From: an uncultured Alphaproteobacteria bacterium
Lineage (GTDB): Bacteria; Pseudomonadota; Alphaproteobacteria; RF32; CAG-239
DNA: 63,105 nucleotides
Assembly (NCBI GenBank): GCA_944391465.1
Contig: CALXTS010000007.1
Span: forward strand, 1 to 63,105
Reading direction: 5' to 3'
The notes under the pieces are model-generated. The model did not search any database, had not been told where the DNA came from, and saw nothing but the letters and a program-made list of their open reading frames with translations. This document shows positions 1 through 63,105 of this stretch, piece by piece. Position 1 is the stretch's first letter; every line of letters starts with the position of its first letter. The translations under genes and the position numbers were made by a program.

Positions 1-434
1 GAATTTCTTAGGTCCTTTTCTCATACGTAAGCATTAATCTGTATCACTACTAATTACTGCCTGCGTATCCTCTTATCTTATCTACTCTGTCTTATAACTA
101 CCAACAATTTCAAAATCAACTTGCTTCTCATCGTCGGCGAGGTGGTTTATATGACACTCAAAGCGATATGTCAACATTTTTTTTCAAAAAAATTTGATTA
201 TTTGTTAAAAAATTATTAACCACTTGATATGGCGAAATAATAAATAATTATTTTTTTAGAGTCAAGCAACAATTTAGCCTATAAATCTGTGGTTTTAATA
301 TCTATATAAACTTTTTAAATCAGCTAATAATAGATTCTTCTTGAAAAACGTAGCTTTGCCATCAAATTATACTTGAATGTTTTTAAGACTTTTGTATTAT
401 AAGAAAAATTTTAACATACTAAGAGGAGGCTACA
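1..434. other. Intergenic region upstream of infC
   Basis: No credible gene is seen in this stretch. The first ~140 bases are C/T-rich on the plus strand and the rest is very AT-rich with long A/T runs. A promoter-like pair lies near 373-400 and a strong Shine-Dalgarno sequence at 421-429, both serving infC. The region may hold the untranslated end of a gene outside the window, but I cannot name it. Confidence 0.5.
373..400 (+). promoter_or_regulatory. Probable promoter of infC
   Basis: TTGAAT (373-378) and TATTAT (395-400) are separated by 16 bases, about 35 bases upstream of the infC start. This fits a housekeeping sigma-70 promoter; the background is AT-rich, so chance matches are likely. 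Confidence 0.4.
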
Positions 435-971
435 ATAGCTAAAGAAAATACCAATACGCCAGTACGCAATGACGACGGACCGCGTATTAATGAAGATATA
501 AAAGTAAAAGAAGTACGTCTTATTGATGAAAATAATGAAAATCGCGGAGTAGTTTCGATTCGCGAAGCTCTTCAAATAGCCGAGGATGCCGGACTGGATT
601 TGATAGAGATTTCACCTCAAGCTGTTCCTCCCGTATGTAAAGTTTTAGACTACGGCAAATATAAGTATGAGATGCAAAAGCGTAAAGCTGAAGCCAAAAA
701 GAATCAAAAAGTAATTTGCATCAAAGAATTAAAAGTTCGTCCAATGATTGATGACCACGATTATGAAGTAAAAGTCAAACAGGCGAAAAAGTTTTTATCT
801 GAAGGTAATAAAGTCAAATTTACAATGCGTTTTAAAGGTCGCGAAATGACCAATGATTTGGGAAAATCATTATTTACGCGCTTTCTTGATGATTTAGACG
901 GTTTATGCAAAATCGATTCGGATCCTAAAATGGACGGAAAGCAAATGATGATGATGATATCTCCGGCCTAG
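435..971 (+). CDS. infC: Translation initiation factor IF-3
   Basis: IF-3 binds the 30S subunit, blocks early joining of 50S and checks the start codon. The 178-residue product has the usual length. The N-terminal domain begins around RINEDIKVKEVRLI and the C-terminal domain around KELKVRPMIDDHDYEVK. The start is set by a strong Shine-Dalgarno AAGAGGAGG (421-429) placed 5 bases before an ATA codon at 435; the next ATG-type starts would delete conserved N-terminal sequence. A near-cognate start is typical of infC (usually AUU) and allows autoregulation, because IF-3 itself rejects such codons. The usual partners rpmI and rplT do not follow; ligA does. A hairpin with a T-run ends the unit at 1014-1044. 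Confidence 0.93.
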   Translation: MAKENTNTPVRNDDGPRINEDIKVKEVRLIDENNENRGVVSIREALQIAEDAGLDLIEISPQAVPPVCKVLDYGKYKYEMQKRKAEAKKNQKVICIKELKVRPMIDDHDYEVKVKQAKKFLSEGNKVKFTMRFKGREMTNDLGKSLFTRFLDDLDGLCKIDSDPKMDGKQMMMMISPA

Positions 972-1013
972 ATTCGCTAAAAAAAATCACAAAAAACGAA
1001 AAGGAATCTCATG

Positions 1014-1044
1014 AAAAGGAATCTCCTATAGATTCCTTTTTTAT
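1014..1044 (+). terminator. Intrinsic terminator after infC
   Basis: AAAAGGAATC (1014-1023) pairs with GATTCCTTTT (1031-1040) around a 7-base loop, followed by more T. The position right after infC makes infC a single-gene unit. Confidence 0.8.
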
Positions 1045-1180
1045 TGCCTCTATCCCAAACTCCTCCGTAAAAGTACCACACACACTTATCAAACTTTACA
1101 CAAAACAACTCATCTTTTGATATTTTTAATGATTTAAACAATACAAACGACTATGATGTTTTCAAATAAACTCCAATTAA

Positions 1181-3262
<2,082 letters not shown>

Positions 3263-3278
3263 ATATAGAGGCTAAAGA

Positions 3279-3998
3279 TTACTCAATAATAAAAAACTCG
3301 TATATCTTTGCCAAAACAATATTTAAGAATAAAAAGACCAATGATAGCGGCAACATCAAAACATAAAGAGGCATTGAAAGTCCTTGAGCAACTTGCAACA
3401 AAATCATTGAAACTAAATTAAACATGATGGCTATCACTAAAAATTCAAAATAATTTCCTCTGGTTTTCTCCCATGCAAAACGCAATTTTCCGCTTCGTCC
3501 GATTAAAGCAGATATCCACGCCAGAAACGGACGATAAATCAGCCATGGAGAAACTAAAACAAGCATAATATTCAATCCCAAATCAACCCAATCAGAATCT
3601 TGCATATACCTTTGCAAAAAATGCGTATAACGGTCATTAAAATCAGCTGAAAAACCCAAAAACAAAGGAGCATAAGGCAAAACAACCAACAACGTCAAAA
3701 ACAACATAGTCAAAACCACAATTTTGGTTGAGGGAACCATAGAATAAAAAATAGATGACACCTGAAAATAAGGTTTACGATTAAAATACATTCTGAAAAA
3801 ATATCCCCAGAAAGCATAGGCAACAATCAGTATCGGAAAAAGAATCACACTTTTCCATGTATAAACACATCCAAGCAAAATCAGATAATTCAAAACAGCC
3901 ATTACTGAAATTACCTTCGGATTATCAACACAATAATTCCAAGCTCCAAACAAAGTGGTTAAAATATCCAATTTTTTTATCTGTTGTTTTGCCATCAT
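3279..3998 (-). CDS. Integral membrane protein of unknown function, downstream of tolA
   Basis: I do not recognise this 239-residue protein. It has about five or six hydrophobic segments (roughly residues 28-48, 50-68, 92-115, 140-160, 185-205 and 208-232) and few charged residues between them, so it should sit in the inner membrane. It lies 13 bases downstream of tolA on the same strand and so is probably co-transcribed with tolQRA, in the place where tolB usually sits. A role in the envelope is an inference from this context only. An AAAGG sequence upstream supports the start; a second ATG follows at once. Confidence 0.75.
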   Translation of the reverse strand: MMAKQQIKKLDILTTLFGAWNYCVDNPKVISVMAVLNYLILLGCVYTWKSVILFPILIVAYAFWGYFFRMYFNRKPYFQVSSIFYSMVPSTKIVVLTMLFLTLLVVLPYAPLFLGFSADFNDRYTHFLQRYMQDSDWVDLGLNIMLVLVSPWLIYRPFLAWISALIGRSGKLRFAWEKTRGNYFEFLVIAIMFNLVSMILLQVAQGLSMPLYVLMLPLSLVFLFLNIVLAKIYEFFIIE

Positions 3999-4011
3999 AT
4001 AAATACCTTTT

Positions 4012-4923
4012 TTATTTTACGGATGCATCCATCGGATTAAAACGCAGCAACATTGTATTCCACAGATCATATTTATCCGCATATTTTTCTGATAAAATTG
4101 TATAAGGCGCACAAATAAACACAGCACGTTTTGCACTATCCGCCACCGAACGGAAATGAGTATCACTGTTATAACGAGCAGTATCCATAATATCCACGCG
4201 ACGAACCGTACCATCTTGATTCAAAATTGCCCGAATTTCAATAATCATATCTTCAATTCCGCGAGCTCCGGGATCAAGATTCCAACAACCACGTAAACGC
4301 CCCGCAATAGCATCCATTTCAGAGATTGAAAGCTCGCTGAAATAAGAACCTCCGATTCCGCCCTCTATCCCCATATTATTGACATCAGTTCCTTCTTTAA
4401 CCACTGCCGTTTCGCTCGTTGGTCCTAAATTCTTTTCCAGCGCATCAACCGATGCCAACAAACTGCGTAAAGGATTTGCGAGTTCTGGTTTTTTATTATC
4501 TTTCTTTTTGGTATCTTTAGGCTTTTTACCTTCACCTTTAGCTTTAACTTTTTTAGCGATTTCTTTAATAGGTTTTTTAGGCTGCGGAGCAACTATAAAA
4601 TCATTTTTTGTTTTTTCAACGGCTTCTTTTGTATCAGGCTTTTGAGCCTTAGCTTCTTTCTCTCCGGATTGTTCCGAAACTTCATCTTTAGTATATTTCT
4701 TTTCAATTTTTCTTTTGATAGTACTGGCAGCTCTGTCTTCCTTACCAATTTTTGCTTTGGGAGGAAGATTAGTCATTTCAGAAATTTTAACATCTTTCAA
4801 ATCAACAATAATCGGCACCTGTTCCGGAGCTTTTCTATGCCACCAGAACAAAGGAAAATCTATCATGCATATCGCAAAAATTACGATATGCAAAATAATT
4901 GATTTTTTTAACGCCTTATCCAT
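4012..4923 (-). CDS. tolA: Tol-Pal system protein TolA
   Basis: TolA links the inner-membrane TolQR motor to Pal and TolB and helps outer-membrane constriction at division. The 303-residue product has the TolA layout: one N-terminal membrane segment (about 8-28), a long lysine/glutamate/alanine-rich rod (about 55-150) and a C-terminal globular domain (about 195-295). The C-terminal domain contains the GCWNLDPGA stretch, which resembles alphaproteobacterial TolA proteins. Gene order tolQ-tolR-tolA and spacing of only 9 bases from tolR confirm the call. TolB would be expected next but is absent. Confidence 0.9.
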   Translation of the reverse strand: MDKALKKSIILHIVIFAICMIDFPLFWWHRKAPEQVPIIVDLKDVKISEMTNLPPKAKIGKEDRAASTIKRKIEKKYTKDEVSEQSGEKEAKAQKPDTKEAVEKTKNDFIVAPQPKKPIKEIAKKVKAKGEGKKPKDTKKKDNKKPELANPLRSLLASVDALEKNLGPTSETAVVKEGTDVNNMGIEGGIGGSYFSELSISEMDAIAGRLRGCWNLDPGARGIEDMIIEIRAILNQDGTVRRVDIMDTARYNSDTHFRSVADSAKRAVFICAPYTILSEKYADKYDLWNTMLLRFNPMDASVK

Positions 4924-4932
4924 TACAACCTA

Positions 4933-5379
4933 TTATTTCTTTTTTAACTGTCTGGGTTTGGGCTCGGTTTTTAACCCAACCTTTTCAAATCCTGCCTCTT
5001 TAAGAATAGCCATCAAACCGATGACTCTACCATACTCAGCTCCGGTATCTCCGGAAATTGTTACCGTTAATTCTGCATTTTCTTCACGCATTGCATTAAG
5101 TTTTTTTACAATTTCATTAGCTGGTATTTCCGTATCACCAATATAATAATAGCCTTCTTTATCAACACTAATGTTAATTGAAGTATCCTCGGTTGTGATA
5201 GCTTTTCCGCCGACTTTAGGTAAATCCAACGCAATTCCGGAAGTCATCAACGGTGCAGCCACCATAAACACAACCAACAGCACCATCATAACATCCATCA
5301 AGTTCGTAATATTAATATCTGCATTTCGGCTGTAGCGTTTTGAACGCCGAGAAGATTGCGTTGAAGGAACCAAAACCAT
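4933..5379 (-). CDS. tolR: Tol-Pal system protein TolR (ExbD/TolR family)
   Basis: TolR is the proton-channel partner of TolQ. The 148-residue protein has one membrane segment near residues 27-47 with the essential aspartate at position 29 (NLMDVMMVLLVVFMV), then a periplasmic domain of the ExbD/TolR type. The gene is 3 bases from tolQ and 9 bases from tolA, so all three are one transcription unit. Confidence 0.93.
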   Translation of the reverse strand: MVLVPSTQSSRRSKRYSRNADINITNLMDVMMVLLVVFMVAAPLMTSGIALDLPKVGGKAITTEDTSINISVDKEGYYYIGDTEIPANEIVKKLNAMREENAELTVTISGDTGAEYGRVIGLMAILKEAGFEKVGLKTEPKPRQLKKK

Positions 5380-5382
5380 AGA

Positions 5383-6129
5383 TTACTCTCCTGCCATCTC
5401 AGCTTTAATAGCTGTATCATCAATTTCGCGAGAAAGAATGCTAGAAAATTCAGCCATAAAGTTTTCCAATTTTTTTGCAAAACGATCAATATCCGAAGTA
5501 ATTTTATTATAAGCAAGCACAGCCGGAATAGCCGCAATCAAACCAAAAGCCGTCGTAAACAACGCCTCGGCAATACCCGGAGCCATAGCTGCCAAAGAAT
5601 TGCTTTGAGTTGCACCGATAGCGTTAAAGCTATTGATAATTCCCCAAACCGTTCCAAACAAACCAACCAACGGAGCAACCGAACCAGTTGAAGCCAAAAA
5701 GCCCATACGAGTATCCAAAGCATCGAGCTCTTTTTCCATAGATACGGTCATGGCTTTTTCAATACGTTGTTGCAAAGAAACACCTCGAAGCCCACGATCA
5801 GTTTTTGATTTCAAAATATTGGTTCGTTTCCATTCACGCATAGCTGCCACAAACATAGCCGCCATCGGACTATTAGGTTTATTACCGATATTATCATATA
5901 AGCGATCCAAAGATCCGCCGGACCAAAATTTTTCTTCAAATCTGTTGGTTTGAGATTTTACCTGACGCAAGGTACCCCATTTTTCAAAAATAATCGCCCA
6001 AGACCAAACCGAAGCGGCAATCAAGCCAATCATAACCAGTTTGGTAATCATATCAGAAGCCCATACCAAGTCCCACATTGACATCTGAGCTGCAGCTTCC
6101 GCTACCTGATTAACTGTCTGAGTATCCAT
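5383..6129 (-). CDS. tolQ: Tol-Pal system protein TolQ (MotA/TolQ/ExbB family)
   Basis: TolQ forms the proton-driven motor with TolR. The 248-residue protein has an N-terminal membrane segment (about 25-45) and two further segments in the C-terminal half (about 145-170 and 185-210). The last two carry the family pattern FLASTGSVAPLVGLFGTVWG and APGIAEALFTTAFGL. It is the first gene of tolQRA. A promoter-like pair lies 54-81 bases upstream, after the ybgC terminator, so tolQRA can be transcribed apart from ruvBA-ybgC. Confidence 0.94.
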   Translation of the reverse strand: MDTQTVNQVAEAAAQMSMWDLVWASDMITKLVMIGLIAASVWSWAIIFEKWGTLRQVKSQTNRFEEKFWSGGSLDRLYDNIGNKPNSPMAAMFVAAMREWKRTNILKSKTDRGLRGVSLQQRIEKAMTVSMEKELDALDTRMGFLASTGSVAPLVGLFGTVWGIINSFNAIGATQSNSLAAMAPGIAEALFTTAFGLIAAIPAVLAYNKITSDIDRFAKKLENFMAEFSSILSREIDDTAIKAEMAGE

Positions 6130-6182
6130 ATTTTTATATCCTTATTAACAAAAAACGCACTTAATAAAAAAAATTTAGCCTA

Positions 6183-6210
6183 TAATTAGCACAAAATATT
6201 AAATTTTCAA
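6183..6210 (-). promoter_or_regulatory. Probable promoter of tolQRA
   Basis: On the minus strand TTGAAA (6210-6205) is followed after 16 bases by TAATTA (6188-6183), preceded by a TG that would make an extended -10. It lies between the ybgC terminator and the tolQ start. Confidence 0.45.
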
Positions 6211-6230
6211 TTAATTTTAATAAATCATCA

Positions 6231-6264
6231 AAAATTAAAAGCCGCTTTAATCAGCGGCTTTTTT
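6231..6264 (-). terminator. Intrinsic terminator after ybgC
   Basis: AAAAGCCGCT (6237-6246) and AGCGGCTTTT (6253-6262) form a 10-bp stem with a 6-base loop. On the minus strand the stem runs into TTTTAATTTTT. It ends the ruvBA-ybgC unit just before the tolQ promoter. Confidence 0.8.
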
Positions 6265-6714
6265 TTATAAATATTGTTCAATTTTTAAAGCCAAATCTTT
6301 AGGAATTCGAGTTGGCTTTTTAGTTGCCAAACTCATATGAATTAATTTGATATTAATACTGACAAGAGTTTGATCTCCACGCATGATATCTTGATGCATG
6401 GTTATGGAAGCCCCGGTCAACTCACAAACTCTGCTGGAAACCATCAATTCATCATCTAAAACAGCCGGCAAAAGATACTCAATATCACATGTTCTGACCA
6501 CAAAACCTGTTTTATCATCACACTCAAGAGCATCTTGCTGACGGCACCCTAAAGTTCTAATAAACTCTGTCCGAGCTCTTTCGGCAAATTTAAGATAGTT
6601 GGCATAATAAACTATTCCGCCGGCATCCGTATCCTCATAATAAACTCTGATTGGATACAAAAACACATTGTCACGAAACTCTCCCTCTGCCGGAGACACT
6701 GGTTTAATAATCAT
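6265..6714 (-). CDS. ybgC: Tol-Pal-associated acyl-CoA thioesterase YbgC
   Basis: YbgC is a hotdog-fold 4-hydroxybenzoyl-CoA-type thioesterase acting on acyl-CoA, encoded beside tol genes in many proteobacteria. The 149-residue product has the family signature YEDTDAGGIVYYANYLKFAE at about residues 26-45, including the catalytic aspartate. The length is normal. It lies 16 bases downstream of ruvB on the same strand and ends at a strong terminator, so it is co-transcribed with ruvAB rather than tolQ. Confidence 0.92.
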   Translation of the reverse strand: MIIKPVSPAEGEFRDNVFLYPIRVYYEDTDAGGIVYYANYLKFAERARTEFIRTLGCRQQDALECDDKTGFVVRTCDIEYLLPAVLDDELMVSSRVCELTGASITMHQDIMRGDQTLVSINIKLIHMSLATKKPTRIPKDLALKIEQYL

Positions 6715-6730
6715 TTATATTATCCTTACT

Positions 6731-7807
6731 TTATAATTTTTCTTCGTTTTCAATCACACTTAACAAATCAAATTGTGCCGGAGCCGGCTTTAATCCTGAT
6801 TTTATTCTGGGAACACCCATATACTCACACCCCAAATCAGAAATAACTCTACCACGAGGCGTTCTTTGTAAAAAACCGAGTTTTAACAAAAAAGGCTCAA
6901 TAACTTCTTCAATAGTATCTCTTTCTTCTGAGAGAGCTGCCGCCAAAGTATCTGCCCCAACAGGACCTCCGCCGTAATTTTGAACAATACATTGCAGATA
7001 TCGACGATCAAAAGCATCAAGCCCGTAATCATCAACATCCAAACGTCTTAATGCTTTGTCCGCAATTTTATTATCAACTTCTTTAGCTTGAGCCACAATT
7101 CCAAAATCACGAACTCTACGCAACAAACGTCCGGCCACACGAGGCGTCCCGCGAGAACGTTTTGCTATTTCCATAGCTCCGTTATCTGAAATCGGCATTC
7201 CAAGAAGATTAGCCCCGCGTAAAACAATACTTTTAAGTTCATCGGGTGAATAAAAATCTAACCGCAACGGAATTCCGAAACGTTCTCTCAACGGTGTTGA
7301 AAGCAACCCGGAACGCGTTGTTGCGCCCACCAATGTAAACGGTTGCAAATCGATTCGAACTGAGCGAGCCGAAGGTCCCTCTCCGATAATTAAATCAAGC
7401 TGAAAATCTTCCATCGCGGAATACAAAACTTCTTCAATAGCCGGATTCAAACGATGAATTTCATCAATAAACAAAACATCGTTTCGCTCAAGATTCGTCA
7501 AAATAGCGGCTAAATCTCCTGACTTTGATATCATTGGCGCAGAAGTCGCCCGAAACCCGACATCTAATTCTTTGGCAATAATTGAAGCCAAAGTAGTCTT
7601 GCCAAGTCCCGGAGGGCCGAATAACAAAACATGATCCAACGCCTCCCCTCGGCTTTTAGCGGCCTCAATAAACACTTTCAGATTCTCACATACCTGACGC
7701 TGACCGACAAAGTCATCTAACTTTTCCGGACGTAAAGAAACCGGCATTCCGGCGGATTGTTCATCATCAAAAGTCTTCTGAGGACTGACTATTCGTTCAT
7801 CAATCAT
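6731..7807 (-). CDS. ruvB: Holliday junction branch migration ATPase RuvB
   Basis: RuvB is the hexameric AAA+ motor that drives branch migration with RuvA. The 358-residue protein shows Walker [10 protein letters not shown] (residues 64-72), Walker [10 protein letters not shown], and sensor sequence [16 protein letters not shown]. The C-terminal winged helix ends in [20 protein letters not shown] and TPRGR. The length is usual. The start is 2 bases from the ruvA stop, so the two are translated as a pair. Confidence 0.97.
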
Positions 7808-7809
7808 AT

Positions 7810-8466
7810 TTAATCTTTCTTAGCAAACTCTTTTAAGGACAGCTTAATTAACTCAGAAACATCAGCATCGGGATTATTATTCAAAGCCAGATTCACGGCA
7901 CGATAAGCCTCCAAACGTTGATATCCCAAATTAACCAAAGCCGAAATTGCATCTTCCATCTTACTTGGATCATCGGCTCTGGACACTAAAGCATCTTGAT
8001 AATTTTCAGTTTGTTCATTCACAGACAAATTCATATTGACCTCCTTTGCAAATTCCGCAACCGGAACCATTACCACTTTATCTTTAAGTTCGGTAACGAT
8101 TCTGGCTGCCAATTTAGGTCCTACACCATTTGCCCTTGTAAACGAGGCTTTATCTTGCGCTGAAACGGCTTGAGCCAACTGCATCGGAGACAAAGCCGAT
8201 AAAATACTCAAACAAACCTTTGCCCCCACGCCTTGAACCTTTGTTAAAGTATTAAACCACTCTTTTTCTAAAGCATCTGCAAAGCCGAAAAGAGTAATAC
8301 TATCTTCACGAACAACCGTCTCAATAAGCAAAGACGCTTCTATTCCCACCGCCAACTTAGCAATTGTTTTGGCAGAAACAAAGACCAAATAACCAACACC
8401 GTTAACATCAACAATGCAATAATCTTCGCCTATTGTATCAACCAAACCTCTTAATTTTGCAATCAT
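7810..8466 (-). CDS. ruvA: Holliday junction branch migration protein RuvA
   Basis: RuvA binds four-way junctions and loads RuvB. The 218-residue protein has the N-terminal OB fold ([20 protein letters not shown]), helix-hairpin-helix motifs around residues 70-125 ([33 protein letters not shown]) and the C-terminal RuvB-contact domain (about 165-215). It is directly upstream of ruvB. An HD-domain gene sits between it and ruvC, 91 bases upstream. Confidence 0.95.
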
Positions 8467-8557
8467 ATTCTCATCCTCGTCTTAATGGCATAAGACTATA
8501 CAAATATATATAAGTCTTCAAGGAGATTTTACCACTTAAGAACAAAACGCAAACAAA

Positions 8558-9262
8558 TTAAGCCACCTTACTTTGTTTTTCATAATCTTGCAAATACTCT
8601 ATCCACTCCGGACAACTACTCTCCTCAAAAAATTCCAACAAAAAATTTTTCATAAACTCATGACGTTTTTCAGCCATTTTCAAGGCAGTGGAAGTAAACA
8701 TCATATTTTTCAGCTTAAATAATTTTTCAAAAAAATGATTAATAAAATTATCAGATTTTCGATGCGGATTTTTATATTCTGCCGCAGTCAAATTCAAATC
8801 AGGAAAAACTAGAGGATCAAAAATTTTATCAGATGCGGCGTCACATCTTTCCAAAGCAAAAGCCAAAGTCCGAATAACCCCCAATGCCCCGATGGCATCC
8901 AACATATCGGCATCGGAAACGATTTTCCCTTCCAAACATTGAGGACGAATTCCCTTCAAAGCCTTACTATATCCCATACTTCCGATAATCTGGCAGACTT
9001 TTTCGACAACATCGGCATCAACGCCAACTTCCGACATAATCTTTCTGGCATTTGATAAATTCTGAGCATTCTCCTCGCCAAACAACTTATAATCATCGGC
9101 ATCATGCAATAATGCAGCCATCGCCACAATATCAACATCAGCCTTTTCTTGTTCGGCAATTTTAACTGCCAACTGATAAACTCGCAACACATGGTCAAAC
9201 CCATGACCATCATTATTTCCGGCCATTAAAATTTTTACTTTATTTTTAATCTCTTCAATCAT
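8558..9262 (-). CDS. HD-domain phosphohydrolase
   Basis: This is a metal-dependent HD-superfamily hydrolase of the stand-alone type. Its substrate is unknown. Metal ligands are visible: His20/His24 in GHGFDHVLRV and His53-Asp54 in ALLHDADDYKLFG, with a further aspartate near SDADMLDAIGALG (about residues 116-128). The 234-residue length is usual for the uncharacterised HD proteins related to YedJ. It lies between ruvC and ruvA on the same strand, 25 bases from ruvC and 91 bases before ruvA, so it is probably co-transcribed with them. A role in recombination is not shown; nucleotide or phosphate-ester hydrolysis is the family-based guess. Confidence 0.8.
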   Translation of the reverse strand: MIEEIKNKVKILMAGNNDGHGFDHVLRVYQLAVKIAEQEKADVDIVAMAALLHDADDYKLFGEENAQNLSNARKIMSEVGVDADVVEKVCQIIGSMGYSKALKGIRPQCLEGKIVSDADMLDAIGALGVIRTLAFALERCDAASDKIFDPLVFPDLNLTAAEYKNPHRKSDNFINHFFEKLFKLKNMMFTSTALKMAEKRHEFMKNFLLEFFEESSCPEWIEYLQDYEKQSKVA

Positions 9263-9287
9263 ATCTATCCTATTCCCAAAGGAGCTA

Positions 9288-9770
9288 TTACTTTATTACC
9301 CGAGTTTGACGATAATTATAGTGAGTTATGGCAATTGCCAAAGCATCGGAAGAATCATTATTTTTAGGTTTACATCCGGGAAGAAGAATCTTAACCATCG
9401 TTTCAACCTGAGATTTTTCAGCACGCCCAACACCAACCAGCGCTTTTTTTACCTTATTCGGCTCATATTCACAAACCGGAATATTATACAATGCCGGAGC
9501 CAAAATAACTACGCCTCGAGCCATTCCGAGTTTTATCGTTGAAGCAGGATTCTCATTCAAAAAAACTTGCTCAATCGCCGCTTCATCTGGTTTATAAGTT
9601 TCTATAACCTCTCCCAATTTCTGATGAATAATTGCCAAGCGTGCAGGTAACTCCAACTTTGTATCTGTTTTTATAAATCCGTCGGCCACATACCTCAGAC
9701 GATTATTTTCAACCTCAACAATCCCCCACCCTGTGGAAGACAAACTCGGATCCAAACCTAAAATTCTCAT
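9288..9770 (-). CDS. ruvC: Holliday junction resolvase RuvC
   Basis: RuvC cuts Holliday junctions symmetrically. The 160-residue protein carries the four acidic catalytic residues of the family: Asp7 (LGLDPSLSSTGWG), Glu67 (AAIEQVF), and Asp139 and Asp142 (NNDSSDALAIAITH). Length and order are normal. It is the first gene of the ruvC-HD-ruvA-ruvB-ybgC run. A terminator for yebC lies 80-105 bases upstream. Confidence 0.96.
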   Translation of the reverse strand: MRILGLDPSLSSTGWGIVEVENNRLRYVADGFIKTDTKLELPARLAIIHQKLGEVIETYKPDEAAIEQVFLNENPASTIKLGMARGVVILAPALYNIPVCEYEPNKVKKALVGVGRAEKSQVETMVKILLPGCKPKNNDSSDALAIAITHYNYRQTRVIK

Positions 9771-9850
9771 ATTTCAATTCCATAAACAAACTTATTAAAG
9801 TATAAACAAAAGAACAAAAATTTGTTACAAAAAAATCATTAATCCCAAAT

Positions 9851-9876
9851 AAAAAACCGCCCTTATACAGAGCGGT
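9851..9876 (-). terminator. Intrinsic terminator after yebC
   Basis: On the minus strand ACCGC and GCGGT pair around an 11-base loop, followed by six T. It lies 28 bases after the yebC stop. Confidence 0.7.
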
Positions 9877-9903
9877 AATTTATAAAAACAGTTTTTAATA
9901 AAA

Positions 9904-10653
9904 CTAAGCCAATTTTTCTAAAACATCATCAGAAAATTCTGCATTATGGTAAACATGCTGAACGTCATCATCATCTTCCAACGCATCAACAAAATCCATG
10001 AATTTCTGAGCTGTTTCCAAATCCGTGATATCAGTTTTAACGGTAGGTTTCCAGTCTAATCTTGAGGCAGAAGGCGTACCGAAAACTTTTTCCAAAGCAT
10101 CTGTTACCACAGCCAAATCATCAGGAAGTGTTTCAATATCATGATGTTCTTCATCGGTAACCACATCATTGGCACCGGCTTCCAATGCTGTTTCAAACAT
10201 TTTATCAGCATCGGCGGCAGAAAGCGGATATTCAATAAACCCAATACGCTCAAAATTAAAAGCGACAGAACCGCTCTCACCCATAACGCCGCCACGTTTT
10301 CCAAAAATGGTACGAACATTTCCGGCCGTACGATTTTTATTATCGGTCAAAGCCTCAACAATAACGGCAACCTTACCGGGACCAAAACCCTCATAACGAG
10401 CACTGACATAATCAGCACCACCCGCAGTTTGGCTGGCTTTTGCAATAGCTCTTTCAATATTATCTTTGGGCATACTTTCAGCACGAGCCGCCTGAATAGC
10501 CAAACGCAAGCGCGGATTTTTATCCGGCTCCGGCAAACCGCTCTTAGCAGCAATTGTAATATCACGAGCCAACTTGGCAAAAACTTTTGCCTTTTTGGCA
10601 TCTTGCGCACCTTTACGGTACATAATATTTTTAAACTGGGAGTGTCCAGACAT
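9904..10653 (-). CDS. yebC: YebC/PmpR family protein (TACO1-like)
   Basis: YebC-family proteins act as transcription regulators or, as shown for the mitochondrial and some bacterial members, as helpers of ribosomes stalled on proline runs. The 249-residue protein begins with the signature MSGHSQFKNI and continues with KAKVFAKLARDITIAAKSG. It has the three-domain family length and an acidic C-terminal part (VDALEDDDDVQHVYHN). The start ATG follows a clear AAGGAG. In many proteobacteria yebC is next to ruvC, as here. Confidence 0.95.
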   Translation of the reverse strand: MSGHSQFKNIMYRKGAQDAKKAKVFAKLARDITIAAKSGLPEPDKNPRLRLAIQAARAESMPKDNIERAIAKASQTAGGADYVSARYEGFGPGKVAVIVEALTDNKNRTAGNVRTIFGKRGGVMGESGSVAFNFERIGFIEYPLSAADADKMFETALEAGANDVVTDEEHHDIETLPDDLAVVTDALEKVFGTPSASRLDWKPTVKTDITDLETAQKFMDFVDALEDDDDVQHVYHNAEFSDDVLEKLA

Positions 10654-10744
10654 CTTAAAACTCCTTAAATATTCTTATTCGCGAGTTTTATACAACAAAG
10701 CAAAAACACACGCAAGAATTTTTTACTTCAAGAAGTTCAAATTT

Positions 10745-11521
10745 TTAATTTTTATTTTTCAAAATGATATAATCAAGCCTATCATTATCGGCTCTCAAAA
10801 CTCTAAAACCGATTCCGTTGATTTCGATTACACCGGCATTAAGCGGAAAACTTATATTTTCAAAGAAACCCTTATTATCCTTATCATTACTGTAATCAAG
10901 ATACGTGAACCAAATCCGATTAGCTTTAACGCCGTCAAACTTCAAATCAAAACCTTTACGAGGCTTTGTTTGTGTTGAATTTGTATTAACCACTTCAACC
11001 ATTCTCAAATCATCCGGTGTAATATAGTACTTTGTATCTAGCAAAACCAGATAATTTCCCTTAGCCTGTCCTATTTTTTGATAAAAAGCACCATCTCTGT
11101 CAATCAAGACATAAAAGCCTTTTAACCCGCTGTCTATCAAACGATAGTCTGCACCATCAATGGTAACAAACCCGCGGACATCATAATTCTTATTAGCAGA
11201 AAACTCCATCGGTACCGAAACCGAATGCATCACGCCATCATGATTCGGACGAAGTAACATTTCAGCATAAGTATCTTTATGATATATCTTAGAATTCAAT
11301 ACGGTATATCCGCGAAAAGCAGTCATAGACTCATTAAGTTTAAAATTGTTTTCTTCAACAATTTCGGTTTTAGCTAATTTAGGCTCTGAAGAAGCCCACT
11401 CAATCAGATAACCATTTATGGCTGTAAAAAAATCTTTCCGAGGACTGAAAAAATCATTATCTCCGGCATAAATACACCCACTCAAAACCAACACAGCCAA
11501 TAAACAACTTAAATTTTTCAT
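10745..11521 (-). CDS. Predicted lipoprotein, function unknown
   Basis: The 258-residue product starts with a lipoprotein signal peptide: MKNLSCLLAVLVLSGC, with the lipobox LSGC placing the lipidated cysteine at residue 16. The rest is mixed beta-rich sequence without a motif I recognise. It should be anchored to a periplasmic membrane face. It is divergent from prmA and 91 bases upstream of yebC on the same strand, so the two may be co-transcribed. Confidence 0.75.
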   Translation of the reverse strand: MKNLSCLLAVLVLSGCIYAGDNDFFSPRKDFFTAINGYLIEWASSEPKLAKTEIVEENNFKLNESMTAFRGYTVLNSKIYHKDTYAEMLLRPNHDGVMHSVSVPMEFSANKNYDVRGFVTIDGADYRLIDSGLKGFYVLIDRDGAFYQKIGQAKGNYLVLLDTKYYITPDDLRMVEVVNTNSTQTKPRKGFDLKFDGVKANRIWFTYLDYSNDKDNKGFFENISFPLNAGVIEINGIGFRVLRADNDRLDYIILKNKN

Positions 11522-11618
11522 TTACAGTCTCTTGCCCAAAAATTAAATTTATCTTTATTATTATACTATAAACTTCCCGAAGTAAATAAAGTTTATAACC
11601 ATAGAGGATAAATCAATT

Positions 11619-12482
11619 ATGATGAGTAGCTGTTGGCAAATTAGCTTTTTTCCGCAAGTACCGGTTTCAGAAGAATTTGAAAATTTTTTGGAAAACTATT
11701 TTGAAGTTACCGCATGCAATTATGACGATGACGGAAACGATGAATACATCGGCTACCAAAGTGGAAACTTCAATGAAGATGATATGTTGAAAGCCGCCAA
11801 AGAACATCAAATTGAACTGCCCCAATACAAAATAACACACCTAGAAAGTAACAATTGGTTGAAAGACTATGTAATAAAGTTTTCACCTTTTGAAGTTGAA
11901 GATTTTTTGGTTTATGGCATTCATGAGGAACAAACACCCAAAACAAACTTAATTCCGATTCAAATCTATGCAGCAACTGCCTTCGGCTCCGACCATCAAA
12001 CTACACGTTCCTGCCTTAAAGCAATTTCAGAGCTCCACAAACAAGATTTTCAGGCTGACAAAATACTTGATGTGGGATGCGGCTCAGGCATACTTTCCTT
12101 AGCAGCCGGCAAACTTTGGAAAAAAGCTAAAATAACAGCCGTTGATATTGATGAAGAATCTGTTTGGGTAACCCAAGACAATGCTAAAAGAAATAATCTT
12201 GAAAAAAACATAAGTGCATTACCGAGCAACGGCTACCAAAACCCACAAATAAAAGACAATGCCCCATACAATCTTATACTGGCTAATATTTTAGCTCGCC
12301 CATTAATAGAAATGGCACCCGATTTGGGAAAACATCTTCAAAGCGGAGGATTTTGCATTCTCTCCGGCTTTGTAAAAGATCAAAAAGATTGGGTTATTTC
12401 AGAACACCAAAAACAACAATTAAAATTAATCCGGCTCTACAGCCTTGATAACTGGCGTGCAGCCCTTATGCAGAAAGAATAA
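11619..12482 (+). CDS. prmA: Ribosomal protein L11 methyltransferase
   Basis: PrmA trimethylates ribosomal protein L11 using S-adenosylmethionine. The 287-residue protein has an N-terminal L11-binding domain and a C-terminal Rossmann domain with motif I DVGCGSGILSLAAGK (about residues 151-165), motif II AVDIDEESVWVTQDNAKRN and motif NLILANILARPLIEMAP. The start is the first of two adjacent ATG codons after AGAGGA. It is followed after 4 bases by an M24 peptidase gene. Confidence 0.92.
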   Translation: MMSSCWQISFFPQVPVSEEFENFLENYFEVTACNYDDDGNDEYIGYQSGNFNEDDMLKAAKEHQIELPQYKITHLESNNWLKDYVIKFSPFEVEDFLVYGIHEEQTPKTNLIPIQIYAATAFGSDHQTTRSCLKAISELHKQDFQADKILDVGCGSGILSLAAGKLWKKAKITAVDIDEESVWVTQDNAKRNNLEKNISALPSNGYQNPQIKDNAPYNLILANILARPLIEMAPDLGKHLQSGGFCILSGFVKDQKDWVISEHQKQQLKLIRLYSLDNWRAALMQKE

Positions 12483-12486
12483 AACC

Positions 12487-14163
12487 ATGACCTTATCCGA
12501 ATTACAAAAAGACCTTATAAAAAACAATGCCGATGCCATAATTGTAACTCGCAACAATATGTTTCTGGGACAAGACATTTTAGAAGAAGAAAATAAAGTA
12601 AAAGAACTGAGCGGTTTCAGTGGTTCTGCCGGAAACTTACTCATTTTCAGAGACAAAATCTTTCTGTTTGTTGATGGACGTTATGAACTGCAAGCCTCTT
12701 TAGAGGTTGATACAACAAAAATAACTGTTATAACCACTAAAGAAACCTTGGCAACATGGATACAAAACAATATCAACGAACCTTGTAAAATTATTTATAA
12801 TCCATGGTGTCATTCTATCAGCGAGGTTGACTACTGGGGCCGAGCGTTAAAAAAGCACACCTTTATAGCCGATGAAAAAGATTTACTGGGAAACAGACTA
12901 TCCTCCAAAAAAGCAGAAATATTTGAACACAAAATAGAGTTTTCCGGCGTCTCTATGGAAGAAAAAATTTCTTACCTGACAGAGTTTATGAAACAAAAAT
13001 CACTTGATGCATATTTCATCACCGAATGTGATAACCTTTCTTGGTTAATGAACTTAAGATCTGACTGCCTGGCCGATACGCCTATATTAAGAGCATTTGC
13101 GCTCATCGACAGCAACGGTGAAATCAGCCTGTTTACCAATGATTTTAAGCAAATAGAAGTAGAACTTTCCAAATACAAAGGAAAGAGCATCGGAATAAAT
13201 TTCAAACAAACACCCAGACAAATTTATAATATAATGAAGAACCACCGTATCTGGACCGAAAATTTAGAAAACCCAATCTCCCAGTGGAAAGCCGCCAAAA
13301 ACCCTATTGAACTGCAAGGCTTTAAAAACGCTCACCATAGAGACGGACTATCACTTATCCGCTTTTTATATTGGTTAGAAAATAATTGGAACGGCCAAGA
13401 TGAGCTCTCCATTGTAAATAAACTAAAAGAATTCAGAAGCTCAAACACACATTTTTATAGCAACAGTTTTGAAACCATTGCCGGATTTGGCAGTAACGGA
13501 GCCATTGTCCACTACCATCCAGCACCTTCAACAAACAAAAAACTTGAAAATGGCTCTCTGCTACTCATCGACAGCGGAGCTCAATACTACGATGCAACAA
13601 CCGACATAACCCGAACCGTCGCAATCGGAACACCGTCACAAGAGATGATAGATTCTTTTACACAAGTCTTAAAAGCGCATATTGCCGTTGCCTCTGCTTA
13701 TTTTCCGAACGGAACCCCGGGCTGCGCCCTTGATGCCTTATCCAGAGCCCAGTTATGGAAATTCGGTAAGGATTATAATCATGGTACCGGACACGGCGTC
13801 GGCTGCTTTTTAAATGTTCATGAAGGACCTATCAGTCTTTCTACAAAAGGAAACAGCCCAATCTCCACTCACATGGTAACTTCCATAGAACCGGGATATT
13901 ATAAAGAAAACAATTACGGCATTCGTATCGAAAATCTTGCCTATACGGAAAAAGTATCAATTCCCGAAACAGATAAAGAAATGCTTTGTTTTAAAATTTT
14001 AACCTTGGTTCCCATTGATAAAAAACTCATCAATAAATATTTATTAAACGAGCAGGAAATCAATTGGATAAATACCTATCACACCCAGATTTTACAAGAG
14101 TTTCAGCAAGAGCTTGATAAAGAAACAACCCAATGGCTGAAACAATCCTGCCAAGCGTTATAA
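12487..14163 (+). CDS. pepP: M24-family aminopeptidase P (Xaa-Pro aminopeptidase)
   Basis: This metallopeptidase removes the N-terminal residue before proline. The 558-residue protein has two creatinase-like N-terminal domains and a C-terminal pita-bread domain. Metal ligands are visible in LLIDSGAQYYDATTDITRT (two Asp), HGTGHGVGCFLNVHEG (His), SIEPGYY (Glu) and GIRIENLAY (Glu). I chose the ATG at 12487, 4 bases after prmA; an upstream in-frame codon at 12445 would overlap prmA by 38 bases and adds residues not typical of the family. Probably one transcription unit with prmA. Confidence 0.9.
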   Translation: MTLSELQKDLIKNNADAIIVTRNNMFLGQDILEEENKVKELSGFSGSAGNLLIFRDKIFLFVDGRYELQASLEVDTTKITVITTKETLATWIQNNINEPCKIIYNPWCHSISEVDYWGRALKKHTFIADEKDLLGNRLSSKKAEIFEHKIEFSGVSMEEKISYLTEFMKQKSLDAYFITECDNLSWLMNLRSDCLADTPILRAFALIDSNGEISLFTNDFKQIEVELSKYKGKSIGINFKQTPRQIYNIMKNHRIWTENLENPISQWKAAKNPIELQGFKNAHHRDGLSLIRFLYWLENNWNGQDELSIVNKLKEFRSSNTHFYSNSFETIAGFGSNGAIVHYHPAPSTNKKLENGSLLLIDSGAQYYDATTDITRTVAIGTPSQEMIDSFTQVLKAHIAVASAYFPNGTPGCALDALSRAQLWKFGKDYNHGTGHGVGCFLNVHEGPISLSTKGNSPISTHMVTSIEPGYYKENNYGIRIENLAYTEKVSIPETDKEMLCFKILTLVPIDKKLINKYLLNEQEINWINTYHTQILQEFQQELDKETTQWLKQSCQAL

Positions 14164-14216
14164 AACCGGAAACTGCCAAAATCCTTTGACAGTTTCCCTG
14201 TGAAAGGATTTTGGCT

Positions 14217-14672
14217 ATGAAAATTGCTGTATTACTTTTTTTAGGCTTCTTCTGCGCGACCCCGCTTTCCGCACAAGTGTATAATACCGACGGATACATG
14301 CCCAACCAAGTCTCTGAAGAATATTTTTCAGAATCAGAAACAAACTATGATAAATCAATCATTTATATTTTCTTTAACAATGAACCATGCTATACCTGCG
14401 CACAAACAATCAGCATGATAGAAGAAGTCTATAATGAAAATTTCATTGATGAATACAATTTATTCATGATTAACTACCAAAATGACCAAGAAAATAATTT
14501 TATAGAAATGTATAATCTTAGCTTACCGCTGGAGGTTGTTTTAGTCAGAATAGATGACGGAGCTGCTTTTGGTTACCGTAAACTTGATAATCTTACGAAC
14601 ATGATATCTGATCCGATCAGTTTTAGTGAATATTTTACAGAAGAAGTTGAAAATTTTCTTGGCAATCAATAA
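14217..14672 (+). CDS. Secreted thioredoxin-like protein with a CxxC motif
   Basis: The 151-residue product has a Sec signal peptide (MKIAVLLFLGFFCATPLSAQ, cleavage expected after SAQ) and a short alpha/beta domain with the pair CYTC at about residue 60 in IYIFFNNEPCYTCAQTI. This placement after a beta strand is thioredoxin-like, and the pattern resembles the small exported ArsF-type proteins, but the resemblance is weak. A periplasmic thiol-redox role is inferred. The start is ATG 14217, 8 bases after AAAGGA; a TTG two codons earlier is too close to that site. A palindrome follows 4 bases after the stop. Confidence 0.65.
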   Translation: MKIAVLLFLGFFCATPLSAQVYNTDGYMPNQVSEEYFSESETNYDKSIIYIFFNNEPCYTCAQTISMIEEVYNENFIDEYNLFMINYQNDQENNFIEMYNLSLPLEVVLVRIDDGAAFGYRKLDNLTNMISDPISFSEYFTEEVENFLGNQ

Positions 14673-14676
14673 CAAG

Positions 14677-14700
14677 AAGCCCCTTCACGTGAAGGGGCTT
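14677..14700. terminator. Hairpin terminator between convergent genes
   Basis: AAGCCCCTTC (14677-14686) and GAAGGGGCTT (14691-14700) form a perfect 10-bp stem with a 4-base loop between two convergent genes. T-runs are short on both sides, so efficiency is uncertain. Confidence 0.7.
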
Positions 14701-14705
14701 TAACA

Positions 14706-15728
14706 TTATACGGGATTAATCTTGTCAAGTTTTGCCGCATTAAAAATTTTAATCCGCTCAATTTTTTGTTTTCTAACATATTTTAAATACGCTTCATAAC
14801 TTATGAGAACAATAGAAGAAAACACAAGCGGCAATAAATAATATATGATGCGATAAGTAATTAAAGCACCGAACAAAACGGCTTGATTGTGCTCACCCGG
14901 AATAATAAACATAAACAATCCCTCAAACACACCGAGCCCGCCCGGAACTTGGCTAAACACACCTAAAACCTGAGCAATAATAAAAACTCCGATAAAAACA
15001 TCAAAAGAAATATCCACAAAAGGAATCAAAGAAAAATACAAAACCAAAGAAGCAAGTAAAATATCTGCTCCGCCGATAAATATTTGGCTTAAAGCCATTG
15101 GGAAACTCGGCATTTCAAAATCAATACCCTTAATAATCAAAGGCTTTTTATAAAAAATACTGGCGCCCAAATAAACTAACAACCCTATAAAGGAAACCAA
15201 TACGGTTAGCTCCGTAGTCAATTTAGAAACCGAACCACCGCCAAAAACATGATTTGGCGTAAGAATATAGCCGACAATAATCAAAAAGAAACAAGCGACC
15301 AAATAAGTAAAACCGGAGAAAGTAACCATTTTGACAATTTCTGAAGCATGAAAACGCCAACGCGTATATAACCGATAACGAATTGTACCTCCTGAAACAA
15401 TAGCATGACCGGCATTATTACTGACAGAAAAACCGATAAAACCTGCAAAAATCCATTTTAAAGGATTTAACTTACGACCAACATACTTCAAAGCCAAATA
15501 ATCATAAGAAGACAGAGCCACATAACCAAAAAATGAGGCAATACAAGCATATAATAAATTATGATTAGGAATACTTAAAACAGCACTTTTGATATCATTA
15601 AAACTATACTTTGACAATTGCATATACAAAACATAGGCCGCCACAAAAAAGAAAAACAAACCGGCCCAAGATACAATCTTCTTCAATAATTTTTTAGTTT
15701 TAACAGAAATTTTACTCACAGAAAACAT
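14706..15728 (-). CDS. Lysylphosphatidylglycerol synthase-type membrane protein (UPF0104/YbhN-like flippase domain)
   Basis: The 340-residue inner-membrane protein has about eight hydrophobic segments and matches the transmembrane half of MprF/LPG synthetases. Key stretches are NNAGHAIVSGGTIRYRLY (about residues 104-121) and GVFSQVPGGLGVFEG (about 253-267). The soluble aminoacyl-transferase half is absent, so it is the stand-alone version, thought to move or handle lipids; the substrate cannot be told. It converges on the thioredoxin-like gene. Its 165-base upstream gap separates it from the divergent glycosyltransferase at 15894. Confidence 0.85.
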   Translation of the reverse strand: MFSVSKISVKTKKLLKKIVSWAGLFFFFVAAYVLYMQLSKYSFNDIKSAVLSIPNHNLLYACIASFFGYVALSSYDYLALKYVGRKLNPLKWIFAGFIGFSVSNNAGHAIVSGGTIRYRLYTRWRFHASEIVKMVTFSGFTYLVACFFLIIVGYILTPNHVFGGGSVSKLTTELTVLVSFIGLLVYLGASIFYKKPLIIKGIDFEMPSFPMALSQIFIGGADILLASLVLYFSLIPFVDISFDVFIGVFIIAQVLGVFSQVPGGLGVFEGLFMFIIPGEHNQAVLFGALITYRIIYYLLPLVFSSIVLISYEAYLKYVRKQKIERIKIFNAAKLDKINPV

Positions 15729-15893
15729 ACTCCTCTCTTATACCGAATTAGGTCTAACATACAAAGTATTAAATATTGATTTAAAATCAATAAATATTGT
15801 CAACAATTTAACATTTAAGAGTTATTCTTTACAATATAGATATTACGATGTAAATTTTCACTGATATCGTAAAATTTTTACACGGATAACAAA

Positions 15894-16676
15894 ATGTTAA
15901 TTACGCGACGCAAAATTATAGGTCTCTCCAAAGATATTTTTTATTCTTTAACCAAATACTTTCAACTTAAGCATTATTTCTGTCAAATTAAACAAAATCC
16001 CCCGCAAAAAGTCATTTATACTTGCCTGACCGGAGATTATGACTGTCTTTTAATTAATGTCTGGTTGAATCCGGAATATTTATATGTTTGCTTTACGGAT
16101 AACGCAAAATACCTTAAACGAAAAGTTGTGGGGCCATGGCAAATTAAGCCACTGATATATTCCAAAGCCGATGCGACAAGGAACAGCCGATGGCACAAGA
16201 CCCATCCTCATGAACTGTTTCCCGAATATGAAACAAGCATATTTATCGATGCGAACGTACTTTTCAAAAGTTCAAAACTTTTTGACACAACGGAAAAAAT
16301 GCCTAAAGATATTTTTCTGGCAATCCCGCCACATAAGCGTTGCCACTGCATATACGATGAACTTCAAGCCTGCCTACAAACAAAAAAAGACGATGAGGCA
16401 ACACTTCTACGCCATCAAGAATTCCTTTTAAAAGAAGGCTTTCCCAAAAATTTAGGAATGACCGAAAACAATATAATTTTTCGCAGACACAACCATCCTC
16501 TATGTATCAAAATCATGAACGAATGGTGGAATATGATTAACCAATATTCTAAACGAGACCAACTAAGCCTTTTTTACATATTATGGAAAAACAACCTGCA
16601 AATCACATACTTATTTGAAAGTGCCATTAAAAATGACAAACAAAATTTCAGAATTTTCCACCACAATAAACACTAA
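15894..16676 (+). CDS. DUF616/TOD1-like glycosyltransferase
   Basis: The 260-residue protein resembles the DUF616 (TOD1/MUCI70-type) glycosyltransferases. Visible features are the opening VIYTCLTGDYDCL (about residues 40-52), the block SRWHKTHPHELFPEYETSIFIDANV with an acidic DAN-type metal site near residue 119, and a late NLGMTENNIIFRRHNHP segment. The function would be transfer of a sugar to a glycan; donor and acceptor are unknown. No signal peptide is obvious. Its stop codon overlaps the stop of the convergent GT2 gene by 4 bases. Confidence 0.7.
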   Translation: MLITRRKIIGLSKDIFYSLTKYFQLKHYFCQIKQNPPQKVIYTCLTGDYDCLLINVWLNPEYLYVCFTDNAKYLKRKVVGPWQIKPLIYSKADATRNSRWHKTHPHELFPEYETSIFIDANVLFKSSKLFDTTEKMPKDIFLAIPPHKRCHCIYDELQACLQTKKDDEATLLRHQEFLLKEGFPKNLGMTENNIIFRRHNHPLCIKIMNEWWNMINQYSKRDQLSLFYILWKNNLQITYLFESAIKNDKQNFRIFHHNKH

Positions 16677-17602
16677 TAAGGTTTAGGACGCAAAACTTTA
16701 GCCTGAGAAAACTCTTTAGCCATCACGTCTAATCTGTCATAATTCGGCTGAGCCGTGAAAATTTTTGTTTTCAAATAAGTCCAGAATATCTTAGAAAAAC
16801 AAGGAAATGTCTTTGTTTTCCGAATATATTTCCAATATGCGGAAACAGCACGTTTATTAAGTTGAGCCAGAATATCTTTATCTAATAATTTATGCTCGTT
16901 TAAAAAATCATAATAAGCCATGAAACGGTCATGATCGAGCTGAATTTTATTTTCGGATAAATTTCCAAACTCTTTGGGAACCAAGACCACATTCTCAAAC
17001 ATTTTAACAATACCGTTAGCGTAAAAAGAAGCTCTGAGTGGAATAGTTTCATCTTGAATAAAAACTTTTTCATCTGCTCCTTTAGCCTTAAACAGAACAT
17101 CTCTTTTAATAAGTTGCCCCATACGAGTAAATCTTCCGGTTAAAACGGCACGCAAAGCATCTTTTTTGTAATACAAATCAAAATCTTTATTTAAATACTC
17201 ATTAGTTAACTCTTCAGGATCTTTTCCGGTTTTTACAAAGGTCCCATAAACCATATCCGCATCGTATTTTTCAGCCAGTTCAATCATTTTAGCCGTAGAA
17301 TCAATCGGAAAAATATCATCAGAATCAAGCATTCTGATAAACTTTCCATGTGCCAAACGAATACCTTGATTTATACGAATGCTAATCCCTCGATTATCCG
17401 TATTTTTAATAATTTGCACATTCGGAACATCTTTTGTCATGCGCTCAATAATCTCAACGGAAGCATCTTTTGACAAGTCATCAACAAATATAAATTCCGG
17501 ATTTTTTAATCCGCTCTGATTCAATAACGCTTGTAAGACAGAAGGAAGATAACGTTCTTTATTATAAACAGTCATTACAAAAGAAACATCAATTTCAGCC
17601 AT
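16673..17602 (-). CDS. Family 2 glycosyltransferase
   Basis: The 309-residue protein is a GT-A fold glycosyltransferase. The N-terminal half carries SFVMTVYNKERYLPSVLQAL, the nucleotide-binding FVDDLSKD (about residues 39-46) and the metal-binding DSDD (about residues 93-96). The C-terminal part is basic and aromatic. No membrane segment is evident, so it acts at the inner face of the membrane. Its neighbours, a DUF616-type glycosyltransferase and ugd, suggest a role in surface polysaccharide; the sugar is unknown. Confidence 0.88.
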   Translation of the reverse strand: MAEIDVSFVMTVYNKERYLPSVLQALLNQSGLKNPEFIFVDDLSKDASVEIIERMTKDVPNVQIIKNTDNRGISIRINQGIRLAHGKFIRMLDSDDIFPIDSTAKMIELAEKYDADMVYGTFVKTGKDPEELTNEYLNKDFDLYYKKDALRAVLTGRFTRMGQLIKRDVLFKAKGADEKVFIQDETIPLRASFYANGIVKMFENVVLVPKEFGNLSENKIQLDHDRFMAYYDFLNEHKLLDKDILAQLNKRAVSAYWKYIRKTKTFPCFSKIFWTYLKTKIFTAQPNYDRLDVMAKEFSQAKVLRPKPY

Positions 17603-17706
17603 AACACACTCCCGATAAGATTTTTTTCAAAGATTATCCTTCTCTTAAAAGTTAATCAAGCGAATTTTATTTGCTCAACAACTTTTCACACCCTGATTAA
17701 GTTTAT

Positions 17707-17735
17707 TTGACAAAGATATTAAGCACGCCTATACA
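17707..17735 (+). promoter_or_regulatory. Sigma-70-type promoter of ugd
   Basis: TTGACA (17707-17712), a 17-base spacer and TATACA (17730-17735) lie about 31 bases upstream of the ugd start, near-ideal for a housekeeping promoter. Confidence 0.7.
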
Positions 17736-17765
17736 TAAATAAAATATAAATTCTGGGAGAGAACT

Positions 17766-19064
17766 ATGAAAGTCGGAATTATCGGCACGGGTTATGTCGG
17801 ACTGCCTACCGGTGTCGGGTTGGCAGAACTCGGTAATGAAGTCACTTGTATTGATCGTGAAGCAAGTAAAATAAACGCCCTGAAAGAAGGAAAATTAACA
17901 ATCTACGAAGATGGATTAGAAGAACTGTTTCAAAAGAACCGCCTTTCAGGAAATCTGCGTTTTACAACCTCAATGAAAGAAGGCGTTGAAAATGCAGATA
18001 TCGTATTAATTGCGGTAGGCACCCCTCCTCACCCGATTACCAAAGAAGCAGATATGAAATATATTCACGCTGCGGCAACTGAACTGGCAGAATTTTTGAC
18101 AGGCTATACCGTTGTTGCAACCAAATCAACTGTTCCCGTTGGCACCGGAGATGCCGTTGAAGGTTTAATCCGCAAAAAGAACCCTCAAGCAGATTTTGAC
18201 GTTGTCTCATTGCCTGAATTTTTAAGAGAAGGCTTTGCCGTACACGACTTTTTCAGCCCCGATAGAATTATTGTCGGCTCAAACAGCCAACGTGCCGCAG
18301 ATGTCCTTCGCAAATTATATCAGCCTTTTGCAGACAAAACCGAAATCATGTTTGTTAAACGCAGATCGTCAGAAACAATAAAGTACGCTTCCAATGCTTT
18401 CTTGGCCATGAAAATACACTATATAAATGAAATGGCTGATTTTTGCGAAAAAACCGGAGCTGATATTTATGAAGTAGCAAAAGGAATTGGCTTAGACAGC
18501 CGTATTGGAAATAAATTTTTAAATCCCGGTCCCGGATATGGTGGCAGTTGTTTTCCCAAAGACACTAATGCAATGGCTTATATGGGACGCCAAAATAATG
18601 TAAACCTTTCACTCATAGAAGCGACCATTGCCGGAAACGATAACCGCAAAAAACAAATGGCTCAGCGTGTTTTATCTGAAATCAAAGATATTAAAAATCC
18701 CAAAATTGCAGCTCTGGGATTGGCCTTTAAAAATGGAACCGACGACTGCCGTCAGTCTCCGGCCATTGAAATTATTTCAGCCCTTTTGGAAGAACATGCC
18801 GACATTACGGCCTTTGACCCACAAGCCATGAAAAATGCGCGTCTTCTTCTGGGAGATAAAATAAAATATGCTACAGATGAATTTGAAGCCTTAAAAGATG
18901 CCGATGTCATGGTTATCTTAACAGAATGGAAACAATTCAGAGAACTAGATTTATCTAAAGCAAAAAAACTGATGCGTACCCCGCATATTATTGATTTAAG
19001 AAATTTAATTAATCCGGAAGCGGCTAAAAAAGAAGGTTTTACATACCGCGGTATCGGTCGCTAG
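17766..19064 (+). CDS. ugd: UDP-glucose 6-dehydrogenase
   Basis: Ugd oxidises UDP-glucose to UDP-glucuronate with two NAD+, feeding acidic polysaccharides or modified lipid A. The 432-residue protein has the N-terminal NAD-binding motif GIIGTGYVGLPTGVGLAELG, the central dimer helix and the active-site sequence GYGGSCFPKDT with catalytic Cys262. A second Rossmann domain (about 310-430) contains ALGLAFKNGTDDCRQSPA. The start ATG is preceded by GGGAGAG. A very good promoter precedes it and a strong shared hairpin ends it. A related UDP- or GDP-sugar dehydrogenase is possible, but the size fits Ugd best. Confidence 0.9.
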   Translation: MKVGIIGTGYVGLPTGVGLAELGNEVTCIDREASKINALKEGKLTIYEDGLEELFQKNRLSGNLRFTTSMKEGVENADIVLIAVGTPPHPITKEADMKYIHAAATELAEFLTGYTVVATKSTVPVGTGDAVEGLIRKKNPQADFDVVSLPEFLREGFAVHDFFSPDRIIVGSNSQRAADVLRKLYQPFADKTEIMFVKRRSSETIKYASNAFLAMKIHYINEMADFCEKTGADIYEVAKGIGLDSRIGNKFLNPGPGYGGSCFPKDTNAMAYMGRQNNVNLSLIEATIAGNDNRKKQMAQRVLSEIKDIKNPKIAALGLAFKNGTDDCRQSPAIEIISALLEEHADITAFDPQAMKNARLLLGDKIKYATDEFEALKDADVMVILTEWKQFRELDLSKAKKLMRTPHIIDLRNLINPEAAKKEGFTYRGIGR

Positions 19065-19071
19065 ATCGAAA

Positions 19072-19105
19072 AAAAACAGCTTCATCAAAAGATGAAGCTG
19101 TTTTT
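19072..19105. terminator. Bidirectional terminator between ugd and tatC
   Basis: AAAAACAGCTTCATC and GATGAAGCTGTTTTT pair perfectly around a 4-base A loop. T-runs are present on both strands, so it ends both ugd (+) and the ten-gene minus-strand operon. Confidence 0.9.
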
Positions 19106-19819
19106 TTATTTTTTAATACTTTTTCTTGAAAAAAACAAACCTATTTCAAATAAAAGATATGTCGGAATAGTCAACATAAGTTGGCTTACAACATCAGGAG
19201 GCGTTAAAATTCCAGCAATAATTAATATACCCACAAAAACATACGGTCGCTTGTTTTTAACACTTTCATAAGAAACAATATCTGAGCGAATAAGAGAATA
19301 TGTAATTAACGGAAATTGAAACATAACCCCAAAAATAAGCGAAAGCATTAAAGCCAAGCTGATGATATTAGAAACCCCTAATACCGCCTTAATCTCATCT
19401 GTTGAAAAACTGATACCGAAATTAATAATCATCGGTAAAATAAAGAAAATACAAAACAAAACGCCGAGCACAAATAAAAATGACGATGACAAAACAATCG
19501 AGCGAATAAAACGTCTCTCGTTTTCATATAATGCAGGCAATAAAAATTTCCATATTTGGTAAGCCATATATGGAAAACAAAGCAAAAAATCCAAAACAAC
19601 GGCAATTTTTATTTGCAGAATAAAAACTTCCATCGGAGAAAAATAATTAAGAGACACATCATTATTTCCGATACAAATTTTAATCAGCCACTCCATTACC
19701 GGAGGAACACAAAAAAACATCGGAACCACACATATGCTCAATGCAATTACACACTTCAAAAGCATTGAGCGCAGTGCTTCCAAATGAACGATAATACTCT
19801 CGTCTTGATTTTCAGACAT
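19106..19819 (-). CDS. tatC: Twin-arginine translocase subunit TatC
   Basis: TatC is the receptor for twin-arginine signal peptides in the inner membrane. The 237-residue protein has six hydrophobic segments, the N-terminal cytoplasmic HLEALRSMLLKC motif and the FSPMEVFILQIKIAVVLDF region. It also has FQFPLITYSLI and a final FEIGLFFSRK. It is the last gene of a ten-gene operon that includes two proteins with Tat signals and one with an internal twin-arginine motif. It starts 2 bases after tatA. No tatB is seen, so this looks like a minimal TatAC system unless tatB is elsewhere. Confidence 0.95.
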   Translation of the reverse strand: MSENQDESIIVHLEALRSMLLKCVIALSICVVPMFFCVPPVMEWLIKICIGNNDVSLNYFSPMEVFILQIKIAVVLDFLLCFPYMAYQIWKFLLPALYENERRFIRSIVLSSSFLFVLGVLFCIFFILPMIINFGISFSTDEIKAVLGVSNIISLALMLSLIFGVMFQFPLITYSLIRSDIVSYESVKNKRPYVFVGILIIAGILTPPDVVSQLMLTIPTYLLFEIGLFFSRKSIKK

Positions 19820-19821
19820 AT

Positions 19822-20031
19822 TTATTTCTCAGATTTTTTTTCTTCTTCCTCAACGGCTTTTTGAACGGTATCTTTTAAATCTTGAGCTTCATTTTGTAAC
19901 ATTTCTTTAGCTTTTTTATATTCATATTGAGCTTTACCGAAAGCCTTAGCCAATTCAGGGATTCTCTTTCCGCCAAAAAGAATTAAAACCACAACCAAAA
20001 TCAGAGCAATTTCCGTTAAACCTAATGACAT
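19822..20031 (-). CDS. tatA: Twin-arginine translocase subunit TatA
   Basis: The 69-residue protein has the TatA layout: a short membrane segment (about residues 4-19), the hinge [16 protein letters not shown] (19-34) and a charged amphipathic helix with an acidic/basic tail. TatA forms the translocation pore with TatC. TatB is similar but usually longer, so TatA is preferred. It sits between the polyferredoxin gene (11-base gap) and tatC (2-base gap). Confidence 0.92.
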
Positions 20032-20042
20032 TTTCTTCTCCT

Positions 20043-21314
20043 TTACAACACTTTTTGTTTTTCAACCGGAACAACCGCAATGGCATCAACAGGACAAGTA
20101 TTCTGACAAGCACCGCAACCGATGCACTCATCGGCACTGATTTGCGGATATCCGCCATCTTCACGCTTAATAATCTGTCGAGGACATTTCATCACGCATA
20201 AACCGCATTTTATACATTTACTTTCATCAACTAAAGCAACCCCTATTTGAGTTTTACGCTTTTCAGCCAATGAGATTCGCTCAATAGCTCCTGAAGGACA
20301 AACCTCAGAACATCTATGGCAATCATAATCGCAAAAACCGTCTGTATAGTCAATATGAACGACCGGATAATCCCCGTCAGCTTTTTTAATAATTTTCATC
20401 GGACAATTTTGCACGCAAAGATTACAGTTCAAACAACGATTCGCAAAATCATCAAGATTTTTTGCTCCGGCAGGAATAATAACTTTTTTGAACTTTTCAA
20501 CCGCACTTTTTGCAAGCAAAACACTTCCTTTTGCCGCCAATAACAAAACGCCGACAGCAGCCCCGCCGATAAGGAACTTCCTCCGAGATTGAGAAAACGG
20601 AACATTTTTATTTTTATGCATACCGAAAGAAATAGCACTTTTAGGACATTTTCTCAAACAATTCAAACATTTCACACAGGTTTCATTATCAACAGTTTTT
20701 TGTTTATAATCAATGCTTCCGGTTGGACATTTTGAAGCACAGGCACCGCAAGAAACACATTTATCGGCATCAATATAGATTTTATTTACGGCAAATTTAG
20801 AAATAAGCCCCAAAAGCGTTCCTACAGGACAAAGATTTGAACAAAACCAACGTCCCTTAAACCAAACTAAAACGGCAATCAAAAATAAAACCACAAGCCC
20901 AAACAATGCGCCTGACATTGCAGAACCAAATAGTGTATAAGGATCAATCAGCCGAACCAAAAAAGCTGTTCCGCCAATCAAAAAGCCCAAAACAAGCGCC
21001 GCAATAAAATATTTATAAGGCAAATTTTTCTTCAAAGAATTTTTACGACGAAAAACAAACATCAAAAACTCTTGTAAAATTCCCAAAGGACAAAGAGTAG
21101 AGCAGTAGAAACGCCCAAACAAAAAAGTTAATAAAAACAAACCCAATAAGAAAATAACGATACCTAAAGAAAAATCTATAAGAACACGCTGTAATAATGC
21201 AACCAATTGAATATCAAATACCTTAATCTGATAAAAAATACCCAAAAAAGCTAAAATACTTAATACGGCAACAATTGAAGCCAAACCTATTCTCAAGATA
21301 TAAGATTTATTCAT
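20043..21314 (-). CDS. NapH/NapG-like membrane polyferredoxin with an internal twin-arginine motif
   Basis: This 423-residue protein should carry electrons across the inner membrane. Residues 1-165 have about four membrane segments with two CxxxCP motifs (Cys71/75, Cys158/162), as in NapH/MauN. Two [4Fe-4S] motifs follow (Cys186/189/192/196 and Cys213/216/219/223). Then comes a twin-arginine motif, SRRKFLIGG with Arg244-Arg245, followed by a hydrophobic segment (about 248-270). The C-terminal third carries four more cysteine clusters (from Cys294, Cys328, Cys367 and Cys397). The layout reads like NapH fused to NapG, with the NapG Tat signal now internal. I infer that the C-terminal ferredoxin domain is exported by Tat. 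Partner enzymes may be the Tat-exported flavoprotein and reductase in the same operon. Confidence 0.85.
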
Positions 21315-21328
21315 TTTTTCCTCGTCAA

Positions 21329-22069
21329 TTATCTAACAAAATTTGTTTTTGCCCCTTTTTCAATCACTTCTTCAAAGTTCATATTTTTTGCTTCACCGAT
21401 TATTTTAAGAACATTAGCCATATTATGCGCTAAATTGCGCATTGTTTGCAAACCCTCTTTATCCTCTTTGGCATCTTGAGCGTTTGCACCAAAAACCATA
21501 TTCCAATAAGTCGAAGAAACAACCGGCATCTGATTAATAGTAAAATACTTATTTAACACATCAATTGTAGCCGTTGTTCCCGCACGTCTTGCTACCGCCA
21601 CGGAGGCTGCGGGTTTATGCTTTAAGAAACGACCGCCGGCATAAAAAACACGATCTAAAACCGAAAGAACACGACCGGATGGATGAGCATAATAAACAGG
21701 GCTCCCGACAATCAATGCGTCAGAAGTTTTCATTTTTTCAATAATTTCGTTGGCTATATCGTTAAATACACATTTATCATGTTCTCTACAATAACCGCAA
21801 GCAATACAATCCTGCTGAGCATCCGGTCCTAATTGAATAATTTCAGAATCAATATTATCTTTCTTTAATGTATTGGCTATTTCTTTCAAAGCAGTAAACG
21901 TCGTTCCGTCTTTATGGCAACTTCCGTTAATAAGCAACACTTTCATTTTCTTTTCTCCGACATTTGAATTTAAACTTTTTTCTGATGCTAAAACCATTTT
22001 TATATACTCTAAAAAAGGCAATCCCCCTATCATGACAATAGAATTAATAATAAAGTCACGGCGATTCAT
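21329..22069 (-). CDS. Tat-exported iron-sulfur flavoprotein (NADPH-dependent FMN reductase family)
   Basis: The 246-residue product begins with a twin-arginine signal (MNRRDFIINSIVMIGGLPF), so it should be folded and exported with its cofactors. After residue 40 follows a flavodoxin-like domain starting KVLLINGSCHKDGTTFTAL, typical of FMN-binding reductases. A cluster CIACGYCREHDKC (about residues 88-100) is like the [4Fe-4S] motif of iron-sulfur flavoproteins. SPVYYAHPSGRV is the second flavin-contact region. The substrate is unknown. It lies 14 bases upstream of the polyferredoxin gene, a likely electron donor, and 12 bases after the nickel permease-like gene. Confidence 0.85.
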   Translation of the reverse strand: MNRRDFIINSIVMIGGLPFLEYIKMVLASEKSLNSNVGEKKMKVLLINGSCHKDGTTFTALKEIANTLKKDNIDSEIIQLGPDAQQDCIACGYCREHDKCVFNDIANEIIEKMKTSDALIVGSPVYYAHPSGRVLSVLDRVFYAGGRFLKHKPAASVAVARRAGTTATIDVLNKYFTINQMPVVSSTYWNMVFGANAQDAKEDKEGLQTMRNLAHNMANVLKIIGEAKNMNFEEVIEKGAKTNFVR

Positions 22070-22081
22070 CTATACATATTC

Positions 22082-22825
22082 CTACAATCCCAAAACAATA
22101 GCCACGCCGCAAAGCATAATCGTTCCTCCGGCAATTTCATGAACATAATTTTCCAAACGTTTAAATGGTAAAGCATTTAACCCAACAAGCCCTAAAGCAA
22201 CCGCAAACATCATCGTTAAAATAGTAGCTAAAGAAAAAATAATCGTGCTTGAAACCACCGCATAAGCTCCCAAAACACTGGAGGCTGTGAGTATCGGCAA
22301 TAAAGCCTCACATGGTCCTAAAACAAAAATAATAAAAACAATCCAAACCGTCAAATTTTTATCTTTTTTCTCAACTGAAATATGCGAATGAACGACCTGA
22401 TGACGATGCAACCAACGCCGCCTTAAAGCATTAAGCAAATAAGCTGCACCTAAACCAATAAGAGCATAAGCGGCAAGATTTCCCCGATTACTTTCCAGCC
22501 AAACAAAATTTTCTTCACTTAGCCAATGAGAAAAATAAATAAACAGCAACGCAATCAATAAAGCGCTGGCAATATGCCCGACACCACAGATAAAAGTCCA
22601 AAGCAAAGTTTTTTTCAAACCATAGCCGCGGCTTTTTGCTATTGCCACAAAAGGCAAATAATGATCCGGCCCAATAATTGTATGCAAAATCGCCGTCAAA
22701 AGAGAGGCAACCCAAATGGCCGTTAACGGAGCATTATCAGCAAGCTCAACCTGTCCATGATTCCCATGAGCCAATGCATTTCCGGACAATAATGTCAAAA
22801 TTAAAAATAAAACAACTTTTTTCAT
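22082..22825 (-). CDS. NicO/UreH-type nickel (cobalt) permease
   Basis: The 247-residue membrane protein begins with a hydrophobic signal (MKKVVLFLILTLLSGNALAHG) followed by a histidine-bearing stretch (HGNHG, residues 20-24). It has about six further membrane segments. The sequence HTIIGPDHYLPF (about residues 48-59) resembles the H-x4/5-DH metal-binding motif of nickel/cobalt permeases, and a loop HRHQVVHSHISVEKK is histidine-rich. Nickel is the likely substrate because the gene lies 14 bases downstream of larE in an operon for the nickel-pincer cofactor. Cobalt or sulfite/organic anion export (TauE-like) are less likely alternatives. Confidence 0.78.
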   Translation of the reverse strand: MKKVVLFLILTLLSGNALAHGNHGQVELADNAPLTAIWVASLLTAILHTIIGPDHYLPFVAIAKSRGYGLKKTLLWTFICGVGHIASALLIALLFIYFSHWLSEENFVWLESNRGNLAAYALIGLGAAYLLNALRRRWLHRHQVVHSHISVEKKDKNLTVWIVFIIFVLGPCEALLPILTASSVLGAYAVVSSTIIFSLATILTMMFAVALGLVGLNALPFKRLENYVHEIAGGTIMLCGVAIVLGL

Positions 22826-22839
22826 AATCTCTCCTATGA

Positions 22840-23649
22840 CTAGCGATCATTCTCAATATCAAAACTTCCGGAACGAAAACCTTCCATATCCAGAGTTACA
22901 TAATTAAATCCAAGATTTTTTAAGCTATTTACTAATTCTTGACGAAGAGCCATAGCTTCAGAAAATAAAGAAACAGGAATTTCCAACCGCGCTATATTTC
23001 CATGAACTCTTAATCTAAAATTACAAGATTGAGGCAATAATGCTCTTATGAGCTTTTCTCCTTCCGCCACACGTTTTAAAGATACTTCATCAAGAAAAGT
23101 ATTGTACTCAAATCTGGTAGCCAAACAAGGAACCGCAGGCTTAGATGCCGTACTCAAACCAAGTTCTGAAGACATTTTGCGAATATCCGCTTTAGATATT
23201 CCGAGTTCCGCTAAAGGGGAACGAACACCCAACTCAGATAAAGCCTTTCTCCCCGGACGATAAATCGTTAAATCATCTGCATTCGTTCCGTCTAAAACAT
23301 ACTTGAGCTCGTGTACTTTGGCATAATCAAAAAATTTTTCAAAAATTGCTTTTTTGCAGTAATAGCACCTATCAAGATGATTATATCTAACAGCCTCCAA
23401 GTCAAAAGGATTAAAGGTTAAAATTTCATGATTAACATCCAAGAGTTGTGCTATTTTTTTTGCTTCTGATATTTCCGTCTTATCTTGTAACGCAGTTTGC
23501 ATTGTCAAGGCGACCAAAGGAAAAGGATTCTTTTTATTTAATTCACTCAACAGCGCCAAAAGCAAACAACTGTCAACACCGCCGGAAAAAGCCAAAGCAA
23601 CCCCGCCAACCGACAAATTTTGCAAATAATTTTTCAGTCGGTTAAGCAT
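22840..23649 (-). CDS. larE: ATP-dependent sacrificial sulfur transferase LarE
   Basis: LarE adenylates the pyridinium biscarboxylate mononucleotide made by LarB and inserts sulfur, in known members by giving up a cysteine sulfur. The 269-residue protein has the PP-loop SGGVDS (residues 22-27), the block RCYYCKKAIFEKF (94-106) and the motif KPAVPCLATRF. Cys175 aligns with the sacrificial cysteine of Lactobacillus LarE. It overlaps larC by 8 bases, so translation is coupled. Confidence 0.93.
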   Translation of the reverse strand: MLNRLKNYLQNLSVGGVALAFSGGVDSCLLLALLSELNKKNPFPLVALTMQTALQDKTEISEAKKIAQLLDVNHEILTFNPFDLEAVRYNHLDRCYYCKKAIFEKFFDYAKVHELKYVLDGTNADDLTIYRPGRKALSELGVRSPLAELGISKADIRKMSSELGLSTASKPAVPCLATRFEYNTFLDEVSLKRVAEGEKLIRALLPQSCNFRLRVHGNIARLEIPVSLFSEAMALRQELVNSLKNLGFNYVTLDMEGFRSGSFDIENDR

Positions 23650-24862
23650 TATCAGCCTTTTCAGCCATCATTCGGGCTTCATCAAAAACTTTACGAAAAG
23701 AAAGATTTGAGAGTTCCGCAATCTTCTTAACACTTTCATACTCAGGATTATATTTTACAATATTTCCGAGCCAACACTTTTTAACTTCGACCACGCCGTA
23801 AGGTAAGGTTACGTTTAAAATTTTTCTCTCCATACAACGACGCTCAACGGGATATTTGCGTAAACCGATTGTCGATGTATAAGAAAATATGATTTCTTCC
23901 ATTTTTGATAAAGATTTAGCTGAAGTAACCACTCTCAATAAAAAAGCCGGACGATTCTTTTTCATAAAACACGGCTCAAAATGAACATCTCTTGCTCCGG
24001 CAGACATAAGCTTTTCCATTGTCAATCCTAGCTCTTCTGATGTTGAATCGTCAATATTGGTTTCTATGATATAAACTTGATCATCGTCAACAACATCATC
24101 AATAATCATGGCTCGCAAGAAATTTGCCCGCCCGAAATCGCGTTTTCCCAAACCAATCCCCGTTTTGATAATTTTATAAGCAGACGGAAGTTTATCTATC
24201 GTTTTAAGAGCCGCAACAGCTGCAATTCCGGTCGGCGTTACCATTTCGCCGTTTGTTTCGGACGGATGCAAAATAATTCCGTATTTTTGTGCAATATTAA
24301 CAACCGCCGGAACCGGAACAGGCAACCGTCCATGCTGACATTCCACAAAACCTTTACCTTCACATAATCCGTTTACAATTACCTGATTTACGGCTAAATC
24401 ATCAATCAAAACCGCAATTGCAATAATATCAACTATTGAATCTATTGCACCGACTTCATGAAAATGCACTTCATCAAGCGAACATCCATGCGCTTTAGCC
24501 TCAGCTTCAGCAACAATCAGAAAGATTTTTTTTGCCAAATCTCGAGCGGTAGAAGTCATTTCCCCTTTATCAATAATATCATAAACATCGGATAAATGGC
24601 GATGTTCATGATGATGTTCGTGATGATGCTCATGATATTCTTCTTCGTGAACATGTTCTTTTTGATGAAGCAAAACATTAAAATCGCAACCGGAAATACT
24701 GTAAGAATTTTTCTTGGCAATTTGATAATCAAAACCATCCAAGCGCAGACTTTTTAAAACCGAGTTTAATTTTGCCTCATTAGCCCCCAAATCAAGCAAT
24801 GCTGCTACCATCATATCGCCGCTGATACCGCAGGAACCGTCCAAAAACAAATATTCAGACAT
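23642..24862 (-). CDS. larC: Nickel-pincer cofactor biosynthesis protein LarC
   Basis: LarC is the CTP-dependent nickel insertase that completes the nickel-pincer nucleotide. The 406-residue protein begins LFLDGSCGISGDMMVAALLD, the DUF111 signature. It has a very histidine-rich segment at residues 66-89 that should hold nickel, then EVHFHEVGAIDSIVDI and the C-terminal catalytic part. In Lactobacillus larC is split by a programmed frameshift; here it is one uninterrupted frame. It overlaps larB by 8 bases at its start and larE by 8 bases at its end. Confidence 0.94.
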   Translation of the reverse strand: MSEYLFLDGSCGISGDMMVAALLDLGANEAKLNSVLKSLRLDGFDYQIAKKNSYSISGCDFNVLLHQKEHVHEEEYHEHHHEHHHEHRHLSDVYDIIDKGEMTSTARDLAKKIFLIVAEAEAKAHGCSLDEVHFHEVGAIDSIVDIIAIAVLIDDLAVNQVIVNGLCEGKGFVECQHGRLPVPVPAVVNIAQKYGIILHPSETNGEMVTPTGIAAVAALKTIDKLPSAYKIIKTGIGLGKRDFGRANFLRAMIIDDVVDDDQVYIIETNIDDSTSEELGLTMEKLMSAGARDVHFEPCFMKKNRPAFLLRVVTSAKSLSKMEEIIFSYTSTIGLRKYPVERRCMERKILNVTLPYGVVEVKKCWLGNIVKYNPEYESVKKIAELSNLSFRKVFDEARMMAEKADNA

Positions 24863-25535
24863 TTTTCTTCATTCTCCTCAAAATTCTGCAAGCCGTAACC
24901 GCAGCTCCAAAACCATTATCAATATTCACAACACTGATTCCTTCCGCGCAAGAATTCAGCATTGTCAACAAAGGTGCCAACCCGCTAAAAGAGGCTCCGT
25001 AACCGACAGAAGTCGGAACAGCAATAACCGGCGTTTCCACCAAACCGGCAATAACACCCGCCAAAGCCCCTTCCATACCGGCAACGGCAATAATAACATC
25101 AGCCTGTCGAATATCCTCTAACTTTGCCAACAAGCGATGAAGACCGGCAACGCCGACATCAAAACATCGAATAACCTCAGCTCCTAAAAACTCTGCGGTT
25201 TTTGCCGCTTCTTCTGCCACAGGCAAATCTGCGGTTCCTCCGGTACAAATAGCAATTTTTCCGCCCATAGTTTCTCCAGACGATGCCTTAAGGACAATAA
25301 TTTTTGAACAAGCATCGTAAACCACAGATAATCCGGAATTTTGAACAAACTCAGCTTTATCTTCAGAACATCTTGTTCCTAAAACAGAAATATTTTTATC
25401 CTTAAAAGCTCTCAATATCTCAAGAAGTTGTTCTTTGGTTTTTCCGGCGCAATAAATTGTTTCAGCGATTCCCGTTCTGTCTTTGCGGCTAATATCAAGT
25501 TTGGCAAAGCCCAAATCCGTAAAAACATCGGCCAT
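24855..25535 (-). CDS. larB: Nickel-pincer cofactor biosynthesis protein LarB
   Basis: LarB carboxylates and hydrolyses nicotinic acid adenine dinucleotide, the first step of the nickel-pincer nucleotide. The 226-residue protein resembles the AIR carboxylase (PurE) fold: AICTGGTADLPVAEEAA (about residues 114-130), then RCFDVGVAGLHRL, VAGMEGALAGVIAGL and VPTSVGYGASFSGL. The cluster larB-larC-larE is complete and in catalytic order. The flavodoxin gene upstream ends at the base before the larB start. Confidence 0.93.
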   Translation of the reverse strand: MADVFTDLGFAKLDISRKDRTGIAETIYCAGKTKEQLLEILRAFKDKNISVLGTRCSEDKAEFVQNSGLSVVYDACSKIIVLKASSGETMGGKIAICTGGTADLPVAEEAAKTAEFLGAEVIRCFDVGVAGLHRLLAKLEDIRQADVIIAVAGMEGALAGVIAGLVETPVIAVPTSVGYGASFSGLAPLLTMLNSCAEGISVVNIDNGFGAAVTACRILRRMKKNV

Positions 25536-26123
25536 CTATTTACCCAGCCCCAAATCATCTAGCCAGCCCGAAACACCCAAAGTACGGCTTCCGTAACCGA
25601 CCCAAGCGCCATCAACAACTTGGCAACCTTTGCATTGAATGGTCATATCTTTAACGGTATTCTGAACACCGCCGCCGCCATGAGTAATAAACGGAATAAC
25701 TTTTTTACCGGATAAATTATAACTTTCCAAAAAACTGCTGACTTGAGGTGTAATAGTTCCCCACCAATTCGGCGAGCCTAAAAATACAATATCATATTGA
25801 GAAATATCATCAACTTTCGTAAGCAATTTCGGACGATATCCGTCTTTAATCTCTTTTTGAGCTTGAACGGTCATTGGTCTGTATTCTTCAGGATAACTTC
25901 CTTCTGTCTTAATTTCAAACAGAGTCCCGCCGACTTTTTTATGAATAGCTTCCGCAACTTCTTTTGTGTTTCCGCTGTAAGAATAATAAGCGACCAAAAT
26001 TTTAGAGTTGTCAGAGACCTCAACCTTATCCTCTACTTTCTGCTGAGCAAACACTTTATATGCTCCCAAAAGAACCACCACTGTAAAAACACTGGCTAAA
26101 ATCAAAAATTTATTCATCTTCAA
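25536..26123 (-). CDS. Exported flavodoxin
   Basis: The 195-residue product has a Sec-type signal or membrane anchor (residues 1-26, hydrophobic core FLILASVFTVVVLLGAY) followed by a flavodoxin fold. The FMN phosphate loop is YYSYSGNTKEVAEAI (about residues 47-61), and the isoalloxazine-contact loops are LGSPNWWGTITP and THGGGGVQNT. Periplasmic flavodoxins of this type are found with aldo/keto reductases in gut bacteria. It is 5 bases after the aldo/keto reductase gene and directly abuts larB. Its redox partner is likely one of the exported enzymes of this operon. Confidence 0.85.
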   Translation of the reverse strand: MKMNKFLILASVFTVVVLLGAYKVFAQQKVEDKVEVSDNSKILVAYYSYSGNTKEVAEAIHKKVGGTLFEIKTEGSYPEEYRPMTVQAQKEIKDGYRPKLLTKVDDISQYDIVFLGSPNWWGTITPQVSSFLESYNLSGKKVIPFITHGGGGVQNTVKDMTIQCKGCQVVDGAWVGYGSRTLGVSGWLDDLGLGK

Positions 26124-26128
26124 CCTCT

Positions 26129-27367
26129 CTATGCTTCAAAAGTTTTGGCAACTTCTTTCATCCATTTACTGATTTCAATATGCTGAGGACAATTCTTTTC
26201 ACAAAGCCGACAACCGATACAAGACGATGCCTTTCCGTGAGTTTTGATTAAATTGTTATAATAAACAGCCTGAGCATTAAAGGGTTTATCCTGCCGCTCT
26301 TGTTTTTCTGCATTGTATAAAGCAAAGTAATCCGGAATGGCAATTTTCATCGGACAAGCCTCCACACAATACTGGCAAGCCGTACACGGAATGGTTATTT
26401 CATCATGCAATGTCTTAACCGCCGTTTCCACAACCTTTAATTCTTGAGCATCTAACGGCTTAAAATTCCGCATATAAGATGTATTATCTTCAATTTGTTC
26501 CATATTACTCATACCGCTTAGAACCATCATCACCCCATCAAGACTTGCTGCATAGCGAATAGCCCAAGAAGCAACCGACATATTAGGTTCGGCATTTTTA
26601 AATATTTTTTCGACAGCCGGAGGAACCATAGCCAAACTTCCACCTTTAACCGGTTCCATAACAATAACCGGCTTATTATATTTTTGAGCAACTTCATAAC
26701 ATTTTCTGGATTGAATACTTGCGTTGTCCCAATCAATGTAGTTAATTTGCAACTGAACAAATTCAACTTCCGGATGCTCTTTTAATACTTCCTCTAAAAG
26801 CTCCGGCGTATCATGGAAGGAAAAACCGATATGTTTAACTTTGCCTTCCTTTTTCTTATCCGCCACAAATTTAAAACTATCATATTTTCTGGCATTTCCG
26901 ATTGTATTGGCATTAACATTATGAACCAAGTAATAATCAAAATAATCAAGCCCTGTTTTTTCAAGTTGCTTATTAAAAATTTCTTCTTGATGTTCAGCAC
27001 TTTTGAGCATACCGATAGGTAACTTGCTGGCAACGGTAAATTTATTTCTGGGATGGCGCTCGACTAAAGATTTACGCAAAGCAACTTCACTTTCATATCC
27101 CATATACATCCACGCCGTGTCAAAATAAGTAAAACCGCGTTCTAAAAATGTATCCACCATTTTATTTAGAGTATCATAGTCAATAGACGTCTGATCCTGA
27201 GGATTTTTTAACGGCAGACGCATAAAACCGAAACCAAGTTTATTATTGGCATTTATCTTACTTTTAACCGCATCAGATACAGGTATGGATTCTGCAAAAG
27301 TTAATTTTGGAAGAGCCGACAAAGCAAAAGCAGCCAATGTTGTCATTAAAAATTCGCGCCTATTCAT
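26129..27367 (-). CDS. Tat-exported aldo/keto reductase with two C-terminal [4Fe-4S] clusters
   Basis: The 412-residue protein starts with a twin-arginine signal ([20 protein letters not shown], cleavage likely after TFA). The AKR barrel has the full catalytic tetrad: Asp83 and Tyr88 ([11 protein letters not shown]), Lys115 (VASKL) and His149 (YLVHN). The C-terminal part has two ferredoxin motifs, [12 protein letters not shown] and [12 protein letters not shown] (about residues 335-400). Such AKR-ferredoxin proteins probably take electrons from an iron-sulfur or flavin donor rather than NADPH alone. It is the first gene of the operon and follows a MerR-type promoter. The reaction is unknown. 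Confidence 0.88.
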
Positions 27368-27400
27368 AAAAAATCTCCTAAAAAAATTTCAGATAATGGA

Positions 27401-27431
27401 AGTATAGTTTTTAGAGTTTACTCTAAGTCAA
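27401..27431 (-). promoter_or_regulatory. MerR-type promoter of the ten-gene operon
   Basis: On the minus strand TTGACT (27431-27426) and TATACT (27406-27401) are separated by 19 bases. The spacer region holds a perfect palindrome TTAGAGT-TT-ACTCTAA (27411-27426). Overlong 19-20-bp spacers with a central dyad are the hallmark of promoters controlled by MerR-family activators. The start of the aldo/keto reductase gene lies 34 bases downstream. No MerR gene is seen in the window. Confidence 0.8.
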
Positions 27432-27439
27432 GTGTTTTT

Positions 27440-27892
27440 TTAGTTCTTTCCTAAGATTTCCACTTTAGCACTAAAACCACCTTTATATTCCGCCAAGTTT
27501 TCTAAACCACTTTCAATTTTCCCAAGTTCTATCAAACTTTTATCAAGATAGTTACCATGAGTTTTATAAAAAAAACCCCAATTTCCCCAAGGAACATAGA
27601 TAAACATCTTTCCTGCCGAAGCAATCATTCCACGCGGTGCATTGAACAAATCTACCGGTTTAGAAAATTCGGTAATTTTTTCTTCACCGGCAAAATCAAT
27701 AAATTCAAAATTTGCCGGAAGCATTTTTATAAATTGCTCTGATGCCGGATTGTCCGCCATTTGAACAATGACTTCTTTTTGATTGTCTAATGTCAATTTA
27801 ATTTTCATTGCGTTTTTATCCTGTATGTTTTTTCCATAAGATATTGAAGTTATCAGATTGAATAAGATAAACAGAATGAACAGTTTTTTCAT
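27440..27892 (-). CDS. Secreted cyclophilin-like fold protein
   Basis: The 150-residue product has a Sec signal peptide (MKKLFILFILFNLITSISYG) and a small beta-barrel domain of the cyclophilin-like type (Cyclophil_like2). It starts MKIKLTLDNQKEVIVQM (about residues 29-45) and includes the FVPWG-type stretch IYVPWGNWGFFYKTHGN. These proteins lack proven peptidyl-prolyl isomerase activity. It is 5 bases downstream of the carboxymuconolactone decarboxylase-like gene, so the two form a unit. Its end abuts the MerR-type promoter of the next operon. Confidence 0.72.
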   Translation of the reverse strand: MKKLFILFILFNLITSISYGKNIQDKNAMKIKLTLDNQKEVIVQMADNPASEQFIKMLPANFEFIDFAGEEKITEFSKPVDLFNAPRGMIASAGKMFIYVPWGNWGFFYKTHGNYLDKSLIELGKIESGLENLAEYKGGFSAKVEILGKN

Positions 27893-27897
27893 AAAAC

Positions 27898-28746
27898 TTA
27901 TTCCTCATAAATAGGTTTATAATTTTCAATATCGGCATCTTTAATCAAATTGATGGTTGTCATGGCGTTAGCTAGTCCGATATAAGGAATAGCCTGCACC
28001 ATAGCTGCTAAAAGTGTTTCTTTATCATTTCCAGCCTTTAGAGCTCCGATCACATGAGCTTTCAATTGTTTCTCAGCACCCAAAGCCGTCAAAACAACCA
28101 AAGATAATAACTCTCGCTGCTTAATCGTTAAGCCTTTACGCGTATAAAAATCCCCAAAACAAAATGTTGTCAACGTATCAGGAATAACATTTTTATAAGG
28201 TTCCGATAATTTTTTCATAGCGTTTTTAACTTCATCGCCATAAAGTTCGGATTGTAACTCAAGACCTTTATTAAATCTATTCTCATCTGTTGAAGTAGAA
28301 GCATTTTCTAAAGGTAAAGGGATTCCTCTTTCCTTAGCCACGTCATTAAAAACACCTATAGCGTTTAATGTTCTCGGAAAACCGATAAAAGGAGCGCATT
28401 GATAAATTGTTTCTCTAATTTCAAGCGGCGTATTGCCAACATTTAATGCAGCATTAATATGAGCTTTAAGTTGAGGCAAAGTCTGCAAAGTTGTTAAAGA
28501 GGCAATAGTTATTAATTCTCTTTCTTTAGAGGTTAAATTCCCAATATAAAATACTTCACCAAAAATATTTCGTTGCAGAATTTCCATAAATTCCGGATCT
28601 GTCGAACTCGGAATTCTTTCAGATTGGAACAGTTCTTTATATACAATATTTGTTCTTTCAGACCTTGTCATATTTTTTTCCTCTGCAAATACATAATTGG
28701 AACACAAAAACAAACTTAAAAACAAAGTAATGATAATTTTTTTCAT
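27898..28746 (-). CDS. Secreted carboxymuconolactone decarboxylase family protein (two domains)
   Basis: The 282-residue product has a Sec signal (MKKIIITLFLSLFLCSNYVFA) and two CMD-type helical repeats. The first includes LTSKERELITIASLTTL and LKAHINAALNVGNT, and the second LTIKQRELLSLVVLTALG and LKAHVIGALKAGND. The AhpD-type CxxC is absent, so a peroxidase role is not supported. A periplasmic CMD protein beside exported redox enzymes is common in gut bacteria, but the substrate is unknown. I chose ATG 28746 because GGAGG lies 5 bases before it; earlier codons sit inside or too near this site. A LysR gene is divergent. Confidence 0.82.
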   Translation of the reverse strand: MKKIIITLFLSLFLCSNYVFAEEKNMTRSERTNIVYKELFQSERIPSSTDPEFMEILQRNIFGEVFYIGNLTSKERELITIASLTTLQTLPQLKAHINAALNVGNTPLEIRETIYQCAPFIGFPRTLNAIGVFNDVAKERGIPLPLENASTSTDENRFNKGLELQSELYGDEVKNAMKKLSEPYKNVIPDTLTTFCFGDFYTRKGLTIKQRELLSLVVLTALGAEKQLKAHVIGALKAGNDKETLLAAMVQAIPYIGLANAMTTINLIKDADIENYKPIYEE

Positions 28747-28786
28747 CATTCCCTCCAAATAAGATTTTTTCTTAAAACAATTATGG

Positions 28787-28809
28787 TTGACTAAGCTACT
28801 AAAGTCTAA
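28787..28809. promoter_or_regulatory. Imperfect inverted repeat, possible LysR operator
   Basis: TTGACT-N10-AGTCTAA in the 111-base gap between the divergent LysR and CMD genes forms an imperfect dyad (GACT/AGTC arms). LysR regulators usually bind such dyads between divergent genes. The assignment is positional only. Confidence 0.4.
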
Positions 28810-28857
28810 TACAGTTTTTTTATGAAGCTATAAATTTGAATTATAGTGAGACGTCTG

Positions 28858-29751
28858 ATGGAATTAAACCAACTATTACAACTCAAAACCATAATTGAAA
28901 GCAAAACCATGACCGCAGCCGCCGAACGACTGCACATCTCCCAACCGGCACTTAGCAGCGGATTAAAAAAGTTAGAAGAAGAATTAGGCGTCCAGCTATT
29001 TGAAAGAAAGAAAAACAACATCTCCTTGAATAAAGCCGGAGAAATAGCTTTTACGTATGCCTGCGCTATTTTAGGGCAAGCCGAAGAAATGAAAAACACA
29101 TTTCGCCAATATGCCAAAGAAAATAATCTCATCAATTTGGGATTTTGTGACCCCGGACCGATGCGTTTTTCAGCCCCCTTATTACAAAAAAGCAATCACA
29201 ATCTTACAATCTCCTCTGAATTGGTTGATGACGATTCGAGACTGTTAAATGATTTATTAAGCCGAAAATATGATGCCGTCATAACATTAGAAAAATTAAA
29301 TCATCCGGATGTTGAAAGCCACCCATTTGCAAAAGAACAATTAATGTTATCCGTTCCTTTAGAAGATGAACTGGCACATAAAACAAGTATCAATTTGCAT
29401 GAATATCCCGATAGAGAATTTGCGGTTTATCGTTCTTATTGTGCCTACGAAAGAAAGATGAAAGGTTTTATGAACTGGTTAACGGAATTACCCCATATAA
29501 AAATCTATACAGATTATTTTATCTTTAGGCAAATGTTAGAACATTCAAATGTCCTAAGTTTTACCACACGTCTGGTTCAGGTTTATCGGAATGACGGAGA
29601 AAGAGTAATTATTCCTTTAGAAGATGACGGAATTTCGGCAACCTATTGGCTATCTTACACTAAAGACAACAAAAAACGCTTAAAAGGGATTTTATCTTGG
29701 GTAGAAGAAAATTCCTTAATGCTTTTAGGTGCCGATAATTTTAATCTATAA
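28858..29751 (+). CDS. LysR-family transcriptional regulator
   Basis: The 297-residue protein has the N-terminal winged helix-turn-helix of LysR regulators: LLQLKTIIESKTMTAAAERL followed by HISQPALSSGLKKLEEELG. A C-terminal effector domain follows from about residue 90. It is transcribed away from the secreted CMD and cyclophilin-like genes, the usual arrangement for a LysR regulator and its target. I prefer ATG 28858; an in-frame GTG at 28846 is possible. The inducer is unknown. Confidence 0.9.
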   Translation: MELNQLLQLKTIIESKTMTAAAERLHISQPALSSGLKKLEEELGVQLFERKKNNISLNKAGEIAFTYACAILGQAEEMKNTFRQYAKENNLINLGFCDPGPMRFSAPLLQKSNHNLTISSELVDDDSRLLNDLLSRKYDAVITLEKLNHPDVESHPFAKEQLMLSVPLEDELAHKTSINLHEYPDREFAVYRSYCAYERKMKGFMNWLTELPHIKIYTDYFIFRQMLEHSNVLSFTTRLVQVYRNDGERVIIPLEDDGISATYWLSYTKDNKKRLKGILSWVEENSLMLLGADNFNL

Positions 29752-29845
29752 AATAAATTTATAGCAATATAAACAAATAATATTAGACGATATACAAACA
29801 CTACCTTAATTTAATAATAAATAACCATTCACTTAAAGAGGCAAT

Positions 29846-30922
29846 ATGTTAAAATTTTTAGCAATTATCATAATTATGGGAGCAATTTCTATTGGCTATA
29901 TTTTCAGAGAGATTGGAAAATCTCCCACTCCCGAAGAATTAAAACAATACGAAAAATTACCTTATTTTAAAAACGGAACTTTTCAGAGTCCTCAAAAGCT
30001 GGTTTATGATTTTAATAATGTACGCAACGGACCGGCAAATTGGTTGAGATTTATTAAACGTTCTCCTTTTGCCCCAAAACAAAAATTACCCATGAAAAAA
30101 TTAACCCGAACAGATTTTAATCAAACCGCCGATGATTTTGCACTCTACTGGCTCGGACATTCTTCAATGTTATTAGAATTAGATGGCAAAAGAATTCTTT
30201 TCGACCCTGTTTTGAAAAATGCGGCTCCAATTCCTTTTATGGTTCCTCGATATAATAAAGCTCCAGTCAAATTATCCGATTTACCTAAGATTGATATAGT
30301 CATTATTAGCCATAATCACTATGACCATTTAGAAAGAAAAACCGTTCAACGCCTTAAAAATTCAAGATTCGTTGTTCCTTTAGGTATCGGCGCAACACTT
30401 CGCGGTTGGGGAATAAAAAACGAAAATATCACGGAGCTCGGCTGGGGTAATAAATTTAGTAAAAATAACATAGATATCATTGCTGAAACAGCCGTGCATT
30501 ATTCGGGAAGAGGTTTAAAAGACCGCAATAAAACATTATGGAATTCCTATATAGTCAAATCACCAAATAAAAAAATCTACTGGAGTGGCGACAGCGGATA
30601 CGGCATGCATTTTCAAGAAATCGGAAAAAAATATGGCCCCTTTGATTTAGCCGCTATAGAAATTGACGGTTGGAACACCGGCTGGCCCAATACGCATATG
30701 TTTCCGCAAGAAGTCATAAAAGCCACAAAAGAGTTAGGTGCTAAAAAACTTTTGCCGCTTCATTGGGGTGTCTTTGATTTAGCTCTACACCCATGGCATG
30801 AATCTATTGATATGATTTTTGATGAAAACAAAAATACAAATATTCAAATTTTAACCCCAATCATGGGAGAAAAAATAGACTCATCTACCTCCACAACTAA
30901 ACAATGGTGGAAAGAAAAATAG
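29846..30922 (+). CDS. Membrane-anchored MBL-fold hydrolase (NAPE-PLD/UlaG-like)
   Basis: The 358-residue protein has one N-terminal membrane segment (about residues 3-20) and a metallo-beta-lactamase fold. Metal ligands are in ISHNHYDHLE (about residues 152-161), then SGDSGYG with the bridging aspartate, and LPLHWG. The region ALYWLGHSSMLLELDGKRILFDP matches the NAPE-PLD/UlaG-like branch, which cleaves phosphodiester or lactone bonds. The start ATG follows AAAGAGG. The stop TAG lies within the first bases of the dispersed repeat at 30919, so the last codons may have changed when the repeat arrived. Confidence 0.87.
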   Translation: MLKFLAIIIIMGAISIGYIFREIGKSPTPEELKQYEKLPYFKNGTFQSPQKLVYDFNNVRNGPANWLRFIKRSPFAPKQKLPMKKLTRTDFNQTADDFALYWLGHSSMLLELDGKRILFDPVLKNAAPIPFMVPRYNKAPVKLSDLPKIDIVIISHNHYDHLERKTVQRLKNSRFVVPLGIGATLRGWGIKNENITELGWGNKFSKNNIDIIAETAVHYSGRGLKDRNKTLWNSYIVKSPNKKIYWSGDSGYGMHFQEIGKKYGPFDLAAIEIDGWNTGWPNTHMFPQEVIKATKELGAKKLLPLHWGVFDLALHPWHESIDMIFDENKNTNIQILTPIMGEKIDSSTSTTKQWWKEK

Positions 30923-31058
30923 ATATCCCCGGGTAAACCCGGGGTTCTAAATCAGCTACAAACCTACGGTTTGACCACGCTCGTTGGCGTGGAGCGGTGT
31001 TGTTCCAACACCTCGGCATTCAGCCTCGAGTAAACTCGGGGTTTTCTGTAAGGCATTA
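30919..31058 (+). repeat. Dispersed multi-hairpin repeat, copy 1
   Basis: This 140-base element recurs at 40762-40900 in the same orientation with about 90% identity by eye. It folds into five close hairpins. H1 pairs CCCCGGG/CCCGGGG (30927-30944). H2 pairs CAAACC/GGTTTG (30959-30973). H3 pairs CCACGC/GCGTGG (30975-30992). H4 pairs GGTGTTG/CAACACC (30996-31012). H5 pairs CCTCGAG/CTCGGGG (31024-31041). H1 and H5 share the loop TAAA and the sequence following it, like the subterminal hairpins of IS200/IS605-type elements. No transposase is present. Confidence 0.85.
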
Positions 31059-31071
31059 AATAAACTCTGCT

Positions 31072-31104
31072 AAAAAAAGCTTCTCATAAAGAGAAGCTTT
31101 TTTT
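31072..31104. terminator. Bidirectional terminator
   Basis: AAAAAAAGCTTCTC and GAGAAGCTTTTTTT form a perfect 14-bp stem with a 5-base loop, giving T-runs on both strands. It lies between the repeat after the MBL gene (+) and the outer-membrane protein gene (-). Confidence 0.9.
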
Positions 31105-31205
31105 ATGATACATACTAAAAAACATATTAAAAATACATCTTTATGCATCAATTAGAAACAAAAAAACTTTTTATATTTTTAATTTTTTATTTTTTTCTAA
31201 TTAGT

Positions 31206-32423
31206 TTAAAACAATAAATTAATTCCTAGACGGTAAGCATGGTAATCATTTGAACCGAAAGCATAATTACCTACTAATGCCATACCGGAGAAGAAACCAC
31301 CTTTTTCAAACTTACGTACAAGAGCAAGCCCTGTATCGTGATAATCATCAATAAACAATTCAGAACCAGTATAAAATGTATATGAGTAAGAACTATTCAA
31401 AGCCCATTTATCGGAAAAATCCCACCGAACAGAAACACCATTTTTGAAAACATAATTTTGCAAATCATATTCAATTTCATAATCATCAATCTTCAAAGAA
31501 TAATCCCGAATATATCCAGCCATATTAGTTAGCCCATAAGTGAGTTTTCCGACAGGTATCTGCAAATCACTGGTCAAAGTCCCACTGTACAAAACCCCAC
31601 CAGATAGCATATCTTCGGAACCAATAGCACCAACACGCCCAGCAGGAATCAAGTTCCATTTAACTTTTTCATTGTCAACAACAGGTATCTTCAAACCCAA
31701 ACCAAGCTGTGCCGCATAAGAAACAGAGCCGTCCATATCCGCATAAGTCAACGGCATATCAAACAACAAGGCGTAACCGCTATCTCCAAACTTAAATGTT
31801 TTTGCCAAAGGAAGAGAATAAACCTTAACTTTCTTTGTATCCCCATCAAAATCAAAACTATGCTGAGAAGCATTTGGTGATATATAAGATACAAAATTTC
31901 CTAGCAAACCGCCGCCAGCACGTTGGAAAGAATTATCTGCCATTGTAGCCATTAAAGAATTCGGATTACCTGCAACCATATCGTACGGTGTTTTTTCCAC
32001 TCCGCCTTTTAAGATTTTTTTCATCAAGCCGTCTTTGTTATTTTTAAGCCAATCCTTTAAGAGCTCAAAACTTGCTTCCTGAGAACCACCGTCAAAAGTC
32101 AGATTATGGATATCTGCATCTGGAACATTGAAAGTCAATACAGAACTATCATTAAATTCCAAAGTCATCGGAATTCCACGAAAATCTATCTGACCGAAGG
32201 CCGCTTTAGTATCATCATAATTATTGAATATAGAATCCAAAGAGCCATTTTCGTAATGATCGAACAAATCAATAATAGATTCAAACCCTCGCGTTTCATC
32301 AATACTTCCTTGTTTCAAGTGCAGAGTAAACATATCTGCTTTAGCCTCATTTCCAAAGCACAAAGCAGCAAAAACAAGAGCTAATCCTTTTTTGCTAAAA
32401 GATTTTCTGGTACTATTATACAT
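31206..32423 (-). CDS. Outer-membrane beta-barrel protein
   Basis: The 405-residue product has an N-terminal signal region (hydrophobic core about 10-25, cleavage after EAKA). A globular part of about 170 residues follows, then a C-terminal half of alternating amphipathic strands ending in YRLGINLLF, with the terminal phenylalanine typical of barrels recognised by the BAM complex. I do not recognise the subfamily; it may be an autotransporter-like barrel or a small porin. The start at 32423 is chosen because AAAGGA lies about 9 bases before it; the codon at 32441 is upstream of that site. Confidence 0.75.
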   Translation of the reverse strand: MYNSTRKSFSKKGLALVFAALCFGNEAKADMFTLHLKQGSIDETRGFESIIDLFDHYENGSLDSIFNNYDDTKAAFGQIDFRGIPMTLEFNDSSVLTFNVPDADIHNLTFDGGSQEASFELLKDWLKNNKDGLMKKILKGGVEKTPYDMVAGNPNSLMATMADNSFQRAGGGLLGNFVSYISPNASQHSFDFDGDTKKVKVYSLPLAKTFKFGDSGYALLFDMPLTYADMDGSVSYAAQLGLGLKIPVVDNEKVKWNLIPAGRVGAIGSEDMLSGGVLYSGTLTSDLQIPVGKLTYGLTNMAGYIRDYSLKIDDYEIEYDLQNYVFKNGVSVRWDFSDKWALNSSYSYTFYTGSELFIDDYHDTGLALVRKFEKGGFFSGMALVGNYAFGSNDYHAYRLGINLLF

Positions 32424-32490
32424 ATAAAAAGTTCCTTTCATAAGTCTGGAGCATGCCCTGAGGAGTTAGCCCCTCAAAACAGAGCTAAAA

Positions 32491-32789
32491 TTAAAAATTA
32501 TACTTGGCTCTGAGCATTTTTGTGTAGATAATCCAACCATCACAAATACCCAAAACGCCGACAACAGAAAAACTCTTGTTATTGATATAAGCCCGAACAT
32601 ACTTATCATAATGTTTCCATCTAATTTTACATTCATGCCAAGCACAACCTTAGACTTTAAAGCATACCAATTTAAGACAAAAGTTTTTGCCGCACTTGCT
32701 TTACCGAAAATCTCTACAGTCCCACAGAATATCTCTGCATTTAAAAAGCACAAACACCCCACTTTAATACCATAAGATAAGTCGGGTAA
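32491..32789 (-). pseudogene. Frameshifted remnant of a beta-barrel outer-membrane protein
   Basis: Two overlapping minus-strand frames join into one plausible barrel end. The first runs LPDLSYGIKVG ... KSKVVLGMNVK; the second runs IRWKHYDKYVRAY ... WIIYTKMLRAKYNF and stops at 32491. One base missing from an A-run near 32630 would explain the break. The last residues alternate hydrophobic and end in Phe, like a barrel C-terminus. No start or signal peptide is left. It lies just upstream of an intact barrel gene on the same strand. Confidence 0.45.
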
Positions 32790-33280
32790 TCAGCGTTTTT
32801 ATATAATGCATAGAAAATTTCCTAACTAGAACAAGATTTTGTTCGTTTTTGGTATAGCTTTGACGACCAACAAGTTAAGGCTATTGTATTATTTATTATT
32901 AATCAAGAAAATTTTTCATTTTTACTAACCATTTTTTACACAATGACTATTTTTTAATCTCAATGAAGATATTACAGAATCACAAGCAGCATAACATCAA
33001 CAAACATTAAACCTTTATACTTTTTTATATTGACAAACATATTCGCACATTGTTAATCAGGCTGAACATCAAAAAAAACTTTATTTTACATATAGTTCAC
33101 CTCTCACTATATTGTTCCTGTTAATATATCAACAGAAAGAGCTGTCCTCATCAACCTTATCTGACTCGTTCCACTTCATTCAATCGGACTTTGTCCTCAC
33201 CAACGTACGACATCCGTCTCTCATTCATAGTTAAACTCCCCTCCTCAGAAGTTCATACTGTCTATATTATAATTACCATA
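32790..33280. other. Long intergenic region
   Basis: No gene is supported here. It contains a 16-base palindrome GAACAA-GATT-TTGTTC at 32829-32844, long A/T tracts and a C/T-rich stretch at about 33140-33250. A promoter for the barrel genes and perhaps a small RNA may lie here, but nothing decisive is visible. Confidence 0.5.
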
Positions 33281-33306
33281 AAAAAAGCCTCCACAAAGGG
33301 AGGCTT
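33281..33306 (-). terminator. Intrinsic terminator of tRNA-Thr
   Basis: On the minus strand AAGCCTCC and GGAGGCTT pair around a 6-base loop and run into a T-run, right after the tRNA 3' end. Confidence 0.85.
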
Positions 33307-33312
33307 AGAAAC

Positions 33313-33388
33313 TGGTGCCGACAGAGAGACTCGAACTCCCGACCCACTGATTACAAATCAGTAGCTCTACCAACTGAGCTATGTCGGC
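33313..33388 (-). tRNA. tRNA-Thr (anticodon TGT)
   Basis: A complete cloverleaf is seen on the minus strand. The acceptor stem GCCGACA pairs with TGTCGGC, with discriminator A and an encoded CCA end. The D arm contains AGCTCAGTTGGTAGAGC and the T arm contains GTTCGAGTC. The anticodon stem ACTGA/TCAGT encloses the loop TTTGTAA, so the anticodon is TGT, reading threonine ACA codons. The gene is 76 bases with CCA. Confidence 0.95.
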
Positions 33389-33452
33389 CTTGACAACGAG
33401 AGTTTTATAACCTAATGAAATTTTCCTGTCAATAAAAAATATATTTTTCCAT

Positions 33453-33959
33453 TCAAAATTTCAATTCCGAACGTTTTAGTTTTTTTAATTTAACTTTTTG
33501 TGCAACTATTGTCTCCAGTTTTTTAGCATCTTTACGAGAAATCACAGGATATAAAGGCAACGAAAAAGCCGTAAATTCTCCGTTATGTTTCTGTAAAAAA
33601 TTATATTGATATTTTAAACCGGATTTAGGAACTAAAACAATAACAGGATATTTACGAAAACCACATCGAACAAATTTCTCTTCAGCTTTATCAACATCAG
33701 TCCAATACAATGGTTCGCAATGATCAATTTTAATTTTCTCATCATCAATTACTGCCAATAAATGAGAAAAAAGATATTTATAAATCCATAACCCCCAAGA
33801 AAACAAACAGGTTCCTATCAATACCCGCATTTGCCACCAAAACAATAAACTAGGGAAACGCCAACCGCAATGAAATAAAAAAAGCGCAAAACACAAGTTT
33901 AAAAACAACCAAACATTTAACGGCTTAAATTTATAATAAAATTTCTTTTCATTTAACAT
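33453..33959 (-). CDS. Small membrane protein of unknown function under a MerR-type promoter
   Basis: I do not recognise this 168-residue protein with certainty. It has two hydrophobic segments (about residues 16-32 and 42-66) and a basic C-terminal domain. The pattern DDEKIKIDHCEPLYWTDVDK after the membrane hairpin is like bacterial PH-domain proteins of the STM3941 type. Its promoter at 34004-34034 shares dyad and 19-base spacer with that of the Tat/Lar operon, so the two are probably controlled by the same regulator. Confidence 0.65.
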   Translation of the reverse strand: MLNEKKFYYKFKPLNVWLFLNLCFALFLFHCGWRFPSLLFWWQMRVLIGTCLFSWGLWIYKYLFSHLLAVIDDEKIKIDHCEPLYWTDVDKAEEKFVRCGFRKYPVIVLVPKSGLKYQYNFLQKHNGEFTAFSLPLYPVISRKDAKKLETIVAQKVKLKKLKRSELKF

Positions 33960-34003
33960 AGAGCGATTCCATCATCTAAAATATAAAATCCAACCATTAT
34001 TAA

Positions 34004-34034
34004 ATTTTACACTTTAGAGATTACTCTAAGTCAA
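34004..34034 (-). promoter_or_regulatory. MerR-type promoter, second copy
   Basis: On the minus strand TTGACT (34034-34029) and TAAAAT (34009-34004) are 19 bases apart. The dyad TTAGAGA-TT-ACTCTAA (34014-34029) has one mismatch. Bases 34014-34036 match 27410-27432 of the other promoter with a single change. It overlaps the stop codon of the upstream oxidoreductase gene. Confidence 0.75.
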
Positions 34035-35212
34035 GCCTTAATTTCAGCAACCATAGCCATCAAATTTTCTGCCGCTTTTTTTCCGGAAGCTGCGGCCTCA
34101 ACGACTGTTGATGCTCCTAAGATACAGTCTCCGGCATAAAATATTTTTTCTTTTTCATCTAATTTTGGACGTTTACTTCCGACAGCCAAAATGACTCTAT
34201 CAAAACCACTGCGTTTAATAATACTACCTTCAATATCTTTTAAACCTTCAGCCGTAAACTTTGTTTTGCAAGTATGTATAACTAAACCGTCATCATCTTT
34301 TTCTATTTTGCACAAACGCGTCATGGAAGTAATATCAATCTGGTTTTCCAATAAAGAATTTCTCTCTTCCAAAGTAACTCGCATATCAGGAACTCTGCGG
34401 CGCACAATCATTTCAACTGCTTGCGCCCCCAAACGCTTTGCCGTGACGGCACAATCTACGGCTACGGCACCACCACCGACAACGGCAACACTTCCCTGAG
34501 TCTTATAAGATTCAGGATTTTTCAAATAATCAAAATAAGAAACGGCATATGCTTCACCCTCAATTCCCAAACGAGTATATTCGTCTTCTCCTATAGCCGC
34601 AATAACCCCACAGAAACCTTTTGTAAGCAATGCTGAAAAATCATCAATTCGGCTATTCAAAAATAATTCTATTTTTCCATTTGCACAGACATTCTCCCAA
34701 TCCTGAAGAATATCGGCATAAGACAAACGAAAATCAGGAATCAAATTCATAGCGCCGCCGATTCTGTTTTCTCTTTCAAAAACAGCGACATCAAAGCCAT
34801 TGCGAGACAAAAAAGCCGCAGCGCTCATTCCTGCCGGACCGGCTCCGATAACGGCAACTTTCATACCATTGCTCGTTTTACATTTTAAACAGTTCAAACC
34901 TTGCTTTTTAACTTCAGAAATAATCGCAGCTTGCACGGCCGGTATTTTAATCGAATAATCAATATTTGCACGCAAACAGGCTTTCATACAAAAATGATCC
35001 GGACAAACCAAACCACATGTCTGCCCCATTGGATTCGCCTCCAAAATTATTTTCGCAGCTTTTTCCATATCACCGGATTTTGCAGCCTCAATAAAATCAT
35101 GCGGACTACAACCAATCGGACAAGCCTTCAAACAAGGTTTAGAAGCGCAATGCAAACACTTTTCAATCTCTGCTTTAAATTGAGCCTTATTTAAGCGCCT
35201 TTTTTCTGCCAT
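34031..35212 (-). CDS. GltD/PreT-like NAD(P)-dependent iron-sulfur/FAD oxidoreductase
   Basis: The 393-residue protein resembles the small subunit of glutamate synthase and the PreT-type subunit of dihydropyrimidine dehydrogenase. The N-terminal part has cysteine motifs CLHCASKPCLKACP (about residues 19-32) and CGLVCPDHFCMKACLR for [4Fe-4S] clusters. An FAD motif VAVIGAGPAGMSAAAFL (about 118-134), an NAD(P) motif VAVVGGGAVAVDCAV and a final FYAGDC follow. It would feed electrons to a catalytic partner that is not adjacent. It is 13 bases downstream of rfbB, so it may share that operon's transcript. Confidence 0.83.
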   Translation of the reverse strand: MAEKRRLNKAQFKAEIEKCLHCASKPCLKACPIGCSPHDFIEAAKSGDMEKAAKIILEANPMGQTCGLVCPDHFCMKACLRANIDYSIKIPAVQAAIISEVKKQGLNCLKCKTSNGMKVAVIGAGPAGMSAAAFLSRNGFDVAVFERENRIGGAMNLIPDFRLSYADILQDWENVCANGKIELFLNSRIDDFSALLTKGFCGVIAAIGEDEYTRLGIEGEAYAVSYFDYLKNPESYKTQGSVAVVGGGAVAVDCAVTAKRLGAQAVEMIVRRRVPDMRVTLEERNSLLENQIDITSMTRLCKIEKDDDGLVIHTCKTKFTAEGLKDIEGSIIKRSGFDRVILAVGSKRPKLDEKEKIFYAGDCILGASTVVEAAASGKKAAENLMAMVAEIKA

Positions 35213-35225
35213 ATTCTTGCACCAA

Positions 35226-36257
35226 CTAAGCTGCCGCTTTAGCCAATTTTTCCAAATACCATTCTACGGTTTTAATAATGCCGCTATCAAAATTTTCATC
35301 TGCTTTCCAACCTAATTCTGAAGACAATTTAGAAGCATCAATGGCATATCTACGGTCATGTCCGGGACGATCTTTTACAAAAACCACTAAGTCTCTATAA
35401 GAAGAACCATCGCTCTTAGGCATTTTTTTATCCAAAATTGCACAAATAGCATCAACAATCTGCAAGTTATTACGCTCATTGTGTCCACCGATATTATATG
35501 TTTCACCGGACTGTCCTTTATGGAAAATCAAATCAATCGCTTTGCAGTGATCCAACACATACAACCAATCACGAACATTTTTTCCATCTCCGTAAATCGG
35601 AATATTTTTTCCGCTCAGTGCATTAGAAATAATCTTAGGAATCAATTTTTCCGGATGCTGTTTTGGACCATAATTATTTGAACAATTAGAAATTGTAACA
35701 TTCATTCCATAAGTACGATGATACGCTTTAACCAACAAATCAGAACTTGCTTTTGACGCAGAATACGGAGAGCTCGGATCATAAGGGGTTGTTTCTGTAA
35801 AAAACCCCGTTTCCCCTAATGCACCATAGACTTCATCTGTCGAAATATGATGGAAACGCGCATCTTCATAACCTTTTTTTACCTGATGAGGCGCTTCCAT
35901 CCAACAATTTCGAGCCACATCAATCAGGGTAAATGTACCAAGAATATTCGTTTCAATAAAAGCCTGAGGCCCACTGATTGAATTATCAACATGGCTTTCC
36001 GCCGCAAAATGTATTACGCCGCGAATATCATATTCTTCAAAAAGTTTTTCAACCAAAGACCTATCGCAAATATCTCCTTTAACAAAAACATAATTGGACA
36101 TTTGCGCACATTCGGAAAGATTATCTAAATTTCCGGCATAAGTGAGTTTATCCAAATTAATAACCAGATATTCTTTATATTTTTCTGCAAAATATGGAAC
36201 AAAATTTGCTCCGATAAATCCGGCGCCGCCGGTAACTAAGACAGCTCTTTTAGACAT
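35226..36257 (-). CDS. rfbB: dTDP-glucose 4,6-dehydratase
   Basis: RfbB makes dTDP-4-keto-6-deoxyglucose, the second step to dTDP-L-rhamnose. The 343-residue protein has the NAD motif VTGGAGFIGANFV, the catalytic TDEVYG and YSASKASSDLL with the Tyr-x3-Lys pair. The length is normal. ATG 36257 is preferred over a TTG at 36278 because GGAAAGAAAG lies at a fitting distance before it. It overlaps rfbD by 22 bases. Fourth gene of rfbACDB. Confidence 0.95.
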   Translation of the reverse strand: MSKRAVLVTGGAGFIGANFVPYFAEKYKEYLVINLDKLTYAGNLDNLSECAQMSNYVFVKGDICDRSLVEKLFEEYDIRGVIHFAAESHVDNSISGPQAFIETNILGTFTLIDVARNCWMEAPHQVKKGYEDARFHHISTDEVYGALGETGFFTETTPYDPSSPYSASKASSDLLVKAYHRTYGMNVTISNCSNNYGPKQHPEKLIPKIISNALSGKNIPIYGDGKNVRDWLYVLDHCKAIDLIFHKGQSGETYNIGGHNERNNLQIVDAICAILDKKMPKSDGSSYRDLVVFVKDRPGHDRRYAIDASKLSSELGWKADENFDSGIIKTVEWYLEKLAKAAA

Positions 36258-37063
36258 GACAATAAACTTTCTTTCCAATGATTAATACGAAGACCAAAAT
36301 CACGTTTAATTTTAGCTTTATTTAAAACCGAGTAGCTCGGACGTTTTGCCGGTGTTGGATAATCTTTGCTTTCTATCGGCAGAACCTGACACTTCAATCC
36401 GGATTCTTTCATAATCTCTACAGCAAAGTCATACCAAGAACAAACACCTTCGTCAGAAAAATGATAAATTTCCTTCATACCGGACTTTAACTGTGGCAAT
36501 ATTGCAACAATCGCTTCAGCCAAATCGCAAGCATATGTCGGCGTTCCCACTTGATCAAAAACAACTTTTAATTCGGTGCGTTCCCCACCCAACCGACGCA
36601 TTGTTTTAACAAAATTATTCCCAAAAGAAGAATACAACCAAGCCGTTCGAATAATTATCGCCGTTGAAGCAGCCTCCATAACCGCCTTTTCTCCGGCCAA
36701 TTTAGTAATACCATAAACTGACTGAGGATTCGTTTTATCATCTTCCTGATACGGACAACAAGCCGTCCCATCAAAAACATAATCCGTAGAAATATGGATA
36801 AGAGGAATTCCCGTCATAGCCAAATTTTTTGGCCCCAAAACATTTATTTTCTCAGCAAGTTCTTTATCCGTCTCAGCTTTATCAACAGCAGTATAAGCGG
36901 CACAATTAATAATAGCCTCAAAATCATGAGCGGAACAAAAACGTTTTACGTCATCAAAACTCGTAATATCTAATTCTTCTTTATCAGCATATACAGCTTT
37001 GTTGCCGAACAGCCGCTTTAATTCATTTCCGAGCTGTCCGTTTGAACCGGTTACTAAATACAT
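36236..37063 (-). CDS. rfbD: dTDP-4-dehydrorhamnose reductase
   Basis: RfbD reduces dTDP-4-keto-L-rhamnose to dTDP-L-rhamnose. The 275-residue protein starts MYLVTGSNGQLGNELKRLFG (Rossmann motif). It has ISTDYVFDG and YGITKLAGEKAV with the catalytic Tyr-x3-Lys, and RTAWLYSSFGNNFVKTM. It overlaps rfbC by 10 bases and rfbB by 22 bases. Confidence 0.95.
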   Translation of the reverse strand: MYLVTGSNGQLGNELKRLFGNKAVYADKEELDITSFDDVKRFCSAHDFEAIINCAAYTAVDKAETDKELAEKINVLGPKNLAMTGIPLIHISTDYVFDGTACCPYQEDDKTNPQSVYGITKLAGEKAVMEAASTAIIIRTAWLYSSFGNNFVKTMRRLGGERTELKVVFDQVGTPTYACDLAEAIVAILPQLKSGMKEIYHFSDEGVCSWYDFAVEIMKESGLKCQVLPIESKDYPTPAKRPSYSVLNKAKIKRDFGLRINHWKESLLSCLKELS

Positions 37064-37605
37064 GATGGGTCAACATCCTTCAACAACGGTAAAATCTTAT
37101 CTTTTTCCGAAAGGATTGCCTTTTCTTCAGGAATACGCCAGTCAATTCCCAAAGATTTATCGTTAAAATTGATTCCACCTTCTGATGCCTTATTATAAAC
37201 ATTATCACATTTATAGGCAAAAACAGCCGTCTCAGATAAAACAGAGAACCCATGAGCAAAATGACGCGGTATCATCAACTGGCGATTATTTTCCGCAGTC
37301 AGTTCAACGGCCACATGCTTACCAAAAGTCGGTGAACCAACTCTTAAATCAACGGCAACATCTAAAACCGCCCCTTGTAAAACGCGCACCAACTTTGCCT
37401 GAGAAAACTCACCTTTTTGAAAATGCAATCCGCGTATGGTTCCATATACGGATTTAGACTGATTATCTTGAATAAAATTATAATTAAGCCCGGCTTCTGC
37501 AAATTTTTCCTGATTATAACTTTCAAAGAAATACCCCCTGGAATCCTCAAAAATCTGAGGTTCTACGATATAAACATCTTTAATTTCCGTCTCAAAAATC
37601 TTCAT
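37054..37605 (-). CDS. rfbC: dTDP-4-dehydrorhamnose 3,5-epimerase
   Basis: RfbC epimerises C3 and C5 of the keto sugar. The 183-residue cupin protein has the family pattern FEDSRGYFFESYNQEKF, the catalytic-histidine region GTIRGLHFQKG and PRHFAHGFSVLSE. The start at 37605 follows GAGG at 6 bases; the ATG 12 bases upstream overlaps that site. It overlaps rfbA by 14 bases. Confidence 0.94.
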   Translation of the reverse strand: MKIFETEIKDVYIVEPQIFEDSRGYFFESYNQEKFAEAGLNYNFIQDNQSKSVYGTIRGLHFQKGEFSQAKLVRVLQGAVLDVAVDLRVGSPTFGKHVAVELTAENNRQLMIPRHFAHGFSVLSETAVFAYKCDNVYNKASEGGINFNDKSLGIDWRIPEEKAILSEKDKILPLLKDVDPSCI

Positions 37606-38476
37606 GATATTCCTCATATACGCGTTTCAAATAATCTTTATAAGCCACACCGTCTTTTAAAGAATTAATGATTTCAGACAACTGCACATCATTAATAAAA
37701 CCGCGACGATAAGCAATTTCCTCAACACAGGCAATTTTCAACCCCTGCCGCTCTTCAATAATTTCCACAAAATTTGAAGAATCTAATAAAGACTTAGGCG
37801 TACCGGCATCTAACCAAGCATTTCCACGCTTCATTGTAACCACATTCAAACGACCTTCCGCCAAATAAGACTTATTAATATCGGTAATTTCAAGTTCTCC
37901 TCTGGCTGAAGGCTTCAAATTACGAGCTTTTTCAACCACATCGGCTTGATAAAAATACAAACCGACAACAGCATAATTAGAGCGAGGATTTTTAGGTTTT
38001 TCTTCTATAGAAATTGCTTTATGATCTTTATTAAACTCAACCACGCCAAAACGTTCCGGATCAGAGACATGGTAACCAAAGACCACACCTCCCGGATTAT
38101 TTTTAACTTCTTGACGGAACTTATCAAGCTGGTCGCCCATATAAAAAATATTATCCCCCAAAATCAAACAAACCTCATCATTTCCGATAAAATCTGCCCC
38201 CAAAATAAATGCCTCGGCAATACCTTTAGGCGCCATTTGTACTTTATACGAGATATTAAGTCCGAGCCGACTACCGTCACCGAAAAACTTTGCAATATTT
38301 GGCGTATCCTGAGGTGTTGAAATAATTAAAATATCTCTTATGCCAAAAAGCATTAAAGTTGATAGAGGATAATAAATCATCGGCTTATCATAAACCGGAA
38401 GCAACTGTTTACTTGTCGTCTCTGTCAGAGGATAAAGTCTGGAGCCGCTTCCTCCGGCAAGAATAATTCCCTTCAT
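37592..38476 (-). CDS. rfbA: Glucose-1-phosphate thymidylyltransferase
   Basis: RfbA makes dTDP-glucose from dTTP and glucose-1-phosphate. The 294-residue protein has the nucleotide-binding start GIILAGGSGSRLYPLT, then SKQLLPVYDKPMIYYPLS, LILGDNIFY and VVGLYFY. It is the first gene of rfbACDB and has AAAGGA upstream. A 19-base inverted repeat lies 55 bases upstream and may take part in control. Confidence 0.95.
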   Translation of the reverse strand: MKGIILAGGSGSRLYPLTETTSKQLLPVYDKPMIYYPLSTLMLFGIRDILIISTPQDTPNIAKFFGDGSRLGLNISYKVQMAPKGIAEAFILGADFIGNDEVCLILGDNIFYMGDQLDKFRQEVKNNPGGVVFGYHVSDPERFGVVEFNKDHKAISIEEKPKNPRSNYAVVGLYFYQADVVEKARNLKPSARGELEITDINKSYLAEGRLNVVTMKRGNAWLDAGTPKSLLDSSNFVEIIEERQGLKIACVEEIAYRRGFINDVQLSEIINSLKDGVAYKDYLKRVYEEYHEDF

Positions 38477-38530
38477 AACTCAAATCCTTTACACAATTTG
38501 CACTAATATTATTTATACATACCTTATCCC

Positions 38531-38549
38531 TAAACTGTTTTACAGTTTA
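38531..38549. repeat. Perfect inverted repeat upstream of rfbA
   Basis: TAAACTG-TTTTA-CAGTTTA forms a 7-bp stem with a 5-base centre between the autotransporter terminator and the rfbA start. It could be an operator for rfbACDB or a weak second hairpin of the terminator next to it. Confidence 0.5.
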
Positions 38550-38555
38550 AAATAC

Positions 38556-38592
38556 AAAGAGTCCCAAAGTTTTAACATCTTTGGGACTCTTT
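38556..38592 (-). terminator. Intrinsic terminator of the autotransporter gene
   Basis: AAAGAGTCCCAAAG and CTTTGGGACTCTTT form a 14-bp stem with a 9-base loop. The minus strand continues into TTTGTATTTT. It lies 15 bases after the autotransporter stop. Confidence 0.85.
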
Positions 38593-38606
38593 AACAGGGA
38601 AAAGCG

Positions 38607-40478
38607 TTAAAATTTGTATTTATAACTCAGCACGCCGGAATGATCACGATAATTCTGACGGAATTTCCCTTCATATCCGACAGCAACTTCCGAACGCTCA
38701 TTAAACTCTGCAGCAATTCCCAAACCGGCCTCAATACCTAAACGATTCAATGCTCTGCCGTTGATTGTATACATAGAGTTATTACTCAACAGAACTGAAG
38801 TATCAGCACTGTCATTTTCCAAATCATATATTGCGGCAAGGTTTAATTCTGGTTTAATGGAAACATCACTTCCGACAACAATATCCGTAGAAAGTTTAGC
38901 GCCGACAACCGCCGTTAAGACATCAGAAACATCTGATGAAATTTTTTGTCTTAAACTATCTGTATATGCCTCTCTTTCAGAACGCGTATAGCGTATTCCG
39001 GCTTGAGGAACCAAAGTATAACTACCCAACATAAAATCATATCCGGACATTGCTTGCAAACTGATACTGTCAACATCATATTTAGCGGTGTTTCCCCCAA
39101 GCAGATTTTCTTTATATGCTCCAAAACTATAAGCGGCAATTCCGTTTACAAACCAACGAGAAGGCTTATACTCGCCATACACAAACAACGTATGTGTATC
39201 AACATCCGTATCACGCCCCAAACTATCAATTTCCGTATTGGTAAAAGCATAACCTAATCCGAGCTTACTATTCAAATCAAGATACTTTTCCGCACCCATT
39301 GCCAAACCTGAGGACTCAGCATCAAACCCATCTGAACGAGAAAGTTTTGCTTTATTATACAGCCCCTGAGCCCAAACCATTGAACGTTGAAACAATTCAT
39401 CACCAGAGGAAGCACCTTCAGCTCCCGAACAATAAAAGCCGCATCCGCCGGAAAGGCGTGTTTCAACCGCACCAAAAACCTGATTTAAATTTTCATTTGT
39501 TGCAAATTGAACTTTTTGAGCATTTTCGGGAGTCAAACCTTGCAAAGCCTGTTTATACGCCTGAGGATTATTTTGAGCCAAATCATTTAAATAATCCGCC
39601 ACATCTTTTTGAAGACTATCTTGAAAACCTGCATTGTCCGTCCAAGCATCAGCAGCACCCGATAAAGAAGGATTACTGTTACCGACAACATCAGCGGCTG
39701 TTGCAATCTGTGTTATGGTATAATTTCCGGTTCCATCTCCTTCAAAACGATACATCGCATTGCTAAAAGTATTGGTAAACTTGTCAGAAACATTTCCATC
39801 AATTAATTTAAAAGAGAGACCATCTTGCTTTTTAGATGCTTCGTCAAACACATTCTGAGAAATTGTTGCTTTAAGCTCAGCTCCGTTATTTTCTAATGAA
39901 CCTTTTAAAATCAACTTACCATATTCGTCCAAACTGTTAATTTTTAAAGACAGAACCGAACCTTCATCAAAAACGGCATTGTTTTGAACCACACTCGACG
40001 TTCCGATATCCAAAACACTTCCGCTTTCTAAATGAATATTCCCAGAACCTGAAATTCCGCTTCCTATTTTTACGGTTCCCGACTTAATCAAAATATTTCC
40101 GTTATTATAAATATCATTAGAAACGCCCTTAGCCGTATTATTCTCAAAAAAAGCATTTCCTTCAAAAATCAAATCTCCTTTATTGGCAACCGCTCCGCCA
40201 TTTCCGTTCAGATTTTCATTTCCTGCAAAAACAACATTATCCTCTATTTTTACTTCATTTCCGATATTATTAAAAACAACGGTACCGCTTTGTGATGAAG
40301 CGGCATCTAAAACATAATCCTTAAATACACTATCAGATTTAATGAGCAAATTATCATCTTCAGTCGTAAGATAACTTTTATCAATCAAAATTTTCTCAGC
40401 TGCTTGTGATTCAATCGCAAACATTGCTACACTCAGCATCGACGCCACAGAGACGCTGAGCTTTAGTCCGTTATACAT
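38607..40478 (-). CDS. Autotransporter (type V secretion) protein
   Basis: The 623-residue protein has a signal peptide (residues 1-27, ending SQAAE) and a short passenger of beta-helix repeats such as NGGAVANKGDLIFEGNAFF and SGSGNIHLESGSVLDIG. A linker near residues 330-350 contains a cysteine pair (GGCGFYC). The C-terminal ~280 residues form an autotransporter barrel: it begins around SMVWAQGLYNKAKLS and ends GVLSYKYKF with terminal Phe. The passenger is small and its surface role unknown. AAGGAG precedes the start. A perfect palindrome lies 58 bases upstream of the start. Confidence 0.87.
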   Translation of the reverse strand: MYNGLKLSVSVASMLSVAMFAIESQAAEKILIDKSYLTTEDDNLLIKSDSVFKDYVLDAASSQSGTVVFNNIGNEVKIEDNVVFAGNENLNGNGGAVANKGDLIFEGNAFFENNTAKGVSNDIYNNGNILIKSGTVKIGSGISGSGNIHLESGSVLDIGTSSVVQNNAVFDEGSVLSLKINSLDEYGKLILKGSLENNGAELKATISQNVFDEASKKQDGLSFKLIDGNVSDKFTNTFSNAMYRFEGDGTGNYTITQIATAADVVGNSNPSLSGAADAWTDNAGFQDSLQKDVADYLNDLAQNNPQAYKQALQGLTPENAQKVQFATNENLNQVFGAVETRLSGGCGFYCSGAEGASSGDELFQRSMVWAQGLYNKAKLSRSDGFDAESSGLAMGAEKYLDLNSKLGLGYAFTNTEIDSLGRDTDVDTHTLFVYGEYKPSRWFVNGIAAYSFGAYKENLLGGNTAKYDVDSISLQAMSGYDFMLGSYTLVPQAGIRYTRSEREAYTDSLRQKISSDVSDVLTAVVGAKLSTDIVVGSDVSIKPELNLAAIYDLENDSADTSVLLSNNSMYTINGRALNRLGIEAGLGIAAEFNERSEVAVGYEGKFRQNYRDHSGVLSYKYKF

Positions 40479-40761
40479 TTAACTCTCCTTAGAAAAATAA
40501 AATTTTAATCACTAGTAGGTTGTTGTTTTCACATATTGATATAACATATTATATCAAAACAAAGCTAAAGGAGAGCTTTCATTTGTTCAATCAAAAATTA
40601 CCCTGCCAATCGTCAATTTAAGCAAAAAACTATCCAAAAGTTCTATAACAATTTGTTTTTTAATGTTTTACATAACAAATTGTTTTTCCAAAACAACTAA
40701 AATTTCCGCAAAATTATCCACAGAATTGTAATACAATTGTTTAGGTATGTTGACAAAAAAC
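40479..40761. other. Regulatory intergenic region upstream of the autotransporter
   Basis: No gene is seen. Three dyads are present: TTGATATAA-CATA-TTATATCAA (40536-40557); AACAATTTGTT paired with AACAAATTGTT about 16 bases later (around 40646-40685); and AATTGTAATACAATT (about 40724-40738). A single TTATCCACA lies at 40714-40722. The first dyad holds a TATAAT on the minus strand and is the best operator candidate. Confidence 0.5.
40536..40557. promoter_or_regulatory. Perfect palindrome, possible operator of the autotransporter gene
   Basis: TTGATATAA and TTATATCAA flank a 4-base centre, giving a perfect 9-bp dyad 58 bases before the start codon. On the minus strand it contains TATAAT, so a bound repressor could block a -10 box. 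Confidence 0.5.
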
Positions 40762-40900
40762 ATAGATATCCCTCAGTAAACTGGGGTTCTAAATCAGCTA
40801 CAAACCTATGGTTTGACCACACTCGTTGGTGTAGAGCGGTGTTGTTCCAACACCTCGGTATTCAGCACCGAGTAAACTCGGGGATTTCTGTAAGGCATTA
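40762..40900 (+). repeat. Dispersed multi-hairpin repeat, copy 2
   Basis: Second copy of the element at 30919-31058, same orientation, with about a dozen differences. H4 is unchanged. H1 has swapped inner pairs (GGG/CCC becoming CAG/CTG). H3 has one G-C pair replaced by A-T, plus one mismatch. H2 differs only in its loop. It lies between the autotransporter upstream region and the aspS terminator, so unlike copy 1 it does not touch a stop codon. Confidence 0.85.
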
Positions 40901-40902
40901 TT

Positions 40903-40937
40903 AAAAAAAGCGACTAAAAAATTAGCCGCTTTTTTTA
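40903..40937 (-). terminator. Intrinsic terminator of aspS
   Basis: AAAAAAAGCGACTAA and TTAGCCGCTTTTTTT pair with one A/C mismatch around an A-rich loop. It is T-rich on both strands and lies 14 bases after the aspS stop. Confidence 0.8.
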
Positions 40938-40950
40938 ATAAATTATCTGC

Positions 40951-42723
40951 TTACTTTTTGTCTTCACTCTCAACAACTGCAATATGCAATTCATCTAACT
41001 GTTGCTGAGTAACAAAATTCGGAGCCTGCATCATCAAATCTTGAGCTTTTCCGTTCAACGGGAACAAAATCACATCACGAATAATCGGCTCATCAAGCAA
41101 AAGCATAACCAATCGGTCAACACCATATGCAGAACCTGCGTGCGGAGGAGCCCCGAATTTAAAAGCACTAATCATACCGCCGAATTTAGCATCAACAACC
41201 TCATTTCCATATCCGGCAATTTCAAAAGCCTTATACATAATTTCAGGCTGATGATTTCTCACGGCACCCGAAAGCAACTCAACACCGTTACAAACAAAAT
41301 CATACTGATAAGCTAAAATATCCAACGGATTTTTATTCATCAAAGCATCCATACCGCCTTGAGGCATCGAGAATGGATTATGAGAAAATTCCACAGCACC
41401 TGTTTCTTCATTTTCTTCATAGAACGGGAAATCGACAACCCAACACATTTTGAAAGCATTTTCATCAATAAGTTTAAGCTCTTCCCCGACCTTATTGCGC
41501 AAACGTCCGCTAAACTTATCAAATTTCATACCTTTACCAACCATAAAGATAACGGCATCACCATTTTGAGCGCCAAACGTATCTTTCAGCTCCGTAATTT
41601 TTTCCTCACTGAGCATTTTAGCAATACCTTTTAAAGCTCCTTCGGCAAAAGCAATATAGGCGATACCGCCCATTCCTTCCTCTTTAGCATAATCACTGAG
41701 CTTATCAAAGAAAGAACGAGGCTTATCGGCAATACCGGAAACAACCATGGCTTTAACGGTATTTCCTTCTTTAGCCAAATTATCATAGACCCCAAAACCG
41801 GAATTTCCAAAGAAAGAGGTAGCATCTTGTAAAACCAAAGGATTACGCAAATCCGGTTTATCCGAACCATACTTTTTCATCGCTTCACGGAAAGGAATAT
41901 GAACATACGGAGCTTGGTCAACTTTTTTACCATTTGCAAACTCATTAAAAATTGTTCCGAGAGTATGCTCAATAACTTTAAAGACATCTTCCTGAGTAGC
42001 AAAACTCATTTCCATATCCATTTGATAAAATTCCCCCGGACTACGATCAGCACGAGGATCTTCATCACGAAAACACGGAGCAATTTGAAAATATTTATCA
42101 AACCCGGAAACCATCAACAATTGCTTAAATTGCTGCGGAGCCTGAGGCAAAGCATAGAACTTCCCCGGATTAATACGAGAAGGCACCAAAAAGTCACGAG
42201 CGCCTTCCGGAGATGATGCGGTTAATATCGGTGTTTGATATTCTGTAAAGCCTTGTTCACGCATCAACTCCCGAGAACGTTGAATAACGGCCGAGCGCAA
42301 CAAAATATTTTTATGAATACGATCTTTACGCAAATCCAAAAAACGATATTTCAGACGAATTTCTTCCGGAGCATCATCTTCAATAGCCACCTGAAAAGGC
42401 AAAACATCTGCTTCCGAATGCACTTCAAGAGATTTTACCTTAATCTCAATATCACCGGTCGGAATATTTTTATTAACACTCTCGCGAGCAACGACTTCGC
42501 CCTCAAAAGCAATAACCGATTCTGGACGTAAAGCCTCAACTCTGGCAAATAAATCAGAACTACTATCAACCACACACTGAGTAATCCCGTAATGATCTCG
42601 CAAATCTACAAAACACAAATTACCGAAATTACGTTTACGATGTATCCATCCGGCTAATTTAACATTTTTTCCGATATCGCCGGCTCTTAATTCACCACAA
42701 GTGTGTGTACGATAACAATTCAT
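40951..42723 (-). CDS. aspS: Aspartyl-tRNA synthetase (bacterial type)
   Basis: AspRS charges tRNA-Asp, and in bacteria lacking AsnRS also tRNA-Asn. The 590-residue class II enzyme has an N-terminal OB fold ([19 protein letters not shown]) and class II motif 2 ([19 protein letters not shown]). The bacterial GAD insertion lies at about residues 290-410, and motif 3 is [13 protein letters not shown] near the C-terminus. Whether it is discriminating cannot be told from the window. The start follows GAGG. Confidence 0.96.
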
Positions 42724-42830
42724 TTGAAACCTCTATAAATGATTAATTAGTAGCTTAATATTCTTAACGCCAAACTTTAAGAAAAGCAACCACATTTCAT
42801 ACCTAAAGAACATTTTCTTTATTACAAACA

Positions 42831-42863
42831 AAAAAAGAGTTGCCTCTCACGAGCCAACTCTTT
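42831..42863 (-). terminator. Intrinsic terminator of the orphan gene at 42884
   Basis: On the minus strand AAAGAGTTG and CAACTCTTT pair around a 12-base loop, followed by T. It makes the upstream gene a single-gene unit. Confidence 0.8.
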
Positions 42864-42883
42864 CCAAACTTCACTGCGAACAA

Positions 42884-43516
42884 TTACAAGTTCGCATAAC
42901 GAACAATCTTAAATTCCGCCTTGCACGCCACTTTATATTCTTTCTCCATATCGGAGATAAGATTACAAACTTCCTCGCGCCACTGCGGAACACCGATTTC
43001 CAACCCGCGATACTTTGGATCACGTTCTGAGTTGAAAGAAACAACATGCATCCAAGTGTTACCTTCATAGATAAACAACTTCAAGAACGTGCTATGTTCA
43101 CGGTATATCTTCTTCAACAACTTATGAAGTTGCTGGAGAAATTCGTCCATACCGCCTTCAGGCTTACTGAAAAGCATTGTGCACGCATCTACCACGTACC
43201 ATGTAAATGCCTCCTTACCGCGCACACTATATTTCGGAGCGTGGTCTTTATCTTCATTGACCACATAGGCCGGATAAATTCCATACTGCTGTGCCATATG
43301 AGCTATTGTATCAACAATCGGCCCTTCTTTTCGTATTGTCTCAATAAAGAAGACCTTGCTTGCCCCATGCGGAGAAAGGACAACGCCTGATAACATGTTT
43401 TTTTCATACTGCTTGGCAACAGCAACCAAGGCATTTTTCACACTCTCACTCATTGAAGCGTCAACAATTGCATAACGCTCAAGATTCATTACCGGAATTC
43501 GATTCAGATGTTCCAT
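42884..43516 (-). CDS. Orphan protein A, function unknown
   Basis: I do not recognise this 210-residue soluble protein; no signal peptide or membrane segment is visible. It is a mixed alpha/beta sequence with a tryptophan-bearing C-terminal half (WMHVVSFNSERDPKYRGLE). The start lacks a Shine-Dalgarno: the 20 bases before ATG are almost only A and T, ending TTATTATG. A -35-like GTGACT and a -10-like TATTTT lie 23-51 bases upstream. With the genes at 43750, 57533, 58236, 59188 and 59977 it makes up a set of single-gene units with the same habits. Confidence 0.65.
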   Translation of the reverse strand: MEHLNRIPVMNLERYAIVDASMSESVKNALVAVAKQYEKNMLSGVVLSPHGASKVFFIETIRKEGPIVDTIAHMAQQYGIYPAYVVNEDKDHAPKYSVRGKEAFTWYVVDACTMLFSKPEGGMDEFLQQLHKLLKKIYREHSTFLKLFIYEGNTWMHVVSFNSERDPKYRGLEIGVPQWREEVCNLISDMEKEYKVACKAEFKIVRYANL

Positions 43517-43538
43517 AATAAAAATAATAAAAAATTAA

Positions 43539-43567
43539 AAAATATGATTGGTTTTCTCAAAAGTCAC
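43539..43567 (-). promoter_or_regulatory. Promoter-like pair of orphan gene A
   Basis: On the minus strand GTGACT (43567-43562), a 17-base spacer and TATTTT (43544-43539). The -35 region TGACTTTTG recurs in similar form before several other orphan genes of the window. Confidence 0.4.
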
Positions 43568-43691
43568 AGAGAGGAACCACCTCAAAGCAACTATATATCT
43601 TTATTACATAAATATATCTAAGTTGTAATATTATGAGCAAAGCTATAGACTCATTTTTCCATAAAAGCAAGGAAAAAAAACATTATTATAC

Positions 43692-43729
43692 AAAAAAAGC
43701 GTTGGAAAAGACAAAATTTCCAACGCTTT
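43692..43729 (-). terminator. Intrinsic terminator of the orphan gene at 43750
   Basis: AAAGCGTTGGAAA and TTTCCAACGCTTT form a 13-bp stem with an 8-base loop and a T-run on the minus strand, 20 bases after the gene. Confidence 0.88.
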
Positions 43730-43749
43730 CAAATAGTTAAAACAAAAAA

Positions 43750-44304
43750 TTATTTTTCTCCGGCATAGACATAACAGAACGCCGGTTTGAAATTTTCACC
43801 GCTGCCCTGCAAAAAATCAGAAATTTTTTTCTGCCAAGCATCCGGATTAGACTCCGGATAAGAGCATCCGGAAATTGAAAGCAGATTGTTGTCAAGATCG
43901 GCATCCAGAATCAATTGATTCTTAATACCGGCAGCCCGAAGCATTCCCTGCATATCCCAAGCAAGACCAAGAACACCTGTCACGGCACCGGAAACTTTAC
44001 CCAAAACATCTACCGAGACATATTTAGCCTTGGCAAATCCCTTCGGCATATTGTCCAGAATAACCGGAACCACGACTTTTCTGTTAGCGCAAGCATTTTT
44101 CAACCCCTCGGCAATTTTCAACAAATCCCATGAGGAGGCCTCCACAGTAGCACCATAAACCTCGTCTTTTGAAGAACCGTCAATTTTAACGGCATAGCGC
44201 ACTTCTGCTTGAACAGCATTCAGTTCACAAACTTTTGCGACCATTTCCAGAAATTCTTTATCTGCAAAATGAGCCTTTCTTTCCAAAAAGATTTTTGTTT
44301 TCAT
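43750..44304 (-). CDS. Orphan protein B, function unknown
   Basis: The 184-residue protein shows no signal peptide or long membrane segment, though residues 95-125 are hydrophobic and glycine-rich (VDVLGKVSGAVTGVLGLAWD). I do not recognise a family. The leader before ATG is AT-only (AAATTATTTTTTTATG) with no Shine-Dalgarno. GTGACTTATTG lies about 35 bases upstream on the minus strand and TTGACTTTAG further up. It has its own strong terminator and is divergent from rnd. Confidence 0.65.
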   Translation of the reverse strand: MKTKIFLERKAHFADKEFLEMVAKVCELNAVQAEVRYAVKIDGSSKDEVYGATVEASSWDLLKIAEGLKNACANRKVVVPVILDNMPKGFAKAKYVSVDVLGKVSGAVTGVLGLAWDMQGMLRAAGIKNQLILDADLDNNLLSISGCSYPESNPDAWQKKISDFLQGSGENFKPAFCYVYAGEK

Positions 44305-44467
44305 AAAAAAATAATTTAAATTAAACTTAGAAACAATAAGTCACAGTGAATAATGCGATTCAATCATTTTTTTGTCTAAAGTCAAGTTTTAAATAATCTT
44401 GCATAAAAAAAAACTTAAGTTTATAAACACAATAAAATGTGTCACAAACCAATTACTTAAAAGAAAA

Positions 44468-45628
44468 ATGAAATTAATAGAAAATACAAAAGATTTAGAA
44501 GATTTTTGCCAAGAATTAAAAAAGCACCCTTTTATAACGGTTGATTTAGAATTCTTAAGAGAGAAAACATATTACGCCAAGCTATGCCTGATTCAAGTTG
44601 GCTCTCTTACTGAATGTGCAATTATTGACCCCTTATCTCCAACCTTAAATCTGGATGCTTTTTTTGATATCTTACAAAATCAAAACATTGTTAAAGTTTT
44701 CCATTCAGGAAGACAAGATATTGAAATTTTGTATTTTCTTACCGGAAAGATTCCTACCCCGTTATTTGATACACAAATTGCGGCAATGGTTTGCGGATAC
44801 GGAGAATCCGTCGGATATGAAAGTTTGGTACGCCACATTTTACACATAGAGCTTGATAAGACCAGCCGTTTATCAGATTGGAGTCGTCGCCCTCTGGATA
44901 ATACACAGTTAGAATATGCACTAGCCGATGTAACCCACCTTTTGCATGTTTACGAACACTTACAACAACAGTTGCAAGAGAACGACCGTTCAGAATGGAT
45001 ACAAGAAGAGATGGCTACCTTGTCCAACCCCGATACTTATATCGTCCGGCCTGAAGAAGCCTGGATGCGTATCAGGCATCGCTCGCATAATGCAAGATTC
45101 TTAACATTATTAAGGGAACTTGCGGCGTGGAGAGAAAGACGTTCGCAACGTAAAAACACTCCACGTCAGAGTTTTATAAAGGATGATATGCTCCTTAATA
45201 TAGCAACGGCTTGCCCAAAAAATAAGGAAGAACTTTGCCAAATTCGTAACTTAAAAAAAGAAATCGCAACTGGCAAACTCGGAGATGAAATACTTGAAGT
45301 TATAGAACACTTCTCGTCAATTCCCAAAAAAGAATATGTAATTCCCCCCAAAGAAAAGGCTCTTCCATCTGCTGACGGAGCCCTTTTTGAGCTCCTAAAA
45401 TTGTTATTGCGCCTAAAAAGCCTACAGGAAGGCGTCGTCGCCAGACTAATTGCCGATGATGAAGAACTCCGCAGTTTCAGTGCCGAAAACGACGAAGGAC
45501 TACCAATGTTGAGCGGTTGGCGCAAAGAAATTTTCGGAAATGATGCTCTTGCTTTAAGAGAAGGAAATCTTACAATTTCATACGATTCGGTAAAGCATCG
45601 CATAAAACTCGGAAACCAGAAAAATTAA
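44468..45628 (+). CDS. rnd: Ribonuclease D
   Basis: RNase D trims the 3' ends of tRNA and other stable RNAs. The 386-residue protein has the DEDD exonuclease domain: TVDLEFLREKTYYAKLCLIQ with the first Asp/Glu pair, VFHSGRQDIE, and the final YALADVTHLLHVY. HRDC-type helices follow (about residues 205-380). I start it at ATG 44468, where the family homology begins; an in-frame TTG at 44399 would add 23 lysine-rich residues. Its stop overlaps the stop of the convergent ArsR-type gene by 4 bases. Confidence 0.92.
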   Translation: MKLIENTKDLEDFCQELKKHPFITVDLEFLREKTYYAKLCLIQVGSLTECAIIDPLSPTLNLDAFFDILQNQNIVKVFHSGRQDIEILYFLTGKIPTPLFDTQIAAMVCGYGESVGYESLVRHILHIELDKTSRLSDWSRRPLDNTQLEYALADVTHLLHVYEHLQQQLQENDRSEWIQEEMATLSNPDTYIVRPEEAWMRIRHRSHNARFLTLLRELAAWRERRSQRKNTPRQSFIKDDMLLNIATACPKNKEELCQIRNLKKEIATGKLGDEILEVIEHFSSIPKKEYVIPPKEKALPSADGALFELLKLLLRLKSLQEGVVARLIADDEELRSFSAENDEGLPMLSGWRKEIFGNDALALREGNLTISYDSVKHRIKLGNQKN

Positions 45629-45912
45629 TAATATTTTTCAAATATTTTTTTGAGCAATTCTAATATCTTAACCGCTTTATCACTCTTAAGAGAATAATAT
45701 ATCGTCTGAGCGTTTCGCCGAGTCTGCACCAAATTTTCACTGCGCAATACCGCCAAATGTTGAGAAAGTGCGGATTGACTCAGTCCGATAATTTTTTCAA
45801 GCTCCCCGACATTCAACTCTTTATCATAAAGTTGAAACAATATTTCCAAACGTTTTTCATTCCCCATCGCCTTAAGCAACCTAACCCCGTTTTCTATTGC
45901 AAAATCACGCAT
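45625..45912 (-). CDS. ArsR-family winged-helix repressor
   Basis: The 95-residue protein is a small winged helix-turn-helix of the ArsR/SmtB family: MGNEKRLEILFQLYDKELNV, recognition helix SQSALSQHLAVLRS, and wing VQTRRNAQTIYYSL. It has no cysteine at all, so neither thiol-based metal sensing nor BigR-type sulfur sensing is possible; the signal is unknown. The start is ATG 45912, with GGAGG about 5 bases upstream; GTG 45930 lies before that site. No obvious target is adjacent. Confidence 0.88.
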   Translation of the reverse strand: MRDFAIENGVRLLKAMGNEKRLEILFQLYDKELNVGELEKIIGLSQSALSQHLAVLRSENLVQTRRNAQTIYYSLKSDKAVKILELLKKIFEKYY

Positions 45913-46089
45913 AATATCCTCCCAAACCACAATTCATAACTTTAATTTAGCATCTAATCTGACTAATAAAAGCATATCCTAACCCAATTATCAGGTTTAG
46001 AAGCGTTTTTATCTTGATAAATTTTAAGCAGCTTGTTGATATTAAAAACATAATATAATAAGATGAGCGAAAAATAAAAGGAGACGCTA

Positions 46090-46335
46090 ATGAACGCTGA
46101 AGAAATAAAAGAATTGAGTTTTGAAGAAGCCTTAACTCAATTGGAAAATATTGTGCGCGAACTTGAAAGTGGCCGTATCAAACTTGACGACGCTGTCAAC
46201 GCTTATGAAAAAGCCGTTGCCTTAAAACAACTTTGCGAAAATAAATTAAAAGCAGCACAACTCAAAATCGAAAAAATTGAAATTGCTCCTGACGGAACCA
46301 TCAACACTACAGATTTTCCGATTCCCGAGGCTTAA
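46090..46335 (+). CDS. xseB: Exodeoxyribonuclease VII small subunit
   Basis: XseB is the small subunit of the exonuclease that degrades single-stranded DNA. The 81-residue helical protein has the family pattern SFEEALTQLENIVRELESG and LDDAVNAYEKAVALKQLCENKL. AAGGAGA precedes the start. It is followed after 1 base by ispA, as in many proteobacteria. Confidence 0.95.
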   Translation: MNAEEIKELSFEEALTQLENIVRELESGRIKLDDAVNAYEKAVALKQLCENKLKAAQLKIEKIEIAPDGTINTTDFPIPEA

Positions 46336-46336
46336 T

Positions 46337-47239
46337 ATGAAAACTTTCACTGAGCACTTACAAGATTATACATCGTTTTTTAACAGCCGCCTTCCCGAAT
46401 ACTTTCCTTTTTCAAACGGGGAAGAAAACAGAGTCGTAGAAGCCATGTTTTATTCCGTCTCAAACGGAGGAAAAAGACTTCGCCCGTTTTTGGTTGCACA
46501 AACAGCCGCTCTTTTTGGAATAGATAAAGAAGAATCTCTTCCCGTAGCCGTTTCATTGGAATGCTTGCATTCATATTCTTTAATCCATGACGACTTACCA
46601 GCTATGGATAATGATACGTTGCGCAGAGGGAAACCGACATGTCATATCAAATTTGATGAAGCTACGGCGATTCTCGCCGGAGATGGGCTTCTGACCTACG
46701 CTTTTGAAATTTTAAATCAACCTCAATATATTCCCGATTCGAACATTCGTTCCGAACTTTCATCTTTATTAGCACAAAGTGCCGGAGCATTTAAAGGAAT
46801 GGTCGCCGGACAAATGCTTGATTTATACACGGAACAAAACAAAGTTTCCGATAACCAGGCAGAAACAACTATAAAACACATAGAAGAAATGAAAACCGGA
46901 TGCTTATTGAGCTATGCCTGCGAAGCCGGAGCCATTCTGGGCAAAGCTGATTTTGAAAGCAGAAAGAAATTAATTGAATATTCCCGCAAGATTGGAATTG
47001 CCTTTCAAATTGCCGATGACATTTTAGACGTTGAAGGAAACCAAACTCTGGTCGGAAAAACCTTGAACAAAGATGCCGACCAAGGAAAGCTGACATTCAT
47101 AAGCATTTACGGACTTGAAAAAGCAAAAAAAATAGAAAAAGAGCTCATATCAGAAGCTAAAGAAATCATATCATCTTTAGCTCCTGACACGACAATTTTG
47201 CAACAGTTAGCTGATTTTATTATCTACCGTTCCAAATAA
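46337..47239 (+). CDS. ispA: Farnesyl/geranyl diphosphate synthase
   Basis: IspA condenses isopentenyl and allylic diphosphates to farnesyl diphosphate for quinones and undecaprenyl lipids. The 300-residue protein has the first aspartate-rich motif SLIHDDLPAMDNDTLRRGKP and the second FQIADDILDVEG, plus GGKRLRPFL near the N-terminus. The start is ATG 46337, after GAGG and the xseB stop; an upstream in-frame codon would lie inside xseB. The dxs gene that often follows is not here. Confidence 0.94.
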   Translation: MKTFTEHLQDYTSFFNSRLPEYFPFSNGEENRVVEAMFYSVSNGGKRLRPFLVAQTAALFGIDKEESLPVAVSLECLHSYSLIHDDLPAMDNDTLRRGKPTCHIKFDEATAILAGDGLLTYAFEILNQPQYIPDSNIRSELSSLLAQSAGAFKGMVAGQMLDLYTEQNKVSDNQAETTIKHIEEMKTGCLLSYACEAGAILGKADFESRKKLIEYSRKIGIAFQIADDILDVEGNQTLVGKTLNKDADQGKLTFISIYGLEKAKKIEKELISEAKEIISSLAPDTTILQQLADFIIYRSK

Positions 47240-47242
47240 AAT

Positions 47243-48127
47243 CTATTGAACATCTTCTTTTTCAATAAACGTCATATAGATATACTTGGTTAAAATAGAA
47301 GGTTTCTTAAGTTTAACGGCAATAGCGACTTTACCGCCGGCTTTTACCATACTAGCCGGCAAAACTTCATTTTTGCTTTGTAATAGACTTGTATCCTTAG
47401 TCAACATTTCAATATGCAAAACCGGAAGTCTAATATCTCGGTCTGTCGGATTCGAAATAAAGCCTCTGATTTCAAGCTGACGTACATAATCTTCTTCATA
47501 ATCCTGCCAAACAATATTTTCAAATTCCAGACCTTCCCCCGGTATTTTGGCATTAACCCCAAAAACTTTATAAATTCCGTTCATAAAAGGAACCGCGCGC
47601 ACAACATCATAGCGCCAACTATACATACACAATAAAAAGACCAGAGCCAAACCGCTCATCCACATATACTGATTTTTTTTCTGGTTCAAACCCAAAGCAT
47701 TTCGGATTTTCCGTTGTAATTTTTTATGAAAAGGCAACTTACTTTCATCAGCAAACAATTCTTCCGTTTGCTTTGATAATCTTGAAAAAATACCTTCAAA
47801 TTCAGCCGCTTGCTTTTCTTCAGGTGATAGCTCTTCAGTTTCGGTATTTTGAACATTTTCATCTGAAACGGAAGAATTATCAGAAGATTCGTTTTGAGAA
47901 TTTTCGACCTGTCCATTTTCATAAGATGTCGTGTTATTATCAATCGGGCTCTCTGTTTTTTTCTCTTTTTCTTTCGCTTTTTTCTTAACTTTTAAGCCAA
48001 TTTCAATTCCCTGTTTAGCAACAAAGATTTCACCACACAAGCTACAACGAAGTTTTTTTCCTTTATCCGGAAGAAGAGCTTCATCAACTTCATAACAACT
48101 ATAACATTCAGGACAATAAATACGCAT
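47243..48127 (-). CDS. MJ0042 zinc-ribbon/DUF3426-type membrane protein
   Basis: The 294-residue protein begins with a zinc ribbon (YCPECYSCYEVDEALLPDKG followed by LRCSLCGEIFVA). It continues through a low-complexity acidic linker (about residues 50-125) and has one membrane segment near 154-172 (MSGLALVFLLCMYSWRY). The C-terminal extracytoplasmic domain holds the DUF3426-like pattern GFISNPTDRDIRLPVL. Such proteins are usual near ftsE in alphaproteobacteria; the function is unknown. The start is ATG 48127 after AGAGG; a GTG two codons earlier overlaps that site. Confidence 0.8.
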   Translation of the reverse strand: MRIYCPECYSCYEVDEALLPDKGKKLRCSLCGEIFVAKQGIEIGLKVKKKAKEKEKKTESPIDNNTTSYENGQVENSQNESSDNSSVSDENVQNTETEELSPEEKQAAEFEGIFSRLSKQTEELFADESKLPFHKKLQRKIRNALGLNQKKNQYMWMSGLALVFLLCMYSWRYDVVRAVPFMNGIYKVFGVNAKIPGEGLEFENIVWQDYEEDYVRQLEIRGFISNPTDRDIRLPVLHIEMLTKDTSLLQSKNEVLPASMVKAGGKVAIAVKLKKPSILTKYIYMTFIEKEDVQ

Positions 48128-48239
48128 TTTCACCTCTCTTCCCTACTATAGAAATAAAAAGCGTTTAATCAAAGAAAAAAAGTACTTTATTAAATAAATA
48201 ATTGCTATATCTTGGTAAAGAAGAAGTAAGGAGGGAGCC

Positions 48240-48971
48240 TTGATAACTAAACCGGATAATACAATCATAATTGAAATGAACAACGTCGGCATCCGTTACG
48301 ACCAAGGGCCGGAAATATTAAGTAATATAAAACTTTCCTTACGCAAAGGGTCTTTTCATTTTCTGACAGGAAAAAGCGGCGCCGGCAAAACATCCTTGCT
48401 CAGCATGATGTATCTGGCACAAAAGCCGAGCCGCGGAACCGTAACAGTCTTTAATCAAAATGTAAATTTTGCGCATCGAGACAGTTTAGCAATGCTCCGC
48501 CGCAAAATAGGTGTTGTATTCCAAGACTTCCGCTTATTAGACCATCTTTCGGCTTTTGATAACGTGGCACTTCCGCTACGTGTATGCGGAATGGAAGAAC
48601 GGGAGGTTCGTCAACGCGTTAGTGAACTACTAAGTTGGGTAGAACTTGACCGTAGCATGTTCGCAACCACGGCAACACTTTCCGGAGGTGAGAAACAACG
48701 TATTGCCATTGCACGCGCTGTAATTAATCGACCGGAACTTTTGCTTGCTGATGAACCGACCGGAAACGTTGATAACGATATTGCCCCCAAACTGATGAAA
48801 TTGTTTGTTGAACTCAACAAACTCGGGACAACGGTTGTTATCGCCACACACAGTGAAAAACTGATTACAGATTTTAAATATCCGATTCTGCATCTGCAAA
48901 ATAAATCTTTACATATTAAATATCCGGCAGATATTTCAACCCTAAGAAATTTAGGAGGCGCATATGCCTAA
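48240..48971 (+). CDS. ftsE: Cell division ATP-binding protein FtsE
   Basis: FtsE is the ATPase of the FtsEX complex, which controls septal peptidoglycan hydrolases. The 243-residue protein has Walker A TGKSGAGKTSLL, signature LSGGEKQRIAIARA and Walker B LLLADEPTGNVD. The start is TTG 48240, supported by AAGGAGG (48228-48234) at 5-base spacing. It overlaps ftsX by 8 bases. Confidence 0.94.
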   Translation: MITKPDNTIIIEMNNVGIRYDQGPEILSNIKLSLRKGSFHFLTGKSGAGKTSLLSMMYLAQKPSRGTVTVFNQNVNFAHRDSLAMLRRKIGVVFQDFRLLDHLSAFDNVALPLRVCGMEEREVRQRVSELLSWVELDRSMFATTATLSGGEKQRIAIARAVINRPELLLADEPTGNVDNDIAPKLMKLFVELNKLGTTVVIATHSEKLITDFKYPILHLQNKSLHIKYPADISTLRNLGGAYA

Positions 48972-49887
48972 GCAACAAAAACCGGTTTATACGCCACGCA
49001 AACAAGAGATTCCATCCCGTGGAGATAGCACCTCATTATTCCTTCAAGTGATAATATCCATTGCTGTCTTTATCTTTGCCGTCACTCTATCCGGAGTACT
49101 TTCCATAAACTCCATGCTTCATAACTGGAACAGAAGCATTCTGGGATCATTGACCGTACAAATTATGCCGATAAATGATATCAATAAAGAAAAAGCTACT
49201 GCGGAAACTTTGGCTTATCAAGAACGAGCAATAGATTTTTTAAAAACCGTTAAAGGCATAGCCAAAGTTACCGTATTACCGGATTCTCAATTGCAAAAAT
49301 TAATTGAACCATGGTTAGGAGATGGCGTTAATATCGCAAATCTTCCCATGCCTCGCATTATTGATATTAAGCTGGAACCGGATGCGGAAATAGACTTTGC
49401 CCAACTTTCGCAAGATTTAGCCAAAGCCTCCCCACAAGCCTCAGTAGACAACCATAAATTATGGCTAAGCAAACTGATTCAATTTGCAGACGGAATAAAA
49501 GCTCTAGCAATGACAGTCCTTATTTTGGTAACAGCAATTACCTCCGGAGCCATTTTTTATACCACTCAAATGAGCATGGGGCTACATAAGGATATCATAG
49601 AAATATTGCACATCATGGGCGCCAAAGACACTTATGTTGCTCAACAATATGCCAAACGAATGGCTAGATTCGGTTTAAGTGGCGGAATCGTCGGATTGTT
49701 TTTTGCATTACCGACAATATTTTTTATAGCCTCTCTAGCACAACAAATAGAAGGAGGAATTATAAGCGAAGCCAACTTAAGTTTGAATGACTGGTTAATT
49801 ATCCTCAGTCTTCCGTTGTGGGCAACAGCAATTGCCACATCAACAGCATACTACACGGTTAAACGAACCCTTCAGAAAATGCTATGA
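48964..49887 (+). CDS. ftsX: Cell division protein FtsX
   Basis: FtsX is the membrane partner of FtsE. The 307-residue protein has four membrane segments (about residues 28-52, 175-198, 225-250 and 275-295), a periplasmic loop between the first two and the usual late YTVKRTLQKML end. Translation is coupled to ftsE (8-base overlap) and to the following ydcF-like gene (4-base overlap). Confidence 0.92.
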   Translation: MPKQQKPVYTPRKQEIPSRGDSTSLFLQVIISIAVFIFAVTLSGVLSINSMLHNWNRSILGSLTVQIMPINDINKEKATAETLAYQERAIDFLKTVKGIAKVTVLPDSQLQKLIEPWLGDGVNIANLPMPRIIDIKLEPDAEIDFAQLSQDLAKASPQASVDNHKLWLSKLIQFADGIKALAMTVLILVTAITSGAIFYTTQMSMGLHKDIIEILHIMGAKDTYVAQQYAKRMARFGLSGGIVGLFFALPTIFFIASLAQQIEGGIISEANLSLNDWLIILSLPLWATAIATSTAYYTVKRTLQKML

Positions 49888-50450
49888 AAAAATTTATCAT
49901 CATATCAATTTTGGGTATACTCACAGTATGGTTTATCGGTTTTATACTTTTTGTTAGAGCGATATACGCATACCCGACAGATACCGACACCCATACAGAA
50001 GCAATCATCGCCCTAACCGGAGGAAGAAACCGCATTGCCGAGGCAATAAAACTGTTTAACAATAAAAAATCAGAAAAACTCTTTATCTCCGGTGTCGGTA
50101 AAAATACATCTCTCCGATTGATAGAAAAACAAAATAAAATTCATGTTAATAATAATAAAGATGTCTCTATCGGAAAAGAAGCAACCAACACCATTGGAAA
50201 TGCCAAAGAAACCAAGGATTGGCTGGACAGACACAATATAAAATCGATTCGCTTGGTAACCTCAAACTACCATCTGCCGCGCAGTTCTATAGAATTTCGT
50301 TCAATCAACCCAGATATAGAAATTATCGAACACCCGGTTTATTCGGAAAAAATCCGCAAAAAATGGTGGAAGAGTTGGCATACCTTCTCGCTTATTTTTG
50401 CAGAATATAATAAATTCTTATACGTATATGTCAGAAGCCATATTCAATAA
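49884..50450 (+). CDS. YdcF/DUF218-family membrane-anchored protein
   Basis: The 188-residue protein has one N-terminal membrane segment (residues 4-27) and a DUF218 domain: EAIIALTGGRNRIAEAIKLF, LFISGVGKN, NTIGNAKETKDWL and LVTSNYHLPRS. The family is linked to envelope and peptidoglycan or carrier-lipid metabolism, but its reaction is not settled. It overlaps ftsX by 4 bases and precedes plsC by 21 bases, an order common in alphaproteobacteria. Confidence 0.85.
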   Translation: MKKFIIISILGILTVWFIGFILFVRAIYAYPTDTDTHTEAIIALTGGRNRIAEAIKLFNNKKSEKLFISGVGKNTSLRLIEKQNKIHVNNNKDVSIGKEATNTIGNAKETKDWLDRHNIKSIRLVTSNYHLPRSSIEFRSINPDIEIIEHPVYSEKIRKKWWKSWHTFSLIFAEYNKFLYVYVRSHIQ

Positions 50451-50471
50451 TCAATACTAAAAGAGGGAAAA

Positions 50472-51320
50472 ATGCTTTATTTAAGATCTATTGCTTATAA
50501 CATCGCCGCTTATTCAATACTTTTAGTCGGATGCGTAATCAACTCTATTGTCGGCCCTTTTGCACCTCAATTAGGTATTCGGTTATGGGATGAGTATTTT
50601 ATTCCGGCTTTTGTATGGGCAACCGAAAATATAGCACAAATAAAAATAGAAATCAGAGGAGAACAGTATATTCGACGCTCCGATTGTATTTACGCCGGAA
50701 AACATGAATCTGCCTTAGAAACACACATTTTAACAAACTATTTAAAATCAGCGGTTTTCATCTTAAAAAAAGAACTAACCTATATTCCGATATTTGGCTG
50801 GGCTCAACATTTCTACGGTATGATTCCTGTTAATCGCTCTGCCGGAGGTAGAGCCATGAAAGATATGTTATCTCACGCCAAAAATCGTATTAATCTTGGT
50901 CGTTCCATCATTATTTTTCCGGAAGGAACGCGTAAATCCCCCAAACAAGAACCTGACTATAAACCGGGAGTTGTCTTTTTATATAACAATCTTAATGTAC
51001 CTGTAATCCCTTTTGCGACTAATACAGGATACTTTTGGCCTAAAGGCTCCTTTTTGAAATTCCCCGGAAAAGTAATTATTGAATTTATGGAGCCTATGCC
51101 GGCAGGTCTGGATAAAGAATCTTTTATGACCGAACTGCAAAACCGTATTGAAAACAAATGCAAAGAGCTTAATGCCGAAACAGAAAAAAATTATCCGTTC
51201 AACGGATTAACATACGCGGCTCAAAAACAGGCCGAAGCAGAAGCAAAAGCAGCCGCTAAGAAACAAAAGGAAGAAGAAAAAGCTAAAACAGAAGAGGCTC
51301 AAAACACGGATGCAAATTAA
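50472..51320 (+). CDS. plsC: 1-acyl-sn-glycerol-3-phosphate acyltransferase
   Basis: PlsC adds the second acyl chain to form phosphatidic acid. The 282-residue protein has an N-terminal membrane segment and the acyltransferase motif KHESALET (HX4E rather than HX4D, a variant also found in alphaproteobacterial relatives). Block III FPEGTR and a late PVIPFATN stretch follow. The C-terminal 35 residues are a lysine/glutamate/alanine-rich tail not needed for catalysis. AGAGGG precedes the start. It overlaps the next gene by 11 bases. Confidence 0.92.
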   Translation: MLYLRSIAYNIAAYSILLVGCVINSIVGPFAPQLGIRLWDEYFIPAFVWATENIAQIKIEIRGEQYIRRSDCIYAGKHESALETHILTNYLKSAVFILKKELTYIPIFGWAQHFYGMIPVNRSAGGRAMKDMLSHAKNRINLGRSIIIFPEGTRKSPKQEPDYKPGVVFLYNNLNVPVIPFATNTGYFWPKGSFLKFPGKVIIEFMEPMPAGLDKESFMTELQNRIENKCKELNAETEKNYPFNGLTYAAQKQAEAEAKAAAKKQKEEEKAKTEEAQNTDAN

Positions 51321-52356
51321 ACAAAAACTAAAAAATTTACTCAATATAAACAAGACATCGCTTTTTTGGGGATGCCTAAGTTTTATAATAAGTTTTTGCT
51401 TAATTTTTATCATCATGCAAAGAAATTTTCATACATCTGTCTTAAAAAAAGGATTAGAAGAAGGAATAATAAATCTTAATCAAATCAATACGGATATAGC
51501 CTATTCAAAAATTAATTTCAGCTCCATTCCGGAACTGGATTTGGCTGAAATTGATGATTTCAGTTTATATGACCTTAACGGAAATTGGAAAATATCATTT
51601 CCCAAGATTCGAATTTATCAACCATGGCTAAGCACAAAAAAACTGTTAATTTCTCTAGGAAATGAACAGGAATTTAATTTAAAAGGAAAGATTTATAACA
51701 TCAGCGGAGATGAATCTGTTCTGGAAATCACACTCGGAGAAAACGGACAACCGGAACTTTTACTGGCTCAATTAAAAAATATAAGCATCAAAAATTTCGC
51801 CAAAATTAAGCAAATTAATATAGCTTCGCGCAAACTGAATATGACAATGCCATCAGATTCGTTTTTACCAAGTATGGAAAATTTTTTGGAAATAAATCAT
51901 GTCGATATTGATGGATTACTTAACTACCCTCTGACATCACACATCAACCATCTCTACTTAAAAACAATGTTGATGGGGCGCATTGAAAGCACCTCCGATT
52001 TAAAATCAGATATACATAATTGGCTAAACAAAGATGGCTACTTAGATATTTCGGCATTTACCATAAATTGGCAGCCCTTGCTCATGGTTGGCCGAGGACA
52101 ACTCACATTTACGGAACAATTAAAACCCGTTTTAAAACTTGAAACGTCATCAAAAGGAATGCTTAAATTAATAGATGACTTCCAAAACAAAAACTTCATT
52201 GATAACAAGGGAGCCTTTGTTGTCAAAGTTTTATTGGGTAGTAAAGCTTTTAAATTAAAAGAAAATGATGAAGAATTAACCGTCGTAACACCAATAAATT
52301 ACAGAGACCAAAAATTAGCCGTAGAAAATTTTACAATAAAAACCTTTAACCAGTAA
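51310..52356 (+). CDS. DUF2125-type membrane-anchored protein
   Basis: The 348-residue protein has one N-terminal membrane segment (about residues 18-36) and a long, beta-rich extracytoplasmic domain. Position after plsC in the ftsEX-ydcF-plsC run and overall pattern fit DUF2125, a family of alphaproteobacterial envelope proteins without known function; identity is inferred from context and length more than from a clear motif. Its 3' end overlaps the convergent rsmD by 11 bases. Confidence 0.7.
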   Translation: MQIKQKLKNLLNINKTSLFWGCLSFIISFCLIFIIMQRNFHTSVLKKGLEEGIINLNQINTDIAYSKINFSSIPELDLAEIDDFSLYDLNGNWKISFPKIRIYQPWLSTKKLLISLGNEQEFNLKGKIYNISGDESVLEITLGENGQPELLLAQLKNISIKNFAKIKQINIASRKLNMTMPSDSFLPSMENFLEINHVDIDGLLNYPLTSHINHLYLKTMLMGRIESTSDLKSDIHNWLNKDGYLDISAFTINWQPLLMVGRGQLTFTEQLKPVLKLETSSKGMLKLIDDFQNKNFIDNKGAFVVKVLLGSKAFKLKENDEELTVVTPINYRDQKLAVENFTIKTFNQ

Positions 52357-52891
52357 CTTCGGCAATAACCACTTTTGCCAAACCATAACGACGGACATCT
52401 TTTTCAAGCAATCCCTTAGGCAAGGTGATTTTTTCATCTTTCTCAAGTTCAATCAGGCAAAGAGCACCCAAATTAAGCCATTTTCCTTTTAACAAAGCCT
52501 CTAATGCCGGCTCAGTTAATCCTTTAAGATAAGGAGCATCCATAAACAAAACATCATAAGAAGAAACAGCCTCTCCCAACAAGCGAGCATCTGAACGAAT
52601 AATTTTGATTCGATTTTTTTCATCAGGAAACAATGCAATATTTTTCAATAATGTTTTAGTATCAATATCCACCAAAGAAACTTCGCCAAAACCTTGGGAA
52701 ACAGCTTCTAAAGCAAAAGCGCCGGTTCCGGCAAAAACATCCAATAATTTCAATGAAGAAAAATCCCCGCCCAAACGAGAACGCAAAATATTAAACAAAG
52801 CCTCTCTCGCCCGATCAGACGTAGGTCGAACAATACTACTTTCAGGAGAAAACAATTTTTTTCCCCGATATTTTCCGCCGATGATTCTCAT
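52346..52891 (-). CDS. rsmD: 16S rRNA (guanine(966)-N(2))-methyltransferase RsmD
   Basis: RsmD methylates G966 of 16S rRNA. The 181-residue protein starts MRIIGGKYRGKKL and has RPTSDRAREALFNIL and the SAM motif LLDVFAGTGAFALEAVSQG (about residues 48-66). The catalytic motif IV reads MDAPY instead of the usual DPPY or NPPY, one unusual change. It overlaps the rluB-like gene by 4 bases. Confidence 0.92.
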   Translation of the reverse strand: MRIIGGKYRGKKLFSPESSIVRPTSDRAREALFNILRSRLGGDFSSLKLLDVFAGTGAFALEAVSQGFGEVSLVDIDTKTLLKNIALFPDEKNRIKIIRSDARLLGEAVSSYDVLFMDAPYLKGLTEPALEALLKGKWLNLGALCLIELEKDEKITLPKGLLEKDVRRYGLAKVVIAEVTG

Positions 52892-53610
52892 ATTTCAAAT
52901 TTACTGCCCAACTGTTCTTTTAAAACCTTCTGAGGCACCTCTCTGACTTCTCCGGGTTTCAAACTACCCAATTGAAAAGGTCCGTAAGACAGGCGAATTA
53001 AACGAGCAACTTCCAAGCCGATGGCTTTCATAACCTTACGAATTTCACGATTTTTTCCTTCTGTCAAAGTAACGGTAAGCCAACTGTTTGTCCCCTGTTT
53101 ACTCTCAACAACAGCTTTTATGGAACCATATGAAATACCATCAATCACAATTCCGTTTTGTAAGTTTTGTAATTTTCCATCATCAATAATTCCATGAACG
53201 CGTACTTTATATCGACGGCTCCACCCGTTACTCGGAAGCTCTAAAGCGCGAGACAACTCACCACTATTAGTCAACAATAAAAGTCCTTCAGAATTTAAAT
53301 CCAAGCGACCAACAGAAATAACGCGAGGCAAGCCGATGGGAAGATTATCAAAAACCGTCGGACGTCCCTTTTCATCTTTATGTGTTGTAACCAAACCAAC
53401 CGGTTTATGATAAAGCCACAAACGATTCTCTTGTTTTTCGGGAAGTTTTTCGCCATCTAATAAAATCTTTTCATTGCCGGATACATTAAAAGCCGGAGTA
53501 TCCACAACATCTCCGTTAACGGTAACTCTTTGCTGACGAATAAACTCTTCAGCCTGCCGACGCGAACACACGCCGGAACGAGCCATAAATTTTGCTAATC
53601 TTTCTGCCAT
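52888..53610 (-). CDS. rluB: Pseudouridine synthase RluB/RsuA family
   Basis: This enzyme makes pseudouridine in rRNA, most likely U2605 of 23S rRNA. The 240-residue protein has an N-terminal S4 domain (MAERLAKFMARSGVCSRRQA) and the catalytic motif VGRLDLNSEGLLLLTNSGEL with the catalytic aspartate. It continues RRYKVRVHG and GKNREIRKVMKAIG. I place the start at 53610, where S4 homology begins and AAGGA precedes; an open frame extends 84 codons further but would run across tadA on the other strand. Confidence 0.9.
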   Translation of the reverse strand: MAERLAKFMARSGVCSRRQAEEFIRQQRVTVNGDVVDTPAFNVSGNEKILLDGEKLPEKQENRLWLYHKPVGLVTTHKDEKGRPTVFDNLPIGLPRVISVGRLDLNSEGLLLLTNSGELSRALELPSNGWSRRYKVRVHGIIDDGKLQNLQNGIVIDGISYGSIKAVVESKQGTNSWLTVTLTEGKNREIRKVMKAIGLEVARLIRLSYGPFQLGSLKPGEVREVPQKVLKEQLGSKFEI

Positions 53611-53676
53611 TTTATGCTTTCCTTTTTTTTTAACATCTAGCATAATTAAAGCAAAATACAACAAAAAAGGTAAAAA

Positions 53677-54135
53677 ATGGGAAACCTCAAATACATGCAA
53701 CGAGCCTTGGAACTTGCACAAAAAGCCGCCTTGCAAGATGAAGTTCCGATAGGATGCGTTATCGTCAATCCCGAAAGCGGAGAAATCATCGCCGAAGCGG
53801 GAAACCTCAGCCAACACAAAGAAGACGCCACTGCACACGCAGAGATTATTGCCATCAGACAAGCCTGCGCCAAACTTGGAACCAATCGCCTTTGGGATAT
53901 GGATTTATATGTTACATTAGAACCCTGCACCATGTGCGCCGCAGCAATTTCCTTTGCCCGTATAAAAAATTTATATTTCGGAGCGATAGACGAAAAAGGC
54001 GGTGCTGTTGTCAGCGGCGTAAAATTTTATGACAGCGCCACTTGCCACCACAAACCGATAATCCACCAAGGTCTGATGCAAGCAGAATGTTCGCAAATAT
54101 TAAAAGATTTTTTCAAAAAAAAGCGAGATAAATAG
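53677..54135 (+). CDS. tadA: tRNA-specific adenosine deaminase TadA
   Basis: TadA converts A34 to inosine in tRNA-Arg(ACG). The 152-residue zinc enzyme has HAEIIAIRQA (His ligand and catalytic Glu) and PCTMCAAAI (two Cys ligands). The start follows AAAAGG. It is divergent from the rluB-like gene. Its last codons lie within the hairpin that ends smpB on the other strand. Confidence 0.94.
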   Translation: MGNLKYMQRALELAQKAALQDEVPIGCVIVNPESGEIIAEAGNLSQHKEDATAHAEIIAIRQACAKLGTNRLWDMDLYVTLEPCTMCAAAISFARIKNLYFGAIDEKGGAVVSGVKFYDSATCHHKPIIHQGLMQAECSQILKDFFKKKRDK

Positions 54136-54142
54136 CCCGCTT
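54114..54142 (-). terminator. Intrinsic terminator of smpB, inside the tadA 3' end
   Basis: On the minus strand AAGCG and CGCTT with adjoining bases pair around a ~12-base loop, followed by an unbroken T-run of eight. The T-run is the lysine-codon A-run at the end of tadA. Confidence 0.6.
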
Positions 54143-54176
54143 AAAAACAACTTAATTAGCAAAAGAAATTTTTGAA

Positions 54177-54653
54177 CTAATTTGCCATTATCCGCGCTTT
54201 TTGAATTTTCCAATCTCTGTCTTTAATAGCTTCACGTTTATCATACAGCTTTTTACCACGCCCTAATCCGACTTCCAGCTTTGCCCTTCCCTGCTCATTA
54301 AAAAACAAGCGGATAGCAACCAAGGTAGCACCCTTGCGTGAAAGTTCTCCGATAATATCATTAATTTCTTTTTTCTTTAATAGCAATTTACGATCACGTT
54401 TTTCAGCATGACTGGCATAACCTTTGTTACTATATTCGGCAATAAACATATTAGAAATATAGATTTCACCGTCTTTTTCCACCCCAAAAGCATCATTAAT
54501 ATTAGCATGCCCGAGACGTAAAGATTTAACTTCGGTTCCCGTCAATTCAATTCCGGCAACAAATTTTTCAGAAATCAAATAATCAAAATGAGCCCGACGA
54601 TTCTGAGCAACCAAACCGGTAGAAATAAAATCACTTTTTTTTGCTTTTGCCAT
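54177..54653 (-). CDS. smpB: SsrA-binding protein SmpB
   Basis: SmpB works with tmRNA to rescue stalled ribosomes. The 158-residue protein has NRRAHFDYLISEKFVAGIEL, GTEVKSLRLGHANINDAF and the basic tail KKLYDKREAIKDRDWKIQKA. The start is ATG 54653, with AAAGG upstream; the open frame extends 11 codons further without a good start. The tmRNA gene itself is not in the window. Confidence 0.95.
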   Translation of the reverse strand: MAKAKKSDFISTGLVAQNRRAHFDYLISEKFVAGIELTGTEVKSLRLGHANINDAFGVEKDGEIYISNMFIAEYSNKGYASHAEKRDRKLLLKKKEINDIIGELSRKGATLVAIRLFFNEQGRAKLEVGLGRGKKLYDKREAIKDRDWKIQKARIMAN

Positions 54654-54688
54654 AATAAAAACCTTTCTTATCCTATATAAACACATTT

Positions 54689-55750
54689 TTATCCGTTGGC
54701 AAGCCTACAATACAGAGCCTGACGAACCTTATAAGGCAAAACAGCTTTTGCATAGTTAGGATAAGAGAGCGAAAAATCCGCCCATTGTTTTTTAGAAAGA
54801 ACCACTTTTTTTCTGACTTCCGGAATAATCCATAAACGTTTTTGAGCCACAAAAATCTCACAGTTTCCCAAAGTGCACCCTTTAAAATCATCTTTAGCCA
54901 ATTCTTCCCCCAAACGGAGAACCTCTTCTGCTTCGGGAGAATAAAGCCTTTGACCGACACTTTTAATTAATTCAGACAAAAGCCTATATTGCATTTCAGC
55001 ATGTAATCCTAAGATAAAATCTTTTGATAAAGATACCAAAACGCCATTCCACCAACGAACATGATTTTTAATTAAGCGATTCGTTTGGTCTTCTAAATAA
55101 TCCCTTGTTCTTGATAAAACGGCAGTCGTTTCGGCCAAACGTTCAACCGACAATCCAATCTTACGCTCTAATTCAGGCAAAAAGTTACGAATTTTAACAC
55201 GTTGAAAATCTTCACACTGATTAGACGGATCTTCAACCCATTCAATTTTGCGTTCTTTCAAATAACGACGCAACATATCAGGAGAATCTTCAAGCTGAGG
55301 ACGAATAATAACAATGCCGTTTCTTTGGCTAATCGGCAAAATACCGCATAACCCATACAAACCGCTGCCTCTTTGCAGTCGTAACAAAAAAGTCTCCGCT
55401 TGATCTCTCATATGCTGACCGATTGCCAAAACTTTTACACCATTAGCATGACACCAACCGCAAAGCAAATCATAACGAGCCTGACGAGCGATTGCTTCTA
55501 TATCACTGGAGGGTTTTTCTCCTTTCCAAACCAAAATATGGTGTTCAATTCCATGGGCTTTCATTAAATTTGCCACATAAAGAGCTTCATCAGAAGATTC
55601 CGGACGCAACTGATGATCAACCGTCAGAGCAATAACTTTTTTGGCACTCTCTTTCAAACGCAACACCAACGCCAAAGAGTCAGCACCGCCGGAAACTCCG
55701 GCGGCGATAACCTCATTTTCAATATTATACTTTGCCAAAAAATCTTGCAT
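54689..55750 (-). CDS. tilS: tRNA(Ile)-lysidine synthase TilS
   Basis: TilS changes C34 of the CAU tRNA-Ile to lysidine, so it reads AUA; notably infC here seems to start with ATA. The 353-residue protein has the PP-loop SGGADSLAL (about residues 20-28) and DHQLRPESSDEA, GQHMRDQAETFLLRLQRGSG and RPQLEDSPDMLRRY. The start is ATG 55750. It follows cpoB by 32 bases, as in other proteobacteria. Confidence 0.93.
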   Translation of the reverse strand: MQDFLAKYNIENEVIAAGVSGGADSLALVLRLKESAKKVIALTVDHQLRPESSDEALYVANLMKAHGIEHHILVWKGEKPSSDIEAIARQARYDLLCGWCHANGVKVLAIGQHMRDQAETFLLRLQRGSGLYGLCGILPISQRNGIVIIRPQLEDSPDMLRRYLKERKIEWVEDPSNQCEDFQRVKIRNFLPELERKIGLSVERLAETTAVLSRTRDYLEDQTNRLIKNHVRWWNGVLVSLSKDFILGLHAEMQYRLLSELIKSVGQRLYSPEAEEVLRLGEELAKDDFKGCTLGNCEIFVAQKRLWIIPEVRKKVVLSKKQWADFSLSYPNYAKAVLPYKVRQALYCRLANG

Positions 55751-55782
55751 TAAAACCACTCGCACAAAACGCAAATAGTAAA

Positions 55783-56619
55783 TTATTTACATTTAAGAGC
55801 ATCTGCTGCAGCTTTAGCTTTGTTTTTGAGAGGAGCTTCAGCTTTAGGAAATTCTTTTGGTAAATTCAAGAAGGCTGTACAAGCCTCTTCTTTTTTACCT
55901 AACTCACGCATAGACATTCCGAGTTTTAAAATATTATCAGCGCCCTTCGTTCCTGATTTATATTTTTCATAGCCTTTAGCAAAAGCAATTGCAGCTTTGG
56001 CATAATCTTTTTTAGCATAATAGGCTTCACCGAGCCAGTACTGAGCATTTCCGGCCAATTTATGAGAAGGAAACTTATTTAAAATCACATTAAAACGTTC
56101 AATAGCTTTATCATTATCATTAGCTTTAATAGCATCTAAACCTTCTTGATAAACCATCTCTGCGGTTTTCGTTGTTGCATCATTTGACTTCTTGGTCTCA
56201 GAAGATTGTGAAGACGGAGTTTTCACAGTTACGGCAGAAGCCTTTGGAGAAGAGGAAGGAGTAGATGCTGAAGCCGCCGGAGCAGAACCTTTTTCCTCAA
56301 TCAATTTCAAACGCAAATCAATATCTTTATTAATAACATCCAAACGTTCGTTTAGTTTTTTAATTTTATATTCCATTTCATCCATTTTACCGACAGCCTG
56401 ACGCAAAGTTTCATCAAACTCACCCATTCTGATAGCCATATCTTGAGCTGAGGCCGGATTCAGAGACTTTCCTTTTTCCCGATAAGATTGGCGTTGCAAA
56501 ATCATAACATCTTCCTTAAGAGCTTCAATCTCCTGACGCAAAGAAGCATTCTGTGCATAAGCCTGAGAAGCGAACACACTCACACCGATACCGAGTAATA
56601 GCACTTTAGTAAATCTCAT
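55783..56619 (-). CDS. cpoB: Cell division coordinator CpoB (Tol-Pal system YbgF)
   Basis: CpoB links Tol-Pal action to peptidoglycan synthesis. The 278-residue protein has a signal peptide (residues 1-22, ending SQAYA), an N-terminal coiled coil (about 25-115), a serine/proline/alanine linker and a C-terminal TPR domain (about 152-278) beginning EMVYQEGLDAIKANDNDKAI. GAGG precedes the start. It follows pal, but a strong hairpin lies between them. Confidence 0.92.
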   Translation of the reverse strand: MRFTKVLLLGIGVSVFASQAYAQNASLRQEIEALKEDVMILQRQSYREKGKSLNPASAQDMAIRMGEFDETLRQAVGKMDEMEYKIKKLNERLDVINKDIDLRLKLIEEKGSAPAASASTPSSSPKASAVTVKTPSSQSSETKKSNDATTKTAEMVYQEGLDAIKANDNDKAIERFNVILNKFPSHKLAGNAQYWLGEAYYAKKDYAKAAIAFAKGYEKYKSGTKGADNILKLGMSMRELGKKEEACTAFLNLPKEFPKAEAPLKNKAKAAADALKCK

Positions 56620-56720
56620 TTTTACCTCATCAATAAAATTAGAGTTAAACAGTTAGATATAATTTAAAATAAAAAAAGCGCTCTGTCTTCCATAAATTCA
56701 ACAAAATACACAAGCGCACA

Positions 56721-56750
56721 AAAAAACGCGCCTAAAAAGGCGCGTTTTCC
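56721..56750 (-). terminator. Intrinsic terminator of pal
   Basis: AAAACGCGCC and GGCGCGTTTT form a 10-bp stem with a 6-base loop and a T-run on the minus strand. It separates the highly expressed pal from cpoB. Confidence 0.88.
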
Positions 56751-56768
56751 AAAAGTTTTTACTGAAAA

Positions 56769-57230
56769 TTATTCAGCAACTTTTACAACTGTAACAGCGC
56801 GACGGTTCTGAGCCCAAGCAGCTTCGTTGCTGCCGAGAACAGCCGGTCTTTCTTTACCATAAGAAATGGTAGAGATTCTGTCAGCTGCAATACCCTGAGA
56901 AATCAAGTACTGTTTTACAGCGTTAGCACGGCGTTCACCCAAAGCCAAGTTGTATTCTCTTGTACCTCTTTCATCGCAGTAACCTTGAACGATAACATCA
57001 ACATTTTCATGGCTATCCAACCATTTAACTTGAGTATTCAAGATTTCAGCAGAATCAGGAGTAATAGCAGAGCTATCAAATGCGAAGAAAACTCTGTCTT
57101 CAGCATTTTCCATGAAATCGCGAGCTTCAGCGGATGCACATTCGCTACCACCAAACAAGCTGCTTTCGCTCATGCTTGAGCAACCAGCCAATGCAACAAC
57201 TGCTACGAACAAACTTAAAAGTTTTTTCAT
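56769..57230 (-). CDS. pal: Peptidoglycan-associated lipoprotein Pal
   Basis: Pal anchors the outer membrane to peptidoglycan and binds TolA/TolB. The 153-residue protein has a lipoprotein signal MKKLLSLFVAVVALAGC (lipidated Cys17) and an OmpA-like domain with the peptidoglycan-binding pattern GYCDERGTREYNLALGERRA. The start is ATG 57230 with GGAG upstream. It is about 50 kb from tolQRA and no tolB precedes it, unlike the common tolQRAB-pal order. Confidence 0.95.
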   Translation of the reverse strand: MKKLLSLFVAVVALAGCSSMSESSLFGGSECASAEARDFMENAEDRVFFAFDSSAITPDSAEILNTQVKWLDSHENVDVIVQGYCDERGTREYNLALGERRANAVKQYLISQGIAADRISTISYGKERPAVLGSNEAAWAQNRRAVTVVKVAE

Positions 57231-57483
57231 TTTATTAATCTCCATATGGGTTAATTTTAAATCTAGCAAAATTATTTTTTGCAAGATTACTAATTGTTAA
57301 ACAACTAATACAGAACTAACTTAAGCAATAAAAATTTAATTTTCAATAACAAAAACACATAAACGGAAAAAAAATCAAAATTTTCTAATTTAATAAATTT
57401 TTTTCACTGAAAATTAACTTTTATTTCTAGTAAATATGCACAAAATCTGATTCTTAAATACTACTTTAGTGTTAGATAAAAAC
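57231..57483. other. AT-rich upstream region of pal
   Basis: No gene is seen. On the minus strand TTGCAA, a 17-base spacer and TTTAAA lie roughly 35-65 bases before pal and could be its promoter. An imperfect dyad with GCAAAA/TTTTGC arms overlaps it. Confidence 0.4.
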
Positions 57484-57514
57484 AACAAAAGAGCTGTTGA
57501 TTAAACAGCCCTTT
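57484..57514 (-). terminator. Intrinsic terminator of the orphan gene at 57533
   Basis: On the minus strand AAAGGGCTGTT and AACAGCTCTTT pair with one G/T position around a 5-base loop, followed by TGTTGTTTTT. Confidence 0.75.
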
Positions 57515-57532
57515 GTAAAAAAATAAAAAAAC

Positions 57533-58111
57533 TCATTTAGCAGAAAGCTCTTTATAAAGCTCTAGCAAATTCAGCTTTTCTAAAGAAAGATTTTTTCCTT
57601 GGCTTTCGGCTAACATAGTTTCATAAACGGTACGCACGGCAAACGGATATCTTTTATTCCATTTGGGAACCATAACCTTAAAATACTTCAAACTATATTC
57701 GCAGATTGTCAAACCTGCAAAAGAGGAACGTATAAGTGCGCGCCATGTTTTTGCCACAATCATTTCAAAATCTTTTGAATAAGCCAAGCGCAAATACCTT
57801 TCCATCCCCTTAGAAGATAAGACATCAAAAACATCCTCTCTTAAAACGAAAGCCCCACAAAAACTTTCTTCTTTTCTGAATTTTCTGGAATAATTGGCAA
57901 CACTCTCTGCCAACAATAAAAACTTCCTTTCATTTCCATGGAGAAGTTCCTGATGTTCCAGCAAAACCGAACACAAGATCCGCATGCTAAATGTAGAGTC
58001 ATTAAGAACGTCTTCCACTTTTTCAGGAAAGGTTGCATCAAATTCTCTATGCAACTCGCTCATAGCCGACTTTGTCAAACTATAAACATTTCTAAATCTT
58101 TCGGTATTCAT
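57533..58111 (-). CDS. Orphan protein C, function unknown
   Basis: The 192-residue protein looks soluble and helical (for example ILCSVLLEHQELLHGNERKF and ALIRSSFAGLTICEYSLKYF). I see no signal peptide or known motif. The leader is A/T-rich with no Shine-Dalgarno (TTTATTATCATATG). A promoter-like pair with TTGACT lies at 58160-58188. It has its own terminator. It belongs to the set of SD-less orphan units. Confidence 0.65.
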   Translation of the reverse strand: MNTERFRNVYSLTKSAMSELHREFDATFPEKVEDVLNDSTFSMRILCSVLLEHQELLHGNERKFLLLAESVANYSRKFRKEESFCGAFVLREDVFDVLSSKGMERYLRLAYSKDFEMIVAKTWRALIRSSFAGLTICEYSLKYFKVMVPKWNKRYPFAVRTVYETMLAESQGKNLSLEKLNLLELYKELSAK

Positions 58112-58159
58112 ATGATAATAAATTTGATAATATTTTAATAAGATTCACTTACAAAAAAG

Positions 58160-58188
58160 ATTAAAAACTCAATAGACAAAAAAGTCAA
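58160..58188 (-). promoter_or_regulatory. Promoter-like pair of orphan gene C
   Basis: On the minus strand TTGACT (58188-58183), a 17-base spacer and TTTAAT (58165-58160). It lies right behind the terminator of the preceding orphan gene. Confidence 0.5.
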
Positions 58189-58189
58189 C

Positions 58190-58221
58190 AAAAAAGGCGT
58201 TGCACATTCATACAACGCCTT
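58190..58221 (-). terminator. Intrinsic terminator of the orphan gene at 58236
   Basis: AAGGCGTTG and CAACGCCTT form a 9-bp stem with a 10-base loop and a T-run on the minus strand. Confidence 0.85.
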
Positions 58222-58235
58222 ATAATAAAAAAATT

Positions 58236-58991
58236 TTATTTAAAAAATTGAAGGTTTCCGCCTTCTATGTGCTGAAAAAAGCACAACTCGGTTTTAAAAA
58301 CGCCAAAAGACGGAACCTCAAAATATTTGACGTTTGTCACCTGCTCCGGTGACAAATCTAACATTTTGCCATTATCCAGCAAAATAATTAAATATCTTGT
58401 TTCCCCTTGGGCATTTACCGCCGAGGTCAGACGAACCCTCCGAGTAACCTCTCGAGCGCCTGCCACATGCAGACAAACATCTGCAAAAGCAGATTTTCCC
58501 GCTACCAAATTATATCCGCTCAACTGCGAATATTTTAAGAAAGCCTCGTCACTCTTCAATTGGCTCAGATAATCATCTCCGGCCAATATTGTAAGGGCTC
58601 CCCAGGAGCCTGCAATTTTCTTTATGACGCGGGTTTCCGCATAATAAATTTTATATTGCAAACCCTTAGGTCTAATTCCGGTTGATTTTTTTGTTTTATA
58701 GTTACAAAGACCTTGATAGTCCTTGTAATTAATCAAAAAATCACAAATGTCCTCTTCCGGATTCGCTGAGGTCGGATACCGACGAGCGACCTCACTGATA
58801 CACACCTGCATCAGCATCCCTGGTTCGACACCATTCTGCTGCCAGTTGCAGAAATTTTGAAATCTTTCAGGATCCGAAAAGAAATCCTGAACTCTAGCAG
58901 CATGTTTTACATTTTCCACCCTTTTTTGGTTTCCTCTGCCGAAACCATAATCAATCGACGGATTGGAACCTACAATATCCTTTATAGCCAT
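58236..58991 (-). CDS. Orphan protein D, function unknown
   Basis: The 251-residue protein has no signal peptide or membrane segment. It contains FQNFCNWQQNGVEPGMLMQV (about residues 44-63) and a C-terminal beta-rich part (RYLIILLDNGKMLDLSPEQV). No family is recognised. No Shine-Dalgarno lies before ATG, although GGAGG occurs about 30 bases upstream within a short hairpin-forming sequence, too far to serve this start. It has its own terminator. Confidence 0.65.
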   Translation of the reverse strand: MAIKDIVGSNPSIDYGFGRGNQKRVENVKHAARVQDFFSDPERFQNFCNWQQNGVEPGMLMQVCISEVARRYPTSANPEEDICDFLINYKDYQGLCNYKTKKSTGIRPKGLQYKIYYAETRVIKKIAGSWGALTILAGDDYLSQLKSDEAFLKYSQLSGYNLVAGKSAFADVCLHVAGAREVTRRVRLTSAVNAQGETRYLIILLDNGKMLDLSPEQVTNVKYFEVPSFGVFKTELCFFQHIEGGNLQFFK

Positions 58992-59151
58992 ATTGTTTTT
59001 AATTTATGCCACGGATGCCTCCGCAGCGTTACACAAAAATTTATAAATTATTTCTCTCAACTGACTCTATTTTTAACATTTTTTAAAAATTTAATCAATC
59101 AAAAATAGTCCAATTTTGACAAATTTAAAAAATATGTAACATTTTAAATAC

Positions 59152-59180
59152 AAAAAAGGTGCCTGTAAAAACAGACACCT
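59152..59180 (-). terminator. Intrinsic terminator of the orphan gene at 59188
   Basis: AGGTGCCTGT and ACAGACACCT pair with one mismatch around a 4-base A loop, with six T following on the minus strand, directly after the gene. Confidence 0.85.
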
Positions 59181-59187
59181 CTAAAAA

Positions 59188-59847
59188 TTAAAATTGAGCA
59201 TAAAGAGCATAAATATCACGCACCTCTTTAATGGAAAAATCAGCTTGATTTTTCACTTCAACAAGTTTTTGAATCACAGCCTTTATTGCATCAGGATAAT
59301 GCTTGCGCAGTTTAGGCAACAAATCTAAAAGCATGGAAGAACAAACTTCCACACGTTTTTTCACCACACAAAACTCTGCCAAAGCGACCATAATTTCTGA
59401 AAAAGATTTTGCCGTCAAGAACTGGAAATAATAGTTCTGGACATCGCTTCTCACCTTAATATCTTGCAAAAACTCAGCCACATAGGGCAAAACATCATCA
59501 CGCTTGTCCGTCGTCAAAACCTTTGCCCAAAAAGCCAATACCCAAGCAAAATTCATAAATTTGATGTTTTCCGAATTTTTCTTCAAAAATTCAATAAACG
59601 CATCCAAATTTTCGGCATCATCTTCCACCAATTGGTCCCATGTTTCATAAACATAAAGTTGCAATTGATAGAATTGAATATCAACAATTTGCTTCCAAAA
59701 GCAAATAGCATCCTTATCCGGCAACTCATGCATTTTGCTGCTCCGCAAAACAACATCTTCAATTTCCGGCTTCCAACAATAAGGAACATCAATTTCCGCC
59801 AAAGCGGATAAACGCTCAAAATTTTCAATAAATTCTTTAAATTTCAT
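59188..59847 (-). CDS. Orphan protein E, function unknown
   Basis: The 219-residue protein is predicted all-helical, rich in aromatic and acidic residues (FWKQIVDIQFYQLQLYVYET; LDAFIEFLKKNSENIKFMNF), somewhat like HEAT-type helical repeats, but no family is assigned. There is no signal peptide. The leader is A/T-rich without Shine-Dalgarno (TACATACTATTATG). A promoter-like pair with TTGACT lies at 59894-59920. It has its own terminator. Confidence 0.65.
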   Translation of the reverse strand: MKFKEFIENFERLSALAEIDVPYCWKPEIEDVVLRSSKMHELPDKDAICFWKQIVDIQFYQLQLYVYETWDQLVEDDAENLDAFIEFLKKNSENIKFMNFAWVLAFWAKVLTTDKRDDVLPYVAEFLQDIKVRSDVQNYYFQFLTAKSFSEIMVALAEFCVVKKRVEVCSSMLLDLLPKLRKHYPDAIKAVIQKLVEVKNQADFSIKEVRDIYALYAQF

Positions 59848-59893
59848 AATAGTATGTATTTAATTAAACAAAACATAGATAAATTAAGGCAAG

Positions 59894-59920
59894 GTTATAA
59901 AAAAAAACCAATAAAGTCAA
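59894..59920 (-). promoter_or_regulatory. Promoter-like pair of orphan gene E
   Basis: On the minus strand TTGACT (59920-59915) and TATAAC (59899-59894) with a 15-base spacer containing nine T. The short spacer lowers confidence. Confidence 0.4.
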
Positions 59921-59922
59921 AG

Positions 59923-59957
59923 AAAAAGACGTCTGACAAAAAAATCAGACGTCTTTT
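59923..59957 (-). terminator. Intrinsic terminator of the orphan gene at 59977
   Basis: AAAAGACGTCTGA and TCAGACGTCTTTT form a 13-bp stem with an A-rich 8-base loop. On the minus strand it runs into TTTTTCTTT. Confidence 0.88.
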
Positions 59958-59976
59958 AAATCCGCATTTTCAATTT

Positions 59977-60228
59977 TCAAGCCAAGTTCCAGGTTTCTAT
60001 TTCTTGGCGTTGTTCTTTCGTAAAATCGGAAGTTTCCTCAATAATACAAATTAACAAATTTTTCTGCCGAATAATATTCTCCAAAAATGCATCTTTGGCT
60101 TTTATCCATTCGGAAATACCGCCATCAAGTTCATAAACGGCATACAAAGAAAAATTCTTTAATTCTTTTTCGGCAGCGACCATACTTTGATACAACTGCT
60201 GTAACATTTCAAATTTATCCATAACCAT
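59977..60228 (-). CDS. Orphan small protein F, function unknown
   Basis: The 83-residue protein is small, acidic and helical (MLQQLYQSMVAAEKELKNF; FLENIIRQKNLLICIIEETS), without signal peptide. No family is recognised. Two ATG codons (60228 and 60222) are equally possible because no Shine-Dalgarno is present. A clear promoter-like pair and a strong terminator bracket it, which supports a real gene. Confidence 0.6.
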   Translation of the reverse strand: MVMDKFEMLQQLYQSMVAAEKELKNFSLYAVYELDGGISEWIKAKDAFLENIIRQKNLLICIIEETSDFTKEQRQEIETWNLA

Positions 60229-60260
60229 AATAAAATATAATTAGACTAAAATTGATGGAA

Positions 60261-60288
60261 GATATAGCAAACATCAAAAATAAGTCAA
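60261..60288 (-). promoter_or_regulatory. Promoter-like pair of orphan gene F
   Basis: On the minus strand TTGACT (60288-60283), a 16-base spacer and TATATC (60266-60261), just after the ppdK terminator. Confidence 0.5.
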
Positions 60289-60290
60289 AT

Positions 60291-60330
60291 AAAAAAAGAC
60301 CGGAAACCCATTTTAGTTTCCGATCTCTTT
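60291..60330 (-). terminator. Intrinsic terminator of ppdK
   Basis: On the minus strand AGATCGGAAAC and GTTTCCGGTCT pair with one mismatch, followed by seven T. A weaker hairpin AAAGTGCT/AGCACTTT lies closer to ppdK at 60372-60403, so two hairpins are in tandem. Confidence 0.75.
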
Positions 60331-60417
60331 TAGATTTAGCTTTAACAAGCCTATGTTTTGATAAAATTCGGAAAGTGCTCAAATAAAAGCATTCAAGCAC
60401 TTTTCAGCTGAATTTTA

Positions 60418-63099
60418 TTAAGCGCACTTACGGCAAGATTTCTCGATTTTTTCGCCTTTATGACGAACAGCGGCCTGAGCAGCAGCCAAACGAGCAACCG
60501 GTACACGGTACGGAGAGCATGAAACATAGTTCATACCACAAGTTTGGAAGAAATCGATAGATGCCGGATCACCACCGTGTTCACCGCAAACACCCAACCA
60601 GATGTTCGGATTAGCACTGCGAGCTTTTTCACAAGCCATCTTAACCAAGCAACCAACACCTTCAACATCAATAGATGCGAACGGGTCAGCCACATAAACA
60701 CCGCGAGCGCGATATTCATCAAGGATAGCACCGGTATCGTCACGGCTCATACCCAAGGTAGTTTGAGTCAAGTCGTTTGTACCAAAGCCAAAGAACTCTG
60801 CAGACTGAGCCAACTCATCAGCTTTGAGAGCAGCACGCGGCAATTCAATCATTGAGCCAACTTCATACTTAATTGTTTTACCTTTTTCAGCAAAAACTTT
60901 TTCAGCAGTTGTATCAATAATGTTTTTAACAATATCGAGCTCTTTCTTAGAACCTGTCAACGGAACCTCGATTTCCGGAACAACTTTAACACCGACCTCT
61001 GCAGATTCGATAGCAGCTTCCAAGATAGCGCGAGTTTGCATTTCGCAAATTTCCGGATAGGTAATCGGCAAACGGCAACCACGATGACCGAGCATCGGGT
61101 TAGCTTCATGCAAAGCATTAGCGCGTTGTTTAACTTTTTCCAAAGTCATACCCATTTTATCGGCCAACTCTTGCATTTCAGCATCAGTATGAGGCAAGAA
61201 TTCGTGCAAAGGAGGATCCAACAAACGGATAACAACCGGCATACCTTCCATAATTTTGAACAAATCTTTGAAATCTTGTTTCTGATAAGGAAGCAGACGA
61301 GCCAAAGCGGCACGACGACCTTCTTCATTTTCAGACAAGATCATAGCGCGCATATCCGGAATACGATCAGCATCGAAGAACATATGTTCTGTACGAGCCA
61401 AACCGATACCCTGAGCACCGAAATCGCGAGCAGTTTGAGCATCTTTAGGAGTTTCGGCATTAGCACGAACTTCCATCGTACGAATTTCATCAACCCAGCT
61501 CATCAATTTACCGAAGTTACCGGTATTTGTATCAGCTTTAACGGTCGGAACCTGACCTTCAATAATCTGACCTTTACCGCCGTCCAAAGATACCCAATCG
61601 CCTTCTTTAACAACCACGCCTTTATCAGTTGTCATGGTTTTCTTAGCATAATCAATGTGGATTTCATGAGAACCGGACACGCAAGGAGTACCCATACCGC
61701 GAGCAACCACAGCAGCGTGAGAAGTCATACCACCGCGAGCGGTGATAACGCCTTGAGAAGCGTGCATACCGCCGATATCTTCCGGAGAAGTTTCGTTACG
61801 GATAAGGATAACTTTTTCGCCTTTAGCAGCCCAGGCTTCAGCGTCTTCGGCATTAAACACGGCACGACCGACGGCAGCACCCGGAGAAGCCGGCAAACCG
61901 GTAGCAATAACATTTTTCTTAGCTTTAGGATCAAGCATTGGGTGGAGCAATTGGTCTAACTGTTCGGCACCAACGCGCATAATAGCTTCTTCTTTAGTAA
62001 GCAAGCCCTCTTCAACCATTTCAACAGCCATACGAACAGCAGCCTGAGCAGTACGTTTACCGTTACGGCATTGGAGCATCCAGAGTTTACCGTGTTCAAT
62101 GGTAAATTCCATATCCTGCATATCTTTGTAGTGTTTTTCGAGGTTATTACGAACATCAACCAATTCTTTATAAAGGTGAGGCCATTTTTCTTCCAAAGAA
62201 GTACCATCGCCTTTAGAAGCCATAGGTTGAGGAGTACGAATACCGGCCACAACGTCTTCACCTTGAGCATTGACCAAATATTCGCCGTAGTAAACATTTT
62301 CACCTGTAGCCGGGTCGCGAGAGAAGCAAACACCGGTAGCGCAGTCATCACCGGCATTACCAAAGACCATGGTCTGAACGTTAACGGCTGTACCCCAGTC
62401 ACCCGGAATATTGTTAAGTTTACGATAAGTAATAGCGCGGTCAACCATCCAAGAACCGAACACGGCACCGATACCGGCCCACAATTGCTCCCAAGGATCC
62501 TGAGGAACAACTTTACCTAATTTCTGTCCGATTTCTTTATATTCTTTAACCAATTCTTTCAAATCATCGGCAGTTAAATCCGTATCAGATTTATAGCCTT
62601 TAGATTTTTTCATATTTTCGAGAGCTTCTTCATAGAGGTCAAGATCTGCACCCAAAACCACATCAGAGAACATCTGGAGGAAACGGCGATAAGAGTCATA
62701 AGCAAATCTTTCAGAGCCGGAAGCCTTAGCCAAAGCCAAAACGGTTTCATCATTCAAGCCGAGGTTCAAGACGGTATCCATCATACCCGGCATAGAAACG
62801 CGCGCACCCGAACGAACGGAGAACAACAGCGGATTATTTGCATCAGCAAATTTTTTGCCCATAATTTTTTCAACACTGGCAACAGCGTCTTTAACCTGAT
62901 CTTTAAGATCGGCAGGATAAGTTTTATTATTATTGTAGTAATAAGTACAAACTTCGGTAGTAACCGTAAATCCCGGAGGCACCGGCAAACCGACTTTATT
63001 CATTTCAGCCAGGTTAGCACCTTTACCGCCGAGCAGATTGCGCATGCTGGCATCGCCTTCGGCTTTGCCGTTACCAAATGTATAAACCCATTTACTCAT
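60418..63099 (-). CDS. ppdK: Pyruvate, phosphate dikinase
   Basis: PPDK interconverts pyruvate, ATP and phosphate with phosphoenolpyruvate, AMP and pyrophosphate; it serves PPi-based glycolysis or gluconeogenesis in many anaerobes. The 893-residue protein has the ATP-grasp domain (LLGGKGANLAEM near residue 25), the swivelling phosphohistidine domain (GGMTSHAAVVARGMGTPCVS) and the C-terminal PEP/pyruvate barrel (FFGFGTNDLTQTTLG; GVCGEHGGDP). I take ATG 63099 as the start, so the gene seems complete at the window edge. The Shine-Dalgarno lies outside. It is the last gene of the window and has tandem hairpins behind it. Confidence 0.95.
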   Translation of the reverse strand: MSKWVYTFGNGKAEGDASMRNLLGGKGANLAEMNKVGLPVPPGFTVTTEVCTYYYNNNKTYPADLKDQVKDAVASVEKIMGKKFADANNPLLFSVRSGARVSMPGMMDTVLNLGLNDETVLALAKASGSERFAYDSYRRFLQMFSDVVLGADLDLYEEALENMKKSKGYKSDTDLTADDLKELVKEYKEIGQKLGKVVPQDPWEQLWAGIGAVFGSWMVDRAITYRKLNNIPGDWGTAVNVQTMVFGNAGDDCATGVCFSRDPATGENVYYGEYLVNAQGEDVVAGIRTPQPMASKGDGTSLEEKWPHLYKELVDVRNNLEKHYKDMQDMEFTIEHGKLWMLQCRNGKRTAQAAVRMAVEMVEEGLLTKEEAIMRVGAEQLDQLLHPMLDPKAKKNVIATGLPASPGAAVGRAVFNAEDAEAWAAKGEKVILIRNETSPEDIGGMHASQGVITARGGMTSHAAVVARGMGTPCVSGSHEIHIDYAKKTMTTDKGVVVKEGDWVSLDGGKGQIIEGQVPTVKADTNTGNFGKLMSWVDEIRTMEVRANAETPKDAQTARDFGAQGIGLARTEHMFFDADRIPDMRAMILSENEEGRRAALARLLPYQKQDFKDLFKIMEGMPVVIRLLDPPLHEFLPHTDAEMQELADKMGMTLEKVKQRANALHEANPMLGHRGCRLPITYPEICEMQTRAILEAAIESAEVGVKVVPEIEVPLTGSKKELDIVKNIIDTTAEKVFAEKGKTIKYEVGSMIELPRAALKADELAQSAEFFGFGTNDLTQTTLGMSRDDTGAILDEYRARGVYVADPFASIDVEGVGCLVKMACEKARSANPNIWLGVCGEHGGDPASIDFFQTCGMNYVSCSPYRVPVARLAAAQAAVRHKGEKIEKSCRKCA

Positions 63100-63105
63100 G
63101 GTCAA

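Follow-up and report, generated by a model that had tools for sequence, protein, structure and literature searches.

Gene content of the polyferredoxin operon

The window analysed here, a stretch of 63,105 nucleotides from an uncultured alphaproteobacterium, contains an operon of ten same-strand genes that runs along the minus strand from 27367 to 19106 with gaps of no more than 15 bp. In order, these genes encode an aldo/keto reductase, a flavodoxin, LarB, LarC, LarE, a probable nickel permease, an FMN-reductase-like protein, a polyferredoxin (PFD), TatA and TatC. No nitrate reductase gene was found among the operon genes examined. All window features described below lie on the minus strand.

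The aldo/keto reductase (26129-27367; PF00248 and Fer4) has two [4Fe-4S] clusters and a Tat-type signal, MNRREFL, in which the twin arginine is conserved. The flavodoxin (25536-26123; PF12682) has an N-terminal hydrophobic, Sec-like segment lacking a twin arginine; the protein is conserved in the module and is apparently exported. Three genes for the nickel-pincer cofactor follow: larB for its synthesis (24855-25535; NF033503), larC for nickel insertion (23642-24862; PF01969, TIGR00299) and larE for sulfur transfer (22840-23649; TIGR00268). The next gene product (22082-22825) is a multi-spanning membrane protein with a GPDH motif that has no Pfam or NCBIfam match and was named a probable nickel permease from this motif and its context. 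An FMN-reductase/flavodoxin-like protein (21329-22069; PF03358) carries the N-terminal Tat-type motif MNRRDFI and precedes the PFD gene (20043-21314). As the earlier note had stated, tatA and tatC come directly after the latter: tatA (19822-20031; TatA/E family, 69 residues, PF02416) begins 11 bp beyond the PFD stop codon, and tatC (19106-19819; 237 residues, PF00902 and TIGR00945) lies 2 bp further on.

Sequence anatomy of the polyferredoxin

The open reading frame and profile matches describe a protein of 423 residues in which a NapH-like membrane half is joined to a NapG-like four-cluster half by a twin arginine and a fifth putative transmembrane segment (TM5). We scored hydrophobic 19-residue segments with a simple additive biological scale rather than with the published server. 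By this measure four segments are strong (residues 9-27, 48-66, 102-120 and 134-152; summed values -1.2 to -4.1) and the fifth, at 248-266 (20517-20573), is weak (+2.7) and is followed by net positive charge. This fifth segment is the predicted Tat-dependent TM5. The twin arginine, Arg244-Arg245 (codons CGG AGG at 20585-20580), stands just ahead of it within SRRKFL (residues 243-248), part of the longer SRRKFLIGG (243-251).

The 28 cysteines can be assigned to seven [4Fe-4S] sites, three ahead of the twin arginine and four behind it. Those ahead comprise two CxxxCP pairs and two Cx2Cx2Cx3C motifs. The first pair, Cys71 and Cys75 (21090-21104), is of the NapH type, matches Fer4_5 (PF12801) and is kept in 83/83 aligned sequences; the second, Cys158 and Cys162 (20829-20843), is supported by sequence and conservation. 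The Cx2Cx2Cx3C motifs form a two-cluster ferredoxin segment (Cys186-Cys223, 20646-20759), predicted to face the cytoplasm, and the four sites behind the twin arginine make up the C-terminal domain (residues 281-423, 20046-20474); both regions are recognized by sequence, profile and conservation. The membrane segments, the mid-protein SRRKFLIGG, the hydrophobic stretch and the four later clusters were thus correctly read in the earlier note, which had also counted two ferredoxin clusters in the first half. The CxxxCP pairs add a third site to that count.

Neither half reaches the curated level of its namesake. The first half scores 85.9 bits against TIGR02163 (NapH/MauN; cut-off 213.05) and also matches NF007013 (NapH) under the curated cut-off, and the second scores 57.8 bits against NF007012 (NapG; cut-off 269). 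The halves are NapH-like and NapG-like, and are not NapH and NapG. The likeness to NapH consists of the two CxxxCP sites and the two-cluster segment, that to NapG of the twin-arginine signal and four clusters; unlike NapG and NapH of the periplasmic nitrate reductase, the window PFD is one polypeptide and not two.

The distribution of positive charge fits a topology with the N-terminus inside, four Sec-inserted helices, and loops 2 and 4 and the twin-arginine loop in the cytoplasm. An AF2 model (pLDDT 79, pTM 0.52) contains the helices and ferredoxin folds, with a continuous helix from 242 to 276; at this pTM, the model does not fix on which side of the membrane the two ferredoxin halves lie. 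Searches of folds and solved structures gave no more than general matches to polyferredoxins and 2[4Fe-4S] proteins, and no NapGH-type structure was among them.

Conservation of the twin arginine and TM5

A scan of public genomes yielded 80 PFD loci and a search of the genus yielded 13 full-length copies, including that of the window; after removal of identical rows, 83 distinct sequences were aligned. The earlier note had proposed conservation of the arginines in close relatives as a check on its reading. The pair is invariant in the distinct relatives that keep the segment (81/81, counting as positive locus L116, where it is displaced by one alignment column). Positions 243 and 246, on either side of it, are freely variable, and the conservation of the pair is therefore not due to chance. 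At least 81 of the 83 sequences share each of the 28 cysteines. TM5 scored above zero in 80/80 relatives, as compared with a median of -1.9 for TM1 (again on the simple additive scale), and the net charge behind TM5 has a median of +3 and a range of 0 to +5.

Only two of the 83 sequences lack the twin arginine. One, L053, is a deletion remnant described below. In the other, L108 (8977-10131), comparison with L088 reveals an in-frame loss of 126 bp that takes out exactly the twin arginine and TM5 and leaves all cluster motifs intact; its genome retains TatC, and the loss is possibly an assembly error.

Co-occurrence of the polyferredoxin and the Tat system

The window genome (1.58 Mb in 43 contigs) encodes a single TatC, which scores above both cut-offs (178.9 bits against 132.7 for TIGR00945; 197.3 against 25.1 for PF00902). 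The tatA product is the only TatA/B/E match and no TatB was found in the genome. Because there is one TatC and one TatA/B/E match, the Tat machinery of this genome is a minimal TatAC system.

Across 34 genomes of the genus, 13 have both full-length PFD and TatC, and the other 21 have neither (Fisher 1e-9, a value that ignores shared ancestry). In the genus, the Tat exporter is found in exactly the PFD-bearing species, and the two come and go together. A second set of 77 genomes, centred on Gastranaerophilales, includes 17 with PFD, every one of which (17/17) has TatC. The 60 PFD-less genomes of this set divide into 47 without TatC and 13 with TatC alone, 9 of the 13 being consecutive entries (G161-G169) at the end of the Gastranaerophilales-centred list. 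At the locus level, tatC lies directly downstream of PFD in 73/80 cases and two more loci end at contig ends after tatA; the remaining five lack adjacent tat genes and have TatC elsewhere in the genome (5/5). An order-level relative, G034, has a Tat system and no PFD. A weak second TatC match in G026 was set aside, as it sits among flagellar-type membrane proteins.

In G009 (L053, 6865-8999) the PFD is reduced to approximately its first 165 residues. Comparison with the syntenic region of G026 indicates that a single deletion of ~5.5 kb removed the NapG half, tatA, tatC and the genes for the aldo/keto reductase, flavodoxin, LarB and LarC; no TatC was found in the G009 genome. G031 (82% complete), which is without TatC and PFD, has only a broken aldo/keto reductase (L145, contig C61), truncated and carrying a Tat-type signal. 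The Tat-less G011 has a leftover Tat-type signal on an FMN-reductase-like protein (L139, contig C15), possibly contamination.

In this lineage, PFD and tatAC act as a single unit: they are gained and lost together, and were probably also transferred together. A strict link of this kind between PFD and a sole Tat system, in two unrelated groups, was not found described in the open-access literature searched. The PFD is not the only Tat client, as other Tat-type signals occur on flavin proteins and aldo/keto reductases of these genomes, and TatC thus need not serve the PFD alone. Even G012, which lacks the aldo/keto reductase, has one flavodoxin-like protein with a Tat-type signal. The Tat signal profile PF10518 was too weak for reliable client counts.

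Origin of the TatAC genes

TatABC is the norm in the class Alphaproteobacteria (PMC3305326), and most same-class genomes tested had two TatA/B/E matches. The window Tat system is not of this type: it has one TatA/B/E match, and its TatC forms a separate clade with the PFD-linked TatC proteins of gut Alphaproteobacteria and Gastranaerophilales. A long branch sets this clade apart from the alphaproteobacterial TatC proteins, among them the one in the order-level relative G034. As the window TatC groups with the Gastranaerophilales type and not with alphaproteobacterial TatC, horizontal transfer is likely. Furthermore, PFD and TatC distances correlate (r 0.79), and the genus carries the PFD-tat cassette in about seven genomic contexts. 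Taken together, co-occurrence, adjacency, the TatC tree, the correlated distances and the varied genomic contexts suggest a history in which the ancestral Tat system was lost, and a PFD-tatAC cassette was taken up and travelled as one piece.

Proposed insertion by Sec and Tat

An experimental precedent exists for this type of protein. Q1NSB0 from delta proteobacterium MLMS-1 is a NapH-NapG fusion polyferredoxin that is dual Sec/Tat targeted (Tooke et al. 2017, PMC5449189). It has five transmembrane domains, a twin arginine before the fifth, and seven clusters, of which three are inside and four outside (PMC5449189). Fusions of Q1NSB0 to MBP and AmiA showed Tat-dependent export in E. coli that was abolished by replacement of the two arginines with lysines, and in the absence of Tat the protein was still found in the membrane (PMC5449189). 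Its family combines a positive predicted insertion energy for TM5 with positive charge behind this segment (PMC5449189).

Compared by these described features, the window PFD likewise has five predicted transmembrane domains, a twin arginine just before the fifth, a three-plus-four arrangement of clusters, a TM5 that is unfavourable for Sec and positive charge behind it. Judged from its sequence, it shares every tested feature of the Q1NSB0 type, a kind known since 2017. The proteins differ in the position of TM5 (~248-266 in the window PFD versus 338-359 in Q1NSB0), which indicates a shorter N-terminal half in the former. Unlike Q1NSB0 of MLMS-1, the window-type PFD occurs in gut Alphaproteobacteria and Gastranaerophilales and is bundled with its own tatA-tatC; linkage of the polyferredoxin to tat genes is not mentioned in PMC5449189, from whose text the word 'operon' is absent. 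The earlier note had cited only actinobacterial Rieske proteins of the Sco2149 type, missing the exact polyferredoxin precedent. The Rieske proteins also have a twin arginine ahead of the last helix and use Sec and then Tat, but they have a [2Fe-2S] domain and three transmembrane domains and no sequence relation to the window PFD.

We consider it very probable that the PFD, a polyferredoxin of the NapH-NapG type, enters the membrane by both Sec and Tat and forms with tatAC a cassette that behaves as one unit. Sec would insert TM1-4 with the N-terminus inside, so that the CxxxCP sites and the two-cluster ferredoxin segment stay on the cytoplasmic side. Given the positive charge that follows it, TM5 is predicted to lack the hydrophobicity needed for Sec to hold it, and for this reason the four-cluster C-terminal domain would fold in the cytoplasm. 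TatC would then read the twin arginine ahead of TM5, and the adjacent minimal TatA-TatC would move the folded domain to the outside. Dual targeting, proposed in the earlier note, is supported by the invariant twin arginine, the Q1NSB0 precedent (PMC5449189) and the presence of TatC in every genome examined that has a full-length PFD. Tat dependence was demonstrated for this relative of the same kind, and by analogy export of the window protein is predicted.

NapGH-type proteins carry electrons across the membrane, and by analogy the PFD should do the same. The product would be a wire of seven [4Fe-4S] clusters, with electrons most likely passing outward to the exported flavin proteins and aldo/keto reductase of the operon, which are the likely acceptors.

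Alternative explanations

An arrangement with all seven clusters in the cytoplasm would treat TM5 as a re-entrant or amphipathic helix and the twin arginine merely as a positive-inside signal of a cytoplasm-facing polyferredoxin. The weak hydrophobicity of TM5, the unfixed domain placement in the AF2 model and the intact cluster motifs of L108, which lacks the twin arginine and TM5, are compatible with it. A positive-inside signal would accept lysine, yet the arginines are invariant in 81/81 sequences between variable neighbours; with the co-occurrence of PFD and TatC and the experimental precedent (PMC5449189), this makes the arrangement very improbable. It is also conceivable that Sec alone handles TM5 and the C-terminal domain, tatAC serving instead the aldo/keto reductase and flavin proteins, given that two other operon proteins carry Tat-type signals. 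This is hardly credible: PFD-tatA-tatC persists in two genomes (G001 and G012) that lack the aldo/keto reductase, the twin arginine is invariant ahead of a TM5 unfavourable for Sec, and the related PFD, Q1NSB0, required Tat in E. coli (PMC5449189).

The co-occurrence itself might go back to a single clade within the genus in which Tat was retained or acquired once, with no functional linkage to the PFD. The counts over 34 species are uncorrected for phylogeny and the order-level relative G034 has Tat without PFD, both of which favour such an account. Against it stand three observations: the genus has a TatC of another type than the alphaproteobacterial one of G034, about seven different genomic contexts harbour the cassette, and the pattern is seen again around Gastranaerophilales. 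We regard this account as decidedly improbable.

Dual Sec/Tat polyferredoxins being already known, what appears to be new is the linkage of PFD to the only Tat system of a species. The window organism offers a stripped-down natural case, with a small genome, a single TatA, a single TatC and few apparent clients, in a genus whose exporter is restricted to species with the dual-targeted protein. This is a compact system for asking how a multi-spanning protein passes from Sec to Tat, and it also bears on why a species retains Tat at all.

An orphan nickel-pincer pathway in the operon

No match to the LarA family (PF09861) was found in the window genome and its relatives, or in 28 module-bearing genomes from both groups. 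Without a LarA-family partner, larBCE (22840-25535) is an orphan nickel-pincer pathway set in a Tat/redox operon. Approximately 15% of genomes contain larBEC without larA, and many cyanobacteria probably use the nickel-pincer cofactor in an unidentified protein (PMC11796402). The window resembles these cases in having larB, larC and larE and no LarA-family gene, and is unlike them in that its orphan pathway sits in a Tat/polyferredoxin/aldo-keto reductase operon.

In Gastranaerophilales the gene order is flavodoxin, aldo/keto reductase, PFD, tatA, tatC, larB, larC, a CbiM-like gene and larE. The CbiM-like nickel/cobalt uptake gene between larC and larE was observed in L117 (12732-13643) and other Gastranaerophilales loci, and the alphaproteobacterial modules have a different multi-spanning membrane protein in its place. 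That the type of nickel-uptake gene differs between the two groups argues that nickel uptake and the lar genes may belong functionally with the module.

A broader reading is that the module is a portable export-and-electron unit, in which larBCE would supply the cofactor to a client within the module. This client would acquire the cofactor in the cytoplasm, cross the membrane in folded form through TatAC and receive electrons from the PFD. The aldo/keto reductase with its Tat-type signal would be the first candidate client, as outside the cytoplasm this enzyme would be unable to draw on free NAD(P)H. If true, a non-LarA user of the cofactor would thereby be identified, the existence of which has been argued to be likely (PMC11796402); the conserved orphan neighbourhood provides a short list of candidate genes for the missing users. 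We regard this reading as unlikely because three genomes (G004, G029 and G030) have the aldo/keto reductase without LarC, which also weakens the enzyme as an obligatory nickel-pincer protein. The module's aldo/keto reductase is found in all eight larC genomes of the genus, and the copies of the three exceptional genomes are interspersed with those from larC-positive genomes.
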